DNA of 50,475 bases from Bacillota bacterium. GTDB lineage: Bacteria; Bacillota; UBA4882; UBA8346. Shown one piece after another: positions 1 to 50,475 of this stretch (position 1 is its first letter; each line of letters opens with the position of its first letter). The position numbers and the translations under genes were made by a program. The notes beneath the pieces were generated by a model. It searched no databases, was not told the DNA's origin, and saw nothing but the letters and a program-made list of their open reading frames with translations. Location: NCBI GenBank assembly GCA_012735315.1, contig JAAYHS010000098.1:1-50475 (forward strand), read 5' to 3'.

Positions 1-79
1 CAAAATCCAAAACTTCCGTCAGCTCGTCTTCCGACATCTCATCAAGTAATTCTTCCAATTTCTGCTTGACCCCATCCAT
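1..79 (-). CDS. Antitoxin-like small protein, N-terminal part only
   Basis: A reading frame starts with ATG at 79 on the minus strand, preceded by an AAGGTG ribosome-binding site, and runs off the left edge of the window after 26 codons. The visible residues (MDGVKQKLEELLDEM, then SEDELTEVLDF) have the helical 'K..LEEL.....L.EVLDF' pattern found in DUF2281-like antitoxins, and they resemble the start of the antitoxin-like protein at 3150-3350. Its length and partner cannot be seen, so the assignment rests on this short pattern alone. Confidence 0.45.
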   Translation of the reverse strand, partial: MDGVKQKLEELLDEMSEDELTEVLDF

Positions 80-190
80 CTCGATCACCTTATTTCAGGC
101 TGTTTTAACCCAAATGCCTAACTTCAAATCCGCTCCAACGCGCCGCATTTCGTTTCTCCCTCCGGGAGAAAGATAGAATGAGGGGCTGCG

Positions 191-1669
191 TCACCTCCAG
201 ATCTCCCTCACCCACTCCAACGCGCCCGGTACCTTCTTCCATGCTTCCAGTTCTAAGTCGGCATAGACTATCGCCTCATTCTCATCGCCTAAACCATAAT
301 AAGCCGGCAAAAAGAAAGGCAGATATTTCTCCCCGATTAAATAAGAAGGGACAAACCGGTTCCTTTTAAATGCTTCACGGAGATAAACGTCTGATTGGCC
401 GCCCTTACCTGAGACGACAAAAGATAGCAACGCTCGACTGTAAGCCATATGACAACCGACTTCATCCCCGTATTCCTTTAAGAACGCCTCAGCCTCATCC
501 CATCTCGCTTCCTCCAAGAGACAAGCGATCAACGAATAGCGTACCCCCTGGTTATCGCCGGGGTTTAACCGGAGCATCTCCCGGTAAATCTCGATCGCCT
601 CAGGCCCACGCCCCGCAGCCCAATAACACCTGGCCAGTCCCTCCATGGCTCGCATAAAGGGCCTGGTCTCGATCAAACCCCAAAAATGACCCACATCTTC
701 CTTGAAACAATCTTCTCCCAAACAGACTTTTCCGGCTTCGACGGCTTTTTGATAAAGCTCGATCCGTTCCCATAAGTCCTCGCTCTCGGCAGCCAATAAA
801 TTATAAGCGTCCGCGCAGTAAGGCGATATTTGTAAAGCCTGCCGCGCCAACAAAAGCCGCTTCCTGCGGTCCGGCAGTTCCCATGCTTCGTAAACAATAT
901 CCTGGGCCTTCTCCAATTTGGCCCGATCCAAACGGGGCTTCCGTGCCGCCGCAACCGGACTTTTGGCCCGTGATTTCGTGGGGAATTTTAATATTTTAGC
1001 CGGCGGTAAAAGTGGAATCGTATGCTTTTCCGGCTGATCGACCATGAAAAATTTCATAAATTCCCGATACTCCGGCGGGTTCTTGGGGTGTCTCGGAGGC
1101 AAATTTTTTCGCCATTTTTCAACCTTGTTTCCGCTGAAGTTCAAATTTAACATATACCGGTAAACCTTATCCAAACGCTGATTCATAATCTCAAGCGTCG
1201 GTTCGCTTAGACGACCCATGATGAAAAACAGTTGTTCTTCGATACTTGGGATAATGCGGATTCCCGAAGCGAAACCGCTGGGCGGGTAGTCGGCGATAAC
1301 CCCCAAAATCTCCAGCCCCTCAAAAAGATCCGGAGTAGCAATGGTTTTAGGGATCCATAAAAAATCGGGCAACCCCCAAAGATATTTATCATCCGCCGGC
1401 CCGCTCCAAGCGTAATGTAAAAACTCAACCAGCGGTATCAGCGCGGTTGAAGTCGTAAGTTTTATCACAAAATTGCCGCTGAAATGATCGCGGACGATAT
1501 AATAGACTAGAAGTTCTTTTTGAGTTTTGCTAAGTCTCTTCAAGTCGACTTCCACCGGTTTTTCCTGATAGGCAAGGAACCCGTCTTTTTTCACGTAAAA
1601 ATGGCGGGATACCGAAACCAACAACTGATGTAACTGATTGGAATGCTCCGTAATATACGACGATGCCAT
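191..1669 (-). CDS. TPR-repeat protein (492 aa) with an unassigned N-terminal domain
   Basis: The start at 1669 has a good ribosome-binding site, AAGGAG seven bases upstream. The C-terminal half (about residues 255-492) is helical and carries tetratricopeptide-like units, including ALQISPYCADAYNLLA and IEIYREMLRLNPGDNQG; the stretch with WGLIETRPFMRAMEGLA resembles a TPR group related to the ST7 family. No signal peptide or membrane helix is visible, so it is probably a cytoplasmic protein-binding scaffold. The N-terminal about 200 residues contain YYIVRDHFSGNF, faintly reminiscent of an integrase-core strand, but no complete DDE triad could be recognised. The gene lies in a region of accessory genes next to cas6. 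Its molecular role is unknown. Confidence 0.7.
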   Translation of the reverse strand: MASSYITEHSNQLHQLLVSVSRHFYVKKDGFLAYQEKPVEVDLKRLSKTQKELLVYYIVRDHFSGNFVIKLTTSTALIPLVEFLHYAWSGPADDKYLWGLPDFLWIPKTIATPDLFEGLEILGVIADYPPSGFASGIRIIPSIEEQLFFIMGRLSEPTLEIMNQRLDKVYRYMLNLNFSGNKVEKWRKNLPPRHPKNPPEYREFMKFFMVDQPEKHTIPLLPPAKILKFPTKSRAKSPVAAARKPRLDRAKLEKAQDIVYEAWELPDRRKRLLLARQALQISPYCADAYNLLAAESEDLWERIELYQKAVEAGKVCLGEDCFKEDVGHFWGLIETRPFMRAMEGLARCYWAAGRGPEAIEIYREMLRLNPGDNQGVRYSLIACLLEEARWDEAEAFLKEYGDEVGCHMAYSRALLSFVVSGKGGQSDVYLREAFKRNRFVPSYLIGEKYLPFFLPAYYGLGDENEAIVYADLELEAWKKVPGALEWVREIWR

Positions 1670-1768
1670 TATTACGCTCCTTCTTTGATTATTCGGAAAT
1701 TCGGGTGTTCACAAAGCTTAAAAGGATTATCGGAGTTCTTGATTTTTTAAAATATTTCTCTAATCCCG

Positions 1769-2497
1769 TTAATCCAACATCTCAACACACCCGAACCCCA
1801 TGCTGTTCTTGCTCCCCAAACCGGCATCCACCGCCACTTGCAACAATTCCGGCGGCCCCTCAACTATCAGGGTTCCCGAATATCCCTTAATCACATTTCC
1901 CTTATACTCCATAACATGCAACTTCGGCTGACTCAACGGCCTGATTTTAACCTCGCCCTCCGGCGCCTCACGATTGTATAGCGCCCGGTACTTCTTGCGC
2001 AGGTTTTCCTCAGCGATCCGGGTAAACTCGGCGTCGCCCGGCTGATAATAACAGGTATACTTGCTCCCGTCGCCTCTGTACAAGGTGCTGTAAGCAACCG
2101 CCGGAGACAATAATTTCAGCTTAACGTACTCCCCGGCAACTTCCGGCTTTTCCACTTTAACGCTTTCCACCTTAACCACAGCTTGTCCTAACTCCACTTC
2201 ATTCTTGGTCAGCAACCCGTTAAGCAAACTCCGGCAAAACCGCTCCATCGGCGAAGTCACAATCAATTTCAGCGGCGGTTCGAACTCGATCCCGCCTTCA
2301 TTGATCCGGAACTTCCCGATTAATCGCGAGAAAGTAAACAGTTTAAAGGTCCGCCCGCCCCCTTCATAACCTTGGTCGTGTAAAAAAGAGGCGAAATCCG
2401 GGTCCAACGAATTGTAGATCATAGCCTGGACCAGATGATTGTAATGAATCGCCAAATGCGTTTTATCACTCATGACAAAAGAAATTATTATCCTCAA
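1769..2497 (-). CDS. cas6: CRISPR-associated endoribonuclease Cas6
   Basis: Cas6 cleaves CRISPR precursor RNA within the repeats of type I and III systems. Family features seen here are the N-terminal IHYNHLVQAMIYNSLD segment (a histidine-containing helix), the central SPAVAYSTLYRGDG and YTCYYQPGDAEF blocks, and the C-terminal glycine-rich RNA-binding loop GLGSKNSMGFGCVE. The frame is open upstream to 2548, but I prefer the TTG at 2497: it has AAGAGG five bases upstream and gives the usual MRI... beginning of about 242 residues. An ATG at 2473 is a second choice. No other cas gene and no CRISPR array lies anywhere in the window, so this is an orphan copy. The family call is firm; activity is not known. 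Confidence 0.9.
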   Translation of the reverse strand: MRIIISFVMSDKTHLAIHYNHLVQAMIYNSLDPDFASFLHDQGYEGGGRTFKLFTFSRLIGKFRINEGGIEFEPPLKLIVTSPMERFCRSLLNGLLTKNEVELGQAVVKVESVKVEKPEVAGEYVKLKLLSPAVAYSTLYRGDGSKYTCYYQPGDAEFTRIAEENLRKKYRALYNREAPEGEVKIRPLSQPKLHVMEYKGNVIKGYSGTLIVEGPPELLQVAVDAGLGSKNSMGFGCVEMLD

Positions 2498-2608
2498 AGT
2501 AATCCTCTTTCCATAATGTAATTCAATTTTAACATCAACGGGTGTCAACGGTTTGTCATGGAAACAGATGTTTGGGGATAAATTTTTATTAAGTAAGAAA
2601 GTGGATTT

Positions 2609-2950
2609 TTACTTGGCTTTTAAAAGTTGCTCAATCTTTCGAATTACTTTTTGAAAAATATGATCCTTTACTGCACCGATTTTGATTATTACAATATCCT
2701 GAGAAATGGTATATATCTTGTCCGCTCTTATGCAAGATGTGGTTTTCAGACTGCCCGTTTCCATATCATCCGAGGAAATAATGACTGAAAAAACTTTGCT
2801 TGAGATATTGGAAGTAATGGCGGCAACGATCAAATCCTTGCTTTTAGCATTATACCGGTCATTGGATAAAACCAGTACAGGCCGTTTTTTGGAAGATTTT
2901 AAATCGGTAAATGGTATTCGCACAATTAATACGTCTCTTTGATTATACAT
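2609..2950 (-). CDS. PemK/MazF-family endoribonuclease toxin
   Basis: This 113-residue protein has the MazF/PemK fold pattern: an N-terminal QRDVLIVRIPFTD strand, the KKRPVLVLSNDRYN block, a central hydrophobic strand (DLIVAAITSNI), and the short C-terminal helix IRKIEQLLKAK. Such toxins cleave mRNA and are held in check by a small antitoxin usually encoded just upstream. The start ATG at 2950 has GGAAAGG seven bases upstream. The probable antitoxin is the gene at 3150-3350, about 200 bp upstream rather than overlapping, and a terminator plus a separate promoter lie between them. Codon use is AT-rich compared with the neighbouring cas6 and WYL genes. Confidence 0.85.
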   Translation of the reverse strand: MYNQRDVLIVRIPFTDLKSSKKRPVLVLSNDRYNAKSKDLIVAAITSNISSKVFSVIISSDDMETGSLKTTSCIRADKIYTISQDIVIIKIGAVKDHIFQKVIRKIEQLLKAK

Positions 2951-2977
2951 ATCAAAACCTTTCCTTTACAAATATCC

Positions 2978-3005
2978 CTTATAGGTAAACTAAACTAATT
3001 CTCAA
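2978..3005 (-). promoter_or_regulatory. Putative sigma-A type promoter for the toxin gene
   Basis: On the minus strand TTGAGA (3005-3000) and TATAAG (2983-2978) are separated by 16 bases, a fair match to the vegetative consensus. The predicted start near 2971 would leave a leader of about 20 nt before the toxin start at 2950. It suggests that the toxin is transcribed independently of the upstream antitoxin-like gene. The call comes from sequence match only. Confidence 0.5.
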
Positions 3006-3121
3006 ATCATTACCAACTATGAGTTTCAATTCCTATTAGGTAATTTCTAGGATGAACTTTAAAATAATTACTTTTTTATTCAAATTATCATATTTGGTTA
3101 TGTATATCAATATTAAAGTTT

Positions 3122-3147
3122 ACAAAAAAAATCTCCTTCGGAGATTT
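3122..3147 (-). terminator. Intrinsic terminator after the antitoxin-like gene
   Basis: A perfect 8-bp stem (AAATCTCC / GGAGATTT) with a 3-nt loop is followed on the minus strand by an uninterrupted T tract at 3128-3122. It begins two bases after the antitoxin stop codon. The hairpin also has T residues on the plus side, so it could work in both directions. Confidence 0.85.
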
Positions 3148-3149
3148 TT

Positions 3150-3350
3150 TCATTCGAGATCGTTCCAATTTTTATCGTCTTCTTCGTTGTACCAAAAATC
3201 CATACTGCTTTCACTGGCCAGCATAAAGTCTTTGAAAGCATGCTTATCTTTCTTGAAATTCAAGTATTCCAAAAAGTCGATTACTTCCGCCAATTCCCTT
3301 TCCGGCAATCTTTCTAAAAGTTTCAAAATTTTTTCTTTATATGCCTTCAT
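3150..3350 (-). CDS. DUF2281-like antitoxin, probable partner of the PemK/MazF toxin
   Basis: A 66-residue acidic protein starting at the ATG at 3350 (GAAAGGTG upstream). The N-terminal part, KILKLLERLPERELAEVID, followed by FLEYLNFKK, is the helical block typical of DUF2281-type antitoxins. The C-terminal tail (SSMDFWYNEEDDKNWNDLE) resembles the toxin-binding tails of antitoxins encoded with PemK/MazF toxins. There is no recognisable long DNA-binding domain. Immediately after its stop codon lies a strong terminator, and the toxin gene follows 200 bp further on, which is an unusual arrangement for such a pair. The function is inferred from pattern and neighbourhood. Confidence 0.65.
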   Translation of the reverse strand: MKAYKEKILKLLERLPERELAEVIDFLEYLNFKKDKHAFKDFMLASESSMDFWYNEEDDKNWNDLE

Positions 3351-3399
3351 ATCCGAGTCACCTTTCAATTATTCTGATATTATTATACCCTTAGCAAAT

Positions 3400-4374
3400 C
3401 TACTTTTCACTATCTTTTTCATCACTATTAAATCTCTCGAGGATCGACATCGCCTGCCGCCTTACCGAAGCCTTAAGTTCCTCCGGTTCCAACACTTCCG
3501 CCTCTCCGCCAAAAGAAAGCAGCCACCTGGTTATCGCCTTCAATCCGCAAGCCTTGGCGGTAAAAATGATCGTCCGCCCATCCTCCTCGATGATTTCCTG
3601 GGAAGGATGAAACTTGGTCTCCCGGACAAAACGCGCCGCGTCGCCGTAAAATCTAACCGAAAAACCAAACTCCTCGCCCCGTTCCATACCCCAGGCGGAA
3701 CCCATATAATCTTCATAATTAAAACCGGACGGCAACTCAAAAAACGCGCCGGTCTCTTCCAAATATTCGATCCGATCCACCCGGAAAAGCCGGACCGCTT
3801 CCCGTTGATGGCAATAAGCCACCAAATACCAAAAGCCTTCGCTAAAGACCAACTGATAAGGTTCCACTTCCCTAAAAGTCAATTCGTCCCTCGCGAAACT
3901 ATAATATTTCATCCTTAAAATCCGGTTATTTTTAATAGCCTGATTAATGGCGCGGAACAATTCGCCTTTCGCCTCATAGTCGGCGGTTTGACCGTGAGAT
4001 ACCTCCAGCCGTTCGTGGATATTCTCAATCTCGTCGCCAAGATTTTTCGGTAATAAGGACAACAGTTTATGTTTAAGATTGGCGGGAACCCGGAATAAAC
4101 CCCGCTGCCGTTCCGCCAATTTCACTCCGTAAAGCAACGCCAGCGCCTCATCCAAAGTAAATGAAATATCCTTTAAGCGGAAACGCTCCATTACCCGATA
4201 ACCTTGATCATGGTAAATGGGAATCCCCGAGTCCTGCAAAACCCGTAAGTCCCGAAAACATTGTCGTTCGCTGACCCCGCAGATCCGTGAAAGTTCCTTG
4301 GTGGATTTCCCGGGATAAGTTTGGATCACCAGTATCATGTTTAACAATCTGACAAGACGGTCGTTTTTTGCCAT
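3400..4374 (-). CDS. WYL-domain transcriptional regulator with N-terminal HTH
   Basis: The N-terminal 60 residues form a DeoR-like helix-turn-helix (STKELSRICGVSERQCFRDL). The middle contains the WYL ligand-binding domain, with FREVEPYQLVFSEGFWYLVA and the arginine-rich RLFRVDRIEYLE block, and a C-terminal WCX-like extension follows. WYL proteins commonly sense nucleic acid or nucleotide ligands and regulate defence or DNA-damage genes. Two adjacent ATG codons are available; the second, at 4374, sits five bases after GGAGG and is preferred. Its position beside cas6 and a toxin pair fits a regulator of accessory or defence functions, but no target site was identified. Confidence 0.88.
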   Translation of the reverse strand: MAKNDRLVRLLNMILVIQTYPGKSTKELSRICGVSERQCFRDLRVLQDSGIPIYHDQGYRVMERFRLKDISFTLDEALALLYGVKLAERQRGLFRVPANLKHKLLSLLPKNLGDEIENIHERLEVSHGQTADYEAKGELFRAINQAIKNNRILRMKYYSFARDELTFREVEPYQLVFSEGFWYLVAYCHQREAVRLFRVDRIEYLEETGAFFELPSGFNYEDYMGSAWGMERGEEFGFSVRFYGDAARFVRETKFHPSQEIIEEDGRTIIFTAKACGLKAITRWLLSFGGEAEVLEPEELKASVRRQAMSILERFNSDEKDSEK

Positions 4375-4587
4375 CATTGCCTCCGATTACAACTATGATA
4401 CATAAAAACCGACATTCCTTTTATCGGCGGTAATTGTAAAACATTTAGTAAATTAATAAAATTAACGCCGTTTATTTTCCATTACTCCATCAATTACTTC
4501 ACCCAAAATCCCTCCATTCTCCCGGTCCGAAAACTTACAAAATAATCTCCCCCTCCAACCGGATCGACCAGCGGCGCTACTACACTA

Positions 4588-4724
4588 AACGCGAAACGCG
4601 GAACTCGAAACCCGGAACGGGAAATCCGGAACGCCGAAACTGGGAACTGGCAACTCGAAACGCGGATCGAAACCCGAAACTGGGAACTGGTAACTGGAAA
4701 CTGGGAACTCGTAACACGGAACTA
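4588..4724. repeat. Degenerate short-motif repeat in a 570-bp intergenic region
   Basis: About 137 bp are built from variants of GGAACTGG, CGAAACGCGG and GGGAACTGGCAACTCG, repeated with imperfect spacing. There is no constant repeat with unique spacers, so it is not a CRISPR array. The purine-rich plus strand has no open frame of note. The rest of this intergenic stretch (4378-4587 and 4725-4948) contains no gene I can support. The last 100 bases before 4949 are GC-rich with short inverted repeats such as GGTT/AACC around 4867-4884, and may form a structured leader, but they match no riboswitch I recognise. Confidence 0.7.
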
Positions 4725-4948
4725 AAGAAAAAACATCCCTTCACTGCAGGAAACCCCGGTTTTAACTTGAATATAACAATAATATCTAGGAATATCCTCT
4801 TTAATAAGATTATGGATCGCGCCTTAAATCGTCAACGGATCTGACCCGCAAATCAGGCCCTCGGAGGTTCAAACCGAAGGCCCGCGCCTTCCGGCGACAA
4901 AGCCTTGCACCCCGGAGAACCAGCGCCGCAGGACGAGGAGGAATCGAA

Positions 4949-5467
4949 ATGTTCTGGCTGAACTTCATCTTCAAACTGATTAAAACATTGCACTCCAAGG
5001 AAGAACCGCACAACATCGCGCTGGGGTTCGCCTTGGGATCGATCATCGGTTTGACGCCCCTGCTCTCCCTCCATAATCTGTTGGTGTTTTGCATCATCCT
5101 AGTCTTAAACGTCAGTATCCCGGCGGCTTTCTTCGGCATCTTCTGCTTCGGTTGTTTCGCCTACTTTTTCGACCCTCAATTTCACAGCCTGGGCTATTAC
5201 CTGCTGGTGGAAGTGGAGGCGTTACAGCCGGTTTGGACCTATCTCTATAATATCCCGATCGCTCCCCTGACCAAGTTTTACAATACCGTAGTCCTGGGGA
5301 GCCTGGTGGCGGCCTTAGTCGCTTTTTTCCCGGTGTATTGGATCTTCAAACAACTCGTCCGGCTTTACAAGTCGAAAATGGCGGACAAAGTGGATAAATT
5401 TAAGATCATGCAAATCATCAAAGGCAATAAAATATTCCAAATGTATCAAAAGATCAGACTGCAATAA
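4949..5467 (+). CDS. TIGR03546-type DUF2062-like membrane protein
   Basis: A 172-residue protein with three or four membrane segments (about 28-60, 62-82, 112-135). The early LGFALGSIIGLTPLLSLHN block resembles the 'ALGFALGxFxGxxP' pattern of DUF2062-like proteins. The start at 4949 follows GAGGAGG at a good distance. The next gene, 25 bp downstream, is of the TIGR03545 family, and the two families are known as a conserved pair in several bacteria. That pairing is the main support for this name. It is probably an inner-membrane helper of the downstream AsmA-like protein in outer-envelope maintenance, which is inference. Confidence 0.75.
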   Translation: MFWLNFIFKLIKTLHSKEEPHNIALGFALGSIIGLTPLLSLHNLLVFCIILVLNVSIPAAFFGIFCFGCFAYFFDPQFHSLGYYLLVEVEALQPVWTYLYNIPIAPLTKFYNTVVLGSLVAALVAFFPVYWIFKQLVRLYKSKMADKVDKFKIMQIIKGNKIFQMYQKIRLQ

Positions 5468-5491
5468 CAGCCAACGATAGGTGGTGCTTCA

Positions 5492-7303
5492 ATGAGGACC
5501 AAAGGGATCGCCATTTTGCTCTCTTTCCTTTTAATAATCGGCTTAACCGCATTCTTCTGGGGCAACTCCTTTCTGAGTTGGGCCCTGGAACAATCCTTGC
5601 AAGCGATTATCGGAGCCAAAGTCGAAATCGAAGATTTTAAATTAAATCCCATCGAATTGTCGGTGCGCATCGGCGCTTTAAAAATCACCAATCCGGCCGA
5701 TACCTGGAAAAACATCATCGCCGCCGAAAACATCGGCTTCAAACTCTCCGCCGCGCCTTTATTCGAAGGCAAAACAGTGATCGAAGAGATCAGCGTCGCC
5801 GACCTGGTCTTTAACGCGCCCCGCCAAAGCGACGGCAAGCTGCCGCAAAAGGAAAAGAAAGCTTTGCCTGGACCGCTGGGCGAGGCTCAAGCCAAACTAC
5901 AGCAAAGCATCGCTCAAATTCCGATCCTGAAACCGGAGACTGTCGCTGAAAATCTGGATATCGAGAAAATTGCCGCTTCCTATCAATTTAAAACCGATCT
6001 CTCCGCCGCGCGCATTAAAGCGGAGATCGGCGAGTACCAAAACCGATTGAAGGCTGATTTGGAGGAATTGGAGGCCGCCGAAGTCCAACTGAAAAGCGCC
6101 GCCGCCAAAGTCGACCAAATCAAAAAACTGGATTCCAAAAACCTCCTCGAACTCAAACAACAATTGGACTTGGCAAACGAAATCCAACAGACGGTTAAAA
6201 ACGTCCGCGCCCGGATTAATGATGCCGACGACCGGTTCAAAAAAGACAAACAAGCGCTGGAAGCGGCGCTGAAGGGGTTGAAAGCAGAGGCCGAAGCCGA
6301 CTACCGTTCCCTTTTGGAACTGGCCAAAGTCCCCGATCTTAGCAGCCTCAATTATGCCGAAGCCTTGCTGGGCAAAGAGTTATTGAACTACTCGACCAGG
6401 GTTTTAAAAATGGCCGAGGATCTCCAAAAACAGCTTCCGGTCAAAACCGATAAACCTTCCAAGGAAAAACCAACCCGGGCCGGGCAAAATATTACCTTCC
6501 CGGGCCGGAAGACCTATCCCCGTTTCCTGGTCCAAAAAATCGCCGTCTCCGGGAAGGGAACCCCTGGTTCCGCGGCGGACGGCTTTTACGCCAGCGGTTT
6601 AGTGACCGGTCTCACCAGCGAGCCTCCGGTCTACGGTTCTCCGACCACCGCCGCCTTTTCGGCCCGCAGCGCCGAGGGCGCGGTTTTAAAAATCGACGGG
6701 CTGATCAACCATCTGACTCCGGATTTTCAAGACGAATTTAAACTCAAACTGAGCAAACTGCCGTTATCCCGGATTGACTTCCCGGACGATCACCATTTAC
6801 CGGCGAAACTGGCTGCGGGCGGCGCCGATATCGACGCCGTTCTGCGGTTCACCCCCGCTGTCATGACGCTGGAGGCGCGGATCATCGCCAACGATTTGCA
6901 AGCGGATTTCACCGGGAAAAAAGCGCCCGATGATTTAATCGGGGAAGCGATCCGGAACGCCATTGCCGGGTTGAACCAAATTACCGTCAACTTCCGCCTC
7001 GAAAGAAGCGGAGAGCGGTTGGAGATGAAAATCTCCTCCAACTTAAATGATGCCGTCACAGCCGGCTTAAAGCGGTCCGTCGGCGCCAAAATAACCGAAT
7101 TCAATCAACGGCTCAAAGCAAAGGTCGACGCCAAACTGCTGGCGCATGAACAAGCTTTGGAAAAAGCCAAGCTTGAATATGAGGGAAAACTTTCCGCCAA
7201 GTTAACCGAGGTCCAAAACGCATTAAAGCGGGAAGAACAGGCTTTGGAGGCCAAGAAAAAAGAGCTGGAAGAATTGGTGAAAAACAGCTTGATCAAGTGG
7301 TGA
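5492..7303 (+). CDS. TIGR03545-type AsmA-like envelope protein (603 aa)
   Basis: One N-terminal membrane anchor (residues 7-30) is followed by a long extracytoplasmic part. The beginning, with IIGAKVEIEDFKLNPIEL, SVRIGALKI, then NPADTWKNI and VIEEISVADLVFNAPR, is the AsmA/DUF748-like chorein-type pattern. Residues about 175-330 and 535-600 are highly charged coiled coils rich in Lys, Glu and Ala. AsmA-like proteins act in phospholipid transport or outer-membrane homeostasis, so this gene supports a second membrane. The start follows AGGTGG. It is translationally close to the upstream TIGR03546 gene. The exact substrate is unknown. Confidence 0.78.
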   Translation: MRTKGIAILLSFLLIIGLTAFFWGNSFLSWALEQSLQAIIGAKVEIEDFKLNPIELSVRIGALKITNPADTWKNIIAAENIGFKLSAAPLFEGKTVIEEISVADLVFNAPRQSDGKLPQKEKKALPGPLGEAQAKLQQSIAQIPILKPETVAENLDIEKIAASYQFKTDLSAARIKAEIGEYQNRLKADLEELEAAEVQLKSAAAKVDQIKKLDSKNLLELKQQLDLANEIQQTVKNVRARINDADDRFKKDKQALEAALKGLKAEAEADYRSLLELAKVPDLSSLNYAEALLGKELLNYSTRVLKMAEDLQKQLPVKTDKPSKEKPTRAGQNITFPGRKTYPRFLVQKIAVSGKGTPGSAADGFYASGLVTGLTSEPPVYGSPTTAAFSARSAEGAVLKIDGLINHLTPDFQDEFKLKLSKLPLSRIDFPDDHHLPAKLAAGGADIDAVLRFTPAVMTLEARIIANDLQADFTGKKAPDDLIGEAIRNAIAGLNQITVNFRLERSGERLEMKISSNLNDAVTAGLKRSVGAKITEFNQRLKAKVDAKLLAHEQALEKAKLEYEGKLSAKLTEVQNALKREEQALEAKKKELEELVKNSLIKW

Positions 7304-7362
7304 GCTAAAACGCCCGGACATAACGGGCGCGCCTTCACAGACATCGCCGGGGTATACCGGTC

Positions 7363-7854
7363 TCATTCCCAGTCGCCTACCAGTTCCGCCACCAAGTCGG
7401 TGATCGCTGCGGCCACCGTTTCCGAAAGGGATTCGCCGAAGCTCAGATCCTCGGGCTGGATCCCCACAGTCAAAATGCGGCAATCAGTTACGGCTTGTAA
7501 ATAAGCGCCGATAATCTTCAACGGCAAAACATGCGAGGCAAACCCGGCGCCGTCGATCCGCTCCGGCGGGATCAACTCCGCGGTCCCCGGCGGCTTATTC
7601 AGCTCCGCGGCGTCAAAAACGATCAGGTACTCGGGCTGAAAATCGCGGATCGCCCCGGTGAAATTTTCCGGGGCCGATTCTCCTTGATAAAAACGAAATT
7701 CCCGCCCCGGACGGGACGGCAATTTTTCCGCCAGTAAAGCCACTATTCGATTGCCGACGTTGTCATCGGACCGTAGCGGCGAACCCACTCCCAAAAAGGC
7801 GACCCGCGATGATTTTTTGATGATCCGGGACAACTCGCGCGCGACTTCGTTCAT
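7363..7854 (-). CDS. Hydrogenase maturation protease (HycI/HyaD family)
   Basis: This endopeptidase removes the C-terminal tail of a [NiFe] hydrogenase large subunit after nickel insertion. The family motif FLGVGSPLRSDDNVG (residues about 21-35, with the metal-binding Asp) and the later YLIVFDAAELNKPPG segment (second Asp) are intact, as is the ASHVLPLKIIGAYL segment with its metal-binding His. The start is the ATG at 7854, which overlaps the stop codon of the ferredoxin-like gene by four bases, so it is the last gene of the hydrogenase operon. Its presence shows that the large subunit is expected to be processed, which separates this complex from respiratory complex I. Confidence 0.9.
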   Translation of the reverse strand: MNEVARELSRIIKKSSRVAFLGVGSPLRSDDNVGNRIVALLAEKLPSRPGREFRFYQGESAPENFTGAIRDFQPEYLIVFDAAELNKPPGTAELIPPERIDGAGFASHVLPLKIIGAYLQAVTDCRILTVGIQPEDLSFGESLSETVAAAITDLVAELVGDWE

Positions 7855-8216
7855 TTGTGTAGATCCTGAAATCCTTTCCGGCCAAAACAAGTTAATTCAA
7901 ATTCAGGAGTGGTGGCCAAGGCTTTACGCGGGCAAGAATCGACGCATTGGGCGCAAAAAAGACAACGGTCCAGTGAAATAGCGCATTTAAACCGCTTCTC
8001 CACTTCAGTGGGTTCGATCCGGATCGCCCCCGACGGACAATCGCGCATGCACATTTTACAACCGACGCAAAGTTTGGAATCGAAAACGATTCTCCCCCGG
8101 AAAGACTTGGGCGTCTCCGGTTTTTCAAGCGGATAATTAACGGTGGCCGGAGCTTTAACCAAAGTTCCGATTACTTCCCGTAACATCCGGGGACGAAATT
8201 TTTTCGGCGATACCAT
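7851..8216 (-). CDS. NuoI/HycF-like 2x[4Fe-4S] ferredoxin subunit of the hydrogenase
   Basis: A 121-residue electron-transfer subunit with two classical clusters: CVGCKMCMRDCP and CLFCAQCVDSCP. In group 4 hydrogenases this subunit carries electrons between an external ferredoxin and the small subunit. The ATG at 8216 has GGAG eight bases upstream and is preferred over the TTG just before it. An inverted repeat (GCTTAAGGC / GCCTTAAGC, 8253-8286) lies in the 89-bp gap before it. The gene overlaps the maturation protease by four bases. Confidence 0.9.
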   Translation of the reverse strand: MVSPKKFRPRMLREVIGTLVKAPATVNYPLEKPETPKSFRGRIVFDSKLCVGCKMCMRDCPSGAIRIEPTEVEKRFKCAISLDRCLFCAQCVDSCPRKALATTPEFELTCFGRKGFQDLHK

Positions 8217-8305
8217 CAAAACCTCTCCTTATAAGCGTACATTCCCCATCAGGCTTAAGGCTTGCAACTTGAACGCGGCCTTAAGCATCGAACCGGCCGG
8301 CGCTG

Positions 8306-9250
8306 TCAAACCAAAAACGCCTTGACCAGGATATTGATAAACAACTGGAAAAGAGCGACCGGGGCCAAGTATTTCCAACAAAACTTCATCATCTGTTCCA
8401 GCCGCAGGCGGGCGACCACCGACTTGAACAAAGCCAGCAAACCCACGATCAATAAAGTTTTCAACAGAAAAAGCAGGAACCCCCAGACCGGCCCCAATCC
8501 GAAAGAACCGCCCAAGAAAACCGCGGATATCAAGGCGGCCAACACCACCATCTCGATATCGACCACCAGCCGGGTAATAGCCAACAATCTCCCGCTGAAC
8601 TCGGTGAACGGCCCTCCCACGATCTCGGTCTCCGCTTCGGCGATATCAAAGGGGACCCGTTCCAACTTGCCTTGAATCGCCACCAAGGCGACGCAAAACC
8701 CCAACAGATTGACCGCCAATAAACCGGGATTCGCCACGAAAAACGCGGTAATCTCGCTGATCGTCCAAGTCCCGGCCAACAAGGCCGGTCCCATCAACAC
8801 GATCAACAACGGAACCTCGTACGCGAAAAGCTGCGTCAGAGTGCGCAACGACCCCAAGGCGGCGAAGAGCGACGTCGAGTGCCAGCCGGCCAGAAAAAAG
8901 GCCAGCGTCGGAATGGTCAACAGATAAAAGACGACCACCAAATCGGCGGGGAAAGAATGAAAAGCGGTGATATCCCAAACCGGAATATAAAGAAACGAGG
9001 TCAATACCGCCGCCAAGGCGACCACCGGCAAAGCCCTGAACATTATCTTATCGGCGGCTTCCGGCACGATTTCTTCCTTAGCCAATAATTTGATGAAATC
9101 GGCCAACGGCTGAAACCAAGGCGGACCGACCCGGTTCTGAAACCGGGCGTAAAGTTTACGATCCACCCATTCGCAAGCCATCGCGTACAGAACCAAAAAC
9201 AAAAAACCAGGAAAAATCAACATGTAGCTCAATTTTAAAACCAGATCCAT
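8306..9250 (-). CDS. NuoH/HycD-like membrane subunit of group 4 hydrogenase
   Basis: A polytopic membrane protein of 314 residues, equivalent to NuoH, HycD or EchB, which connects the hydrogenase arm to the ion-pumping arm. Conserved blocks seen are RFQNRVGPPWFQPLADF (about 36-52), the adjacent cytoplasmic loop LLAKEEIVPEAADK, and ERVPFDIAEAETEIVGG (about 202-218) with its conserved acidic residues. About eight membrane helices are predicted by eye. The start has GGTGGTGGAG close upstream. Confidence 0.92.
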   Translation of the reverse strand: MDLVLKLSYMLIFPGFLFLVLYAMACEWVDRKLYARFQNRVGPPWFQPLADFIKLLAKEEIVPEAADKIMFRALPVVALAAVLTSFLYIPVWDITAFHSFPADLVVVFYLLTIPTLAFFLAGWHSTSLFAALGSLRTLTQLFAYEVPLLIVLMGPALLAGTWTISEITAFFVANPGLLAVNLLGFCVALVAIQGKLERVPFDIAEAETEIVGGPFTEFSGRLLAITRLVVDIEMVVLAALISAVFLGGSFGLGPVWGFLLFLLKTLLIVGLLALFKSVVARLRLEQMMKFCWKYLAPVALFQLFINILVKAFLV

Positions 9251-9293
9251 AGCTCCACCACCAAAGCCTTTTCTGAGGTCTCAATTACCTAAT

Positions 9294-10484
9294 TTAACGA
9301 TTGGAAAAATCGATTCCCCGCAATTTGTACCAATCGATACTGTAATTGCGAAGCCGCTCCCAATCCCAAAGCGCGTCCTTCCCGTCCCCGGAAAGGCGAA
9401 TCATCCGGTCGGCGCAGGAGAAACAAGGGTCGATGGCGGCGATCACGATCGGGAAATCAGCCAAAAACCCTCCCTTTAACATTTCCCGGATCGAGGCCAG
9501 ATTCGCCAGTGTCGGCGCCCTGACTTTGACCCGTTCCGGAAACTCGGAGCCGTTGGTCCGGACATAATGAATATTCTCGCCCCGAGGAGCCTCATAACGG
9601 GAAACGGCTTCCCCGGCGGGAATTTTGCGCGGCGCTTTTACCGCAATCGGCCCGTCGGGCAAATTTTGGATTAAGGCGCGGATTATTTGGTAACTCTCCA
9701 GCAACTCGTAAATGCGGACCAGCGTCCGGCCGAAAACATCGGCATATTCATTGGTGATCACGTTAAAATCAACTTGATCGTAGGCGGCATAGGGATCGTC
9801 CTTGCGAATATCGCGCGGAATCCCGGACGCCCGGACGGTCGGACCCACCGCGCCCAGACTCAAGGCGGTTTCCCGCGGCAATTTGCCGACTCCCGCCAGC
9901 CTGACTTTTAAGGTGGATTCGTTGACGGCGACCTTGATGTAATATTCGGTCCGCTCGGTCAGTAAATCAATGCTCTCCAAGATCAACCGCGCCTGCTCGG
10001 AGTCAATATCCCGGCGCACGCCGCCGACCTTGTTCATTCCGTAATTAATCCGGTTGCCGGTGATCAAGGCCAGCAAATCCATGACCGTCTCCCGGTCGCG
10101 CCAGGAATACATGAATAACGTATCAAACCCCACCTCATGCCCGGCCACTCCCAGCCAGAGCAAATGACTGTGAATCCGCTCCAACTCGGCGATGATCGTC
10201 CTGATATAAAGCGCGCGCGGCGGCGGCTCCACTCCGGCGATCTCTTCCACCGCTTGGACGAAGGTCGTCGAATGGGAATGGGAACAAATACCGCAAATCC
10301 GCTCGATCAAATAAATACACTGGGTGATGTTTCTGCTTTCACAAGCCTTCTCAATCCCCCGGTGGTTATAACCGAGTTTAACTTCGGCGTCGATGATCCG
10401 TTCGCCTTCCAAAACCAGATTAAAGCTTTCCGGTTCTTTTAAAGCCGGATGCTGGGGTCCGATCGGTACTTTAATCCGGGCCAC
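9294..10484 (-). CDS. Group 4 [NiFe] hydrogenase large (catalytic) subunit, NuoD-like
   Basis: This is the catalytic subunit for H2 evolution or uptake. Both nickel-binding pairs are complete: RICGICSHSH (Cys64 and Cys67 from the preferred start) and DPCFSCADR (Cys354 and Cys357). Complex I NuoD proteins lack these cysteines. About 36 residues follow the ADR of the second motif, consistent with a tail cut by the protease encoded at 7363-7854. I prefer the GTG at 10484 because AGAGGTG precedes it at the right distance; a GTG at 10493 overlaps that site. The NuoC and NuoD functions are separate proteins here, unlike the fused HycE. Confidence 0.93.
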   Translation of the reverse strand: MARIKVPIGPQHPALKEPESFNLVLEGERIIDAEVKLGYNHRGIEKACESRNITQCIYLIERICGICSHSHSTTFVQAVEEIAGVEPPPRALYIRTIIAELERIHSHLLWLGVAGHEVGFDTLFMYSWRDRETVMDLLALITGNRINYGMNKVGGVRRDIDSEQARLILESIDLLTERTEYYIKVAVNESTLKVRLAGVGKLPRETALSLGAVGPTVRASGIPRDIRKDDPYAAYDQVDFNVITNEYADVFGRTLVRIYELLESYQIIRALIQNLPDGPIAVKAPRKIPAGEAVSRYEAPRGENIHYVRTNGSEFPERVKVRAPTLANLASIREMLKGGFLADFPIVIAAIDPCFSCADRMIRLSGDGKDALWDWERLRNYSIDWYKLRGIDFSNR

Positions 10485-10601
10485 CGCCGTCACCTCTTTC
10501 GTTAGTCTCCCACCCCGGCGGTCCGGGGCGCGTTATAGGTCGCTGCCATCCATCCATGGATTCCACGACTTCGACCCATCCTGGGTCTTAGATGAAAAAT
10601 A

Positions 10602-10673
10602 AGTTTTAACTCAGTGTCTCTGCGTCTCCGTGGTTAAATTATTATTGGCCACAGAGACACGGAGACACCGAGG
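10602..10673. repeat. Dispersed palindromic repeat, copy 1 (inside hydrogenase operon)
   Basis: Left arm TCAGTGTCTCTGCGTCTCCG and right arm CAGAGACACGGAGACACCGA are near-complementary around an AT-rich centre, so transcripts could form a long hairpin. It occupies most of the gap between the NuoC-like and NuoD-like genes. Similar copies lie at 14204-14280, 27021-27092 and 31859-31936. The gap also contains about 100 bases (10485-10601) with no gene. Confidence 0.85.
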
Positions 10674-10675
10674 AA

Positions 10676-11119
10676 TCATTCTTTAGATAGCCCCTTCCAA
10701 TCCTTGCGCAGCGGATACTCTCCCTCCGGCCAATCATCGGGCAGCGGGTATCTCCGGCCGTGGGGGGTTCCCTCCACCTCTATGCCCAACAAATCGATTA
10801 ATTCCCGTTCATAAAGGAAGACGCCGGGGAAAAGATCGGTCACGCTCGGAACGCTAGGGTTTTCCCGCGGTAAAAAAGTCTTTAAACTTAATAAAACACC
10901 CTCATCGTTGCAAAGATGATAAATAACCTCAAAACCGTCGCCCAAGTCCAATCCGGTAATGGCGCTGATTTTATTCAGGCCTTTTTCTTTTAAAGCCTCG
11001 ATCGCTTCCGTGAGTTTCGCAACCGGGATTTCCGCCGCGACCCGGCGTTCCCGGACGGCATTCACTTTTTGCGCTTCGAGTTCGTTGGCGAGAAAATCGG
11101 CCAAGACCTGACTATTCAT
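10676..11119 (-). CDS. NuoC-like subunit of group 4 hydrogenase
   Basis: A protein of about 147 residues corresponding to the 30-kDa (NuoC) subunit. The LKTFLPRENPSVPSVTDLFPG stretch (about 90-110) followed by FLYERELIDLLGIEVEG and the terminal PLPDDWPEGEYPLRKDW is the diagnostic C-terminal pattern of this family. The ATG at 11119 has AAGGAGG upstream and overlaps the small-subunit gene by eight bases, suggesting translational coupling. The protein binds alongside the small and large subunits in the peripheral arm. Confidence 0.92.
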   Translation of the reverse strand: MNSQVLADFLANELEAQKVNAVRERRVAAEIPVAKLTEAIEALKEKGLNKISAITGLDLGDGFEVIYHLCNDEGVLLSLKTFLPRENPSVPSVTDLFPGVFLYERELIDLLGIEVEGTPHGRRYPLPDDWPEGEYPLRKDWKGLSKE

Positions 11120-11594
11120 TTCCGACGCCTCCTTCGACAGCGGCTTCCGCGACGGCGTCGGCCTCTTCCTCCCGCTCAATCCTCTCCAATAGCTTTACCA
11201 TCCCGTCAATGATCGCCTCCGGCCGCACCGGGCACCCCGGGATATAAGCATCCACCGGAATCGTGGTGTCGATGCCCCCCATTACGCTGTAACAACCGTC
11301 GAATACTCCCCCGGAACAGGCGCAAGAACCCACCGCCACGATGTATTTCGGTTCCGGAGTCTGTTCATAAATCCGTTTTAACCGATCTTTTATCTGCCGC
11401 GTGACCGGGCCCGAACACAGGATGATATCCGCATGGCGCGGGGTTCCCTTCAGCTGAGCCCCGAACCGCTCCAGGTCGAATTTGGGGGTCAAAGTGGCCA
11501 CGATTTCAATATCGCAAGCGTTGCAAGCTCCGGTATTAAAATGCAGGATCCATGGTGACTTAACCCGGGCCCACTTTACAATCTTCTCAAGCAT
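11112..11594 (-). CDS. Group 4 hydrogenase small subunit, NuoB-like
   Basis: This 160-residue subunit carries the [4Fe-4S] cluster nearest the active site. Ligands visible are GACNACDIE (Cys24, Cys27), VGSCACSGG (Cys91) and IPGCPVRPE (Cys121), the standard NuoB/EchC/HycG set. The start has GAGGTG eight bases upstream. The acidic, Glu- and Ala-rich C-terminus (about 138-160) is an extension overlapping the next gene. It is the electron bridge between the ferredoxin-like and large subunits. Confidence 0.93.
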   Translation of the reverse strand: MLEKIVKWARVKSPWILHFNTGACNACDIEIVATLTPKFDLERFGAQLKGTPRHADIILCSGPVTRQIKDRLKRIYEQTPEPKYIVAVGSCACSGGVFDGCYSVMGGIDTTIPVDAYIPGCPVRPEAIIDGMVKLLERIEREEEADAVAEAAVEGGVGNE

Positions 11595-11601
11595 TCCAGG
11601 T

Positions 11602-11928
11602 TCACCTCGACATCAGTGTAAAAAGCGAAATAGCAATACCGGCCAGGTATAAAATCCCGACCAAGGCGATGTTCCCCGAAGGAAGGGTGCCCATAATTAA
11701 AGCGGTCACGTGAATGATGGTAAAAAACAAAGCGAACGGGAAAAAAGCGCTATAATCGGGCTGGACTCTTTGCGCCGGGACATTCTCGCCGCAAGCGTAT
11801 TGGGTCTTCTTACCGCGGCTGGCTTTTCCCTTGACCGCCAACCGGGAACCGGAAAGATAAATTAAAGCGCCGACGGCAAAAAAGATGATGAACGCCACCG
11901 GTGGATAAACGATAAATTCAGCGTTCAT
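11602..11928 (-). CDS. NuoA-like membrane subunit
   Basis: A small membrane protein with three hydrophobic helices. The KKTQYACGENVPAQRVQ loop matches the 'YECG' loop of NuoA. In complex I the following helix carries acidic residues, but here it reads FFTIIHVTALIM with a His, as if adapted to the hydrogenase-type complex. The ATG at 11928 sits about seven bases after AAGGGG. An upstream GTG at 11937 overlaps the previous stop codon but has no spaced ribosome-binding site. Confidence 0.85.
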   Translation of the reverse strand: MNAEFIVYPPVAFIIFFAVGALIYLSGSRLAVKGKASRGKKTQYACGENVPAQRVQPDYSAFFPFALFFTIIHVTALIMGTLPSGNIALVGILYLAGIAISLFTLMSR

Positions 11929-11933
11929 TCGAT

Positions 11934-12242
11934 TCACCCCTTGAGATTGGTGAGCTTCCGCACATCCAACGAGCGTTTGTTCTTCTGAGTAATCATTACA
12001 ATCGCCAAGGCAATCGCGATGAAGACCACCTCAATCACAATCACCGTAATCGCCAACGCCTGGCTAAAAACGATTTTACCGTTGACGCTGCCGGCGGTGA
12101 TTATGGCCAAGGTCACTCCCTTGGTCATTATTTCAAACCCGATCAGGATCCGTAACATATTTTTGGCCACAATCATCGTGTATAACCCGATGCAAAATAA
12201 AATGATCACCGCGATCCAATCCGCTACGAAAATATTAACCAT
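11934..12242 (-). CDS. NuoK/MnhC-like membrane subunit
   Basis: A protein of 102 residues with three membrane helices. The two intramembrane glutamates used for proton transfer in NuoK are kept: LIGFEIMTKG (Glu37) and VIVIEVVFIA (Glu71). The start is the ATG at 12242, six bases after GGGGGAG, which overlaps the end of the NuoJ-like gene by eight bases. An upstream frame to 12278 is open but has no signal. It probably links the NuoJ/A-like proteins and the antiporter subunits in the ion-translocating arm. Confidence 0.9.
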   Translation of the reverse strand: MVNIFVADWIAVIILFCIGLYTMIVAKNMLRILIGFEIMTKGVTLAIITAGSVNGKIVFSQALAITVIVIEVVFIAIALAIVMITQKNKRSLDVRKLTNLKG

Positions 12243-12735
12243 TCGGACTCCCCCGTCTGAACAGGATTGCGACCCCATATACTCCGACCATGATGATCAC
12301 GATCTGGCCGATTAAGTCCAATCCCCTCGATTTCCATAAAATCTCCCCCACGGTTCCGGCCTCGTCATATTTGACGAACTCAAGCCCGGCGGCCCAAAAA
12401 TCTTGAGTCCGGTACATCAACGCGCCGATCAGGACCACCAAAACCGGCAACAAAGCGAACCTCCGGTAATGGTCTTTGGTGCGTTCCAACCGCTCCTCCT
12501 CCGAGACCAACCTGGTGAGACTGATGGCATTCACAAAGAGCACCGTGATCAAACCGACGCCTACCGACAGCTCGAACGAACCGGCCAGCGGCGCTCCAAG
12601 GTTAAACATGGTCAAGGCCAGTCCCAAACTGGCGACCAACAACGCGATCGCCGCCCGCAGCAAATCCATGGCAAAGGCGGCGAGCACCGCCGGGATCAAT
12701 AGCAGACCGATTAAGATCAATAGATGGAGTTCCAT
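12235..12735 (-). CDS. NuoJ/MbhD-E-like membrane subunit
   Basis: A 166-residue protein with about five hydrophobic helices. The glycine-rich third helix region (LSVGVGLITVLFVNAISL) corresponds to the flexible pi-bulge helix of NuoJ, and the last helix (GLDLIGQIVIIMVGVYGVAI) is typical of the C-terminus. The ATG at 12735 follows GGGGG. It belongs between the antiporter-type subunits and the NuoK-like subunit, as in complex I gene order. NuoJ and MbhD/E families are divergent, so the finer name is uncertain. Confidence 0.8.
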   Translation of the reverse strand: MELHLLILIGLLLIPAVLAAFAMDLLRAAIALLVASLGLALTMFNLGAPLAGSFELSVGVGLITVLFVNAISLTRLVSEEERLERTKDHYRRFALLPVLVVLIGALMYRTQDFWAAGLEFVKYDEAGTVGEILWKSRGLDLIGQIVIIMVGVYGVAILFRRGSPNG

Positions 12736-12748
12736 CCGATTACCCCCA

Positions 12749-14176
12749 TTAGTTCAGGTGAATCCTTAATAGTAAATTCAGAGTGCGAATGATTACCGGA
12801 TAAAAAATCCCCGCGGCCACGGCCAATACCGCCATTAAAACGGCCGGTCCGTACAATAACGGCGAGACTTCGGCGACGTTTTCCAAGCCTTCCCGGACTT
12901 TGCCGAAAAAGGCTCGCCGCTGCGCATGAAGCAAATAAGCTAAAGTGACCAAACTGGTGAAAACGGCAAGACCCGCATAAAACCGGTGGCCCGATCCCCA
13001 TAAGGCGATAATGATCAATATTTTGCTCCAAAAACCGGCCAACGGCGGGATTCCGGCCGCCGACAACATCCCGATAATCGAAGTGATTCCGGTAACCGGC
13101 ATTTTGGCAGCCAATCCTCCCAAGTCTTCGAGCCGCCTGGCGCCGGTGGCGGTCTCCGTCGCGCCGGCGTTTAGAAACAATAATGATTTGAAAACGGCAT
13201 GATTAAAAAAGTGAAACACGGCTCCAATCAAACCGAGGGTAGTGCCGGTGGCGAAACTCATTAAAATATACCCGATTTGGCTGATGCTTGAAAAAGCCAG
13301 CATCCGCTTGAAGTCTCCCTGCCCCAAGGCCATGAAAGCGGCCAAGGTCATCGAGAGCGCTCCCAAGATCATTATCAGGTTGGAAAACGACTCCGAAAAA
13401 CCGAAAACCGCGACGATGATCCGCATCAGAGTATATACGCCGGCGACTTTGGTGATAACCCCGGCCAGTAAAACCGAAACCGAGACCGGCGCCGCGGTGT
13501 AGGCGTCGGGAAGCCAGCCGTGAAACGGCATTAACCCGGATTTCAAGGCCAGCGCAAAAACGATGAAACCCAACCCGAAGCGGACCAGCGGAGCGCTGGA
13601 ACTCAAACCCGCGGCCACGCCTTGAAAGGAAACATCGCCGGTAACCGCAAACAAGGCGGCGATCCCGATTAACAGAAAGACCGTAGCCACCGCCGATAAA
13701 ATCATATATTTAAACGAACCTTCGGTTCCGATTTCGTCCATATTATAAACGATCAAGATAAACGAGCTGATGGAGACGATTTCAACGAAGACATACATTG
13801 AGAAAATGTCGGTCGCCATCGCCAAGCCGTTCATCCCGGTCACCGCCAATAAAACCAACGCGTTAAACCCCGAACGGCGGCCGATCGGAACTCCCGCCGA
13901 AAAGATGATCGTCGCCAAGGTCACCAAGGCGATGGTCATCAACACCACCGCCGACAATCCGTCGATGGAGAGAGCGAATTTCTCTCCCAACAACGTTTTT
14001 TGAAAACTAATACCGGTCTCGGAGTTGATTTCCCGAAGAATGTTAGCGAATGATCCCGTCAACATAAAGAGAGTAACGGCGATTGTTACCAAGGTTGACC
14101 CTTTCACCCAAAATTTTCGCATAATCGGCATCATGGCCGCTCCGACCAGCGGCACAAAGATGAATGCTAAAACCAC
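12749..14176 (-). CDS. Antiporter-type proton-translocating subunit (NuoM/N, MrpD-like)
   Basis: About 475 residues and 13-14 membrane helices. Key charged residues of the channel are visible: Glu in MYVFVEIVSISSF, Lys in ALKSGLMPFHGWLPDA, Lys in LAGVITKVAGVY, and the GQGDFKRMLAFSSISQIGY block. The frame remains open to 14257, but that part lies in a palindromic repeat; the GTG at 14176, with GGGAGGG upstream, is the likely start. It is one of three such subunits in the operon and probably forms one H+ or Na+ translocation module. Confidence 0.9.
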   Translation of the reverse strand: MVLAFIFVPLVGAAMMPIMRKFWVKGSTLVTIAVTLFMLTGSFANILREINSETGISFQKTLLGEKFALSIDGLSAVVLMTIALVTLATIIFSAGVPIGRRSGFNALVLLAVTGMNGLAMATDIFSMYVFVEIVSISSFILIVYNMDEIGTEGSFKYMILSAVATVFLLIGIAALFAVTGDVSFQGVAAGLSSSAPLVRFGLGFIVFALALKSGLMPFHGWLPDAYTAAPVSVSVLLAGVITKVAGVYTLMRIIVAVFGFSESFSNLIMILGALSMTLAAFMALGQGDFKRMLAFSSISQIGYILMSFATGTTLGLIGAVFHFFNHAVFKSLLFLNAGATETATGARRLEDLGGLAAKMPVTGITSIIGMLSAAGIPPLAGFWSKILIIIALWGSGHRFYAGLAVFTSLVTLAYLLHAQRRAFFGKVREGLENVAEVSPLLYGPAVLMAVLAVAAGIFYPVIIRTLNLLLRIHLN

Positions 14177-14203
14177 GGTAAACCCTCCCGCCTTCTTGAG
14201 GCC

Positions 14204-14280
14204 TTTCTCCGCGCCTCTGTGCCTTTGTGACCTGTAATTAACTTGCCACGGAGACACTGAGACACAGAGTTAAAAACTTA
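14204..14280. repeat. Dispersed palindromic repeat, copy 2 (inside hydrogenase operon)
   Basis: Left arm CTCCGCGCCTCTGTGCCTTT and right arm GCCACGGAGACACTGAGACA fold back on each other. This copy is the most diverged of the four: its left arm reads CCTTTGTGACC where the others have CTCTGTGGCC. It fills the gap between two antiporter-subunit genes and accounts for a false upstream extension of the reading frame starting at 14176. Confidence 0.8.
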
Positions 14281-14288
14281 TTTTCATT

Positions 14289-16133
14289 CTATCTCGAAAA
14301 CCAGGCCAAGTAAGTCAAAATGAAGATTAAGCCCCCCAAAGACCAGGCCAAATAATTGGAGAATAACCCGGTATGAATCCGGCGCGTCGCCGCCAGCAAC
14401 CAGGCGAGCCAGGGAAGCAGCTTTTCAAAAAACCAGTCAACCGCCCGGTCCACCGTAAATAAGCCTTGCGCCAGATAACCGACGGCTTTTTTACCCTGCT
14501 CGTATGGATCGAAAAACCGCGCTTCGGCCAGATCGTAGAGTTGTTTCAAACCCTTGGCTTGATGGATGTGTTCCGAAGCCCCCAATCCGCTTCCGCTCAA
14601 TTTGACCCCCAGCAGATGGTTGAAGAAGGCGGTGCTCAAAATGATAACGGTCACCCACAACAATTCGGAAAACCCGAAGCTGAAATGAACCCCGCCAATC
14701 CCGGGAAGCCGGCTGAAGGCCAGCGCCGGTTTGAGCAAATAATCAAAGGGAAACCGATGCCAAACTCCGAATAAGATACAACTACCGGCCAATACTCCGG
14801 CGGGCAGCAACATCGACCAATGGGCTTCGTCGACTTGCTTCAATTCAAGCGGCGTCTTTCCCAAAAATACGGCGTGTCCCAACTTTAAAAAGGAAGCGGC
14901 CGTGAAAACCGCCCCGAGAGCGGCCGCGGCAAAGAAGACGGCTTGACCCGACTTCAAAGTAGCCTCGAGGATCAATTCCTTGGAAACGAAACCGTTGAAG
15001 GGAGGGACCCCGGCAATCGAGCAAGCCGCGATGATAAAAAACCCAAAAGTAGCCGGCATCCGTTTCCGCAAACCGCCCAACCGTTTCAAATCCGTAGTGC
15101 CGGTTTGTTTTTCGACCGCGCCGGCGGTCAAAAAGAGACCGGTTTTATAAATGGCGTTATTAAGCAGATGAAACAAACCTCCGACGACGCCGATGGCCGT
15201 TCCGGTGCCGATGCCTAAAATCATATAACCGACTTGACTAACGGCGTGATAGGAGAGGAGTCTTTTGAAATCTTTCTGAATCAAAGCCATCATTACCGCC
15301 AAAAGAATCGTGGCCGCGCCGACGGTCATGATCAGCAATTTCATCCCGGCGGTCGGACTGAAGAAGTCCAGCGCGATCCGGGCCGTTAAATAAATCCCCA
15401 ACAGTTTTTCAACAGCGGCCGGCATCAAAGCCATAAATGGCAGCGGAGCATCCCCGGCCGCATCGGGAATCCAGGTGTGAAACGGCATCGCTCCGGCTTT
15501 GGCCAGAGCGCCGACGAGCATTAAAACGAATGCCGCCCCATTAATCCCGGCGGTATTAAGATGAATAAAAGACATATTTAAAGTTTGAGCCTGCGCCCCC
15601 GCGATTCCGATCCCCAACATCAGGCACAGGTCGGAAAAACCGACGATAATCAAAGCCTTTAAGCCGGTTCGATAAGCCTTTTGTTCCTTGCCGAGGCTGA
15701 TCATTAAGAATAAAGTGATTAATATACTCTCCCAGAAAAAGAGCATAACCACCAGGTTGTTCGCCAAAACCGCCCCCAAAGCCATGGCTTCGGTAATGAA
15801 AATCAGCGCGTAAAAAAGATGCTTCCGGGGGTTTTCTTCCAGATATTTAAAGGAAAATATCAAAACCAACAGCGTAAAAACGGTGATCGCGGCCGCAATC
15901 AACCGGCTGAACGCATAAAAACGAAATTGAAGGTTGATTCCGAAACCGGCCCAGGGAATATTGACCAAAACATTTTGATTCCAAATACTGATCACCAGAT
16001 AAATCAAATAACCGGCAATAATCAAGCCCAGCGTTTCTTGAAAATATTTGGCTCGGGTCCGAATCGCCAACAACGACAATCCCAGCGCCGCCGGTATTAT
16101 AATCAGCAGCATCAATATAATCTGGCTCATCAT
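14289..16133 (-). CDS. NuoL/HyfB-like antiporter subunit with C-terminal extension (614 aa)
   Basis: The conserved channel residues are present in MLFFWESILITLF (Glu), ALAKAGAMPFHTWIPDA (Lys) and MPAAVEKLLGIYL, plus QKDFKRLLSYHAVSQVGYM. The final 130 residues (about 480-614) form an amphipathic stretch and a last membrane helix after ATRRIHTGLFSNYLAWSL, the layout of the lateral helix in NuoL-type subunits. The start ATG overlaps the stop codon of the preceding gene by four bases. It is probably the distal pump module holding the arm together. Confidence 0.9.
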   Translation of the reverse strand: MMSQIILMLLIIIPAALGLSLLAIRTRAKYFQETLGLIIAGYLIYLVISIWNQNVLVNIPWAGFGINLQFRFYAFSRLIAAAITVFTLLVLIFSFKYLEENPRKHLFYALIFITEAMALGAVLANNLVVMLFFWESILITLFLMISLGKEQKAYRTGLKALIIVGFSDLCLMLGIGIAGAQAQTLNMSFIHLNTAGINGAAFVLMLVGALAKAGAMPFHTWIPDAAGDAPLPFMALMPAAVEKLLGIYLTARIALDFFSPTAGMKLLIMTVGAATILLAVMMALIQKDFKRLLSYHAVSQVGYMILGIGTGTAIGVVGGLFHLLNNAIYKTGLFLTAGAVEKQTGTTDLKRLGGLRKRMPATFGFFIIAACSIAGVPPFNGFVSKELILEATLKSGQAVFFAAAALGAVFTAASFLKLGHAVFLGKTPLELKQVDEAHWSMLLPAGVLAGSCILFGVWHRFPFDYLLKPALAFSRLPGIGGVHFSFGFSELLWVTVIILSTAFFNHLLGVKLSGSGLGASEHIHQAKGLKQLYDLAEARFFDPYEQGKKAVGYLAQGLFTVDRAVDWFFEKLLPWLAWLLAATRRIHTGLFSNYLAWSLGGLIFILTYLAWFSR

Positions 16134-17554
16134 TCGATCCCCACCATCCGTCCTACGGCGATTTGAATAAATTCATTCGGATATCCGATTAGAAACCCGC
16201 TCAACAACGACAAACCGGCTAAAACGGACACCGCCCATAACATTCCGGCCGTCCCTTCCTTGACTTCGGGAAATTTCGGTTCGCCCAAAAACACCTTCGC
16301 GAAAAGCCTCAACAAATAAAGCACGGTCAAAAACGCGCCAGCGATAAACACTCCGGCAAGCCAAGGCTTGCCGCTCTCGACCGCGCCGGCGATCACCATG
16401 TATTTACTGAAAAAGCCGCCGCAAGGAGGGATCCCCATCACCGAAAGCGCGCAAAAAGCGAAGGCCGAAGCGGTGATCGGCATGTTTCGGGCAAGGCCGC
16501 CCATTTGCCGGATATCCTTGGCGCCCAACTTATGTTCAACGATTCCGGCGCAAAGGAATAGTCCGCCTTTCGCCAAACCATGGGTTAAGATATAAAGCAA
16601 CCCGCCGGCAACGGCCAATCGGCTGTCCATCAACAACCCCAAAAAAATAAAGGCCAATTGACTGACGGTGGAATAAGCGATAATCCGCTTGAGATCGTTT
16701 TCAACCAACGCCGCTCCGCCGGCCACGATGGAGCTGATTCCGATCACTACCGGCAACACCTGATCCCAGACCGGTTCCCAAACCAAACCGCCCACAAATA
16801 ACCTGGCAAAAACGAAGACCCCGATCTTCACCAATACCGCGGCGTGAAGCAGCGCAGTTACCGGCGACGGAGCCACCCCGGCGTCGGGGAGCCAGGTATG
16901 AAACGGCAAAGTAGCCGACTTGGAAAAAATGCCGGCCATAATCAAACCGACCGCCAAATTAGGAGCGGTCATTCCTCTTAAGACCCGCAGATCGAAGCTG
17001 TGGTATTCGTTGAATAAAATGATCAAGCCGAGCAGCATCGCGAGAGCGCCGCCGACAGTAATCAAAAAAGCTTTGTCGGCCCTTCGGACCATGAAGGGTT
17101 CCCGGTAAAAACCGATCAAACGCCAACAAACGACGGCCGATATCTCCCAAAATAAATAAATGATGACTAAATTTTGCGAGTATACCAACCCGGCCATGGC
17201 TCCCAAAAATAAAACCGTTAAAAAGTAGTATTCGTTTTGGTTCGCTTCCCGCCGTAGATAGTCGAAGGAATAAAAAGTAACAATCAGGCCGATCAATGTG
17301 GCGGCCAAAGCCATAAAAACGCCCAAGGCGTCGGCGCTGAAAATCAAATCCAACCCGAAGCCGGCGGGCTTAAAAACCGTTACAATGTCCCCGGAAAGGC
17401 TCGGTTTCAGCAATAAAAGCGAGGCGCCAAAAGACAAAAATAAAAGTGCCGCGGCCACTGCGTTCCGCGCTTTCGCCGAATGCATCCCCAGCAACGGCAA
17501 TGTGAAAGCCCCGAGAATAGGCGCTAAAATAGCGACCAGCAATGCGTTTTCCAT
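16130..17554 (-). CDS. Antiporter-type subunit (NuoL/MrpD-like), first gene of hydrogenase operon
   Basis: This 474-residue membrane protein has the antiporter signature residues Glu137 (YLFWEISAVV), Lys212 (IFSKSATLPFHTWLPDA), His237 and Lys243 (ALLHAAVLVKIGVF), and the ENDLKRIIAYSTVSQLAF block. It begins the operon: a promoter lies 84 bp upstream and the next gene overlaps it by four bases. The ribosome-binding site (GGAAGAAG) is weak. With the two following antiporter genes it gives the complex three pump modules, as many as complex I. Confidence 0.9.
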   Translation of the reverse strand: MENALLVAILAPILGAFTLPLLGMHSAKARNAVAAALLFLSFGASLLLLKPSLSGDIVTVFKPAGFGLDLIFSADALGVFMALAATLIGLIVTFYSFDYLRREANQNEYYFLTVLFLGAMAGLVYSQNLVIIYLFWEISAVVCWRLIGFYREPFMVRRADKAFLITVGGALAMLLGLIILFNEYHSFDLRVLRGMTAPNLAVGLIMAGIFSKSATLPFHTWLPDAGVAPSPVTALLHAAVLVKIGVFVFARLFVGGLVWEPVWDQVLPVVIGISSIVAGGAALVENDLKRIIAYSTVSQLAFIFLGLLMDSRLAVAGGLLYILTHGLAKGGLFLCAGIVEHKLGAKDIRQMGGLARNMPITASAFAFCALSVMGIPPCGGFFSKYMVIAGAVESGKPWLAGVFIAGAFLTVLYLLRLFAKVFLGEPKFPEVKEGTAGMLWAVSVLAGLSLLSGFLIGYPNEFIQIAVGRMVGIE

Positions 17555-17637
17555 CTTCTTCCCTCACTCGGTCACCAATATTAAGTCCGGTTAAATATTT
17601 GTAAATCCAAAATCCGGGATGATACGCGCATAAGACT

Positions 17638-17665
17638 ATTTTACTCTTCTTTTCGCCGCTGTCAA
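17638..17665 (-). promoter_or_regulatory. Sigma-A type promoter of the hydrogenase operon
   Basis: On the minus strand a perfect TTGACA (17665-17660) is followed after 16 bases by TAAAAT (17643-17638). Transcription would start near 17631, leaving a leader of about 77 nt before the first antiporter gene at 17554. No other promoter this good was seen upstream of the operon. Confidence 0.7.
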
Positions 17666-17816
17666 CTAAAAGAAAACAAAACTCCGAATTATTGAATTAT
17701 TCACCATTAACCTTCCAATCTCCTACCTGCAAGTAAATCTTCCCGCTTTATCGCTATTATTTAGAAATTTTTTTAGTTTAGGCGGTTTCATAATTCCGGT
17801 TTTCCGGATTTCCATA

Positions 17817-17861
17817 CAATATATTGATAGCCTAATCGAAAACCTACACTATATATTGTGT
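17817..17861. promoter_or_regulatory. Two AT-rich palindromes, possible operator pair
   Basis: A perfect palindrome CAATATATTG (17817-17826) and a near-perfect one ACACTATATATTGTGT (17846-17861, one mismatched pair) lie with centres 32 bp apart, about three helical turns. They are about 150 bp upstream of the hydrogenase promoter and downstream of the small zinc-ribbon gene. Binding by a dimeric regulator is inference. The remainder of 17666-17983 holds only the terminator described separately. Confidence 0.35.
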
Positions 17862-17899
17862 GGAAACATTAATTATAATTATGAAACACGCTCAGTTAC

Positions 17900-17938
17900 A
17901 AAAAGAAAACGGATGATTCGTCTTCAAACCCGCATCCG
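17900..17938 (-). terminator. Probable terminator of the zinc-ribbon gene
   Basis: On the minus strand CGGATG pairs with CATCCG across a 17-nt loop and is followed by TTTTCTTTTT. It stands about 45 bp after the stop codon of the small gene at 17984-18127. The stem is short, so efficiency is uncertain. Confidence 0.5.
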
Positions 17939-17983
17939 AACCACCCGTTCCTTCTCTTAATGATCTATAGGCAAGCGTAACGC

Positions 17984-18127
17984 TTATTTGAACTTGGTAA
18001 AAAACCTGGTCATCAAGGAATGTTTCTCGGAAACCGGACGCCGTTCCCGTTTAAACAAATCGGCGCCGCAACGCCGACAATACTCCTGCCATGAATAAAT
18101 CTTGGCGCCGCAATCTTTACAAAGCAT
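17984..18127 (-). CDS. 47-aa zinc-ribbon protein
   Basis: A short frame begins at the ATG at 18127, seven bases after GGAGG (a second ATG at 18133 is too close to that site). The protein has two Cys pairs, MLCKDCGAKIYSWQEYCRRC followed by GADLF, spaced as in a zinc ribbon, and then a basic tail. Such tiny proteins bind zinc and may act as adaptors for larger complexes. It has its own probable terminator. It is divergent from spoIIP, and its role is unknown. Confidence 0.75.
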   Translation of the reverse strand: MLCKDCGAKIYSWQEYCRRCGADLFKRERRPVSEKHSLMTRFFTKFK

Positions 18128-18213
18128 ATGCATACCTCCGCTTTTGTTGAAACACTTACTCGTTAAATATATGCGCCGCTTTTTCTTTTGCTACAATTTT
18201 TCGGTCATCTTTT

Positions 18214-18251
18214 TTCGATACTAACGCTTAAATTCGATACTAACGTTTAAA
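18214..18251. repeat. Tandem 19-bp direct repeat between the zinc-ribbon gene and spoIIP
   Basis: TTCGATACTAACGCTTAAA is followed directly by a second copy that differs at one base (C to T at position 14). The pair lies in the divergent intergenic region, 108 bp before the spoIIP start. The exact head-to-tail arrangement suggests a protein-binding site, but no known box was recognised. Confidence 0.6.
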
Positions 18252-18358
18252 AGGAATATCGCCCGCCGCAACATCTCCAGACGGTTATGGCCGGCGGACC
18301 GGTTCTAAATTCGTAAATTACCCGCATAATAATAAAAAGCTAAGGAAAGGTGGACGGA

Positions 18359-19462
18359 ATGCCGGAATCTTCAAAAAAAAACACCCGGAGTGAGATTCCT
18401 TTTTGGTTTACTTACGGCGCGCCTGGGATTTTGCTCATGTTTCTGGGGATCTTGGGAGTAATGATCGCTTGCTCCTTAAGGCAAAATATAACTAAAAGCA
18501 ATACGATCGCCGCTATCGGTAATCGTATTTTTCAACTTGATACTCACACCAGCCGATATATATTACGAAACGGAATTCCGATCCTCGATCGCTCCGTCGG
18601 CGAAGAGGACCCGTTCTCGCTGTTCCACTTCAATTGGGTTGATTTTTATTGGCAAATCGCTGCCAATACTAATCAAGCCACACCTCAAGAAATAATCAAA
18701 GCCCAGTTGCCTCTGCTGGCCCTTACCAGGGTTAAACCGCCGCCGTTAACCTATCCGCCCTTGGTTAGAGAACCGTTACAACCGCCTTTCCCGAAGCCGA
18801 CGCCGGAAATGAAAGGCTTGCGTTTTACCGAGCCGACGATCCTGATTTATCATACTCATACTTCCGAATCCTATCTTCCGGTTAGCGGAAAAGAACATCT
18901 CTTCAATAAGAAAGGGGATATTGTAAAGGTTGGAGCATATCTGCAAAAAGTTTTGGAGGAAAAACACGGCATCAAAACGATTCATTGCGACCAAATCCAC
19001 GATCAATATCCTTTCCGTGAATCTTATCAACGTTCGCAACTGACTTTGCTAAAATATTTAAAAGAATACCCATCCTTAAAAATCTTGCTCGATCTCCACC
19101 GCGACGCTACCCCGGGGCTAAATACGACTTGCGCCGTTAACGGCGCCGACGCCGCCACGCTAATGATCGTGGTGGGAAGCGATAAGATGGGACTGGAGCA
19201 TCCCAATTGGAGGAAAAATCATGAATTCGCCGTCAAATTAAATGAGTCCTTAAATAAATATTATCCCGGTTTAAGCAACGGCATCATCATCGCGGACGCC
19301 CGTTATAATCAACATTTATCGGAACGGGCCCTAATCATCGAATTCGGCAATCATCACTCGGAACTGGAACAAGTTTTCCATGCGGCCGACCTTTTCGCCG
19401 AAGTCTTGGCTCACATCGTTCAACAAGAACTGTCATCAACCTTAAGCACTTCCACCAATTGA
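18359..19462 (+). CDS. spoIIP: Stage II sporulation protein P (SpoIIP) family
   Basis: SpoIIP is a peptidoglycan amidase/endopeptidase needed for engulfment during sporulation. The N-terminus has one membrane anchor (about residues 18-40); the catalytic domain begins near residue 155 with ILIYHTHTSESYLPV, the zinc-binding His motif, followed by LLDLHRDATPG and LIIEFGNHHSELEQ with further conserved His and Glu. The length of 367 residues is usual. The ATG at 18359 has GGAAAGG upstream. The 3' end overlaps the convergent rseC gene by 43 bp. Presence of spoIIP suggests sporulation ancestry, but one gene does not prove that spores form. Confidence 0.92.
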   Translation: MPESSKKNTRSEIPFWFTYGAPGILLMFLGILGVMIACSLRQNITKSNTIAAIGNRIFQLDTHTSRYILRNGIPILDRSVGEEDPFSLFHFNWVDFYWQIAANTNQATPQEIIKAQLPLLALTRVKPPPLTYPPLVREPLQPPFPKPTPEMKGLRFTEPTILIYHTHTSESYLPVSGKEHLFNKKGDIVKVGAYLQKVLEEKHGIKTIHCDQIHDQYPFRESYQRSQLTLLKYLKEYPSLKILLDLHRDATPGLNTTCAVNGADAATLMIVVGSDKMGLEHPNWRKNHEFAVKLNESLNKYYPGLSNGIIIADARYNQHLSERALIIEFGNHHSELEQVFHAADLFAEVLAHIVQQELSSTLSTSTN

Positions 19463-19875
19463 GGCTGCAATTTTGAGCCCAACCCTCGAAAACGGTCGAA
19501 CCATCTTAAGATTAAGAAGGCAAGACTCAAACCTAAAAATCCGGTCCCGATACCGATCAACTCCGCTTTGCCGGAGCCGACCCCGGCGGATATCGCCGCC
19601 GATTGTCCCAAGATAAATCCGGAGATCAAGGCGGCCAAGGGGATGATATATACTAAAAAAGCGGCTTTATATAAGGCTCGCGAACGGATTTGAACGACGA
19701 CCCGGTCGCCGACTTTAGCGCCGATTTGGTTGTTTAGCATAAATCGGATCTCCGGCTTGTTCCCCATGCCGCAGACGCCGCATTTATCACAAGAGCTACG
19801 CCGTTTCACGATAACCTTCGCCAACGGCCCCTCAGTCGCGACAACCTGGCCGACCTCCCGTATCCAATCGCCCAC
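19420..19875 (-). CDS. rseC: RseC/MucC-family protein
   Basis: A membrane protein of 151 residues whose family (RseC/MucC) is linked in other bacteria to sigma-E regulation and to maintenance of SoxR or Rnf-type redox systems. It has an N-terminal beta-rich part with the Cys cluster SSCDKCGVCGMG (about 28-39), then two hydrophobic helices (about 75-95 and 107-130). I prefer the GTG at 19875, eight bases after GGAGG, to the GTG at 19884 next to it. The last 43 bp are antisense to the end of spoIIP. No rnf or sox gene is nearby. Confidence 0.88.
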   Translation of the reverse strand: MGDWIREVGQVVATEGPLAKVIVKRRSSCDKCGVCGMGNKPEIRFMLNNQIGAKVGDRVVVQIRSRALYKAAFLVYIIPLAALISGFILGQSAAISAGVGSGKAELIGIGTGFLGLSLAFLILRWFDRFRGLGSKLQPQLVEVLKVDDSSC

Positions 19876-19943
19876 TAAAATCACCTCCGGTCTATTATAA
19901 CCCTATTTAAAACGATCGGCAAAAAAATTGCGGGATTAATTCA

Positions 19944-20075
19944 TTAATTATTCCCGCAATCCCAAGCATATAAAATCGCCCGGTTGAGTTTGGATAAATC
20001 AGTCCGTGGTTGAGTTTTAGCGGAACCGGATTCCCGCCGGACTGAAAGCTCGCTAAGAATATAATTGGCGACCAT
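19944..20075 (-). CDS. Possible small protein, 43 aa, unknown
   Basis: A short frame opens at the ATG at 20075, preceded by AAGGGAGG at proper spacing, and ends with TAA at 19944. The translation starts MVANYILSELSVRRESGSAK and ends LYAWDCGNN. It is neither hydrophobic nor a zinc ribbon, and I do not recognise it. Support is the strong ribosome-binding site and its place between two other small genes in the same direction. It could still be chance. Confidence 0.45.
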   Translation of the reverse strand: MVANYILSELSVRRESGSAKTQPRTDLSKLNRAILYAWDCGNN

Positions 20076-20117
20076 TGAATTCGCCTCCCTTCACGATAAT
20101 TTTTAGATAAGCGCCGC

Positions 20118-20231
20118 TTATCGGATGAAAGTACTCGGGTCTTTTTTATTGACCGCCGCTAATTCGCCGCCGCAATGAGGGCAGTAAACCCGGTTGTATC
20201 TTACATCCTTTTTGCAATCCGGACAAATCAT
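20118..20231 (-). CDS. 37-aa zinc-ribbon protein
   Basis: The start is the ATG at 20231, directed by GGAGGTGAAGGCG just upstream; a longer frame to 20300 has no ribosome-binding site. The protein MICPDCKKDVRYNRVYCPHC with a further GGELAAV forms a two-Cys-pair zinc ribbon and ends in a basic tail. It is the second tiny zinc ribbon in 2.3 kb. Its function is unknown, possibly an adaptor or regulator. Confidence 0.75.
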   Translation of the reverse strand: MICPDCKKDVRYNRVYCPHCGGELAAVNKKDPSTFIR

Positions 20232-20502
20232 CGCCTTCACCTCCTTTTCTTTTTTCGGGACATTTTTTGTCCATGTATTAAATTTTTTGTCCCACCTCAA
20301 TTTCTATTATACTCACTGAGTTTCCAAAATTCAACTCTTTTACATAATATTAACCAAACCGATACATCGTTAACCTATTCGTAGCTGCCTATTAAAGAAA
20401 AAACCTTGACTCAGCGATTCTTACCGCTTCATCAAAGTTCATCCCGAAGCGCGCGCTGGAGACGCGCCGGTGAAAAATCGAATATTAACGGGCAATCTGA
20501 AA

Positions 20503-21153
20503 TTATTTGGCAGCGCCGGCCAGTCCCAAGATTAACGCCCCGATGATCATCATATTTTGTTTATGTTTGGTCTGATCATATTCGGCGCGTAGCCTGGCCA
20601 GATCATCTTTAAGCCTGGCGTTTTCCTCCTCAAGTTCCTGTAATCTGGTAGTCAGCGATTGGAGCCCGGCGAGTATGTCTTGGACTTCCTTTTGAATTAG
20701 AATCTGTTCGGTGGTCAGCTTTTGAACCATTACCATGGTTTGAGTCAAATCTTCCTTGAAAATCTGGTCCTGCTTGGACAACTTTTCCAACTGCTTACTC
20801 GATTGACTCCTTTTTATATTCATCTCCACCAATTCGCTCCAATACTCATTGGTGAGTTTACGCAACAACTCCACATCTTCCTGAGTCCCGGCCACTCTCC
20901 CGGCGGCTATTTCATTTAAAATTTTGGAAACCACCACCGCCAGGGTAAAACGATCAACCGGCTTATCCCCTTGAAAGCTTTGGTCTTGATAAAGCTGGAG
21001 ATATCCCTTGTCGATCATTTGTTTTACCGCCTGGTAAGCCCAATGCGAAGGCGGAACATCCACCGGATTGATCGACGCCAGGGCGCTCCCCGCGCCAAAG
21101 GCCGCCAAAGATAACAGCAACAATCCGATCAGTAACGGTTTAATACTTTTCAT
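20503..21153 (-). CDS. SLH-domain coiled-coil protein, Omp-alpha-like outer-membrane tether
   Basis: Domain order in 216 residues: a signal peptide (1-26, MKSIKPLLIGLLLLSLAAFG...), one SLH domain (about 27-75, including VPPSHWAYQAVKQMIDKGYL), a long heptad coiled coil (about 95-197, LQELEEENARLKDDLARLR), and a C-terminal hydrophobic helix (NMMIIGALILGLAG, about 200-214). In Thermotoga, Omp-alpha has this plan: SLH binds the cell wall, the rod spans the periplasm and the final helix sits in the outer membrane. The gene overlaps the upstream secreted-protein gene by four bases and ends the exbB operon. The homology is by architecture only. Confidence 0.8.
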   Translation of the reverse strand: MKSIKPLLIGLLLLSLAAFGAGSALASINPVDVPPSHWAYQAVKQMIDKGYLQLYQDQSFQGDKPVDRFTLAVVVSKILNEIAAGRVAGTQEDVELLRKLTNEYWSELVEMNIKRSQSSKQLEKLSKQDQIFKEDLTQTMVMVQKLTTEQILIQKEVQDILAGLQSLTTRLQELEEENARLKDDLARLRAEYDQTKHKQNMMIIGALILGLAGAAK

Positions 21154-23138
21154 GCGCCATCCCCCTCTATTTGATAATCAACATTATCTTGACCGAAAGA
21201 AATTTCACCCTCCTTGGAATCGATCAGCTTCAAATTCTCAATCTCGATCTCCCCGGTACCGGCGCCGACCACCAGGAAATTCAACCGCGCCAGGACCGTT
21301 CTGTCTCCACTAAACGGAGTTTCCCGGATGCCGTAGATCCGTTTTACGGTTCCCGCTTCATGATCGATTTGACCGCTGGACCAATAGGCCAAATCTTCCC
21401 CTTCCACTAAAAAGGTGCCCCGTGAGACATACACCAAGCGCAGCTGTTTGGGGTTGTACTTAACGTCCAGAGTGAATTTAACCGCATCCGTCAGGTTTAA
21501 GGCATAAATATCGCAGTTAAAAATCCGCCCCGGACGCAAGGCGCCCGGATCGGTGAAGCCGACCTTGACCGGGGGCGTCGGGATCATGAATTCGCCCGGA
21601 AACTCAAGGGGTTTGATATTGGCTCCGGAAATCGCCACTCGAAACTCGCCCCGGCTCGCTCCGGTCAAAGGTTCAACCAGCCAACCGACCGTCACCTCAT
21701 CCCCCGGCGCTAAATCCGCGAGGTATTTTTCATTCCGTTCGCCGTCCGCCAAACGTATCCCGGAACCGGCGCTGAAAACCGCCTTTAAACCATAGGCTTT
21801 TGCTTGACCGATATTTTTAATCTTCAGCGGTAAATCTACCGGATTCGGTTCCAGCCGGTTGTTAACTATTTTAAGTTCCGGCGCCGGAGCGGCCGCCTCC
21901 AACAACGGAGGACCGATAATTTTAATGCCCCGCTTTACCCGGTTCGGCTCCAACCCATCCCCGGTCACCTGAATCTCAAAGGAAGTGTCGCCTTGAAACG
22001 CTCCGTTAGGCTTGATCTCCCAAAGAAATTGTTTGGTGACGCCGGGTATTAATTCGTCAAGCCGGACTTCCGGTTTACCCAGGGCCGTTTCCAAGCCCCG
22101 GGGCAAGGACAGTTTGATTTTAATGTTTTTAGCCTTAGCCTCGCCCCGGTGTTCTAAATATAAAATTAACGAATAATTGCGGGAACCGGTGATATTGTAT
22201 TGGACCTCGGCCGGAGCGGAAATCCCCAAATAAGTATTCCCCGGGGCGAACGAAATTCCGCCCAAACCGTAAAAGATAACCACTTCATATCCTTCTCCCG
22301 GGTCAAGTCGGCGCGGGTCCCAATACATGACTACCGCGCTGTCCAATTCATCCTCGCCCAATCTGGTGAAGTCACGCCCCGGTTCCAAGGGGAAATCCCA
22401 TGGCTTGGAGGCCGGTTTGCCCCAATTTGTGAAAATGATTCGATCCGGCTGAGTGATCCCGTCGCCTTTCAAAGTACCTTGAGCGATTACCGACGGTTCG
22501 GATAATGAGTCGAAGGCCTGCCAAAAATCGGGGTACTGCTCCTTGCTCAAACTTAAATCGCTGGTAATCTCGGTTTCGCCGATCCGAAACGGCGCCCCGT
22601 CATTGGCGCCAAGCATGGTGTCAAGGATAGTCCGAACCCCAAGCTCTACCGGTTCGGATCCTTGATTGGCAAACCGGTAAGTAATGCGCGCCGTATCAAG
22701 CGCTCCGGTACTCGGGCTCCGGGCGATGTCCAAAATCTGATCCGCCACAACCTCGCCGTATTTGCATTGCATCATCAACCGGTTATCCCTCAAAACCGGT
22801 CCGGAAACGATTTCCCCGCCGGGAAGGCCGGCGCCGGCGCGTTTTTTGGTAGCCTTCCCGAAGACATAATCCCGGCCGTTAATTCGGATGGTAGTATAGG
22901 AAGTCCATGGTTTGGGACGCCCATAGATCAACGGTTTCCCGTCATCATCGGTCCGCGACGGATCGCCGGCAGCGACATCCACCGCGAAACGCCCGGTCTC
23001 TTCCGTCCCCGAATTGATAAAAATCTTGATATATTGATTTTCGAGCGTAATTAAGTCCCCGGCTTCACCTTCGGCCATAACGGCCCAACATCCTAAAAAG
23101 ACCGCCGCGGCAAGCGCAAAGATCGTTTTAAACCTCAT
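21150..23138 (-). CDS. Large secreted beta-rich protein with cohesin-like C-terminal domain
   Basis: A 662-residue exported protein with a signal peptide (1-22). The first 300 residues contain NQYIKIFINSGTEETGRFAV and DDGKPLIYGRPKPWTSYTTI, blocks I associate with uncharacterised extracellular proteins of Clostridia-like bacteria. Residues about 300-510 look like two Ig/CARDB-like sandwiches (KAKNIKIKLSLPRGLET; KIKNIGQAKAYGLKAVF). The end (about 525-655, with FTLDVKYNPKQLRLVYV) has the cohesin/dockerin-partner pattern. It lies between tonB and the SLH tether in one operon, which suggests a surface or periplasmic role tied to the envelope. No enzyme motif was recognised. Confidence 0.7.
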   Translation of the reverse strand: MRFKTIFALAAAVFLGCWAVMAEGEAGDLITLENQYIKIFINSGTEETGRFAVDVAAGDPSRTDDDGKPLIYGRPKPWTSYTTIRINGRDYVFGKATKKRAGAGLPGGEIVSGPVLRDNRLMMQCKYGEVVADQILDIARSPSTGALDTARITYRFANQGSEPVELGVRTILDTMLGANDGAPFRIGETEITSDLSLSKEQYPDFWQAFDSLSEPSVIAQGTLKGDGITQPDRIIFTNWGKPASKPWDFPLEPGRDFTRLGEDELDSAVVMYWDPRRLDPGEGYEVVIFYGLGGISFAPGNTYLGISAPAEVQYNITGSRNYSLILYLEHRGEAKAKNIKIKLSLPRGLETALGKPEVRLDELIPGVTKQFLWEIKPNGAFQGDTSFEIQVTGDGLEPNRVKRGIKIIGPPLLEAAAPAPELKIVNNRLEPNPVDLPLKIKNIGQAKAYGLKAVFSAGSGIRLADGERNEKYLADLAPGDEVTVGWLVEPLTGASRGEFRVAISGANIKPLEFPGEFMIPTPPVKVGFTDPGALRPGRIFNCDIYALNLTDAVKFTLDVKYNPKQLRLVYVSRGTFLVEGEDLAYWSSGQIDHEAGTVKRIYGIRETPFSGDRTVLARLNFLVVGAGTGEIEIENLKLIDSKEGEISFGQDNVDYQIEGDGA

Positions 23139-23158
23139 TACACACTCTCGACCTCCCC

Positions 23159-23803
23159 CTAAGGTCTGGTTGCGGATCTTACCAATTGATAACCGACGCC
23201 GGAATTGAGGCTGAACGAAAACGACACTTCGATATAATAAGCTTCACTATGGGGTTTAAAAACCCAGTTTTCATACAAAGAATTAACAGCGGCCCGATCC
23301 AGACGGGCATCCCCGGATGATTCGACCAATTCCACCGCTTCCAGCGAACCGTCCGTTTTTACCAACGCCCGAACCAGCACTTTCCCCTCCACGCCTTCAT
23401 TTACGGCATTTTTGGGATAATAAGGCGCCTGTCCGAAACCGTTGATCATTCCCGTGCCGTCTCCCAGACTGACCGGGGCTTTGGGGAGATTTCCCGAGGT
23501 TTGAGCCTTTGGGTCAAGCGCTCCGTTTTTGGGTCTCGGACCGGCTGGGGCGACCGGTTTGGTCGGCCGCGGCGTCGGCTTCGCTATCATCTTCTCCGGC
23601 TCAACGGCCAACTCCGGTTCTAGCTCGACGGCAACCAACTCCGGCTGCGCGCCGCTGAATTCAAAAATTCCGACCGCGATTTCGTCAATACCGGCAGGAA
23701 CCGAAAGTAAATGCATTGGAAAAGCGATCAAAACCAAAGCGAGATGAAAGATAATCGAAAAGACTATCCCGACTTGATAATTGCGGCGTTCAGAAACTGT
23801 CAT
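23159..23803 (-). CDS. tonB: TonB-family energy transducer
   Basis: A 214-residue protein with one N-terminal membrane anchor (about 11-33, GIVFSIIFHLALVLIAFPMH, including the typical His), a proline-rich linker (about 68-100, KPTPRPTKPVAPAGPRPK), and a C-terminal TonB domain (PYYPKNAVNEGVEGKVLVRA, then ESSGDARLDRAAV and YENWVFKP). It uses the proton motive force harvested by ExbB-ExbD to act on the outer membrane. It overlaps exbD by 14 bp. No TonB-dependent receptor is present in the window, so its partner is not shown; the downstream secreted protein is a candidate. Confidence 0.9.
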   Translation of the reverse strand: MTVSERRNYQVGIVFSIIFHLALVLIAFPMHLLSVPAGIDEIAVGIFEFSGAQPELVAVELEPELAVEPEKMIAKPTPRPTKPVAPAGPRPKNGALDPKAQTSGNLPKAPVSLGDGTGMINGFGQAPYYPKNAVNEGVEGKVLVRALVKTDGSLEAVELVESSGDARLDRAAVNSLYENWVFKPHSEAYYIEVSFSFSLNSGVGYQLVRSATRP

Positions 23804-24233
23804 TTCCCCTACGCTCCATCCGGGTTTTCGGTATCTGGCGCCGGTCTACCCCCAATAACGGCTGTTTTACTCCGGCCCCGGCCAGAACATCCATTACTTT
23901 AACCAATTCGTCATAAGAAACCGCGGCGTCCGGTTTCACAACAAAACGGCTTCCCGGATCCCGCTGCAATTCCCGGGAGACTTTCCTTTCTAATTCTTCG
24001 AGTCCCACCGAGTCTTGGCCGAAATAGACCCGTTTTTCTTTGGTAATACTGATTACAATCGTATTTTGTTCGGTTTGCCCCATATTTACCGTCCGCGGCA
24101 ATTCAACCTCGACACCGGTTTGAACCGTCTTTAAAGTTGAAAAAAGCAAGAAAAAGACCAGCAAGAAAAAGATAACATCGATCATCGGTATGATTTCAAT
24201 CCTCGGTCTTCTTCGTTTCACCCGTAAGTCCAT
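23790..24233 (-). CDS. exbD: ExbD/TolR-family biopolymer transport protein
   Basis: A 147-residue single-span membrane protein. The membrane segment IPMIDVIFFLLVFFLL carries the essential intramembrane Asp. The periplasmic domain contains VKPDAAVSYDELVKVMDVL, the usual C-terminal block. The ATG at 24233 has AGGTGG upstream and is preferred over a GTG at 24242 that abuts the exbB stop codon. With ExbB it forms the proton-driven motor for TonB. TolR is excluded only by context: tonB follows, and no tolA or tolB is seen. Confidence 0.9.
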   Translation of the reverse strand: MDLRVKRRRPRIEIIPMIDVIFFLLVFFLLFSTLKTVQTGVEVELPRTVNMGQTEQNTIVISITKEKRVYFGQDSVGLEELERKVSRELQRDPGSRFVVKPDAAVSYDELVKVMDVLAGAGVKQPLLGVDRRQIPKTRMERRGNDSF

Positions 24234-24242
24234 CTTCGCCAC

Positions 24243-24845
24243 CTAACCTTTTTTGAGTATCGTTAAAATCTCTTGGCAGGTGCGGTTCAACTCTTCAACC
24301 CGGCGCTCAGCAATTCCTTCAAAAAAGTTCAAAAAAAACAGCGCCGGAATAGCGATCGCCAACCCGAAAGCAGTAGTATAAAGAGCTTCGGCGATTCCCA
24401 TGCTTAATTGCGCCGCTTGAGTTTCCCCTCCCATCGATAAAGCGGTAAAGGAACGGATGATTCCGGTTACCGTGCCCAGCAGACCCAATAAAGGACTGGC
24501 GGTTACGATCGTATCCAAGATGCCGAGTCCGCGGCGGAGCCGTTTTACTTCATAATCTCCGGCCGCTTGAATCGCGGGTTCCAATAAATCGGAATTTTTC
24601 GCCGCTTGTTCCAGCGCGGCATCGGCGATCCGCGCCGAAGCCGATTTGATCTTAAGAATTATCGCTTTTACATCGTCAAATTTTCCTTGACTCAAAAAAT
24701 GAATGATGCCTTCTCGATCCCGAATTTCATCCCGGTCCACAAAATAATAGAATAAAATCCTTTCAACAATGATCACCACCGCCACGAATGAACATAATCC
24801 CAGCGGGAACATCATGATGCCGCCTTTAATGAATATTTCCCACAT
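24243..24845 (-). CDS. exbB: ExbB/TolQ-family proton channel protein
   Basis: About 200 residues with three membrane helices. The conserved block VTASPLLGLLGTVTGIIRSF and then the MGIAEALYTTAFGLAIAIPA helix pair are diagnostic of MotA/TolQ/ExbB proteins. The ATG at 24845 follows GGGAGGCGG; an open frame to 24947 is not supported by a site. It starts the exbB-exbD-tonB-secreted protein-SLH tether operon, with a possible small gene (24973-25119) before it. Confidence 0.92.
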   Translation of the reverse strand: MWEIFIKGGIMMFPLGLCSFVAVVIIVERILFYYFVDRDEIRDREGIIHFLSQGKFDDVKAIILKIKSASARIADAALEQAAKNSDLLEPAIQAAGDYEVKRLRRGLGILDTIVTASPLLGLLGTVTGIIRSFTALSMGGETQAAQLSMGIAEALYTTAFGLAIAIPALFFLNFFEGIAERRVEELNRTCQEILTILKKG

Positions 24846-24972
24846 CTTTCCGCCTCCCAAAAACATGATCATTTTGTAATCTTCGCTAACCACATTAGAA
24901 TTCCTTTGCCCAAATAGCGCCATGCCTAAATTTTCAACCGCAACCAAATGGAACTTTTGGAATTTTTTTGCT

Positions 24973-25119
24973 TTAATTGCGATTAATATTTTTTACCCTA
25001 TTCCGGATTAAATTGGAGCGAAAACTCTCAATTTGACGCTGATCCGCATCCGACAGCCGATCGAAGGAGGCAAGCAGCGATGATTCTCTCGTTTTTAAAT
25101 GAAAAATATATTTTTGCAT
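24973..25119 (-). CDS. 48-aa charged small protein, possibly leading the exb operon
   Basis: The frame starts at the ATG at 25119 with GAGG seven bases upstream and ends at 24973, 127 bp before exbB. The sequence (MQKYIFHLKTRESSLLASF...) is charged and helical at its C-terminal half (SDADQRQIESFRSNLI) with no membrane helix. I do not recognise it. The frame extends to a TTG at 25182 with no ribosome-binding site. It might be a regulatory or structural peptide, or not a gene. Confidence 0.4.
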   Translation of the reverse strand: MQKYIFHLKTRESSLLASFDRLSDADQRQIESFRSNLIRNRVKNINRN

Positions 25120-25354
25120 ATCTAAGCCTCGCTTGGAATATAAAATAATATCTTTTCGATAAATTATTACATTATTATCCAAGAGACGACCGAAGTAGAA
25201 TCAAAACTTCAGCAAAATCAAACCTATTAAGAAAAAGCGTCCCCAACAGCCGCAAGTGGAGGATGTTAAGCAATTGCCAGTAAGTTTGAGAGGAGGGATT
25301 TGTCAAGGGGCAGTGACATTTTTTGAATAGATTATCGATCTGGAGGTGAATTTG

Positions 25355-26995
25355 ATGCGTTTTAAAACAATTACCGTTTTAAGCCTTGTCTTAGTTTTAT
25401 TGACCGGCTTTTCACTGGTGGTCTGTGCTTGCCCGACTCCGGCGCTTGATTCGGTGAGTCCCGACCGAGGAGCCAATGATGAGAGTATTCAGATCGCCAT
25501 CAAAGGAGCCAAATTTCATAAATCGGTGGGAGTAAAATTAGTCAAAGCGGGCGAAGCCGAAATCATCGCTACCGATGTTAAATTAATCTCTGAAAATGAA
25601 GTCACTTGTACTCTGGATTTAAAAGGGAAAGCCGCGGGTAAATGGGACCTTATCGTTTACAATGTCGGTGCCATTACCAAAAAAGAAAAGTTGGCGGCTC
25701 CTCCTGCCGTATTTACCATTTTCGAAAAAGCGCCCGTCGTCTCATCGATCATTCCCAAAATGGGGTTAAAGAACTCTGTGGTACCGGTTTCGGTTAATGG
25801 GGCCCATTTTCGAAACGGCGCCAAAGTCGCCCTCGGCGCTCAAGGATTGCCGGATCTAAAAGTCGCCAATATTAAGGTGGTTTCCGATACGCAAATCATC
25901 TGCGAGCTGGATCTTAACGGAGCGACTCCCGGAATTTACGATGTCACGGTCACCAATCCGGACGGTCAATCCGGCGCGCTCTATCAATCATTTGCAGTCG
26001 ATAGCCAGGCTCCGATAGTCAAAATGATCGTTCCCAACCGGGGGACTAACGATGGGCCGATTACCCTAATTTTAACCGGCGAGAATTTTGAGCAAAAAGC
26101 AACCGCCAAATTAAGCAAATCCGGCAAGGAGATAATCGGCGCCGACACCAAAGTGGCTTCCGGTTCCGAGTTGTCCGGTATTTTTGATCTGAATCAAAAA
26201 GAGGCCGGAACATATGATGTTGTCGTTACCAACCCCGATGGGAAATCCGGTGTCTTGACCAACGCTTTTACCATTGACGCTTTTACCATTGAAAAAATTA
26301 TGGAGCAAAAGCTGTTGAAATCGATCTTCTTCGATTTTGACAAATCGGATATCCGTCCCGACCAAGAATCCCGTTTAAACTACAACTTCGATTTATTAAA
26401 GGATTTTAAAGACTATTACATCGTATTGGACGGCCACGCCGACGAACGGGGCGCCAGGGAATACAATATCGCTTTGGCCGGCCGGCGCGCGGACACCGTT
26501 AAAAAAGCCTTGATCGATCAGGGATTTGACCCGGATAAAATCACCATCAACGCCTATGGCGAAGATTACCCGGTTAAAAAGGGACATGATGAATCTTCCT
26601 GGTGGTATAACCGCCGGGTCGACATTTCAATTTGGGAAACGGACCCCGCCAACTGGGCGAACCGGAGCCAATCGGTTTATTTCAAAAAGAAATCGGCTGA
26701 GCTGGACGCTGCTCAACTGGAGCGAATCGAACAAAGCGCGGCGATTTTAAAAGAAAGCCCCGGAAGTTTCATAATCCTGGTAGCCAACACCAAAGACTTT
26801 AGCTCCGGCCAAGAAAATCTCAAGTTGGCCAATGAACGGTTGGATGCGGTTAAAGCTTGCTTAGTCGCCCAGGGAATCGGCGAAGACCGGATCAGCGCCA
26901 TCGATAACGGAAAGGTTTATCCTTTCTTCTCCGACTTAACCGATACCAACGTTTCGATCGACAGCCGCGTCGATTTATTGGTGATTCAGTTCTAG
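25355..26995 (+). CDS. Lipoprotein with three IPT/TIG-like domains and two OmpA-like domains
   Basis: The signal peptide ends near FSLVVCACPTP, where VCA|C fits a lipobox, so this is a likely lipoprotein substrate of lgt and lspA. Then follow three Ig-like IPT/TIG units, each beginning with a motif such as SVSPDRGANDES, SIIPKMGLKN or MIVPNRGTNDG (about 31-130, 132-215, 218-305). Residues about 315-430 form a Pal/OmpA domain (FFDFDKSDIRPDQESRL, VLDGHADERGAREYNIALAG, WYNRRVDI). A second, diverged OmpA-like unit follows (VYFKKKSAELDAAQL ... LKLANERLDAVKACLV). Such domains bind peptidoglycan. The start at 25355 follows GGAGG at eight bases. It is divergent from the exbB operon and may link outer membrane and wall. 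Confidence 0.85.
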   Translation: MRFKTITVLSLVLVLLTGFSLVVCACPTPALDSVSPDRGANDESIQIAIKGAKFHKSVGVKLVKAGEAEIIATDVKLISENEVTCTLDLKGKAAGKWDLIVYNVGAITKKEKLAAPPAVFTIFEKAPVVSSIIPKMGLKNSVVPVSVNGAHFRNGAKVALGAQGLPDLKVANIKVVSDTQIICELDLNGATPGIYDVTVTNPDGQSGALYQSFAVDSQAPIVKMIVPNRGTNDGPITLILTGENFEQKATAKLSKSGKEIIGADTKVASGSELSGIFDLNQKEAGTYDVVVTNPDGKSGVLTNAFTIDAFTIEKIMEQKLLKSIFFDFDKSDIRPDQESRLNYNFDLLKDFKDYYIVLDGHADERGAREYNIALAGRRADTVKKALIDQGFDPDKITINAYGEDYPVKKGHDESSWWYNRRVDISIWETDPANWANRSQSVYFKKKSAELDAAQLERIEQSAAILKESPGSFIILVANTKDFSSGQENLKLANERLDAVKACLVAQGIGEDRISAIDNGKVYPFFSDLTDTNVSIDSRVDLLVIQF

Positions 26996-27020
26996 TCTAA
27001 AAACACTTTTTATTTTAATC

Positions 27021-27092
27021 TTTCTCCGCGCTTCCGTGTCTCTGCGGCCAATAAATGAATTAGCCACGGAGACGCAGAGACACAGAGTAAAA
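27021..27092. repeat. Dispersed palindromic repeat, copy 3
   Basis: TCTCCGCGCTTCCGTGTCTC on the left pairs with GACGCAGAGACACAGAG on the right around a CCAATAAATGAATTAG centre, as in the copies at 10602, 14204 and 31859. It lies between the OmpA-type gene and its terminator. Confidence 0.85.
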
Positions 27093-27119
27093 AAATTTTT
27101 CATCCTTATAAATAATTAA

Positions 27120-27158
27120 CCCGAACCAATAACAAAATCGGTTCGGGTTTTCTTTTTT
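27120..27158 (+). terminator. Intrinsic terminator of the OmpA-type lipoprotein gene
   Basis: AACCCGAACC pairs with GGTTCGGGTT across an 11-nt loop, and the plus strand continues with TTTTCTTTTTT. It stands 125 bp after the stop codon, behind the palindromic repeat. It also marks the end of the convergent rplT operon. Confidence 0.85.
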
Positions 27159-27186
27159 CAGGATTCCTTTAGTTTCGACTTTATAT

Positions 27187-27540
27187 TTATTTGCTTGATT
27201 TGGCTACTCCTACCAGTTCCTTAAAGGCTTGATCGTCATAAACCGCCAAATCGGCCAATACTTTCCGGTTTATCTGAACGCCGGCTTTTCTGAGACCGCT
27301 GATAAAAGTACTGTAAGACATGCCGTTCATCCGCGCCGCCGCATTAATTCTGGTGATCCATAACTTCCGGAAATCGCGTTTGCGGGCGCGACGGTCCTTA
27401 TAAGCGCTGGCTAAAGCTTTAAGGACTTGGGCATTTGCCGGTCTAAACAATCTGCTTTTCGAACCCCGGTACCCTTTTGCCAGTTTTAAAATTTTCTTAT
27501 GTCGATGACGGTTGGTAAAACCGCCTTTTACCCTTGCCAT
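27187..27540 (-). CDS. rplT: 50S ribosomal protein L20
   Basis: The protein [20 protein letters not shown] is followed by [19 protein letters not shown] and ends in DQAFKELV, a full-length (117 aa) L20. L20 binds 23S rRNA during early 50S assembly and, in Bacillus, represses its own infC-rpmI-rplT operon through the leader. It is the last gene of that operon here, 62 bp after rpmI. Confidence 0.98.
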
Positions 27541-27602
27541 AAAAGTCCTCCTCCTGTCGTCTTTCTAACTTGGGAACAATCCGCATGCCATGGTAGACAG
27601 TT

Positions 27603-27797
27603 TTATAAACCAAGCATGCGTTTTACTCTTCTTTCGTCTCCCGGGCTAATCAGTTCGGCTTTACGTAAATTACGTTTCCGTTTTGAAGTTTTGGCCTCCA
27701 AAAGATGGTTCTTATAAGCATTATTTTTCTTGATTTTACCGCTGCCGGTAATCTTAAACCTTTTGGCCGCGCCGCGGTGAGTTTTCATTTTAGGCAT
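27603..27797 (-). CDS. rpmI: 50S ribosomal protein L35
   Basis: A 64-residue basic protein with the L35 pattern [20 protein letters not shown] and the C-terminal KRMLGL. It is of full length, lies between infC and rplT in the conserved order, and starts 21 bp after infC. Confidence 0.98.
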
Positions 27798-27818
27798 TAT
27801 CCCATGCTCCTTTCTACT

Positions 27819-28331
27819 CTATTCTGGTTTCTTTGACAAAATCATAATCATGTTTTTACCTTCAATCTTCGGTTCACGTTCAATTATCGCGTGATCTTTC
27901 ACGCTTTCAAAGAGTTGCATTAATAGAGCCTTGCCCAAATCAGCATGGACTATCTCCCGACCACGGAAACGAATTATCGCTTTGACCTTATCCCCATCAT
28001 TCAGGAATTTTAAAGTCGCTCGCACTTTTACCTGAAAATCATGACTCTCGATCTTCGGAGTCATCCGCACTTCCTTGATCTCGATCACTTTTTGTTTTTT
28101 ACGGGCTTCGCGCTCCCGTTTACTCTGTTCGTAACGGTATTTACCGTAATCCATAATCCGGCAAACCGGCGGTTTGGCCGTAGGCGCCACTTCTACGAGA
28201 TCAAGGTCCTTTTCCTGAGCAAGCTTAATGGCCTCTTTTACCGACATTATTCCCAGTTGTTCTCCGTCACCGCTTACAACCCGGATCTCTTTGGCCCGGA
28301 TCGCCTCGTTAATTCGCAACTCGTTGCTAAT
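27819..28331 (-). CDS. infC: Translation initiation factor IF-3, probable AUU start
   Basis: IF-3 keeps 30S subunits free and proofreads start codons. The N-domain (NELRINEAIRAKEIRVVSGD), the hinge with PVCRIMDYGKYRYEQSKRE and the C-domain (IRFRGREIVHADLGKAL) are all present. The nearest conventional start, TTG at 28337, lies only three bases from AGGAGG. The ATT at 28331 lies nine bases from it and gives the normal N-terminus MSNELRINE. AUU starts are known for infC in other bacteria and allow IF-3 to limit its own synthesis. Confidence 0.93.
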   Translation of the reverse strand: MSNELRINEAIRAKEIRVVSGDGEQLGIMSVKEAIKLAQEKDLDLVEVAPTAKPPVCRIMDYGKYRYEQSKREREARKKQKVIEIKEVRMTPKIESHDFQVKVRATLKFLNDGDKVKAIIRFRGREIVHADLGKALLMQLFESVKDHAIIEREPKIEGKNMIMILSKKPE

Positions 28332-28466
28332 AAGCAAACACCTCCTAAATAAATAAAAAAACGGGTTTAACCACCCGCTAAGAAATCACACTGTAAATGT
28401 TTCTTTCTTATTAACCCGTCACTTCGGTGATTCGGGTGAGAAGCGGATGGCTTCTACTTGGTTGTT
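28332..28466 (-). promoter_or_regulatory. infC-rpmI-rplT leader with attenuator (L20-leader-like)
   Basis: The 135-nt leader on the minus strand holds a hairpin AGAAGC/GCTTCT, then ACCCG...CGGGT closing an inner TCAC/GTGA helix. It ends with a terminator hairpin CGGGTGGTTAAACCCG (28377-28362) followed by seven T residues, just before the ribosome-binding site. Both CGGGT elements can compete, the layout expected for autoregulation by L20 or by premature termination. Similar leaders are known in Firmicutes; the exact RNA family was not tested. Confidence 0.75.
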
Positions 28467-28472
28467 AGCAAA

Positions 28473-28501
28473 AGTATATCATTTGTTTGAAGATTCGTCA
28501 A
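28473..28501 (-). promoter_or_regulatory. Sigma-A promoter of the infC operon
   Basis: TTGACG (28501-28496) and TATACT (28478-28473) are separated by exactly 17 bases on the minus strand. The predicted start near 28466 fits the leader described above. Confidence 0.75.
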
Positions 28502-28520
28502 CAATAAATAACAAAAGCAA

Positions 28521-29432
28521 CTATCCATAGCGCCGGCACCAAGCGATCGCATTTTGCATTTCGTCCGGAACGGGTTTTGAAAATTCCAGATATTCGGAGG
28601 AGCGGGGATGGATAAAACCTAACGTTCCGGCATGCAATGCCTGACCGCTGATGGGAACGATTTCCCGCTTCCGTCCGTATAGCGGGTCCCCCACTACCGG
28701 ATAGCCAAGGTGGCTCAAATGCACCCGGATCTGATGGGTGCGGCCCGACTCCAGCCGCGCCTCCAACAAGGCGAATTTGGGGAAATATTCAACTACCCGA
28801 TAATTGGTGGCCGCCGGTTTGCCGTTGGCCACTACCGCCATTTTCTTTCGCGCGACCGGATCTCTGCCGATCGGGGCTTCCACCCGTCCGCTTTCCGGGG
28901 GATTACCGTGAACCAACGCTTGATACACCCGTTTCATCGTCCGCGCTTTAAGTTGAGCGGCCAAATGCAGATGAGCGTAATCGTTTTTGGCCGCCACCAA
29001 AATCCCGGAGGTGTCCTTATCCAAACGATGCACGATTCCCGGGCGAATGACGCCGCCGATTCCGGACAAGTCACGGCAATGATCCAGCAAAGCATTGACC
29101 AAAGTTCCCCGGTAATTGCCGGCCGCCGGATGGACTACCATTCCTCTCGGTTTATTAACCACGATCAAATCCGCATCCTCATATAAGATATCCAAGGGAA
29201 TCGCTTCCGGCTCGGCCGCCAATGGTTTGGGTTCTTCCCAGCTCACCGTGATCCGGTCTCCCTCTTCCAAACGGTAACTGGCTTTTAAAACTTTCCGGTC
29301 AATGGTCGCTCCGCCGTCGGCGATGATCTTTTGGACAAAAGAACGCGACGGCCACAACCCGGTCCGGGTTAAAAAGAGATCCAGCCTTGCGCCGGCATCT
29401 TCCCGATTAGCGGTTAAGATCCGCTGAGGCAT
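28521..29432 (-). CDS. RluD-family 23S rRNA pseudouridine synthase
   Basis: A 303-residue enzyme with an N-terminal S4 RNA-binding domain (ARLDLFLTRTGLWPSRSFVQ) and the catalytic RluA-type domain. The motif IVHRLDKDTSGILV carries the nucleophilic Asp, and RTHQIRVHLSHLGYPVVGDP closes the active site. It isomerises uridines in 23S rRNA. The ATG at 29432 has AAGGAG eight bases upstream and overlaps lgt by 26 bp. RluD in the strict sense modifies helix 69; which uridines this one targets is not shown. The lspA-rluD linkage is common in Firmicutes (ylyB). Confidence 0.93.
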   Translation of the reverse strand: MPQRILTANREDAGARLDLFLTRTGLWPSRSFVQKIIADGGATIDRKVLKASYRLEEGDRITVSWEEPKPLAAEPEAIPLDILYEDADLIVVNKPRGMVVHPAAGNYRGTLVNALLDHCRDLSGIGGVIRPGIVHRLDKDTSGILVAAKNDYAHLHLAAQLKARTMKRVYQALVHGNPPESGRVEAPIGRDPVARKKMAVVANGKPAATNYRVVEYFPKFALLEARLESGRTHQIRVHLSHLGYPVVGDPLYGRKREIVPISGQALHAGTLGFIHPRSSEYLEFSKPVPDEMQNAIAWCRRYG

Positions 29433-30186
29433 CCGGATTGCTCCTTCCTCGATTAAAACGCCGCTCAATCAAGAAAATGAGCGCGAAAGCGATCAACGCA
29501 ATAATGATGCAAACCAATTGCGCCAGAGTCAGCCAAGGGAAAACCAGCGGGCCGACCCTGAAAAATTCAACCACGAAACGCATGATGGAATATAATCCGA
29601 AATATAAAAGAAACAAAAAACCAGGGAAACGTTGGTGGTTGCGCAGTCTCCATAAGATCAGGAACAATAATAAACTGCCGAGCAGGGAATAAATTTGAGT
29701 CGGATGCCGCAATAAATCATCATGGGCCGCGCAGCGTAACGCCCAAGCGACTGTCGTCGTTTTACCGTGACAGCATCCTTTCAAGAAACAGCCGATCCGG
29801 ACCACCGCGTAACCCAACGCGATATACGGAGCGACCAAATCAGCCAGTTTCCACGGATAAATCTTGTGGCGTTTCACATACCAAAAACCGGCCAGAAAAC
29901 CGCCTAATAACCCCCCATGAAAAGCCAAGCCCCCCGAATTAATCGAAATAATTTCCCGGGGATATTTCAGAAAGTATTGATATTCGGTGAGCACATAGGC
30001 CAGTCTGGAGCCGACGATCGCCCCCACCAACACCCATACTCCGAGGTCAATAATATTATCGAAACTAATTCCGATCTTGGCGGCGGAACGGCCCACGCCA
30101 AAAATCCCGATCAAAAAAGCGATCGCCAACATAAACCCGTAGGAATGGATCGGCCATCCCAACACTTCAAATAACACCGGCCTCAT
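29407..30186 (-). CDS. lgt: Prolipoprotein diacylglyceryl transferase
   Basis: Lgt adds diacylglycerol to the lipobox cysteine of exported lipoproteins. The NSGGLAFHGGLLGGFLAGFW block (with the conserved His), the Arg-containing YAVVRIGCFLKGCCHGK segment and RHPTQIYSLLGSLLL are all present, with about seven membrane helices in 259 residues. The ATG at 30186 follows AAGGAGG and shares one base with the lspA stop codon. Finding both lgt and lspA here fits the lipoprotein-type OmpA protein at 25355. Confidence 0.95.
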   Translation of the reverse strand: MRPVLFEVLGWPIHSYGFMLAIAFLIGIFGVGRSAAKIGISFDNIIDLGVWVLVGAIVGSRLAYVLTEYQYFLKYPREIISINSGGLAFHGGLLGGFLAGFWYVKRHKIYPWKLADLVAPYIALGYAVVRIGCFLKGCCHGKTTTVAWALRCAAHDDLLRHPTQIYSLLGSLLLFLILWRLRNHQRFPGFLFLLYFGLYSIMRFVVEFFRVGPLVFPWLTLAQLVCIIIALIAFALIFLIERRFNRGRSNPDASADLNR

Positions 30187-30689
30187 TACAACTCCTCCTT
30201 GCCTGCCGGTCCGCATGCTTGATCCGGCGCGCTTTCTTTATTTCGTTCCCGGTTTTCGGCATGATAAAGACCGATAATTATTAATCCGACTCCAATTACA
30301 ATGGCGGTATCGGCCAGATTAAAGACCGGCCAAAAATGAAAATCCAAAAAGTCGATCACATAACCGAGACGAACCCGGTCAACCAAGTTGCCCAACGCTC
30401 CGCCCAAAGCCAACGCCAGTCCGATTTGGAATACGAGGGAATGATGGCGTAATTTGGGCCGGTTAACCCAAACAAAAATGATAACCCCCAAAGACAATGC
30501 GATTAAGAGCCAAGTTTGGGAAGGCAAGACTCCGAAAGCGGCCCCATAATTACGCACATAGGTTATGGCAAAAATATTTTTTAACACCGGAACGCTTTGA
30601 AAAGGCTCCATCACTGCTTGAACAATCGCTTTGAGCAGTTGATCCGTTACCAACACCAACAAAGTCAACCCAAAATAAGGCAAGAGCAT
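30186..30689 (-). CDS. lspA: Lipoprotein signal peptidase (signal peptidase II)
   Basis: LspA cleaves the signal peptide of diacylglyceryl-modified lipoproteins. The two catalytic Asp boxes are visible: GNLVDRVRLGYVIDFLDF and VFNLADTAIVIG, plus the early VTDQLLK and YVRNYGAAFG motifs. Four membrane helices fit its 167 residues. The ATG at 30689 lies very close to AGGGG; a TTG at codon 3 (30683) has better spacing, so the start is open by two residues. The C-terminal tail is charged and shares its last base with lgt. Confidence 0.95.
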   Translation of the reverse strand: MLLPYFGLTLLVLVTDQLLKAIVQAVMEPFQSVPVLKNIFAITYVRNYGAAFGVLPSQTWLLIALSLGVIIFVWVNRPKLRHHSLVFQIGLALALGGALGNLVDRVRLGYVIDFLDFHFWPVFNLADTAIVIGVGLIIIGLYHAENRERNKESAPDQACGPAGKEEL

Positions 30690-30744
30690 TTCCCCTTTGA
30701 GCTTATTTAACTTGGATCAATTCTACTCTTCGACCTAAAACCCT

Positions 30745-31410
30745 TTATTCTTTGATCAAATCCGGATATTCACGGGGGCGCGGCGGAATAGCGTCGGGTC
30801 CCACATCAATCACGCCGTCGATTTCCTCAACAATACCCTGCTCTTCATCGGCGTTATAATAAGCCTCTTCATAGTCGGCGACTCCTCCCAGATCGGAAGG
30901 GCTCTCCGAAGTCCCGTATCCGGCCACATCTTGCCAAATATCCTCTCCGTCGGTAGCCACCACATCGCTCTCATCCAAAAAAGCGCGACTAAAAGGCGGG
31001 CCAAGTACTTCCTCCTCTACGGGGCGTTCCCGGGTATGCCGTTGGTCCTCCTCTTGGCGCCGGCATTCCACGCAAAAAGTAGTATAAGGGATCGCTTCCA
31101 AACGTTCAATCTCAATTTCCCGGCCGCATTTTTCACACTTTCCGTAACCGCCTTCGGCGATCCGATCAAGGGCTTCGTCCACCCGTAATAACATTTCATG
31201 GTAATTATTCCACAAGGCCAGATCCTTTTCGCGTTCAAAGGTCTCCGAACCCAATTCAGCAGGATGATTGTCGTACGCCGACAGTTCCTGAACCGCGTTA
31301 ACGAGCGACTCATCCAGATTAAAACGGTTCGAAGCCCGGATTTCAACCTCAAGACGTTCCTTTTCAGTTTCCAAACGTTTTTTAAAGTGATTTAATTGAA
31401 CCTGATCCAT
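30745..31410 (-). CDS. YteA-like DksA/TraR-family zinc-finger protein
   Basis: A protein of 221 residues: an N-terminal coiled coil (about 1-75), a C4 zinc finger (YGKCEKCGREIEIERLEA ... TTFCVECRR, about 90-122), then a long acidic tail without known domain. It resembles Bacillus YteA, a sporulation-associated DksA/TraR family member thought to act at RNA polymerase. The start at 31410 follows AAGGGAG; the frame upstream is open to 31428. It lies in a run of minus-strand genes between DUF5665 and lspA. Confidence 0.88.
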   Translation of the reverse strand: MDQVQLNHFKKRLETEKERLEVEIRASNRFNLDESLVNAVQELSAYDNHPAELGSETFEREKDLALWNNYHEMLLRVDEALDRIAEGGYGKCEKCGREIEIERLEAIPYTTFCVECRRQEEDQRHTRERPVEEEVLGPPFSRAFLDESDVVATDGEDIWQDVAGYGTSESPSDLGGVADYEEAYYNADEEQGIVEEIDGVIDVGPDAIPPRPREYPDLIKE

Positions 31411-31424
31411 TATGTTACTCCCTT

Positions 31425-31733
31425 TCATGAATATAATCGTAATTGTTGGTTGACGATTCGCACCAAATCGGCAATGTATTTCCCAATCACCGGCAAATTT
31501 AAACTAGCCAGTCTTGTTAAGATTACCAAAAAAAGACCGGCGATGATTGTCAATCCGATGGCGATTCCAAACCCTCGCGCCAGTCCGGCCAGAAAATTTA
31601 AAAAGATTAAGCGAACCGGATTTTGAAGCAACCGCACAAGATCCGCAAGATTAGCCCGTTCCAGTTTGACCTCAAGTTCCGTTAATTTTTGAAATAAAGC
31701 CCGCGCTTGCTTGCGTTTTAAAATTAATACCAC
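31425..31733 (-). CDS. DUF5665 family membrane protein
   Basis: A 102-residue protein with a charged N-terminal helix and one or two membrane segments. VRLLQNPVRLIFLNFLAG with LARGFGIAIGLTIIAGLFLV is the DUF5665 pattern found mainly in Firmicutes, and LPVIGKYIADLVRIV closes it. It starts 15 bp upstream of the YteA-like gene. The function is unknown. Confidence 0.75.
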   Translation of the reverse strand: MVLILKRKQARALFQKLTELEVKLERANLADLVRLLQNPVRLIFLNFLAGLARGFGIAIGLTIIAGLFLVILTRLASLNLPVIGKYIADLVRIVNQQLRLYS

Positions 31734-31792
31734 CCCGGTTAGCTTCTCACCACGATCCCTTTTTTAATCAAGGCGCTCCCGAAAATTAAACA

Positions 31793-31825
31793 GGGGCCGA
31801 CTCATAATAATTTTAAGTCAGCCCC
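31793..31825 (-). terminator. Possible terminator hairpin downstream of the DUF1189 gene
   Basis: GGGGCTGACT and AGTCGGCCCC (read on the minus strand) pair with one G-T, with a 13-nt AT-rich loop. They are followed by TGTTTAATTTT, a poor T tract. It lies after the palindromic repeat, between the DUF1189 and DUF5665 genes. Confidence 0.4.
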
Positions 31826-31858
31826 CGAAATAAATCCGCTATATCTGCCTAAAAATGA

Positions 31859-31936
31859 TTTCTCCGTGCCTCTGTGTCTCTGTGGCCAATAATGAATTAG
31901 CCACGGAGACGCAGAGACACAGAGTTAAAAACTAGT
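31859..31936. repeat. Dispersed palindromic repeat, copy 4
   Basis: The left arm CTCCGTGCCTCTGTGTCTCT and the right arm ACGGAGACGCAGAGACACAG flank CCAATAATGAATTAGCC. This is the cleanest copy, with arms of about 28 bases that pair almost throughout. It lies just downstream of the DUF1189 gene. Confidence 0.88.
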
Positions 31937-31967
31937 TTTCCTTTTGCTTGCCCCAGCGGGCGAACGG

Positions 31968-32732
31968 CTATCTGAAATTAGCCGGGTTGCGATTGCAACT
32001 CTCAATGGCCTTCCAAATATAGAAACCGGCGATTCCGTAATAGATAAATCCGAACCACGGAATCATAATCCCCAATAGAACAACCACCGACTTAATGATA
32101 ATCGGCAGGGTCAAAGCATAAACGCTTAATTTATAAAGTTCGGCAAAGCGATAATTACCCGAGCAGATCAGCAGTCCTAGGACCGCTATCCAAAGCGCGC
32201 TCCAGATTTTACCGATTAAGAAAGCGATTAATCCGAAAATAACGAGCAAAATACCGAACCATTTAAGATTGGGAATCCATGCCGCCACATCGTCTTTAGT
32301 GAATTTGGCCTCTTTAAGTTGGGAAAAATCAAATTCCCGTTTTTCAATTCCATTGGGTTTGTAAACGGCATGGTCCTTAGTGATGTAAAATCCTTCCCGA
32401 TAATCGGCTAAAATTTCCGGACCTACCCGGCCGGAGGTATCCATCACCAAAATTAAATCTTTGGCTTCGTCTTCCCAAATAAAAGGCTGCTCGCCGCTGA
32501 CATTGAGTTCTCCATTTTCAAACACGAAATAGGGAATCTTTTCTTGGAAAAAAACTTGAGCCTGGTCGATACCCCGGTCGAATAGGAGCATCGGATTGAC
32601 CATACTGACTGTTCCAAAAATAATGGTAAGCTTGATTAAATACAAAAACGCCTTTCCAATTGATTCTTTTTGAAATTCTTGATAGAATTTAAAATCAGTA
32701 ATGCTTTTGAGCAATCGGGTTAAAAAATTCAC
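31968..32732 (-). CDS. DUF1189 family membrane protein
   Basis: A protein of 254 residues: one N-terminal membrane helix (about 27-47), an extracytoplasmic domain (about 50-160) with FENGELNVSGEQPFIWEDE and VMDTSGRVGPEIL, and three or four C-terminal helices (155-245). This matches the DUF1189 layout known from Firmicutes. The function is unknown. The 290 bases upstream (32733-33023) are AT-rich and shared with the divergent transporter gene; TATAAT at 32984-32989 may be the -10 box of the latter. Confidence 0.75.
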   Translation of the reverse strand: MNFLTRLLKSITDFKFYQEFQKESIGKAFLYLIKLTIIFGTVSMVNPMLLFDRGIDQAQVFFQEKIPYFVFENGELNVSGEQPFIWEDEAKDLILVMDTSGRVGPEILADYREGFYITKDHAVYKPNGIEKREFDFSQLKEAKFTKDDVAAWIPNLKWFGILLVIFGLIAFLIGKIWSALWIAVLGLLICSGNYRFAELYKLSVYALTLPIIIKSVVVLLGIMIPWFGFIYYGIAGFYIWKAIESCNRNPANFR

Positions 32733-33023
32733 TCATTTTCCCCCTCTACCGTTTATTCCCGGTGATTAATAATTCAACTATTGCTTAAAAGCGAGCAAAC
32801 GATTGGAATTTATTCAATTATAGGGTAATTAATTATTCAATAATAATTAACGAACTCCTTTTATTAACGGGACTAAGCCATCCGCGTCCGAAGCGACCGT
32901 GTGGCAACCGGATTGTCCGGCATCCTTTACCAACAATTAAACTGGTTTTAAGCGCAAATTTACCGTCGAATTCGGCAATCCGCTATAATAAATATAAAAA
33001 GCTCACTTGCTTTGGAGGCTGCG

Positions 33024-33941
33024 ATGAACCAAGCGGTGGTCGTTAACCAAGTTGCCACTCTGTTTTTATTGATTCTAACCGGTTATCTGATTCGCAAAAT
33101 CGGAATCCTCAACCGCGAACTCAATCGGGGATTATCCGATTTCCTGCTCTATGTTACACTCCCGTTTTCAATCATCACTTCATTTAATGTCCCTTTTTCC
33201 AAAACACTGCTGTCAAATGCGGCGCTTGTCTTCCTGATCTCAATCGGGATTCATGTATTGGCGATTGTCTTGAGTAAATTTCTCTATTTTAAATACCCGC
33301 CCGCGACCAACCGGGTGCTGAGAGCGGCAACCGTCTTTTCCAACTGTGGTTTTATGGGCTTTCCGATCCTCGCCGCCGTTTATGGAACTCTGGGAATCTT
33401 TTACGGTTCCTTCTACGTCCTCACCTTTAACCTGCTTATTTGGACGGCCGGAATCGCCATTTTCACCGGCAATCGAAAATTTTTAACCTGGAAACAAACG
33501 CTCAACCCGGCGGTGATCGCGGTCATCATCGGTCTCATCTCATTCATTTTTTCACTGCGGCTGCCGGCGCCGCTCTTCAACGCCCTTGATCTGGTCGGCT
33601 CAATGACCACGCCGATATCGATGCTGATTATCGGATCATTACTGGCAGAGATCAAGTTTTCCGAAGTATTATCCGAGTTTGCCGTTTTTTACGCCACAGC
33701 CGTCCGTTTAATTATCTTGCCGCTTATGACGGTAATCTTATTGGCATTACTGGGAGTAAAGGGTATCATCCTCGGCGCGCCCGTACTTGCCACCGCCATG
33801 CCGGCCGCCGCCCTGGTCGCGGTCTTTGCGGAAAAACACGGCGCCGATGCCTTGTTGGCCTCCCGCGCCGTGTTTCTGTCTACAATCCTCTCGATTATTA
33901 CCATACCGGCGATGATCGCCCTCATCCGTTTTTTTGAATAA
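33024..33941 (+). CDS. AEC (auxin efflux carrier) family transporter
   Basis: A membrane protein of 305 residues with about ten helices. The N-terminal half (FLLILTGYLIRKIGILNREL) and the segment VFSNCGFMGFPILAAVYG, a conserved unwound region, are typical of this family; the C-terminal half includes VLATAMPAAALVAVFAEKHG. Substrates in bacteria are often small organic acids, but cannot be told here. The ATG at 33024 has GGAGG upstream. It ends three bases from the convergent ileS stop. Confidence 0.85.
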   Translation: MNQAVVVNQVATLFLLILTGYLIRKIGILNRELNRGLSDFLLYVTLPFSIITSFNVPFSKTLLSNAALVFLISIGIHVLAIVLSKFLYFKYPPATNRVLRAATVFSNCGFMGFPILAAVYGTLGIFYGSFYVLTFNLLIWTAGIAIFTGNRKFLTWKQTLNPAVIAVIIGLISFIFSLRLPAPLFNALDLVGSMTTPISMLIIGSLLAEIKFSEVLSEFAVFYATAVRLIILPLMTVILLALLGVKGIILGAPVLATAMPAAALVAVFAEKHGADALLASRAVFLSTILSIITIPAMIALIRFFE

Positions 33942-33944
33942 GAT

Positions 33945-36900
33945 TCATTTTTCTTTGATTACCTTTAACTCCGCCGGATGACCGTTAATGTCCCACTTTT
34001 CAAAGGAAGCCCCCGACTCCTGTTTCCGTTCAATTACCACGGCTAAAACTTCGGATTTGATATAATCCTCAAAATTGGCCACCGCGGTCGCCACTTCATC
34101 ATCGGCCACATATTCCAGTCGGATCCGATCGGTCAGTTCAAACCCGGCGTTTTTCCGCATGTTTTGAACCTTGGAGACTATCTCCCGGGCCAAGCCCTCC
34201 TCAATCAGCGCTTTAGTCAAACGAATATCCAAGATCACATAACGGCCCCGCTCCATTTCCACAGCGAAACCTTGTTTATCCTCCACCCGGACTTCCAGGT
34301 CTTCGTCGTTCAAAGTTACCGGGGAACCGTTTACCTCGATAGTGAGGGATCCTTTCTCCCGCAAAATCTTCACCAATGCGGCGGTGTCTCCTTGAGCCAA
34401 GGCGCTCGCGATTCCCGGCAACAGCTTCCCGTATTTCGGTCCAAGTACCGGGAAATTCGGTTTCACGGTATAAGAAACGTATTCGTCCGGATTGTCGACA
34501 TACTCCAATTGCTTGATATTTAACTCCTCTTTTACCAGTTCGGCCATGGGCTCCAGCACCGGTTGGCAGCTTCGATCCACTTTAATCGCGGCCAACGGTT
34601 GTCTCACTTTAATCTGCACCTTGTTCCGGGCCGCTCTGCCGAGGGATACCAAAGCGATCACCAATCCCATATGCTCTTCGAGATTTTTATCAATCAAGCT
34701 TTGGTCAGCTTGGGGATAAAGCTCCAGATGGACCGATGCCTTGGCCGTCGGCATGCCTTGGGTCAAATTACGGTAAATTTCATCCGCCAAAAAAGGAGCA
34801 AACGGCGCCACCAATTTGGCGGTAGTGATCAAAACCTCCCACAGCGTCCGGTAAACCGCCTTTTTACCGGCATCCATTCCCGCGGCCCAAAAACGTTCCC
34901 GGCAACGGCGCACGTACCAATTGGAAAGGTCATCGATTACAAAGGCTTGAATCGCTCTAACCACCCGGGTCAAATCATAAACCTCCATATCCTTCCGGAC
35001 TTGAGCGATTAGCGAATTTAAACGGGAGAGGATCCAGCGGTCGATCTCCTCTCTTTCCGAAACCGGCATTTCATAAGCGGCCGGATCGGCTTGATCAATA
35101 TTGGCGTAAATAGTGAAGAACGAATATACATTTTGAAGCGTTCCAAAAAATTTGGCGAATACTTCTTTAAGTCCGTCTTCATCGAAACGGGTCGGCGTCC
35201 AAGGCGGTGAAACGGCCATTAAATACCAACGGGTAGCGTCGGCGCCGTATTTTTCAATCAGTTCCCAAGGATCCACCGCGTTGCCGCGCGACTTGGACAT
35301 TTTCTGACCGTTTTTATCCAAGAGCAAATCATTGACCAACACGCTTTTGAAAGTCGGCCGGTCAAACAAGAAAGTGCCGATGGCCAATAACGAATAAAAC
35401 CAACCCCGGGTCTGATCGATTCCTTCACAGATGAAATCGGCCGGGAAAAGCTGGTCAAAATCATCCTTGTGCTCGAAAGGATAATGCCACTGGGCGTAAG
35501 GCATTGAACCGGAATCAAACCAGCAATCGATCACTTCGGAAGTCCGGGTCATAATCCCTCCGCAATCGCAAGTCAAGTGGACCTCGTCAATATAAGGCCG
35601 GTGCAACTCAATCGTGGCCGGATCGATTTTTTCAACGGCCCGCTCGGCCAACTCTTGCCTCGAACCTACAGCCGTCAGTTTATCGCACGTTCCGCAACGC
35701 CAGATATTCAAGGGAGTCCCCCAGTAACGGTCTCTCGATAAGGACCAGTCGATCAAGTTCTCCAGCCAGTTGCCGAAACGGCCCTTGCCTACGTGTTCGG
35801 GGAACCAGTTGATCTGCTTATTATTGGCGATCATCCGATCTTTATATTTGGTAGTCGCAATGTACCATGACTTGCGGGCATAGTACAACAAGGGCGTATC
35901 ACACCGCCAACAATATGGATAGGAGTGAGTCACCCTTTCCTTGCTAAACAGTTTGCCCTCCGCTTTCAAATAGCGGGTAATATCGAGGTCGGCCTCACGC
36001 ACAAACCTGCCGGCCCAGGGAGTGACTTCCGGGGTAAACTTACCTTCCTTGTCAACCGGCTGGACCATGGGGAGGTCATATTTTTTTCCCAACTGATAGT
36101 CGTCCTCGCCGAAGGCCGGCGCGATATGAACGATTCCGGCGCCGTCCTCGGTGGACACAAAATCGGCCCCATAGACTTTAAAAGCGTTCTCGTTTTCCAC
36201 CTTAACCAAAGGCAATAATTGCTCGTACTCCAGGCCCACCAAGGTCTCTCCTTTGATTTCCTCAACGGTTTCGAAGTTTTTACCCAAAACCGCTTCAGCC
36301 CGGTCCCGCACTAAAATATAGACCGCCGGGTCCTCCGGACGTCGCGCCCGGAGGTAAACGAATTCCGGATTGATCGCCAGAGCCACGTTCGACGGCAGGG
36401 TCCAAGGAGTGGTGGTCCAAACCAGAAAGTACTCGTTTTCTTTGCCTTTTACCTTCATCCGGACATAAATCGAATCGATGGTCTCATCCTTATATCCCAA
36501 CGAAACCTCATGGGAAGCCAACGGGGTCCCGCAACGGGAACAATAAGGCATTATCTTATGCCCCTCGTAGATCAAGCCTTCATCAAAATAACGTTTTAAA
36601 ATCCACCAGACCGATTCGATATAATTATTGTCCAGGGTAATATAGGGGTTATCCATATCCAGCCAATATCCGATCCGTTCCGTCATTCGCCGCCATTCTT
36701 TTTCATAAGTGAAAACCGACTCGCGGCACTTTTTATTAAAGGCTTCAATCCCATAAGCCTCAATCTCCTGTTTGGACGAAAGCCCCAGTTGCTTTTCAAC
36801 CTCGATTTCCACCGGTAACCCGTGCGTATCCCACCCGGCTTTCCGGTTGACCTGGAACCCCATCATCGTTTGATACCGGCAAACCGTATCCTTCAAGGTC

Positions 36901-37091
36901 CGCGCCAGCACATGATGGATCCCCGGTTTTCCGTTGGCTGTGGGCGGTCCTTCGTAAAAGATGAACCTTGGCGCACCCTCGCGCTCGGTAACGCTCCGTT
37001 CCGGAATTTTTTCAGTCAGCCAATGCTTTAAAATGGCCTCTTCTCTGGCATTGACGGGAGTTTTGGCGTCAACTTCCCAAAATTTACCCAT
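33945..37091 (-). CDS. ileS: Isoleucyl-tRNA synthetase
   Basis: A 1048-residue class I synthetase. The HIGH-like motif appears as PTANGKPGIHHVLART near residue 50, the editing domain carries WTTTPWTLPSNVALAI, and the KMSKS loop is DKNGQKMSKSRGN. The C-terminal part has the anticodon-binding helices and a long extension without the zinc knuckle of the short type, as in the eukaryote-like or 'long' bacterial form. The ATG at 37091 has AAGGAG upstream. Expression is governed by the T-box leader that precedes it. Confidence 0.97.
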   Translation of the reverse strand: MGKFWEVDAKTPVNAREEAILKHWLTEKIPERSVTEREGAPRFIFYEGPPTANGKPGIHHVLARTLKDTVCRYQTMMGFQVNRKAGWDTHGLPVEIEVEKQLGLSSKQEIEAYGIEAFNKKCRESVFTYEKEWRRMTERIGYWLDMDNPYITLDNNYIESVWWILKRYFDEGLIYEGHKIMPYCSRCGTPLASHEVSLGYKDETIDSIYVRMKVKGKENEYFLVWTTTPWTLPSNVALAINPEFVYLRARRPEDPAVYILVRDRAEAVLGKNFETVEEIKGETLVGLEYEQLLPLVKVENENAFKVYGADFVSTEDGAGIVHIAPAFGEDDYQLGKKYDLPMVQPVDKEGKFTPEVTPWAGRFVREADLDITRYLKAEGKLFSKERVTHSYPYCWRCDTPLLYYARKSWYIATTKYKDRMIANNKQINWFPEHVGKGRFGNWLENLIDWSLSRDRYWGTPLNIWRCGTCDKLTAVGSRQELAERAVEKIDPATIELHRPYIDEVHLTCDCGGIMTRTSEVIDCWFDSGSMPYAQWHYPFEHKDDFDQLFPADFICEGIDQTRGWFYSLLAIGTFLFDRPTFKSVLVNDLLLDKNGQKMSKSRGNAVDPWELIEKYGADATRWYLMAVSPPWTPTRFDEDGLKEVFAKFFGTLQNVYSFFTIYANIDQADPAAYEMPVSEREEIDRWILSRLNSLIAQVRKDMEVYDLTRVVRAIQAFVIDDLSNWYVRRCRERFWAAGMDAGKKAVYRTLWEVLITTAKLVAPFAPFLADEIYRNLTQGMPTAKASVHLELYPQADQSLIDKNLEEHMGLVIALVSLGRAARNKVQIKVRQPLAAIKVDRSCQPVLEPMAELVKEELNIKQLEYVDNPDEYVSYTVKPNFPVLGPKYGKLLPGIASALAQGDTAALVKILREKGSLTIEVNGSPVTLNDEDLEVRVEDKQGFAVEMERGRYVILDIRLTKALIEEGLAREIVSKVQNMRKNAGFELTDRIRLEYVADDEVATAVANFEDYIKSEVLAVVIERKQESGASFEKWDINGHPAELKVIKEK

Positions 37092-37149
37092 TTCTCGTTG
37101 CTCCTTTCGAAAAAACATATATATAAAATTTTTTTAATCGTGGATTAAT

Positions 37150-37449
37150 AAAAAAACCGTCCCTGAAAAAGGGACGGATTAATTCAACCCGCGGTACCAC
37201 CCGGCTTAAAAGCAAAATTGCTTTTCACTCTAGCTTCGATAACGGCGAAGACCGGTGTTTTCTACTGCTTTTTTAACTTCCCGGCTGTGAAATGCTTTTC
37301 GACAAGCCGTGAAAGCATTCAAGGTTCGAAACACGACTCCGGGGCGATTTTCCTATTCCGCTCGGCGCCGGCTCGCACCTAACCCGGCTCTCTTCGGCCT
37401 GAACATAAATAGTACTCTTCCCCATCACTGTCTTTTAAAGTATAAATTC
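37150..37449 (-). promoter_or_regulatory. T-box leader (tRNA-Ile sensing) of ileS
   Basis: The leader contains the T-box sequence GGGTGGTACCGCGG (37202-37189), followed by a strong terminator (CCGTCCC/GGGACGG with a T tract, 37178-37150). The 5' side has AGTGATGGGGAAGAGTA, the AGAGAGCCGGG segment and GGTGCGAGCCGG, all usual T-box elements. An ATC triplet in GGAAAATCGCC fits an isoleucine specifier. Uncharged tRNA-Ile would stabilise the antiterminator and raise ileS expression. Confidence 0.93.
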
Positions 37450-37455
37450 AGCATA

Positions 37456-37484
37456 ATTATAATATAACCGGCGGTTAACGTCAA
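37456..37484 (-). promoter_or_regulatory. Sigma-A promoter of ileS
   Basis: TTGACG (37484-37479) and a perfect TATAAT (37461-37456) are separated by 17 bases on the minus strand. The predicted start near 37449 begins the T-box leader. Confidence 0.82.
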
Positions 37485-37507
37485 CGGCTAAAGTCCTTTT
37501 GTTAACT

Positions 37508-38389
37508 TTACTCTTTGTTAATGATTATATATCTTTTATCTTTTTCTGGAAAAAGTTTAGTTATTAAATTGAACAGGCGGCGCCTTGTGTTAGGGATTCT
37601 TAATGCTATGGGAATTTTAGTGTAGTCAAGCGATTTAAAAGATTCAATTTGTTCATTAAGCGTGGTATTGCCAAAATATGACTTTAAAAAAGAGGCAACG
37701 ATAAAACTCTGCCATTCCTCTTTATTCCCCCAATAATGACCGATATGATTTTCAGCGGGTATTAATTGTGAAAATTCACTTAGCGCTAAAGAAAATGCCA
37801 ATTGTTCGATCAGCCTTCTGGTAATGTTTCGCTCCAACATGGCATCGCAAATATCTAAAGTAGCTTTAATAAGTTCAGCGCTTTTATTACCGGGAATACC
37901 TATTACTCCAGCATTCCACATACAATGGTTTTGATTGATCTTAACCGGACCAAAATCTTTATTGGATGTTTGTTGCCACATTCTTTTTTCGGTTTTAGAA
38001 CGCAACTGTGAAAGTTTCCCTTCATTTAAATGCATAAAGCTAAAACCCTCATCAAGTTTCTCCTTTATATACTTTAAATTTCCAAATAAAAAAGTGTCAC
38101 TATCTAAATATAATAAATGTTTGTTTTTATATATGTTGGCCAATAATTCGATAGCCTTAATTTTAACTCTCCAAAAAAAATCGTTCTTGCCTTTCCATTC
38201 CTGAAGAACCTCTTGTTCAACATTTATAACATTGATCACACCGGCTAAACGATTATAAAACGTTGGATTATCGGTAACAACATTTATACTATCTATTTCT
38301 TCCCTTTGAGTTAGCATTGAAAGAATCGAAAAGTTTGCTTGAATATGATTGGCAAATTCCTTGCCGAAAATTAAATACACTAAAGTCAT
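37508..38389 (-). CDS. GT-A type glycosyltransferase-like protein
   Basis: A protein of 293 residues with the DxD metal motif in HLLYLDSDTFLFGNL (about residue 95), preceded by VKIKAIELLANIYK, and with MWNAGVIGIPG and RRLIEQLAFSLAL further on. This layout is that of nucleotide-sugar transferases related to families 8 and similar. No membrane helix is visible, so it is probably cytoplasmic. No ribosome-binding site precedes the ATG, and the gene is notably more AT-rich than its neighbours, which suggests recent acquisition. Donor and acceptor are unknown. Confidence 0.65.
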   Translation of the reverse strand: MTLVYLIFGKEFANHIQANFSILSMLTQREEIDSINVVTDNPTFYNRLAGVINVINVEQEVLQEWKGKNDFFWRVKIKAIELLANIYKNKHLLYLDSDTFLFGNLKYIKEKLDEGFSFMHLNEGKLSQLRSKTEKRMWQQTSNKDFGPVKINQNHCMWNAGVIGIPGNKSAELIKATLDICDAMLERNITRRLIEQLAFSLALSEFSQLIPAENHIGHYWGNKEEWQSFIVASFLKSYFGNTTLNEQIESFKSLDYTKIPIALRIPNTRRRLFNLITKLFPEKDKRYIIINKE

Positions 38390-38675
38390 TTTTTATGACA
38401 TCAAACACCTTCGCGCCCAAGCCGCAACCAAGGCGCCGTGATAATGATGTTAATCTCCTTTCTGCAAAAATTATGTCGCTAATATCTTATAAAAGATTAC
38501 CATAAATGTTGCGAAACCGCAAGAAATTAAATTTTTTGGATCATACCAATACGCTGTTAATCTTTTAACCCCAAACAAAATACAAAGCAGCTAAATAACG
38601 TTTGTTCCTTCATAAATTTACAATCCTTTATACTAACACAGTAATAATATGGGACCATTAATCCCCCTATTTAAA

Positions 38676-38700
38676 TTTTAAAAGCTCGCCGTTGGCGAGC
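38676..38700 (-). terminator. Intrinsic terminator of the FtsL-like gene
   Basis: A perfect 7-bp GC-rich stem (GCTCGCC / GGCGAGC) with a 3-nt loop is followed on the minus strand by TTTTAAAATTT, 24 bp after the stop codon at 38725. The remainder of the gap (38390-38675) is AT-rich and holds nothing I can identify. Confidence 0.7.
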
Positions 38701-38724
38701 ATTATATTTTATATTTTCATAGAA

Positions 38725-39141
38725 TCACGGCGACCAAGCCATCGTCTTCCCGATATCCCCGATCCATAAATGTAATTGCTCCCAAAACCCGGCCTTCACC
38801 GTCAATTGTGGCTCGAGGTCCGGTTCAGGAAGGGAACCGCCGGGCGTCGGTAAAGCTTCCACCCAATGATAATCGTCAAAATCGGCGGTCCTCATCCCCA
38901 ACTCATTCAAAGCAATGCTTTGAATGCGATCAAAAGATTTCAAGGAGGCTATTTCCACCTTGGTCCGACTAATGTCTCGCTTCAAATGTTCGATTTGAGT
39001 CTGGAGTTTTTCGATTTCCCGGCTTTGGAGGATGACAAATACCTGCAGGAATGAATTGAATACTGCGAGGATTAGAAAAAAGATTATGATTTTAATTATT
39101 TTTCCGGTAATTTTTGTTAAGACGCCTTCCGCTACGGGCAA
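38725..39141 (-). CDS. FtsL/DivIC-like septum-formation protein
   Basis: A bitopic membrane protein of 138 residues: a short cytoplasmic start, one membrane helix (about 16-36), a leucine-zipper coiled coil (LQTQIEHLKRDISRTKVEIA) and a motif RIQSIALNELGMRTAD of the FtsL/DivIC type. The C-terminal tail is Pro- and Trp-containing. The start is a TTG at 39141 with AAGGAG eight bases upstream. It stands alone, far from any mraW-ftsI cluster, and may be an additional division or wall-linked protein. Confidence 0.7.
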   Translation of the reverse strand: MPVAEGVLTKITGKIIKIIIFFLILAVFNSFLQVFVILQSREIEKLQTQIEHLKRDISRTKVEIASLKSFDRIQSIALNELGMRTADFDDYHWVEALPTPGGSLPEPDLEPQLTVKAGFWEQLHLWIGDIGKTMAWSP

Positions 39142-39485
39142 TTTTTAAGCTCCTTTGGCTGAAGACTGTTTTCAATGCTTTTATTATCAATAATTGCGGC
39201 TGCTTACCACATTCTACCTTTGATTTTACCACAAGAATTCCGAAACTGCAAGAAAAATTAGCTTTTCAAAATGTTTTAAGGTCTTTTCCAGTAGTATTCT
39301 CCAAATAATTCCGTATTTTAACTCCGGATCATAGTCTCCCTACTGTTTTTTACCAGCCCGAAAACACCGTTAAAAATCACATCCGTTTAAAAGGTGTTGT
39401 TAAAAAGAAAGGAATTTCACGATCTTTAGAGAAGAATACAATCAAATATTGAGCAGGGAATCCTCTTATTTTTCCCTAGTCATTC

Positions 39486-39514
39486 TTGCTTTTTGCCACT
39501 GGAAAATATATAAT
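39486..39514 (+). promoter_or_regulatory. Putative promoter of the phosphonate operon
   Basis: TTGCTT (39486-39491) and TATAAT (39509-39514) are separated by 17 bases. The start would fall near 39521, giving a leader of about 170 nt before aepX. This leader includes a 14-codon frame (39534-39578, MKKMFFVFIIGIIF) after AAGGA. The 340-bp stretch before the promoter (39142-39485) is AT-rich and without recognisable genes. Confidence 0.55.
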
Positions 39515-39692
39515 TGTTAGAGTTTAAGGAAACATGAAAAAAATGTTCTTTGTTTTTATTATCGGTATTATCTTTTAAAGTTTTATTTTCTCATAAGCGG
39601 GTTTCATAATTACATTTGTCTTGGGTTGCAAAGTATCCAAAAAGTATGTGATCGACTAAACTAACATGATCTAAATTACTACCGGTGATAAA

Positions 39693-41330
39693 ATGAAGCA
39701 GCCAATCAAAAAAACCACTCAATTGAGGAACTTAATCTATTCCAAAGATTTGGAATTTATTATGGAAGCCCATAACGGCCTTTCGGCAAAAATTGTCGAA
39801 GAAGCCGGATTCAAGGGGATTTGGGGGAGCGGCTTGTCCATCTCGGCATCCCTGGGAGTGCGCGATAATAACGAAGCGTCCTGGACACAGGTTTTAGAAG
39901 TGCTTGAGTTTATGAGCGACTCAACCACAATTCCCATCCTATTGGATGGGGACACCGGTTACGGAAACTTCAATAATATGCGGCGCTTGGTAATGAAACT
40001 GGAACAACGCGATATAGCCGGCGTTTGCATTGAAGATAAGCTTTTCCCGAAGACCAACTCTTTCATTAGCGGCGAGACTCAACCCTTAGCCGACATTGAC
40101 GAATTTTGCGGTAAAATTAAAGCCGCCAAAGATACCCAAACCGATCCTGATTTCGTGGTGGTAGCGCGAGTGGAAGCCTTTATCGCCGGTTGGGGTCTGA
40201 AAGAAGCGCTCCGAAGGGCTGAAGCTTATCGTAACGCCGGGGCCGACGCTATCCTAATCCATAGTAAAAAATCAAACCCCTCCGAGATTGAGGCTTTTAT
40301 GAAAGAGTGGGGCAACCGCCATCCGGTGATTATCGTTCCTACCAAGTATTATTCCACTCCGACCGATAAGTTTCGTGAAATGGGGATAAGCCTCGTTATT
40401 TGGGCAAACCATACTCTACGAGGTTCAATAACAGCCATGCAGAAGGTTTGCCGGCAAATCGCCAAAGATGAAAGCCTGATTAATGTCGAGGATAAAATCG
40501 TTTCGGTAGCGGAAGTATTTAGGCTTCAAGGCGCCGATGAATTGCAAGCCGCCGAGAAAAAGTATCTGCCTACAGCCGGAAAAGCGGTCAATGCCGTTAT
40601 TCTAGCCGCTTCTCAAGGCTCGCTGGGGGAAATCACCAAAGATATTCCCAAGACATTGGTTAAAATCGGCGGTAAAAGCATCTTGGAATCCCAAATTGAA
40701 ACATTTAACCAGGTTGGTATCAAAGAAATTACCGTCGTCCGGGGTTTTGCCAAAGAAAAAATTTCCCTGCCCAACATCAACACCGTCGATAATGACGAAT
40801 ATCAAGACACCACCGAACTTTATTCACTATTTCTAGCCTTAAAGGAAATTAAAGAAAATACCATAGTCAGTTACGGCGATTTGGTATTCAAAAGCTATAT
40901 CCTGAACGACTTATTAAATGATCCGAACGACATTACCATCGTCGTCGACGCCGATTTCGAGGAAAATGAGAATTATCACGACTATGTTATAACCGATCAG
41001 CCTTATTCCAAACGGAGTTACTTATTCGACACCAAACTCGAAAAGATCGATCCCGATTTGCCGAAAGAAGCTATTAACGGCGAATTTATCGGAATTTTTA
41101 AAACCAACGCCAAAGGCGGCCAAATTTTACGCGATACCATCGCCAAACTGGCCGCAACTCCAAATTTCAGGCAGCTAAGGATGAAAGACTTATTTAACGA
41201 GATCCTAAAAACACATCCCATAACGGTTAAATTTATCAAGGGTTCCTGGCTTGATATCAACAGTATCGTCGACTTACAAAAAGCGGGGGATTTTAATTGC
41301 TTGACACCAAGACTTTCGGTACGGCGTTAA
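39693..41330 (+). CDS. aepX: Phosphoenolpyruvate mutase fused to a nucleotidyltransferase-like domain
   Basis: PEP mutase converts phosphoenolpyruvate to phosphonopyruvate, the C-P bond-forming step. The N-terminal 290 residues have the isocitrate-lyase-type barrel with [29 protein letters not shown] and the diagnostic [12 protein letters not shown]. Residues about 302-545 resemble a sugar-nucleotide/CTP transferase ([20 protein letters not shown]), but the glycine-rich start reads AAS and lacks the usual Arg, so its activity is doubtful. The ATG at 39693 has a weak GGTGAT site. It overlaps aepY by 34 bp. Confidence 0.95.
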
Positions 41331-42445
41331 AAGAAAACGGATTCACCTTTTTTAGCGGAGTCCCATGCTCCTTTCTTAAAGATTTGATTAACTACGCCAT
41401 TAATCACTGCGAATATATTATTGCCAATAACGAAGGCGATGCGGTGGCAACCTGCGCCGGGGCTTATTTGGGCGGTAAAAAAACCGTTTTTTTATGCCAA
41501 AATTCCGGGCTGACCAACGCAATCTCACCATTAACCTCATTAAATAAACCTTTTCAAATTCCGCTATTGGGATTTGTCAGTTTACGCGGCGAACCGGGTT
41601 TGCCGGATGAACCCCAACACGAGTTAATGGGGGAAATTACCACACCTCTGCTTGATTTGATGCGGATTAAATGGGATTTTTTGGCGGCCGAACCGGAGCA
41701 GGCGTTACTCCAGCTTCAAAAGGCCAACTCTCTAATTGAAAACGGCGAATCATTCTTTTTCGTAGTTAAAAAGGGAATATTTAGCGAAGAAAAACTCACG
41801 GACCAGTCCTCGAAAATTTCATCCAACCGGCTGCTGGTCGAAAAGACGAAGGCCGACTCCCTGCCCAGCCGGGAAGCGGTTCTTCGTTATATTAATAATG
41901 CCAAAGATCGCGATACCTTGATATTGGCGACCACCGGTAAAACCGGGCGTGAACTGTATGAGATTGAAGACGCTCCCAATAATTTCTATATGGTCGGTTC
42001 AATGGGTTGCGTCAGTCCTTTGGCTTTAGGGTTGGCTTTAGCCAGAAAAGATAAAAAAGTGATCGCCATTGACGGCGACGGCGCAATCTTAATGCGTTTG
42101 GGAGTGATTACGACCAACGCCTATTACTCTCCACCCAATATGCTCCATCTAATAATCGATAATAATTCCTACGACTCAACCGGAGGACAACTAACCGTCT
42201 CTCATAATGTTGATTTCATCCGGCTGGCGGCGGCCGCCGGTTACACCGAAGTTTATTATATCCATGATTTGGAAGAACTTAAACAGCGGATCGAACATTG
42301 GAAGAAAAACCGCGGCTTAACTTTACTCTATCTTAAAATCGCTAAAGGCTCCAAGGAAAATCTAGGCCGTCCCAAAATTAAACCTTATCAAGTAAAAGAG
42401 CGTATTATCCGCTTTATTAATGAAAACGGTGAGTCTAAATGGTAA
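41297..42445 (+). CDS. aepY: Phosphonopyruvate decarboxylase
   Basis: This thiamine-diphosphate enzyme removes CO2 from phosphonopyruvate, making PEP mutase effectively irreversible and giving phosphonoacetaldehyde. The N-terminal pyrimidine-binding domain carries [18 protein letters not shown] and [18 protein letters not shown] with the catalytic Glu; the C-terminal domain has the ThDP motif [12 protein letters not shown] ending in [10 protein letters not shown]. The start is a TTG at 41297 with GGGGGA upstream, inside the end of aepX. The 382-residue length is normal. Confidence 0.96.
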
Positions 42446-43170
42446 AAACAGCAGTAATCCTAGCGGCCGGTTTGGGAAGCAGGCTAAAGAACCGAACTAG
42501 CCAAATACCTAAAGGATTCATTACCGTCGGCGGTAAATCCCTAATTGAACAGTCGGTTTCCAAACTGTTAAAGTCCGGCATTGAAAAAATATTGATCGGC
42601 ACCGGGCACGCCGCGGAGCATTATGACCGATTCGCCCGAAATTATTCGGGGACCGTTGTTTGCGTCCGTAATGAAAAATACGCTGAAACCGGCAGCATGT
42701 TTACGCTCTATAATATGAAAGACTTCATCGATGATGGTTTTCTGTTGTTGGAATCGGACTTATTATATGACCGACGCGGGTTAACGATTCTCCAGGAGCT
42801 GACGGAGCCCGATGTTATTCTCGCCAGCGGCAGGACCGACTCCAATGACGAAGTTTTTATCGAGGCCGATTCCAACGGAAACCTGGTTAAAATGTCTAAA
42901 AACAGCGCCGACTTAAAAAGTATCTTCGGCGAGTTGGTCGGAATCACTAAAATTTCCTACCCTACCTTTCAAAAAATGTGTCGCTTCGCCGCCAAGGAAT
43001 TTAGTATTCAACCCAAACTCGATTATGAATACGCTCTGGTCGGAATAAGCGGCTCCACCAAGATTCTGGTTAAAAAAATCGAGGATTTTGTCTGGTGTGA
43101 AATCGACGATGAGACCCATCTGCAACGCGCCGAAGGATATATTTTTCCAAAAATAAAGGAGCAGATCTGA
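42439..43170 (+). CDS. pntC: PntC-like nucleotidyltransferase, probably CTP:2-AEP cytidylyltransferase
   Basis: A 243-residue NTP-transferase with an intact nucleotide motif AVILAAGLGSRLKN and the lysine block IPKGFITVGGKSLIEQ; LLLESDLLYDRRGL carries the metal-binding Asp and WCEIDDETHLQRAE the C-terminal one. Such proteins next to AEP genes activate AEP as CMP-AEP, related to LicC for phosphocholine. It overlaps aepY by seven bp and is followed by the AEP transaminase. The substrate is inferred from context; an ordinary sugar-phosphate nucleotidyltransferase is the alternative. Confidence 0.82.
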   Translation: MVKTAVILAAGLGSRLKNRTSQIPKGFITVGGKSLIEQSVSKLLKSGIEKILIGTGHAAEHYDRFARNYSGTVVCVRNEKYAETGSMFTLYNMKDFIDDGFLLLESDLLYDRRGLTILQELTEPDVILASGRTDSNDEVFIEADSNGNLVKMSKNSADLKSIFGELVGITKISYPTFQKMCRFAAKEFSIQPKLDYEYALVGISGSTKILVKKIEDFVWCEIDDETHLQRAEGYIFPKIKEQI

Positions 43171-43171
43171 T

Positions 43172-44281
43172 ATGTGGTTGAAAGTAAAACGAAATATTTT
43201 GCTTAACCCCGGACCGGCCACCACCACCGACTCGGTAAAAAGGGCTTTAGTGGCGCCGGACATTTGTCCCCGGGAGAAAGAGTTTTGCGAGGTAGTGCGG
43301 GAAATCAGAAATAACTTGGTGAAAATCGCCCACGGAGACGATTCCTACACCTGTGTCTTATTCGCCGGCTCCGGTACGTCCGTCATGGACGCGGCGATTA
43401 ATTCGGTAACGCCTCCCGCTAAAAAGATCGCCATCATTAATAACGGCGCCTACGGCGAACGCATGGTCAAAATCGCTCAAGCTTATAACTTGGATTATGT
43501 CGAGATCAAGTACGAATTCGGCGCTAAAATTAATCCGTCCCAGGTTGCCGAAATCCTGAAGAAGGATAAAGACATCGCTTGCCTGGCCATGGTTCACCAT
43601 GAGACTACCACCGGTTTGTTGAATCCCGTTAAAGAAATCGGGAAAATAGTCAAAGAAAATAATTGCGTTTTTATCGTCGATACGATCTCCAGTTTCGCCG
43701 GTATTCCCATTGATATTAAAGATTGGCAAATCGACTTCATGATGTCCACCTCCAACAAATGCATCCAAGGCATGGCCGGAGTCGCTTTTATCATTTGTAA
43801 AAAATCCGAATTGGAAAAGTTGAAGGATTATCCTCGCCGCTCCTTTTATCTTAACTTATATGATCAATACCTTTACTTTGAAAAAACCGGCCAAAGCCAG
43901 TTTACTCCGCCGGTCCAGATTTTATATGCATTAAAGCAGGCTATCAAGGAATATTTCGCCGAAGGCGGCGAGAACCGTTATCAACGCTATACCGAAAATT
44001 GGAAGGTCTTGCGTCAAGGTTTATTGGATTTGGGTTTCAAACTCTTCCATGAACCCGAGGACGAATCCCATATTTTATTAACCGTCTATGAGCCGGAACT
44101 ACCCGGATATAATTTTGAAGCAATGCACGATTATTTATATGCCAGGGGTTTCACGATCTATCCGGGGAAGATCGGTAATAAGAACACCTTCCGCTTGGCA
44201 AATATGGGGGAAATCAATACCAAAGACATTAAAAAGTTTTTAAAAGCCTTGGCGTCCTATTTGAAAAGCATTCAGCGTTAA
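43172..44281 (+). CDS. phnW: 2-Aminoethylphosphonate transaminase (biosynthetic direction)
   Basis: A PLP-dependent class V aminotransferase of 369 residues. It interconverts phosphonoacetaldehyde and 2-aminoethylphosphonate. Visible are NILLNPGPATTTDSVKRALV, FAGSGTSVMDAAI, the MVHHETTTGLLNPVKEIG stretch, VDTISSFAGIP and the lysine segment MMSTSNKCIQGMAGVAFI. Together with aepX and aepY it completes the route to AEP; no phosphonatase gene is nearby, which favours synthesis. It starts two bases after pntC, with AAGGAG upstream. Confidence 0.95.
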   Translation: MWLKVKRNILLNPGPATTTDSVKRALVAPDICPREKEFCEVVREIRNNLVKIAHGDDSYTCVLFAGSGTSVMDAAINSVTPPAKKIAIINNGAYGERMVKIAQAYNLDYVEIKYEFGAKINPSQVAEILKKDKDIACLAMVHHETTTGLLNPVKEIGKIVKENNCVFIVDTISSFAGIPIDIKDWQIDFMMSTSNKCIQGMAGVAFIICKKSELEKLKDYPRRSFYLNLYDQYLYFEKTGQSQFTPPVQILYALKQAIKEYFAEGGENRYQRYTENWKVLRQGLLDLGFKLFHEPEDESHILLTVYEPELPGYNFEAMHDYLYARGFTIYPGKIGNKNTFRLANMGEINTKDIKKFLKALASYLKSIQR

Positions 44282-44302
44282 TCAATTACGGAGGTTATGA
44301 TC

Positions 44303-45466
44303 GTGAGCGTCACCGGAAAGATATCCTTGTTCTTTAAAGCCTTAAACGATTTCAATCGCTTCTTTGAAGAAAGCAACCGTCAAGCCAGAACCCTTGTCTT
44401 TTATTCGGAAAACGGCATTTATTTGCGGTACTATGAAGGATTGATTCGGGAAATCCTCAACAAGTCCGATTTGGAGATTTCTTATTTGACGGCGGATATT
44501 AATGACCCGATCTTTCGATTTGAAAATAAGCGGATTAAACCCTTTTTTATCCGGAATTTTGAAGCTTCTTTATTCCCCAAACTGGACTCGAAGGTCGTGG
44601 TAATGACCTTGCCCGATCTGAACCGGTTTTACATCAAAAAAACGACCAATCCCGATGTTAACCATGTTTATGTCTTCCATGCCATCGGCAGCACTCATTT
44701 GCAATATAATTTCGGCGCTTTCGATTATTACGACGCCATCTTTTGCGTCGGCCCCCATCATGAGGCGGAAATAAGAAAAAGCGAAGCTTTATACGGCTTA
44801 AATCCGAAACAACTTTTTCAATTCGGTTACCCCTATTTGGAACAAGTCTATTTGGAACATCAAAAATATTTGAAAGAAAACCCGCCAAAAACCGGTTCCA
44901 AAAAGAAAGTTTTAATCGCTCCCACCTGGGGTAAAAACTGTATTTTAGAAACCTGTATTAACCAATTAATCTCGGTTCTCCAAAAAACCGATTACGAAGT
45001 TTATGTTCGTCCTCACCCGGAATTTGTGAAACGCCGGGGTAAAGTGGTGAACCGGATCAAGAATAAAGTGAAAAATATCCCCAATATACATCTGGAACAG
45101 GATCTGGTTTCCGGGATTAATGTTCACAACGCCGATTTTTTGATTACCGATTGGTCGGGGATCGCCTTTGAATTCGCCTTCGGCACCGAGCGTCCGGTGC
45201 TCTTCATCAATACCCCTTTGAAAATCGACAATCCTAAGTATCAAGAGCTGGGTCTCGAACCCCTTGAAATATTTAGCAGAAACCGGATCGGGTTAGCGGT
45301 AAATTTGGAGCAAATCGACCAAATTGAGCAAATTCTAGCTTCTTTCAACGCTGATTTTCAAAAATACCGCGACCAAATAATCGATTTTCGTAACAAATAC
45401 ATTTATAATTGGATGAAATCAGCCGCCATCGGCGCGGAGCAGATCATCGAACTCTGTCATCAATAA
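44303..45466 (+). CDS. TagF/TagB-like CDP-glycerol glycerophosphotransferase family protein
   Basis: A protein of about 387 residues of the GT-B-like TagB/TagF family. The conserved parts are VLIAPTWGKN, YVRPHPEF, then ADFLITDWSGIAFEFAFG, with PVLFINTP. Known members transfer glycerol- or ribitol-phosphate from CDP-alditols to wall polymers with loss of CMP. Since the preceding genes make a CMP-activated phosphonate, this enzyme could transfer AEP instead, which is inference. The GTG at 44303 has GGAGG eight bases upstream; the ATG at 44297 is too close. No signal peptide; a peripheral membrane role is usual. Confidence 0.85.
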   Translation: MSVTGKISLFFKALNDFNRFFEESNRQARTLVFYSENGIYLRYYEGLIREILNKSDLEISYLTADINDPIFRFENKRIKPFFIRNFEASLFPKLDSKVVVMTLPDLNRFYIKKTTNPDVNHVYVFHAIGSTHLQYNFGAFDYYDAIFCVGPHHEAEIRKSEALYGLNPKQLFQFGYPYLEQVYLEHQKYLKENPPKTGSKKKVLIAPTWGKNCILETCINQLISVLQKTDYEVYVRPHPEFVKRRGKVVNRIKNKVKNIPNIHLEQDLVSGINVHNADFLITDWSGIAFEFAFGTERPVLFINTPLKIDNPKYQELGLEPLEIFSRNRIGLAVNLEQIDQIEQILASFNADFQKYRDQIIDFRNKYIYNWMKSAAIGAEQIIELCHQ

Positions 45467-45490
45467 TGGAAATATTAAGGAGGAATTTAA

Positions 45491-45691
45491 ATGAAAATGA
45501 GAGCCGTCTTATTTATGTCCGCAGTCCTCATGTTGCTGTCCATTCCACCGGTTTACGGTTACTCGGATCCGATATCGGTAACCTTGATCTGGCAATTTTT
45601 AGCCAGCATTTTGGTGGGCTTGCTCTTTTTCTTCAAAAGCATCAAACTATGGGTGATAAAGACCTTCTTCAAGGAGAAAAAGAAGGAATAA
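45491..45691 (+). CDS. Small membrane protein (66 aa) of the YxDP type
   Basis: A signal-peptide-like helix (1-23, VLFMSAVLMLLSIPPVYG) is followed by YSDPISVTLIWQFLASIL and a second hydrophobic helix, ending in a basic tail KTFFKEKKKE. Short proteins with a YxDP start, a Q and a membrane helix followed by a Lys/Trp-rich tail are common in polysaccharide clusters next to sulfatase-like proteins, as far as I recall. The ATG has a strong AAGGAGG. It is probably a membrane partner of the following enzymes, and its role is unknown. Confidence 0.75.
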   Translation: MKMRAVLFMSAVLMLLSIPPVYGYSDPISVTLIWQFLASILVGLLFFFKSIKLWVIKTFFKEKKKE

Positions 45692-45778
45692 AAAAGATAT
45701 TTTCACAGCAAACGAAGTTGATAATAGATTTGATGATAATAAGACAAATCCTATAAAAAAATATTTAGGGGTTGAACT

Positions 45779-47215
45779 ATGTTCCGAGAGTATGTCATTG
45801 CCCTATCTTTATCAAATTTATGCTTTTATAAAATAATAACGACTTTCTTTTATAAGAATAAATTCTATTTAAAAGACATCCCCGGAAGCAATCAATTATT
45901 AGCATTAATCTTGGGCGAACTACTGATCGCCACCCTTTTCTGGCTAGCTTGGAGATTGGTTAAAAAGTTAAACAAAAAATATCTGATAGGCATCGCCAAG
46001 TTCTTCGTTTGCCTTCTAGTATTAATTTTTATCTATAGTTTAGCCCAAGATTTTGAAACTTATATTAATAAGAAACTGTTCAGAAGTTGTTTGTTGATTA
46101 TACTAATTACATTAATAATCCGGAAAAAAACCACCAAAGTTGCAACCTCTTTTCTTTTAATAATGGCACCCTTTGTCGGGATGGTTTTTTTCCAATCAGT
46201 TCAAGGTATTGTCACGGATCTTATTACGGAACCCCCCCCTGAAATAAAGCAGCCGATATTCGAAGCGCGACCTGATAAACCAAGAGTATTATGGCTGCTT
46301 TTTGACAGATTTGATTATCAAATTGCTTTCGTCGATCGCCCGGATCATCTTAAAATGCCTGCCTTCGATAGATTGCTGCAACAATCGCTCAGCGCCGAAA
46401 ACGCTTATCCCCCGGGCATGGAAACCATTACTTCATTACCGGCCTTAATTGATGGGAAAATCGTATCCGAAGTTTGTATCGATGGACCGGATAAATTGAA
46501 GATAATTTACCAGGGAAGTGAAGAAACAGTCTATTGGGGCAGTCAGCCGAATCTGTTTACCAAAGCTAGAGCGCTAGAAATGAATACGGCTTTGGTAGGC
46601 GAATATTTACCTTATTCAAGAATAATCGGAAAAGACTTGACTTTCTGTGATTGGACCCAATATTACAATCAATATACAAGTTCCGGTTCAGTATTTGCCA
46701 ATGTGTATCAACAACTCAGAATGCTCTGTATAGGACCCGCGCGACATCATGTGCAAATGAAGGAATCATATTATCACATCCAAAACCTTACCAAAGAATT
46801 GGTTTCCAAACCGGAGTACAATTTGATAATGATCCATAATCCAATTCCCCATCCTCCCTACTTTTATAAAGAACATTTCTGGGGAAAAGGAGGACTCACA
46901 GCATATATTCATGCATTGGAGTTAGTTGATTACACAGTAGCCGAGATTCGTCAGTTAATGGAAGAGCAAGGAACCTGGGATAATACAACCGTCATTATAT
47001 CAGCGGATCACGGCATAGAAAGTAAGGTTCCTTTTATAATTAAACTCGCCAATCAAACACAACCGGTTATTTATGAACCGGCTTTCAATACAGTAATTAC
47101 TCAAGAAATTATTCTAGCAATTCTTCGCAAAGATATTACAACTCCTGAACAATTGGTAACCTTTTTACGGGAAAACGGTCGGATGATTGAACCGGTAAGA
47201 CCCAAGCAGCCTTAA
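45779..47215 (+). CDS. Membrane-anchored sulfatase/alkaline-phosphatase-superfamily enzyme (copy 1)
   Basis: The N-terminal about 145 residues hold four membrane helices; the C-terminal part is extracytoplasmic. Superfamily features seen are RVLWLLFDRFDYQIAF (metal-binding Asp), METITSLPALIDGK (candidate nucleophilic Thr in TxxSxP), IHNPIPHPPYFYK (His) and VIISADHGIES (Asp-His). The TxxSxP order is shared with phosphoethanolamine transferases. With AEP genes upstream it may move a phosphonate or phosphate group between lipid and glycan, which is inference. It is about half identical by eye to the next gene, and more AT-rich. Confidence 0.8.
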   Translation: MFREYVIALSLSNLCFYKIITTFFYKNKFYLKDIPGSNQLLALILGELLIATLFWLAWRLVKKLNKKYLIGIAKFFVCLLVLIFIYSLAQDFETYINKKLFRSCLLIILITLIIRKKTTKVATSFLLIMAPFVGMVFFQSVQGIVTDLITEPPPEIKQPIFEARPDKPRVLWLLFDRFDYQIAFVDRPDHLKMPAFDRLLQQSLSAENAYPPGMETITSLPALIDGKIVSEVCIDGPDKLKIIYQGSEETVYWGSQPNLFTKARALEMNTALVGEYLPYSRIIGKDLTFCDWTQYYNQYTSSGSVFANVYQQLRMLCIGPARHHVQMKESYYHIQNLTKELVSKPEYNLIMIHNPIPHPPYFYKEHFWGKGGLTAYIHALELVDYTVAEIRQLMEEQGTWDNTTVIISADHGIESKVPFIIKLANQTQPVIYEPAFNTVITQEIILAILRKDITTPEQLVTFLRENGRMIEPVRPKQP

Positions 47216-47268
47216 TATAAAGGCTAATTATCAAAATAACATATAAACTGTGCCGGGAGATTAATTTT

Positions 47269-48723
47269 ATGCTGAAAAAATTTTTAATCGCCCTGTCCTT
47301 TACTAATCTTTGTTTTTATAACGTGTTCTGCATTCTCTGTTATCAAAGAACTTTTTATGTAAGATATCTACCGACCGCCAACAGTTATCTCGCTTTGATC
47401 ATCAACGAACTGTTGGTCGCCTCGTTAATGGTGTTGGCTTGGGAAATCGTGCTTCGAATTAACAAGCCTTATCTAACGAAAACTATCAAAGCATTTTTGT
47501 TCCTGGTAGTGCTCATTCTAGTGAATGATGCCGCCAGAGACATTCAGGGAATCGATCACGATATCATCAAATATAGTTTATTAACAATCACCTTCCTGTT
47601 AATTATTTTTAAAAAAACAACCAAGGCTACCGTCTTTTTTCTGTTAATTTCAGCTCCATTTGTCGGCGTTATCTTTTTTAAGTCCGCCGCCGGTTTTGTG
47701 GCAAACCTTCACCGGACCGCACCGCCGCCTAAACCGGCTTTATCTTCGACCGCGGTGGATAACCAAGCCCCGCGGGTGCTTTGGCTGCTCTTTGATGAAC
47801 TGGACTATAGAATCGCTTTTATCGACAAACCCCAGGGATTAAAACTGCCAACGTTCGAACGTTTTCAAAAACAAGCTATAACTGCGGAAAATGCTTATTC
47901 ACCTTCTACTTGGACCAAAGTATCGATTCCCGCCTTAATTGATGGGAGATTTATTTCAGGCGCAGTCAACGATAATCAAAACTTGAAAATAACTTACCGC
48001 GACACCGGCGATACAGTCAATTGGGGCAGTAAGCCCAATGTCTTTTCCAGAGCCGGGGAACTAGGTTATAAAACGGCGCTAATCGGAGAGTATCTGCCCT
48101 ATGAAAGGCTGATCGGAAAGGATCTGACATATTGTTCCTGGTATTCATATTATCCATCGTATGTCAGTCCGGTTGACACGCTTCCCGCCAATCTCTATTC
48201 ACAACTATTCAACATCTTTACGGCATTGACCAAATCGTATATCCATCGTAAAAATACTTACCCCGTATTTTTGGAAGAGTCCAAAAAATTGGCGGCCGAA
48301 CCGGCCTATGGACTAACAATGATTCATATTCCCATTCCTCACGGTCCGTTTTTTTATAAGACCCCTTGGTGGAATCAATCCGGGGAAGGTTATTTGAATT
48401 CATTGGTTTTGGCCGACGAAACTTTGAAGCAACTATGGGACGTCATGGCCTCTAAGGGACTTTGGGATTCGACTACCGTAATCCTTTCTTCCGATCATTG
48501 GCTGCGCAAACAGAAGAAATACTTTAACGTCACCGACTCCCGCATTCCTTTCCTGGTCAAAACCGCCGGGCAAAAGGAGGCTTTTGTCTATCAACCTCAT
48601 TTTAATACGGTAATTACTCAAGCTTTAATATTAGCGATTCTTGAAAATAAAGTAACCACTCCCGAAGATGTTATCGACTGGTTGGATAAACACCGGGATC
48701 CGGTCAACTATTTACCAATTTAA
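47269..48723 (+). CDS. Membrane-anchored sulfatase/alkaline-phosphatase-superfamily enzyme (copy 2)
   Basis: This 484-residue paralogue of the preceding gene has the same plan: four membrane helices, then RVLWLLFDELDYRIAF, TWTKVSIPALIDGRF (Thr and Ser as above), IHIPIPHGPFFYK and VILSSDHWLRK, where the usual Gly after DH is replaced by Trp. This change may alter substrate preference. GGGAG precedes the ATG at nine bases. It is the last gene of the operon, followed by a clear terminator. Whether the pair hydrolyses or transfers groups cannot be told from sequence. Confidence 0.8.
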   Translation: MLKKFLIALSFTNLCFYNVFCILCYQRTFYVRYLPTANSYLALIINELLVASLMVLAWEIVLRINKPYLTKTIKAFLFLVVLILVNDAARDIQGIDHDIIKYSLLTITFLLIIFKKTTKATVFFLLISAPFVGVIFFKSAAGFVANLHRTAPPPKPALSSTAVDNQAPRVLWLLFDELDYRIAFIDKPQGLKLPTFERFQKQAITAENAYSPSTWTKVSIPALIDGRFISGAVNDNQNLKITYRDTGDTVNWGSKPNVFSRAGELGYKTALIGEYLPYERLIGKDLTYCSWYSYYPSYVSPVDTLPANLYSQLFNIFTALTKSYIHRKNTYPVFLEESKKLAAEPAYGLTMIHIPIPHGPFFYKTPWWNQSGEGYLNSLVLADETLKQLWDVMASKGLWDSTTVILSSDHWLRKQKKYFNVTDSRIPFLVKTAGQKEAFVYQPHFNTVITQALILAILENKVTTPEDVIDWLDKHRDPVNYLPI

Positions 48724-48744
48724 ATTAATCTCTTCAACATCGGA

Positions 48745-48782
48745 AAAGGACTCGTACGAAACCGAGTCCTTTTGGTTTTTTC
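48745..48782 (+). terminator. Intrinsic terminator of the phosphonate operon
   Basis: AAGGACTCG pairs with CGAGTCCTT around a TACGAAAC loop and is followed by TTGGTTTTTT on the plus strand, 22 bp after the last stop codon. Confidence 0.88.
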
Positions 48783-48803
48783 CATAATCAACGTAAATAA
48801 CTT

Positions 48804-48833
48804 TAAACCGACCTCAAATCGGTTTTTTTAATA
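48804..48833 (+). terminator. Second terminator, overlapping the end of the GT9 gene
   Basis: AAACCGA and TCGGTTT pair across CCTCAAA, followed by TTTTTAA. It may back up the operon terminator or serve the convergent gene, whose stop codon lies within it. Confidence 0.55.
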
Positions 48834-49815
48834 AAGAATAGATCCCTTGATATACTTGTTCCGGAGTTATATATTCCATGAGTTTCTCCTTATCCTCATT
48901 AGCTAAAATATTCTGAGCGGGTTGAATCACAACATGGGGGCAATTATACGGGCCGTATCTTACCACGCTGGTCGGCCCAAACAAGGCCACAACCGGGACC
49001 TGCTGGGAAACTGCGATATGCATCGGTCCACTATCCCCGCTTAAAAAAACCGAACATTTCTTGATGGCCGCCGCCAACTCCAAGAGATTCAATTTACCGG
49101 TAAGCACGACCGGCTTAATCTTAGCCAAGGCAACCACCTTTTCCACGATCCCGATTTCAGCCGGCCCGCCGAAGAAGATTGTTTTCAGGCCGTCTCCCTG
49201 AAGCATGTCCGATAATTCCGCCAAGTATTCCGCTTTCCAACATTTGCCGGCGCTGCTTCCGCCGGGATGAATTCCGACAACGGTTTGGTCATCCAAATTA
49301 TTCTCAAGCCAAATTCGTTCCGCGGTTAACTTGGACTGTTGGTCATACTCCATTTCCATCTTAACATCGCCGGAATTGGGAACGGAAATACCCAATTCCC
49401 GCAAGGCTTTCAGATAACAGTCCACGCAATGAACGGAACGGTCCTTAATTAAATATGGATTAAAAAACCTTTTCAAAAATTTACTGGCAAACCCGCAAAC
49501 CTTCTTTCCCCCACTAAAAGCCGCCAATGCGGAGGCGCGCTCCGACGGATTTAAGTTGATCACCAGATCATACCGGGTTTCCCGGATTTTCCTAATCATT
49601 TTCAAATGCTCAATTAGGCCGGCTTGCCGTCCCCTTTTATCAAAAGAGATCACCTTGTCAATATAGGGATTGTATAAGCATATTTGACGGACATCTTCGG
49701 CTATCAGCGCATCGACCTTCGCGTGGGGAAAAGCTTGCTTAACTATTCTAAAAACTGGAGTAAAGAATAACGACTCTCCTATCGCCGGCATTATGTTGAC
49801 GATTAAGATTTTCAA
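48814..49815 (-). CDS. Glycosyltransferase family 9 (LPS heptosyltransferase-like)
   Basis: A 333-residue GT-B enzyme. The N-terminus MKILIVNIMPAIGES and the C-terminal motifs VVGIHPGGSSAGKCWKAEYL, SGDSGPMHIA and VVALFGPTS are characteristic of ADP-heptose:LPS heptosyltransferases. It would extend a core oligosaccharide, consistent with an LPS-bearing outer membrane. The start is a TTG at 49815 with GAGGAGG at eight bases. It is convergent with the phosphonate operon. A donor other than heptose is possible. The 280 bases upstream (49816-50096) hold only a very short frame and nothing I recognise. Confidence 0.88.
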   Translation of the reverse strand: MKILIVNIMPAIGESLFFTPVFRIVKQAFPHAKVDALIAEDVRQICLYNPYIDKVISFDKRGRQAGLIEHLKMIRKIRETRYDLVINLNPSERASALAAFSGGKKVCGFASKFLKRFFNPYLIKDRSVHCVDCYLKALRELGISVPNSGDVKMEMEYDQQSKLTAERIWLENNLDDQTVVGIHPGGSSAGKCWKAEYLAELSDMLQGDGLKTIFFGGPAEIGIVEKVVALAKIKPVVLTGKLNLLELAAAIKKCSVFLSGDSGPMHIAVSQQVPVVALFGPTSVVRYGPYNCPHVVIQPAQNILANEDKEKLMEYITPEQVYQGIYSLLKKPI

Positions 49816-50096
49816 GGATGGCGCCTCCTCGGAAGATGAAAGAAGATAGAAATAACCGTTATTAAATTCGTTTTGATCAAGCCAAATCCTTTATTAAGGA
49901 TAAACAAGTTTTCAATTAATAATCGATAGTTTTCAGCCGCCAACCGCGTCATCCCCGTCTGTTATCCGACCGGTCTTAGTTGTTTAACGGAACACCCTCT
50001 CCCGACCTTCAAAAATGCTTACGTTGCGGGAAAGGGGGGCAACCAACTATCATCAAGCGCTCAAGCCTCACAAGGGGGTGATGTGAAAGTCGTCAA

Positions 50097-50130
50097 ATAC
50101 AAAAAAGGCTTGGAATAATTCTCCAAACCC
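50097..50130 (-). terminator. Probable native terminator of tRNA-Arg
   Basis: On the minus strand GGTTTGGA and TCCAAGCC (two G-T pairs allowed) form a hairpin around GAATTAT and continue into TTTTTTG. It begins 11 bp after the CCA end of the tRNA fragment, the usual place of a tRNA terminator. Confidence 0.7.
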
Positions 50131-50140
50131 TTGTAAACTA

Positions 50141-50189
50141 TGGCGCGCCTGGCACGAATCGAACGTGCGACCAACGGATTAGAAGTCCG
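50141..50189 (-). tRNA. 3' fragment of tRNA-Arg(UCU), likely attachment-site scar
   Basis: The minus strand reads an anticodon arm CGGACTTCTAATCCG (anticodon TCT), variable loop, T arm GCACGTTCGATTCGTGC, acceptor strand CAGGCGC, discriminator G and CCA. Upstream (above 50189) there is no D arm and no matching GCGCCTG acceptor strand, so the 5' half is missing. This is the fragment left when an element integrates in the 3' half of a tRNA gene. It is not a functional tRNA. Confidence 0.85.
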
Positions 50190-50401
50190 ATTCGAGACGT
50201 TGCGCAGCGACTTTTACCTGCTACATTAACTATTCACAAGTGAAAGGTTAAAGACTGTTCCGTCAAATTCCCGTCAGGTTTTCCTTTACCTTATTCTAAT
50301 CCCAATCCTATAATTATTAGTAGTACAATATATCTCTAAAGCTATAGCACTCTTTAACCAATCTTTCTTATACTTCCTATCACTCTTAGCTATCAAGTAA
50401 T

Positions 50402-50475
50402 TGGGCTTCCCCCGATAAATTAGACACAAAGTTAAGCACTTTTTCTTTGATTTTCAAAGTTTTCCGGGGTCATAC
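50402..50475. mobile_element. End of an IS3-type insertion sequence (partial)
   Basis: The segment from TGGGCTTCCCCCGATAAATT to the AGACACAAAG that follows has the form of IS3-family terminal repeats (TG start, C run, then GACAC). The end of a transposase frame lies just inside it. The rest runs off the window. The 210 bases between the tRNA fragment and this end are AT-rich and unrecognised. Confidence 0.55.
50432..50475 (-). CDS. C-terminal end of an IS3-family transposase (partial)
   Basis: The last 13 codons of a minus-strand frame, MTPENFENQRKSA, then TAA. The xTPExFE pattern close to the stop is typical of the C-terminus of IS3-family OrfB (DDE) transposases, which usually ends in 'YxSPxEFE' followed by a short tail. 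Only the fragment is visible, so the name depends on this motif and on the adjacent IS-end sequence. Confidence 0.5.
   Translation of the reverse strand, partial: MTPENFENQRKSA

Follow-up and report, generated by a model that had tools for sequence, protein, structure and literature searches.

The window, i.e., the whole stretch of DNA analysed, is the entire contig C27 (50475 bases); the draft genome to which it belongs (G000) measures 2.95 Mb. Positions 39693–48723 carry eight genes, all on the + strand and lying head to tail. These genes and the features that follow them are given below.

39693..41330, + strand: PEP mutase (aepX/pepM) with a C-terminally fused PF12804 nucleotidyltransferase (NTase)-like domain; 545 aa (TIGR02320, PF12804)
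41297..42445, + strand: phosphonopyruvate decarboxylase (Ppd; aepY/ppd) (TIGR03297)
42439..43170, + strand: PntC-type CTP:AEP cytidylyltransferase; 243 aa (phmmer match to 6pd1)
43172..44281, + strand: 2-aminoethylphosphonate (AEP) transaminase (phnW/aept) (TIGR03301)
44297..45466, + strand: divergent TagF-like transferase (GT-B fold), proposed user of CMP-AEP; 389 aa (PF04464)
45491..45691, + strand: YxDP membrane protein; 66 aa (homologue in genome G001, match to the YxDP profile)
45779..47215, + strand: membrane alkaline-phosphatase-superfamily (AP) enzyme AP1 with Thr216 as the putative nucleophile (PF00884, alignment)
47269..48723, + strand: membrane AP-superfamily enzyme AP2, 44% identical to AP1 (PF00884)
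48744..48773, + strand: intrinsic terminator of the operon, an 11-pair stem followed by a T-rich tail
48814..49815, - strand: convergent GT9 heptosyltransferase-like gene outside the operon (LPS context) (PF01075, 132 bits)

The Ppd gene begins with a TTG start codon and overlaps the PEP mutase gene by 34 bp, and the 42439 gene in turn overlaps the Ppd gene by 7 bp. The remaining spacings are 1 bp (PntC–PhnW), 15 bp (PhnW–TagF-like), 24 bp (TagF-like–66-aa ORF), 87 bp (66-aa ORF–AP1) and 53 bp (AP1–AP2). Three terminator-like sites were found versus 0.1 in shuffled sequences, with a strong hairpin at 48744–48773. The arrangement of eight genes on a single strand, their coordinates and the terminator behind the AP genes all agreed with the initial annotation. 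The gene families named there were also right, but the NTase-like domain fused to the PEP mutase had been missed. The small membrane gene is present as well, although in another frame: the overlapping ORF 45409–45756 was rejected, as the conserved frame is that of 66 aa at 45491–45691, with a 68-aa homologue in G001. The two sequences differ 12, 3 and 19 times at codon positions 1, 2 and 3, respectively, which corresponds to a third-position bias.

One further genome of the genus was found, G001 (JAAYEK01, an unclassified Bacillota MAG). It carries the same gene order split over two contigs, the first with the PEP mutase–NTase, Ppd and PntC genes and the start of PhnW, the divergent upstream neighbour being kept too. 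The second contig opens partway through the TagF-like gene, after which come the small protein, a single AP gene and the GT9 gene seen in the window. Since the order is kept in this genome of the same genus, chance does not account for the operon. The AP gene of G001 is preceded by a short stretch of AP sequence interrupted by stop codons, apparently what is left of the second AP copy.

The 39693 protein scored 403 bits against TIGR02320 (cut-off 320) and 497 bits against the mussel PEP mutase 1m1b, and its PF12804 domain spans residues 301–418. It contains the EDKXXXXXNS motif, the defining mark of Ppm in Rice et al. 2019 (PMC6697681). Ppd reached 399 bits with TIGR03297 (cut-off 312) and PhnW 449 bits with TIGR03301 (cut-off 361), so that three of the four AEP genes passed curated NCBIfam equivalog cut-offs. 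The fourth, the 42439 protein, matched 6pd1 (Tde1415 of T. denticola) with a phmmer E of 3.9e-73 over residues 1–241, the whole PntC domain. Alignment to 6pd1 showed that Lys25, Glu104 and Glu196, which sit at the AEP/phosphonate site of Tde-PntC (PMC6697681), are all kept. Because of this conservation, a CTP:AEP activity is better supported than a sugar-phosphate activity, and the assignment of the 42439 protein as a PntC-type enzyme predicted to make CMP-AEP is well supported by homology. The earlier proposal that the first four enzymes make AEP and CMP-AEP is well supported by the three TIGR families and the close PntC homology. This part of the operon is the already known Pnt pathway (Rice 2019, PMC6697681).

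The NTase-like domain fused to the PEP mutase was also considered as a second AEP cytidylyltransferase. Such a role was not adopted: none of the five PEP mutase–NTase fusions aligned, which come from Bacillota, Burkholderiales and Acetobacteraceae, has the arginine of the GxGxRL signature or the PntC Glu residues. The domain may therefore be inactive or employed otherwise. A genome from another family of the phylum (G070) encodes a PEP mutase–NTase 67% identical to that of the window together with Ppd, its PntC and transaminase being fused as in Treponema.

The 44297 protein scored 44.6 bits against PF04464 (gathering cut-off 22.1), a divergent member compared with the 170–300 bits typical of the family in the sampled genomes. 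Its AlphaFold (AF2) model was of moderate confidence (pLDDT 71), and the top PDB fold match was TagF with CDP-glycerol, 3l7l (also 3l7k), with an E of 6e-11, by which the protein is predicted to have the TagF GT-B fold. H128 is invariant among four divergent TagF-like members. This divergent subfamily was rare, being detected in 7 of 399 genomes at E 1e-10; TagF-profile matches in G265 and G338 (both with E near 1e-12) were left out as an ordinary TagF-rich polymer locus and a contig end, respectively. A search of named genomes with the TagF-like protein returned the sister genome JAAYEK01 only.

The 66-aa protein has a hydrophobic N-terminus, a GYSDP motif, a transmembrane helix and a basic tail. 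A YxDP profile built without the window protein found it with E 2.9e-5 among 12,609 ORFs (hhalign probability 96.7%), this profile being partly built from loci found by a search that had included the window protein. With an earlier, stricter profile the window protein had E 0.02 and, together with the G001 homologue, ranked right behind the training sequences and their copies, with nothing further below E 6. By sequence, the 66-aa protein is a predicted free-standing form of the YxDP membrane segment, which in its relatives is joined to TagF-like or AP proteins. In G267 and G336, YxDP is fused to the TagF-like protein and YidC to the AP, and G411 displays the reverse pairing, YidC–TagF and YxDP–AP. 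In G117, G085, G039 and G126, YxDP is unfused and has an AP gene and a methyltransferase-like gene as neighbours. Eleven YxDP loci had E below 1e-8, and in 10 of them an AP gene was fused, adjacent or within about 6 kb; the G150 match (E 6e-4, inside a 305-aa frame) was excluded from this count. The exchange of fusion partners among the YidC, YxDP, AP and TagF-like parts suggests that these proteins work together. A literature search for the YIDPG motif returned nothing related, and no plasmid matches were found for AP1 or for the AP and YxDP proteins of G117.

The two AP proteins, with PF00884 scores of 41.3 and 40.8 bits (cut-off 25), consist of several predicted transmembrane helices followed by the AP domain. 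Thr216 of AP1 aligns with the catalytic Cys of sulfatases, the CxPSR motif being absent and its arginine missing. D176, T216, D410 and H411 are invariant in an alignment of five AP sequences. The proteins read as phosphotransferases or phosphodiesterases with a Thr nucleophile, not as sulfatases. In Pfam, only PF00884/PF01663 were matched and the EptA N-terminal domain gave no hit, and no sequence match to the solved EptA, MCR and LtaS was detected at E up to 1. The structure prediction for AP1, made from just five sequences, had a pLDDT of 49. The genome has four AP paralogues, two of which lie away from the AEP genes: one is 47 bp from an O-antigen ligase gene and the other has no glycan genes beside it.

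Among the 399 genomes of the phylum, 15 carried a PEP mutase over the cut-off. The neighbourhood search for AEP genes with TagF-like and AP genes, proposed in the initial annotation, revealed PF04464 no more than 10 kb from PEP mutase in 6 of these 15 (G000, G001, G106, G267, G336 and G386), G001 being counted on the basis of conserved order, as the two genes sit on different contigs there. Given 16 hits and the genome sizes, chance would yield about 0.1, though glycan genes tend to cluster in any case. The AEP loci of G267 and G336, which represent two further families, contain a divergent TagF-like protein and the YidC–AP fusion protein. A second TagF-like/AP pair of G267 lies beside a choline kinase–LicC fusion, a LicC-type NTase and a BCCT transporter; no LicD was found at this choline locus, the sole LicD of G267 being at the AEP locus. 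G411 has a TagF-like/AP pair in a polysaccharide locus devoid of AEP or choline genes. The module accompanies AEP genes in two other families and phosphocholine genes at one locus, and elsewhere it was seen alone. The TagF-like/AP pair appears to follow CMP/CDP-activated zwitterionic head groups. The module is not AEP-specific, since the pair of G411 has no AEP or choline genes with it, and YxDP plus AP in G117, G085, G039 and G126 has a methyltransferase-like partner. The AP proteins of the window are without the YidC domain, unlike the G267, G336 and G411 modules, so the two systems correspond only in part. The gene combination had been put forward as one not recognised as described. It does recur at AEP loci of two more families, and no description of TagF-like, AP and AEP genes together was found in the literature searched, which covers subscription papers in part.

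LpxC was present in G000, in G001 and in every one of the eight family members sampled, and the organism very likely bears an LPS outer membrane. LicD (PF04991) had no match in G000 or G001, and no match to the PhnX phosphonatase exceeded its cut-off. The suggested attachment of AEP to the envelope draws support from this gene context, namely an LPS-type genome, a heptosyltransferase next door and no PhnX over the cut-off. Decoration of the cell surface with AEP is considered very probable.

The preferred reading, as a whole slightly more likely than not, is that of a phosphonyl-tailoring operon in an LPS-bearing, diderm member of the Bacillota. AEP would be made by PEP mutase, Ppd and PhnW, whose families are evident from sequence, and would be converted to CMP-AEP by the 42439 PntC, a close homologue of the Treponema enzyme. 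The TagF-like GT-B protein, with the 66-aa YxDP protein as its membrane anchor, would then stand in for LicD and, on the cytoplasmic side, use CMP-AEP to load a membrane-bound glycan or lipid with phosphonoethanolamine. After export, AP1 and AP2 may act at the outer face on the phosphonate or phosphodiester group, transferring the phosphonate or its carrier group to a final acceptor, most likely the LPS core or O-antigen; that they work outside the cell, on the phosphonate or on what carries it, is suggested by their superfamily. The operon position, the fold, the absence of LicD and the recurrence beside PntC-/LicC-type genes point to the TagF-like protein as a CMP-AEP-dependent transferase, and as a hypothesis it is, on balance, favoured as the exact one. 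A counter-point comes from G267 and G336, which also have LicD near the AEP genes; in these genomes LicD could be the AEP transferase. It is conceivable, if somewhat doubtful, that YxDP, the TagF-like protein and the membrane AP, with a YidC-type domain in some lineages, form one reshuffled machine that equips envelope glycans with phosphonate or phosphate head groups. Such a machine would serve AEP, phosphocholine and others, and would here replace LicD as a CMP-AEP-dependent system.

The main rival assigns the transfer of AEP to AP1 and AP2. AEP would first be built, through the TagF-like or another protein, into a phosphono-analogue of phosphatidylethanolamine and would then pass from this lipid to LPS in an EptA/PptA-like manner. 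PptA and EptA are AP-superfamily enzymes moving phosphocholine and phosphoethanolamine head groups (PMC10434233), and the Thr nucleophile and metal residues are kept in the window proteins. CDP-alcohol phosphatidyltransferases occur in some AEP clusters, but the operon has none; with the EptA N-terminal domain unmatched in Pfam and AP paralogues situated away from AEP genes, this route is rather unlikely. The TagF-like, YxDP and AP proteins might instead constitute a general envelope-polymer module, for a polyol-phosphate or a phosphate-capped glycan, that shares the operon, AEP being attached by a gene elsewhere. The G411 module without AEP or choline genes, the YxDP–AP loci of four other genomes, where the partner is methyltransferase-like, and the further PF04464 genes on C129 of G000 speak for such a module. 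However, the TagF-like gene lies just 15 bp from phnW, three families have the module at AEP or phosphocholine loci and the genome has no LicD, which makes this explanation improbable.

PhnW alone can work in both directions, which would be compatible with AEP being catabolised, or the product could be free AEP or a small-molecule phosphonate. Against this, PEP mutase, Ppd and PntC form a biosynthetic set and the operon holds membrane and transferase genes. A catabolic role was rejected because PhnX was not over the cut-off, and this group of explanations as a whole is very improbable.

The operon resembles the Pnt clusters of Treponema denticola, Atopobium rimae and Olsenella uli (PMC6697681) in its NTase-fused Ppm, Ppd, AEP transaminase and PntC. 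The window PntC is closest to Tde1415, and the co-occurrence of a Ppm-fused NTase with a separate one, as seen here, has already been described (PMC6697681). In contrast to those clusters (PMC6697681), PntC and the AEP transaminase of the window are separate genes, a LicD-like gene is lacking, and a divergent TagF-like protein, the YxDP protein and two AP enzymes are added.

The Lic-1 phosphocholine pathway (LicA-LicB-LicC-LicD) likewise activates a zwitterionic head group with CTP before its transfer to a glycan, LicD being the usual transferase. It differs from the window system in that the head group here is AEP, not phosphocholine, and the genome is without LicD, the TagF-like protein standing in its place. 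With the TagF/TarF/TarL glycerol- and ribitol-phosphate transferases of teichoic acids (PF04464), a family thought to use CDP-activated donors, the TagF-like protein shares the GT-B fold and the RPHP and DxSG motifs. Its score is far lower, and its partner genes suggest CMP-AEP over CDP-glycerol. AP1 and AP2 share a membrane-anchored AP domain and the Thr nucleophile with EptA/PptA/LtaS-type phosphotransferases and are unlike them in the Pfam and solved-structure comparisons given above.

Cell-surface decoration is the presumed role of most phosphonate gene clusters in bacteria, yet the step that follows CMP-AEP is not known (PMC6697681). The operon offers a small, testable set of candidates for this step, and the swapped YidC, YxDP, AP and TagF-like fusions argue for joint working and hence for few candidates to probe. 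The AEP half of the system is known; the little-studied attachment module has a good claim to being the missing step of the Pnt pathway.

The PEP mutase domain at the start of the operon for aminoethylphosphonate (AEP) synthesis (window 39693-40580) was, among solved PEP mutases, far nearer to the mussel (Mytilus) enzyme 1m1b than to the other entry, 5unc (497 versus 271 bits). The nucleotidyltransferase-like (NTase) domains fused to PEP mutases are counted as cytidylyltransferases in the literature. In all five fusions compared, which came from different phyla (window 39693-41330 and extracted loci L046, L049, L102 and L103), the NTase domain lacked the arginine of the GxGxRL motif and likewise the Glu residues of the CTP:AEP cytidylyltransferase PntC. 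Because these residues are missing, the fused domain may, judging from its sequence, not be a cytidylyltransferase.

A small protein of the YxDP type recurred together with a methyltransferase-like protein and a membrane alkaline-phosphatase-superfamily (AP) enzyme in four loci:

L100, 8236-11415, trio
L136, 8956-12195, trio
L137, 9006-12069, trio
L138, 6308-10409, trio

The methyltransferase-like protein contained a kinase-like stretch, DA.AYNIQF..KPV.IDTLS, in three of them. A second YxDP paralogue of the window's own genome (G000:C44 5383-5580, L135) stood alone, with no AP gene nearby. In G267, from another family of the phylum, a YidC-AP fusion and a YxDP-TagF protein occurred together (C10, L105 6269-17784); beside them lay LicC, a choline kinase-LicC fusion protein, a gene of the trimethylamine methyltransferase family and a BCCT transporter. 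Elsewhere in the window, three Mrp/NADH-dehydrogenase-type antiporter subunit genes lay in a row (12749-17554, minus strand).

In the same-genus sister genome, a second AP gene was reduced to a remnant with stop codons (G001:C48 649-831, L012) ahead of an intact one. An AP paralogue with 63% identity to AP1 (window 45779-47215) lay in G000:C25 (L010 149-2918) downstream of the gene for an O-antigen ligase (Wzy_C), at a distance of 47 bp, a position hinting that enzymes of the AP1 type act on LPS.
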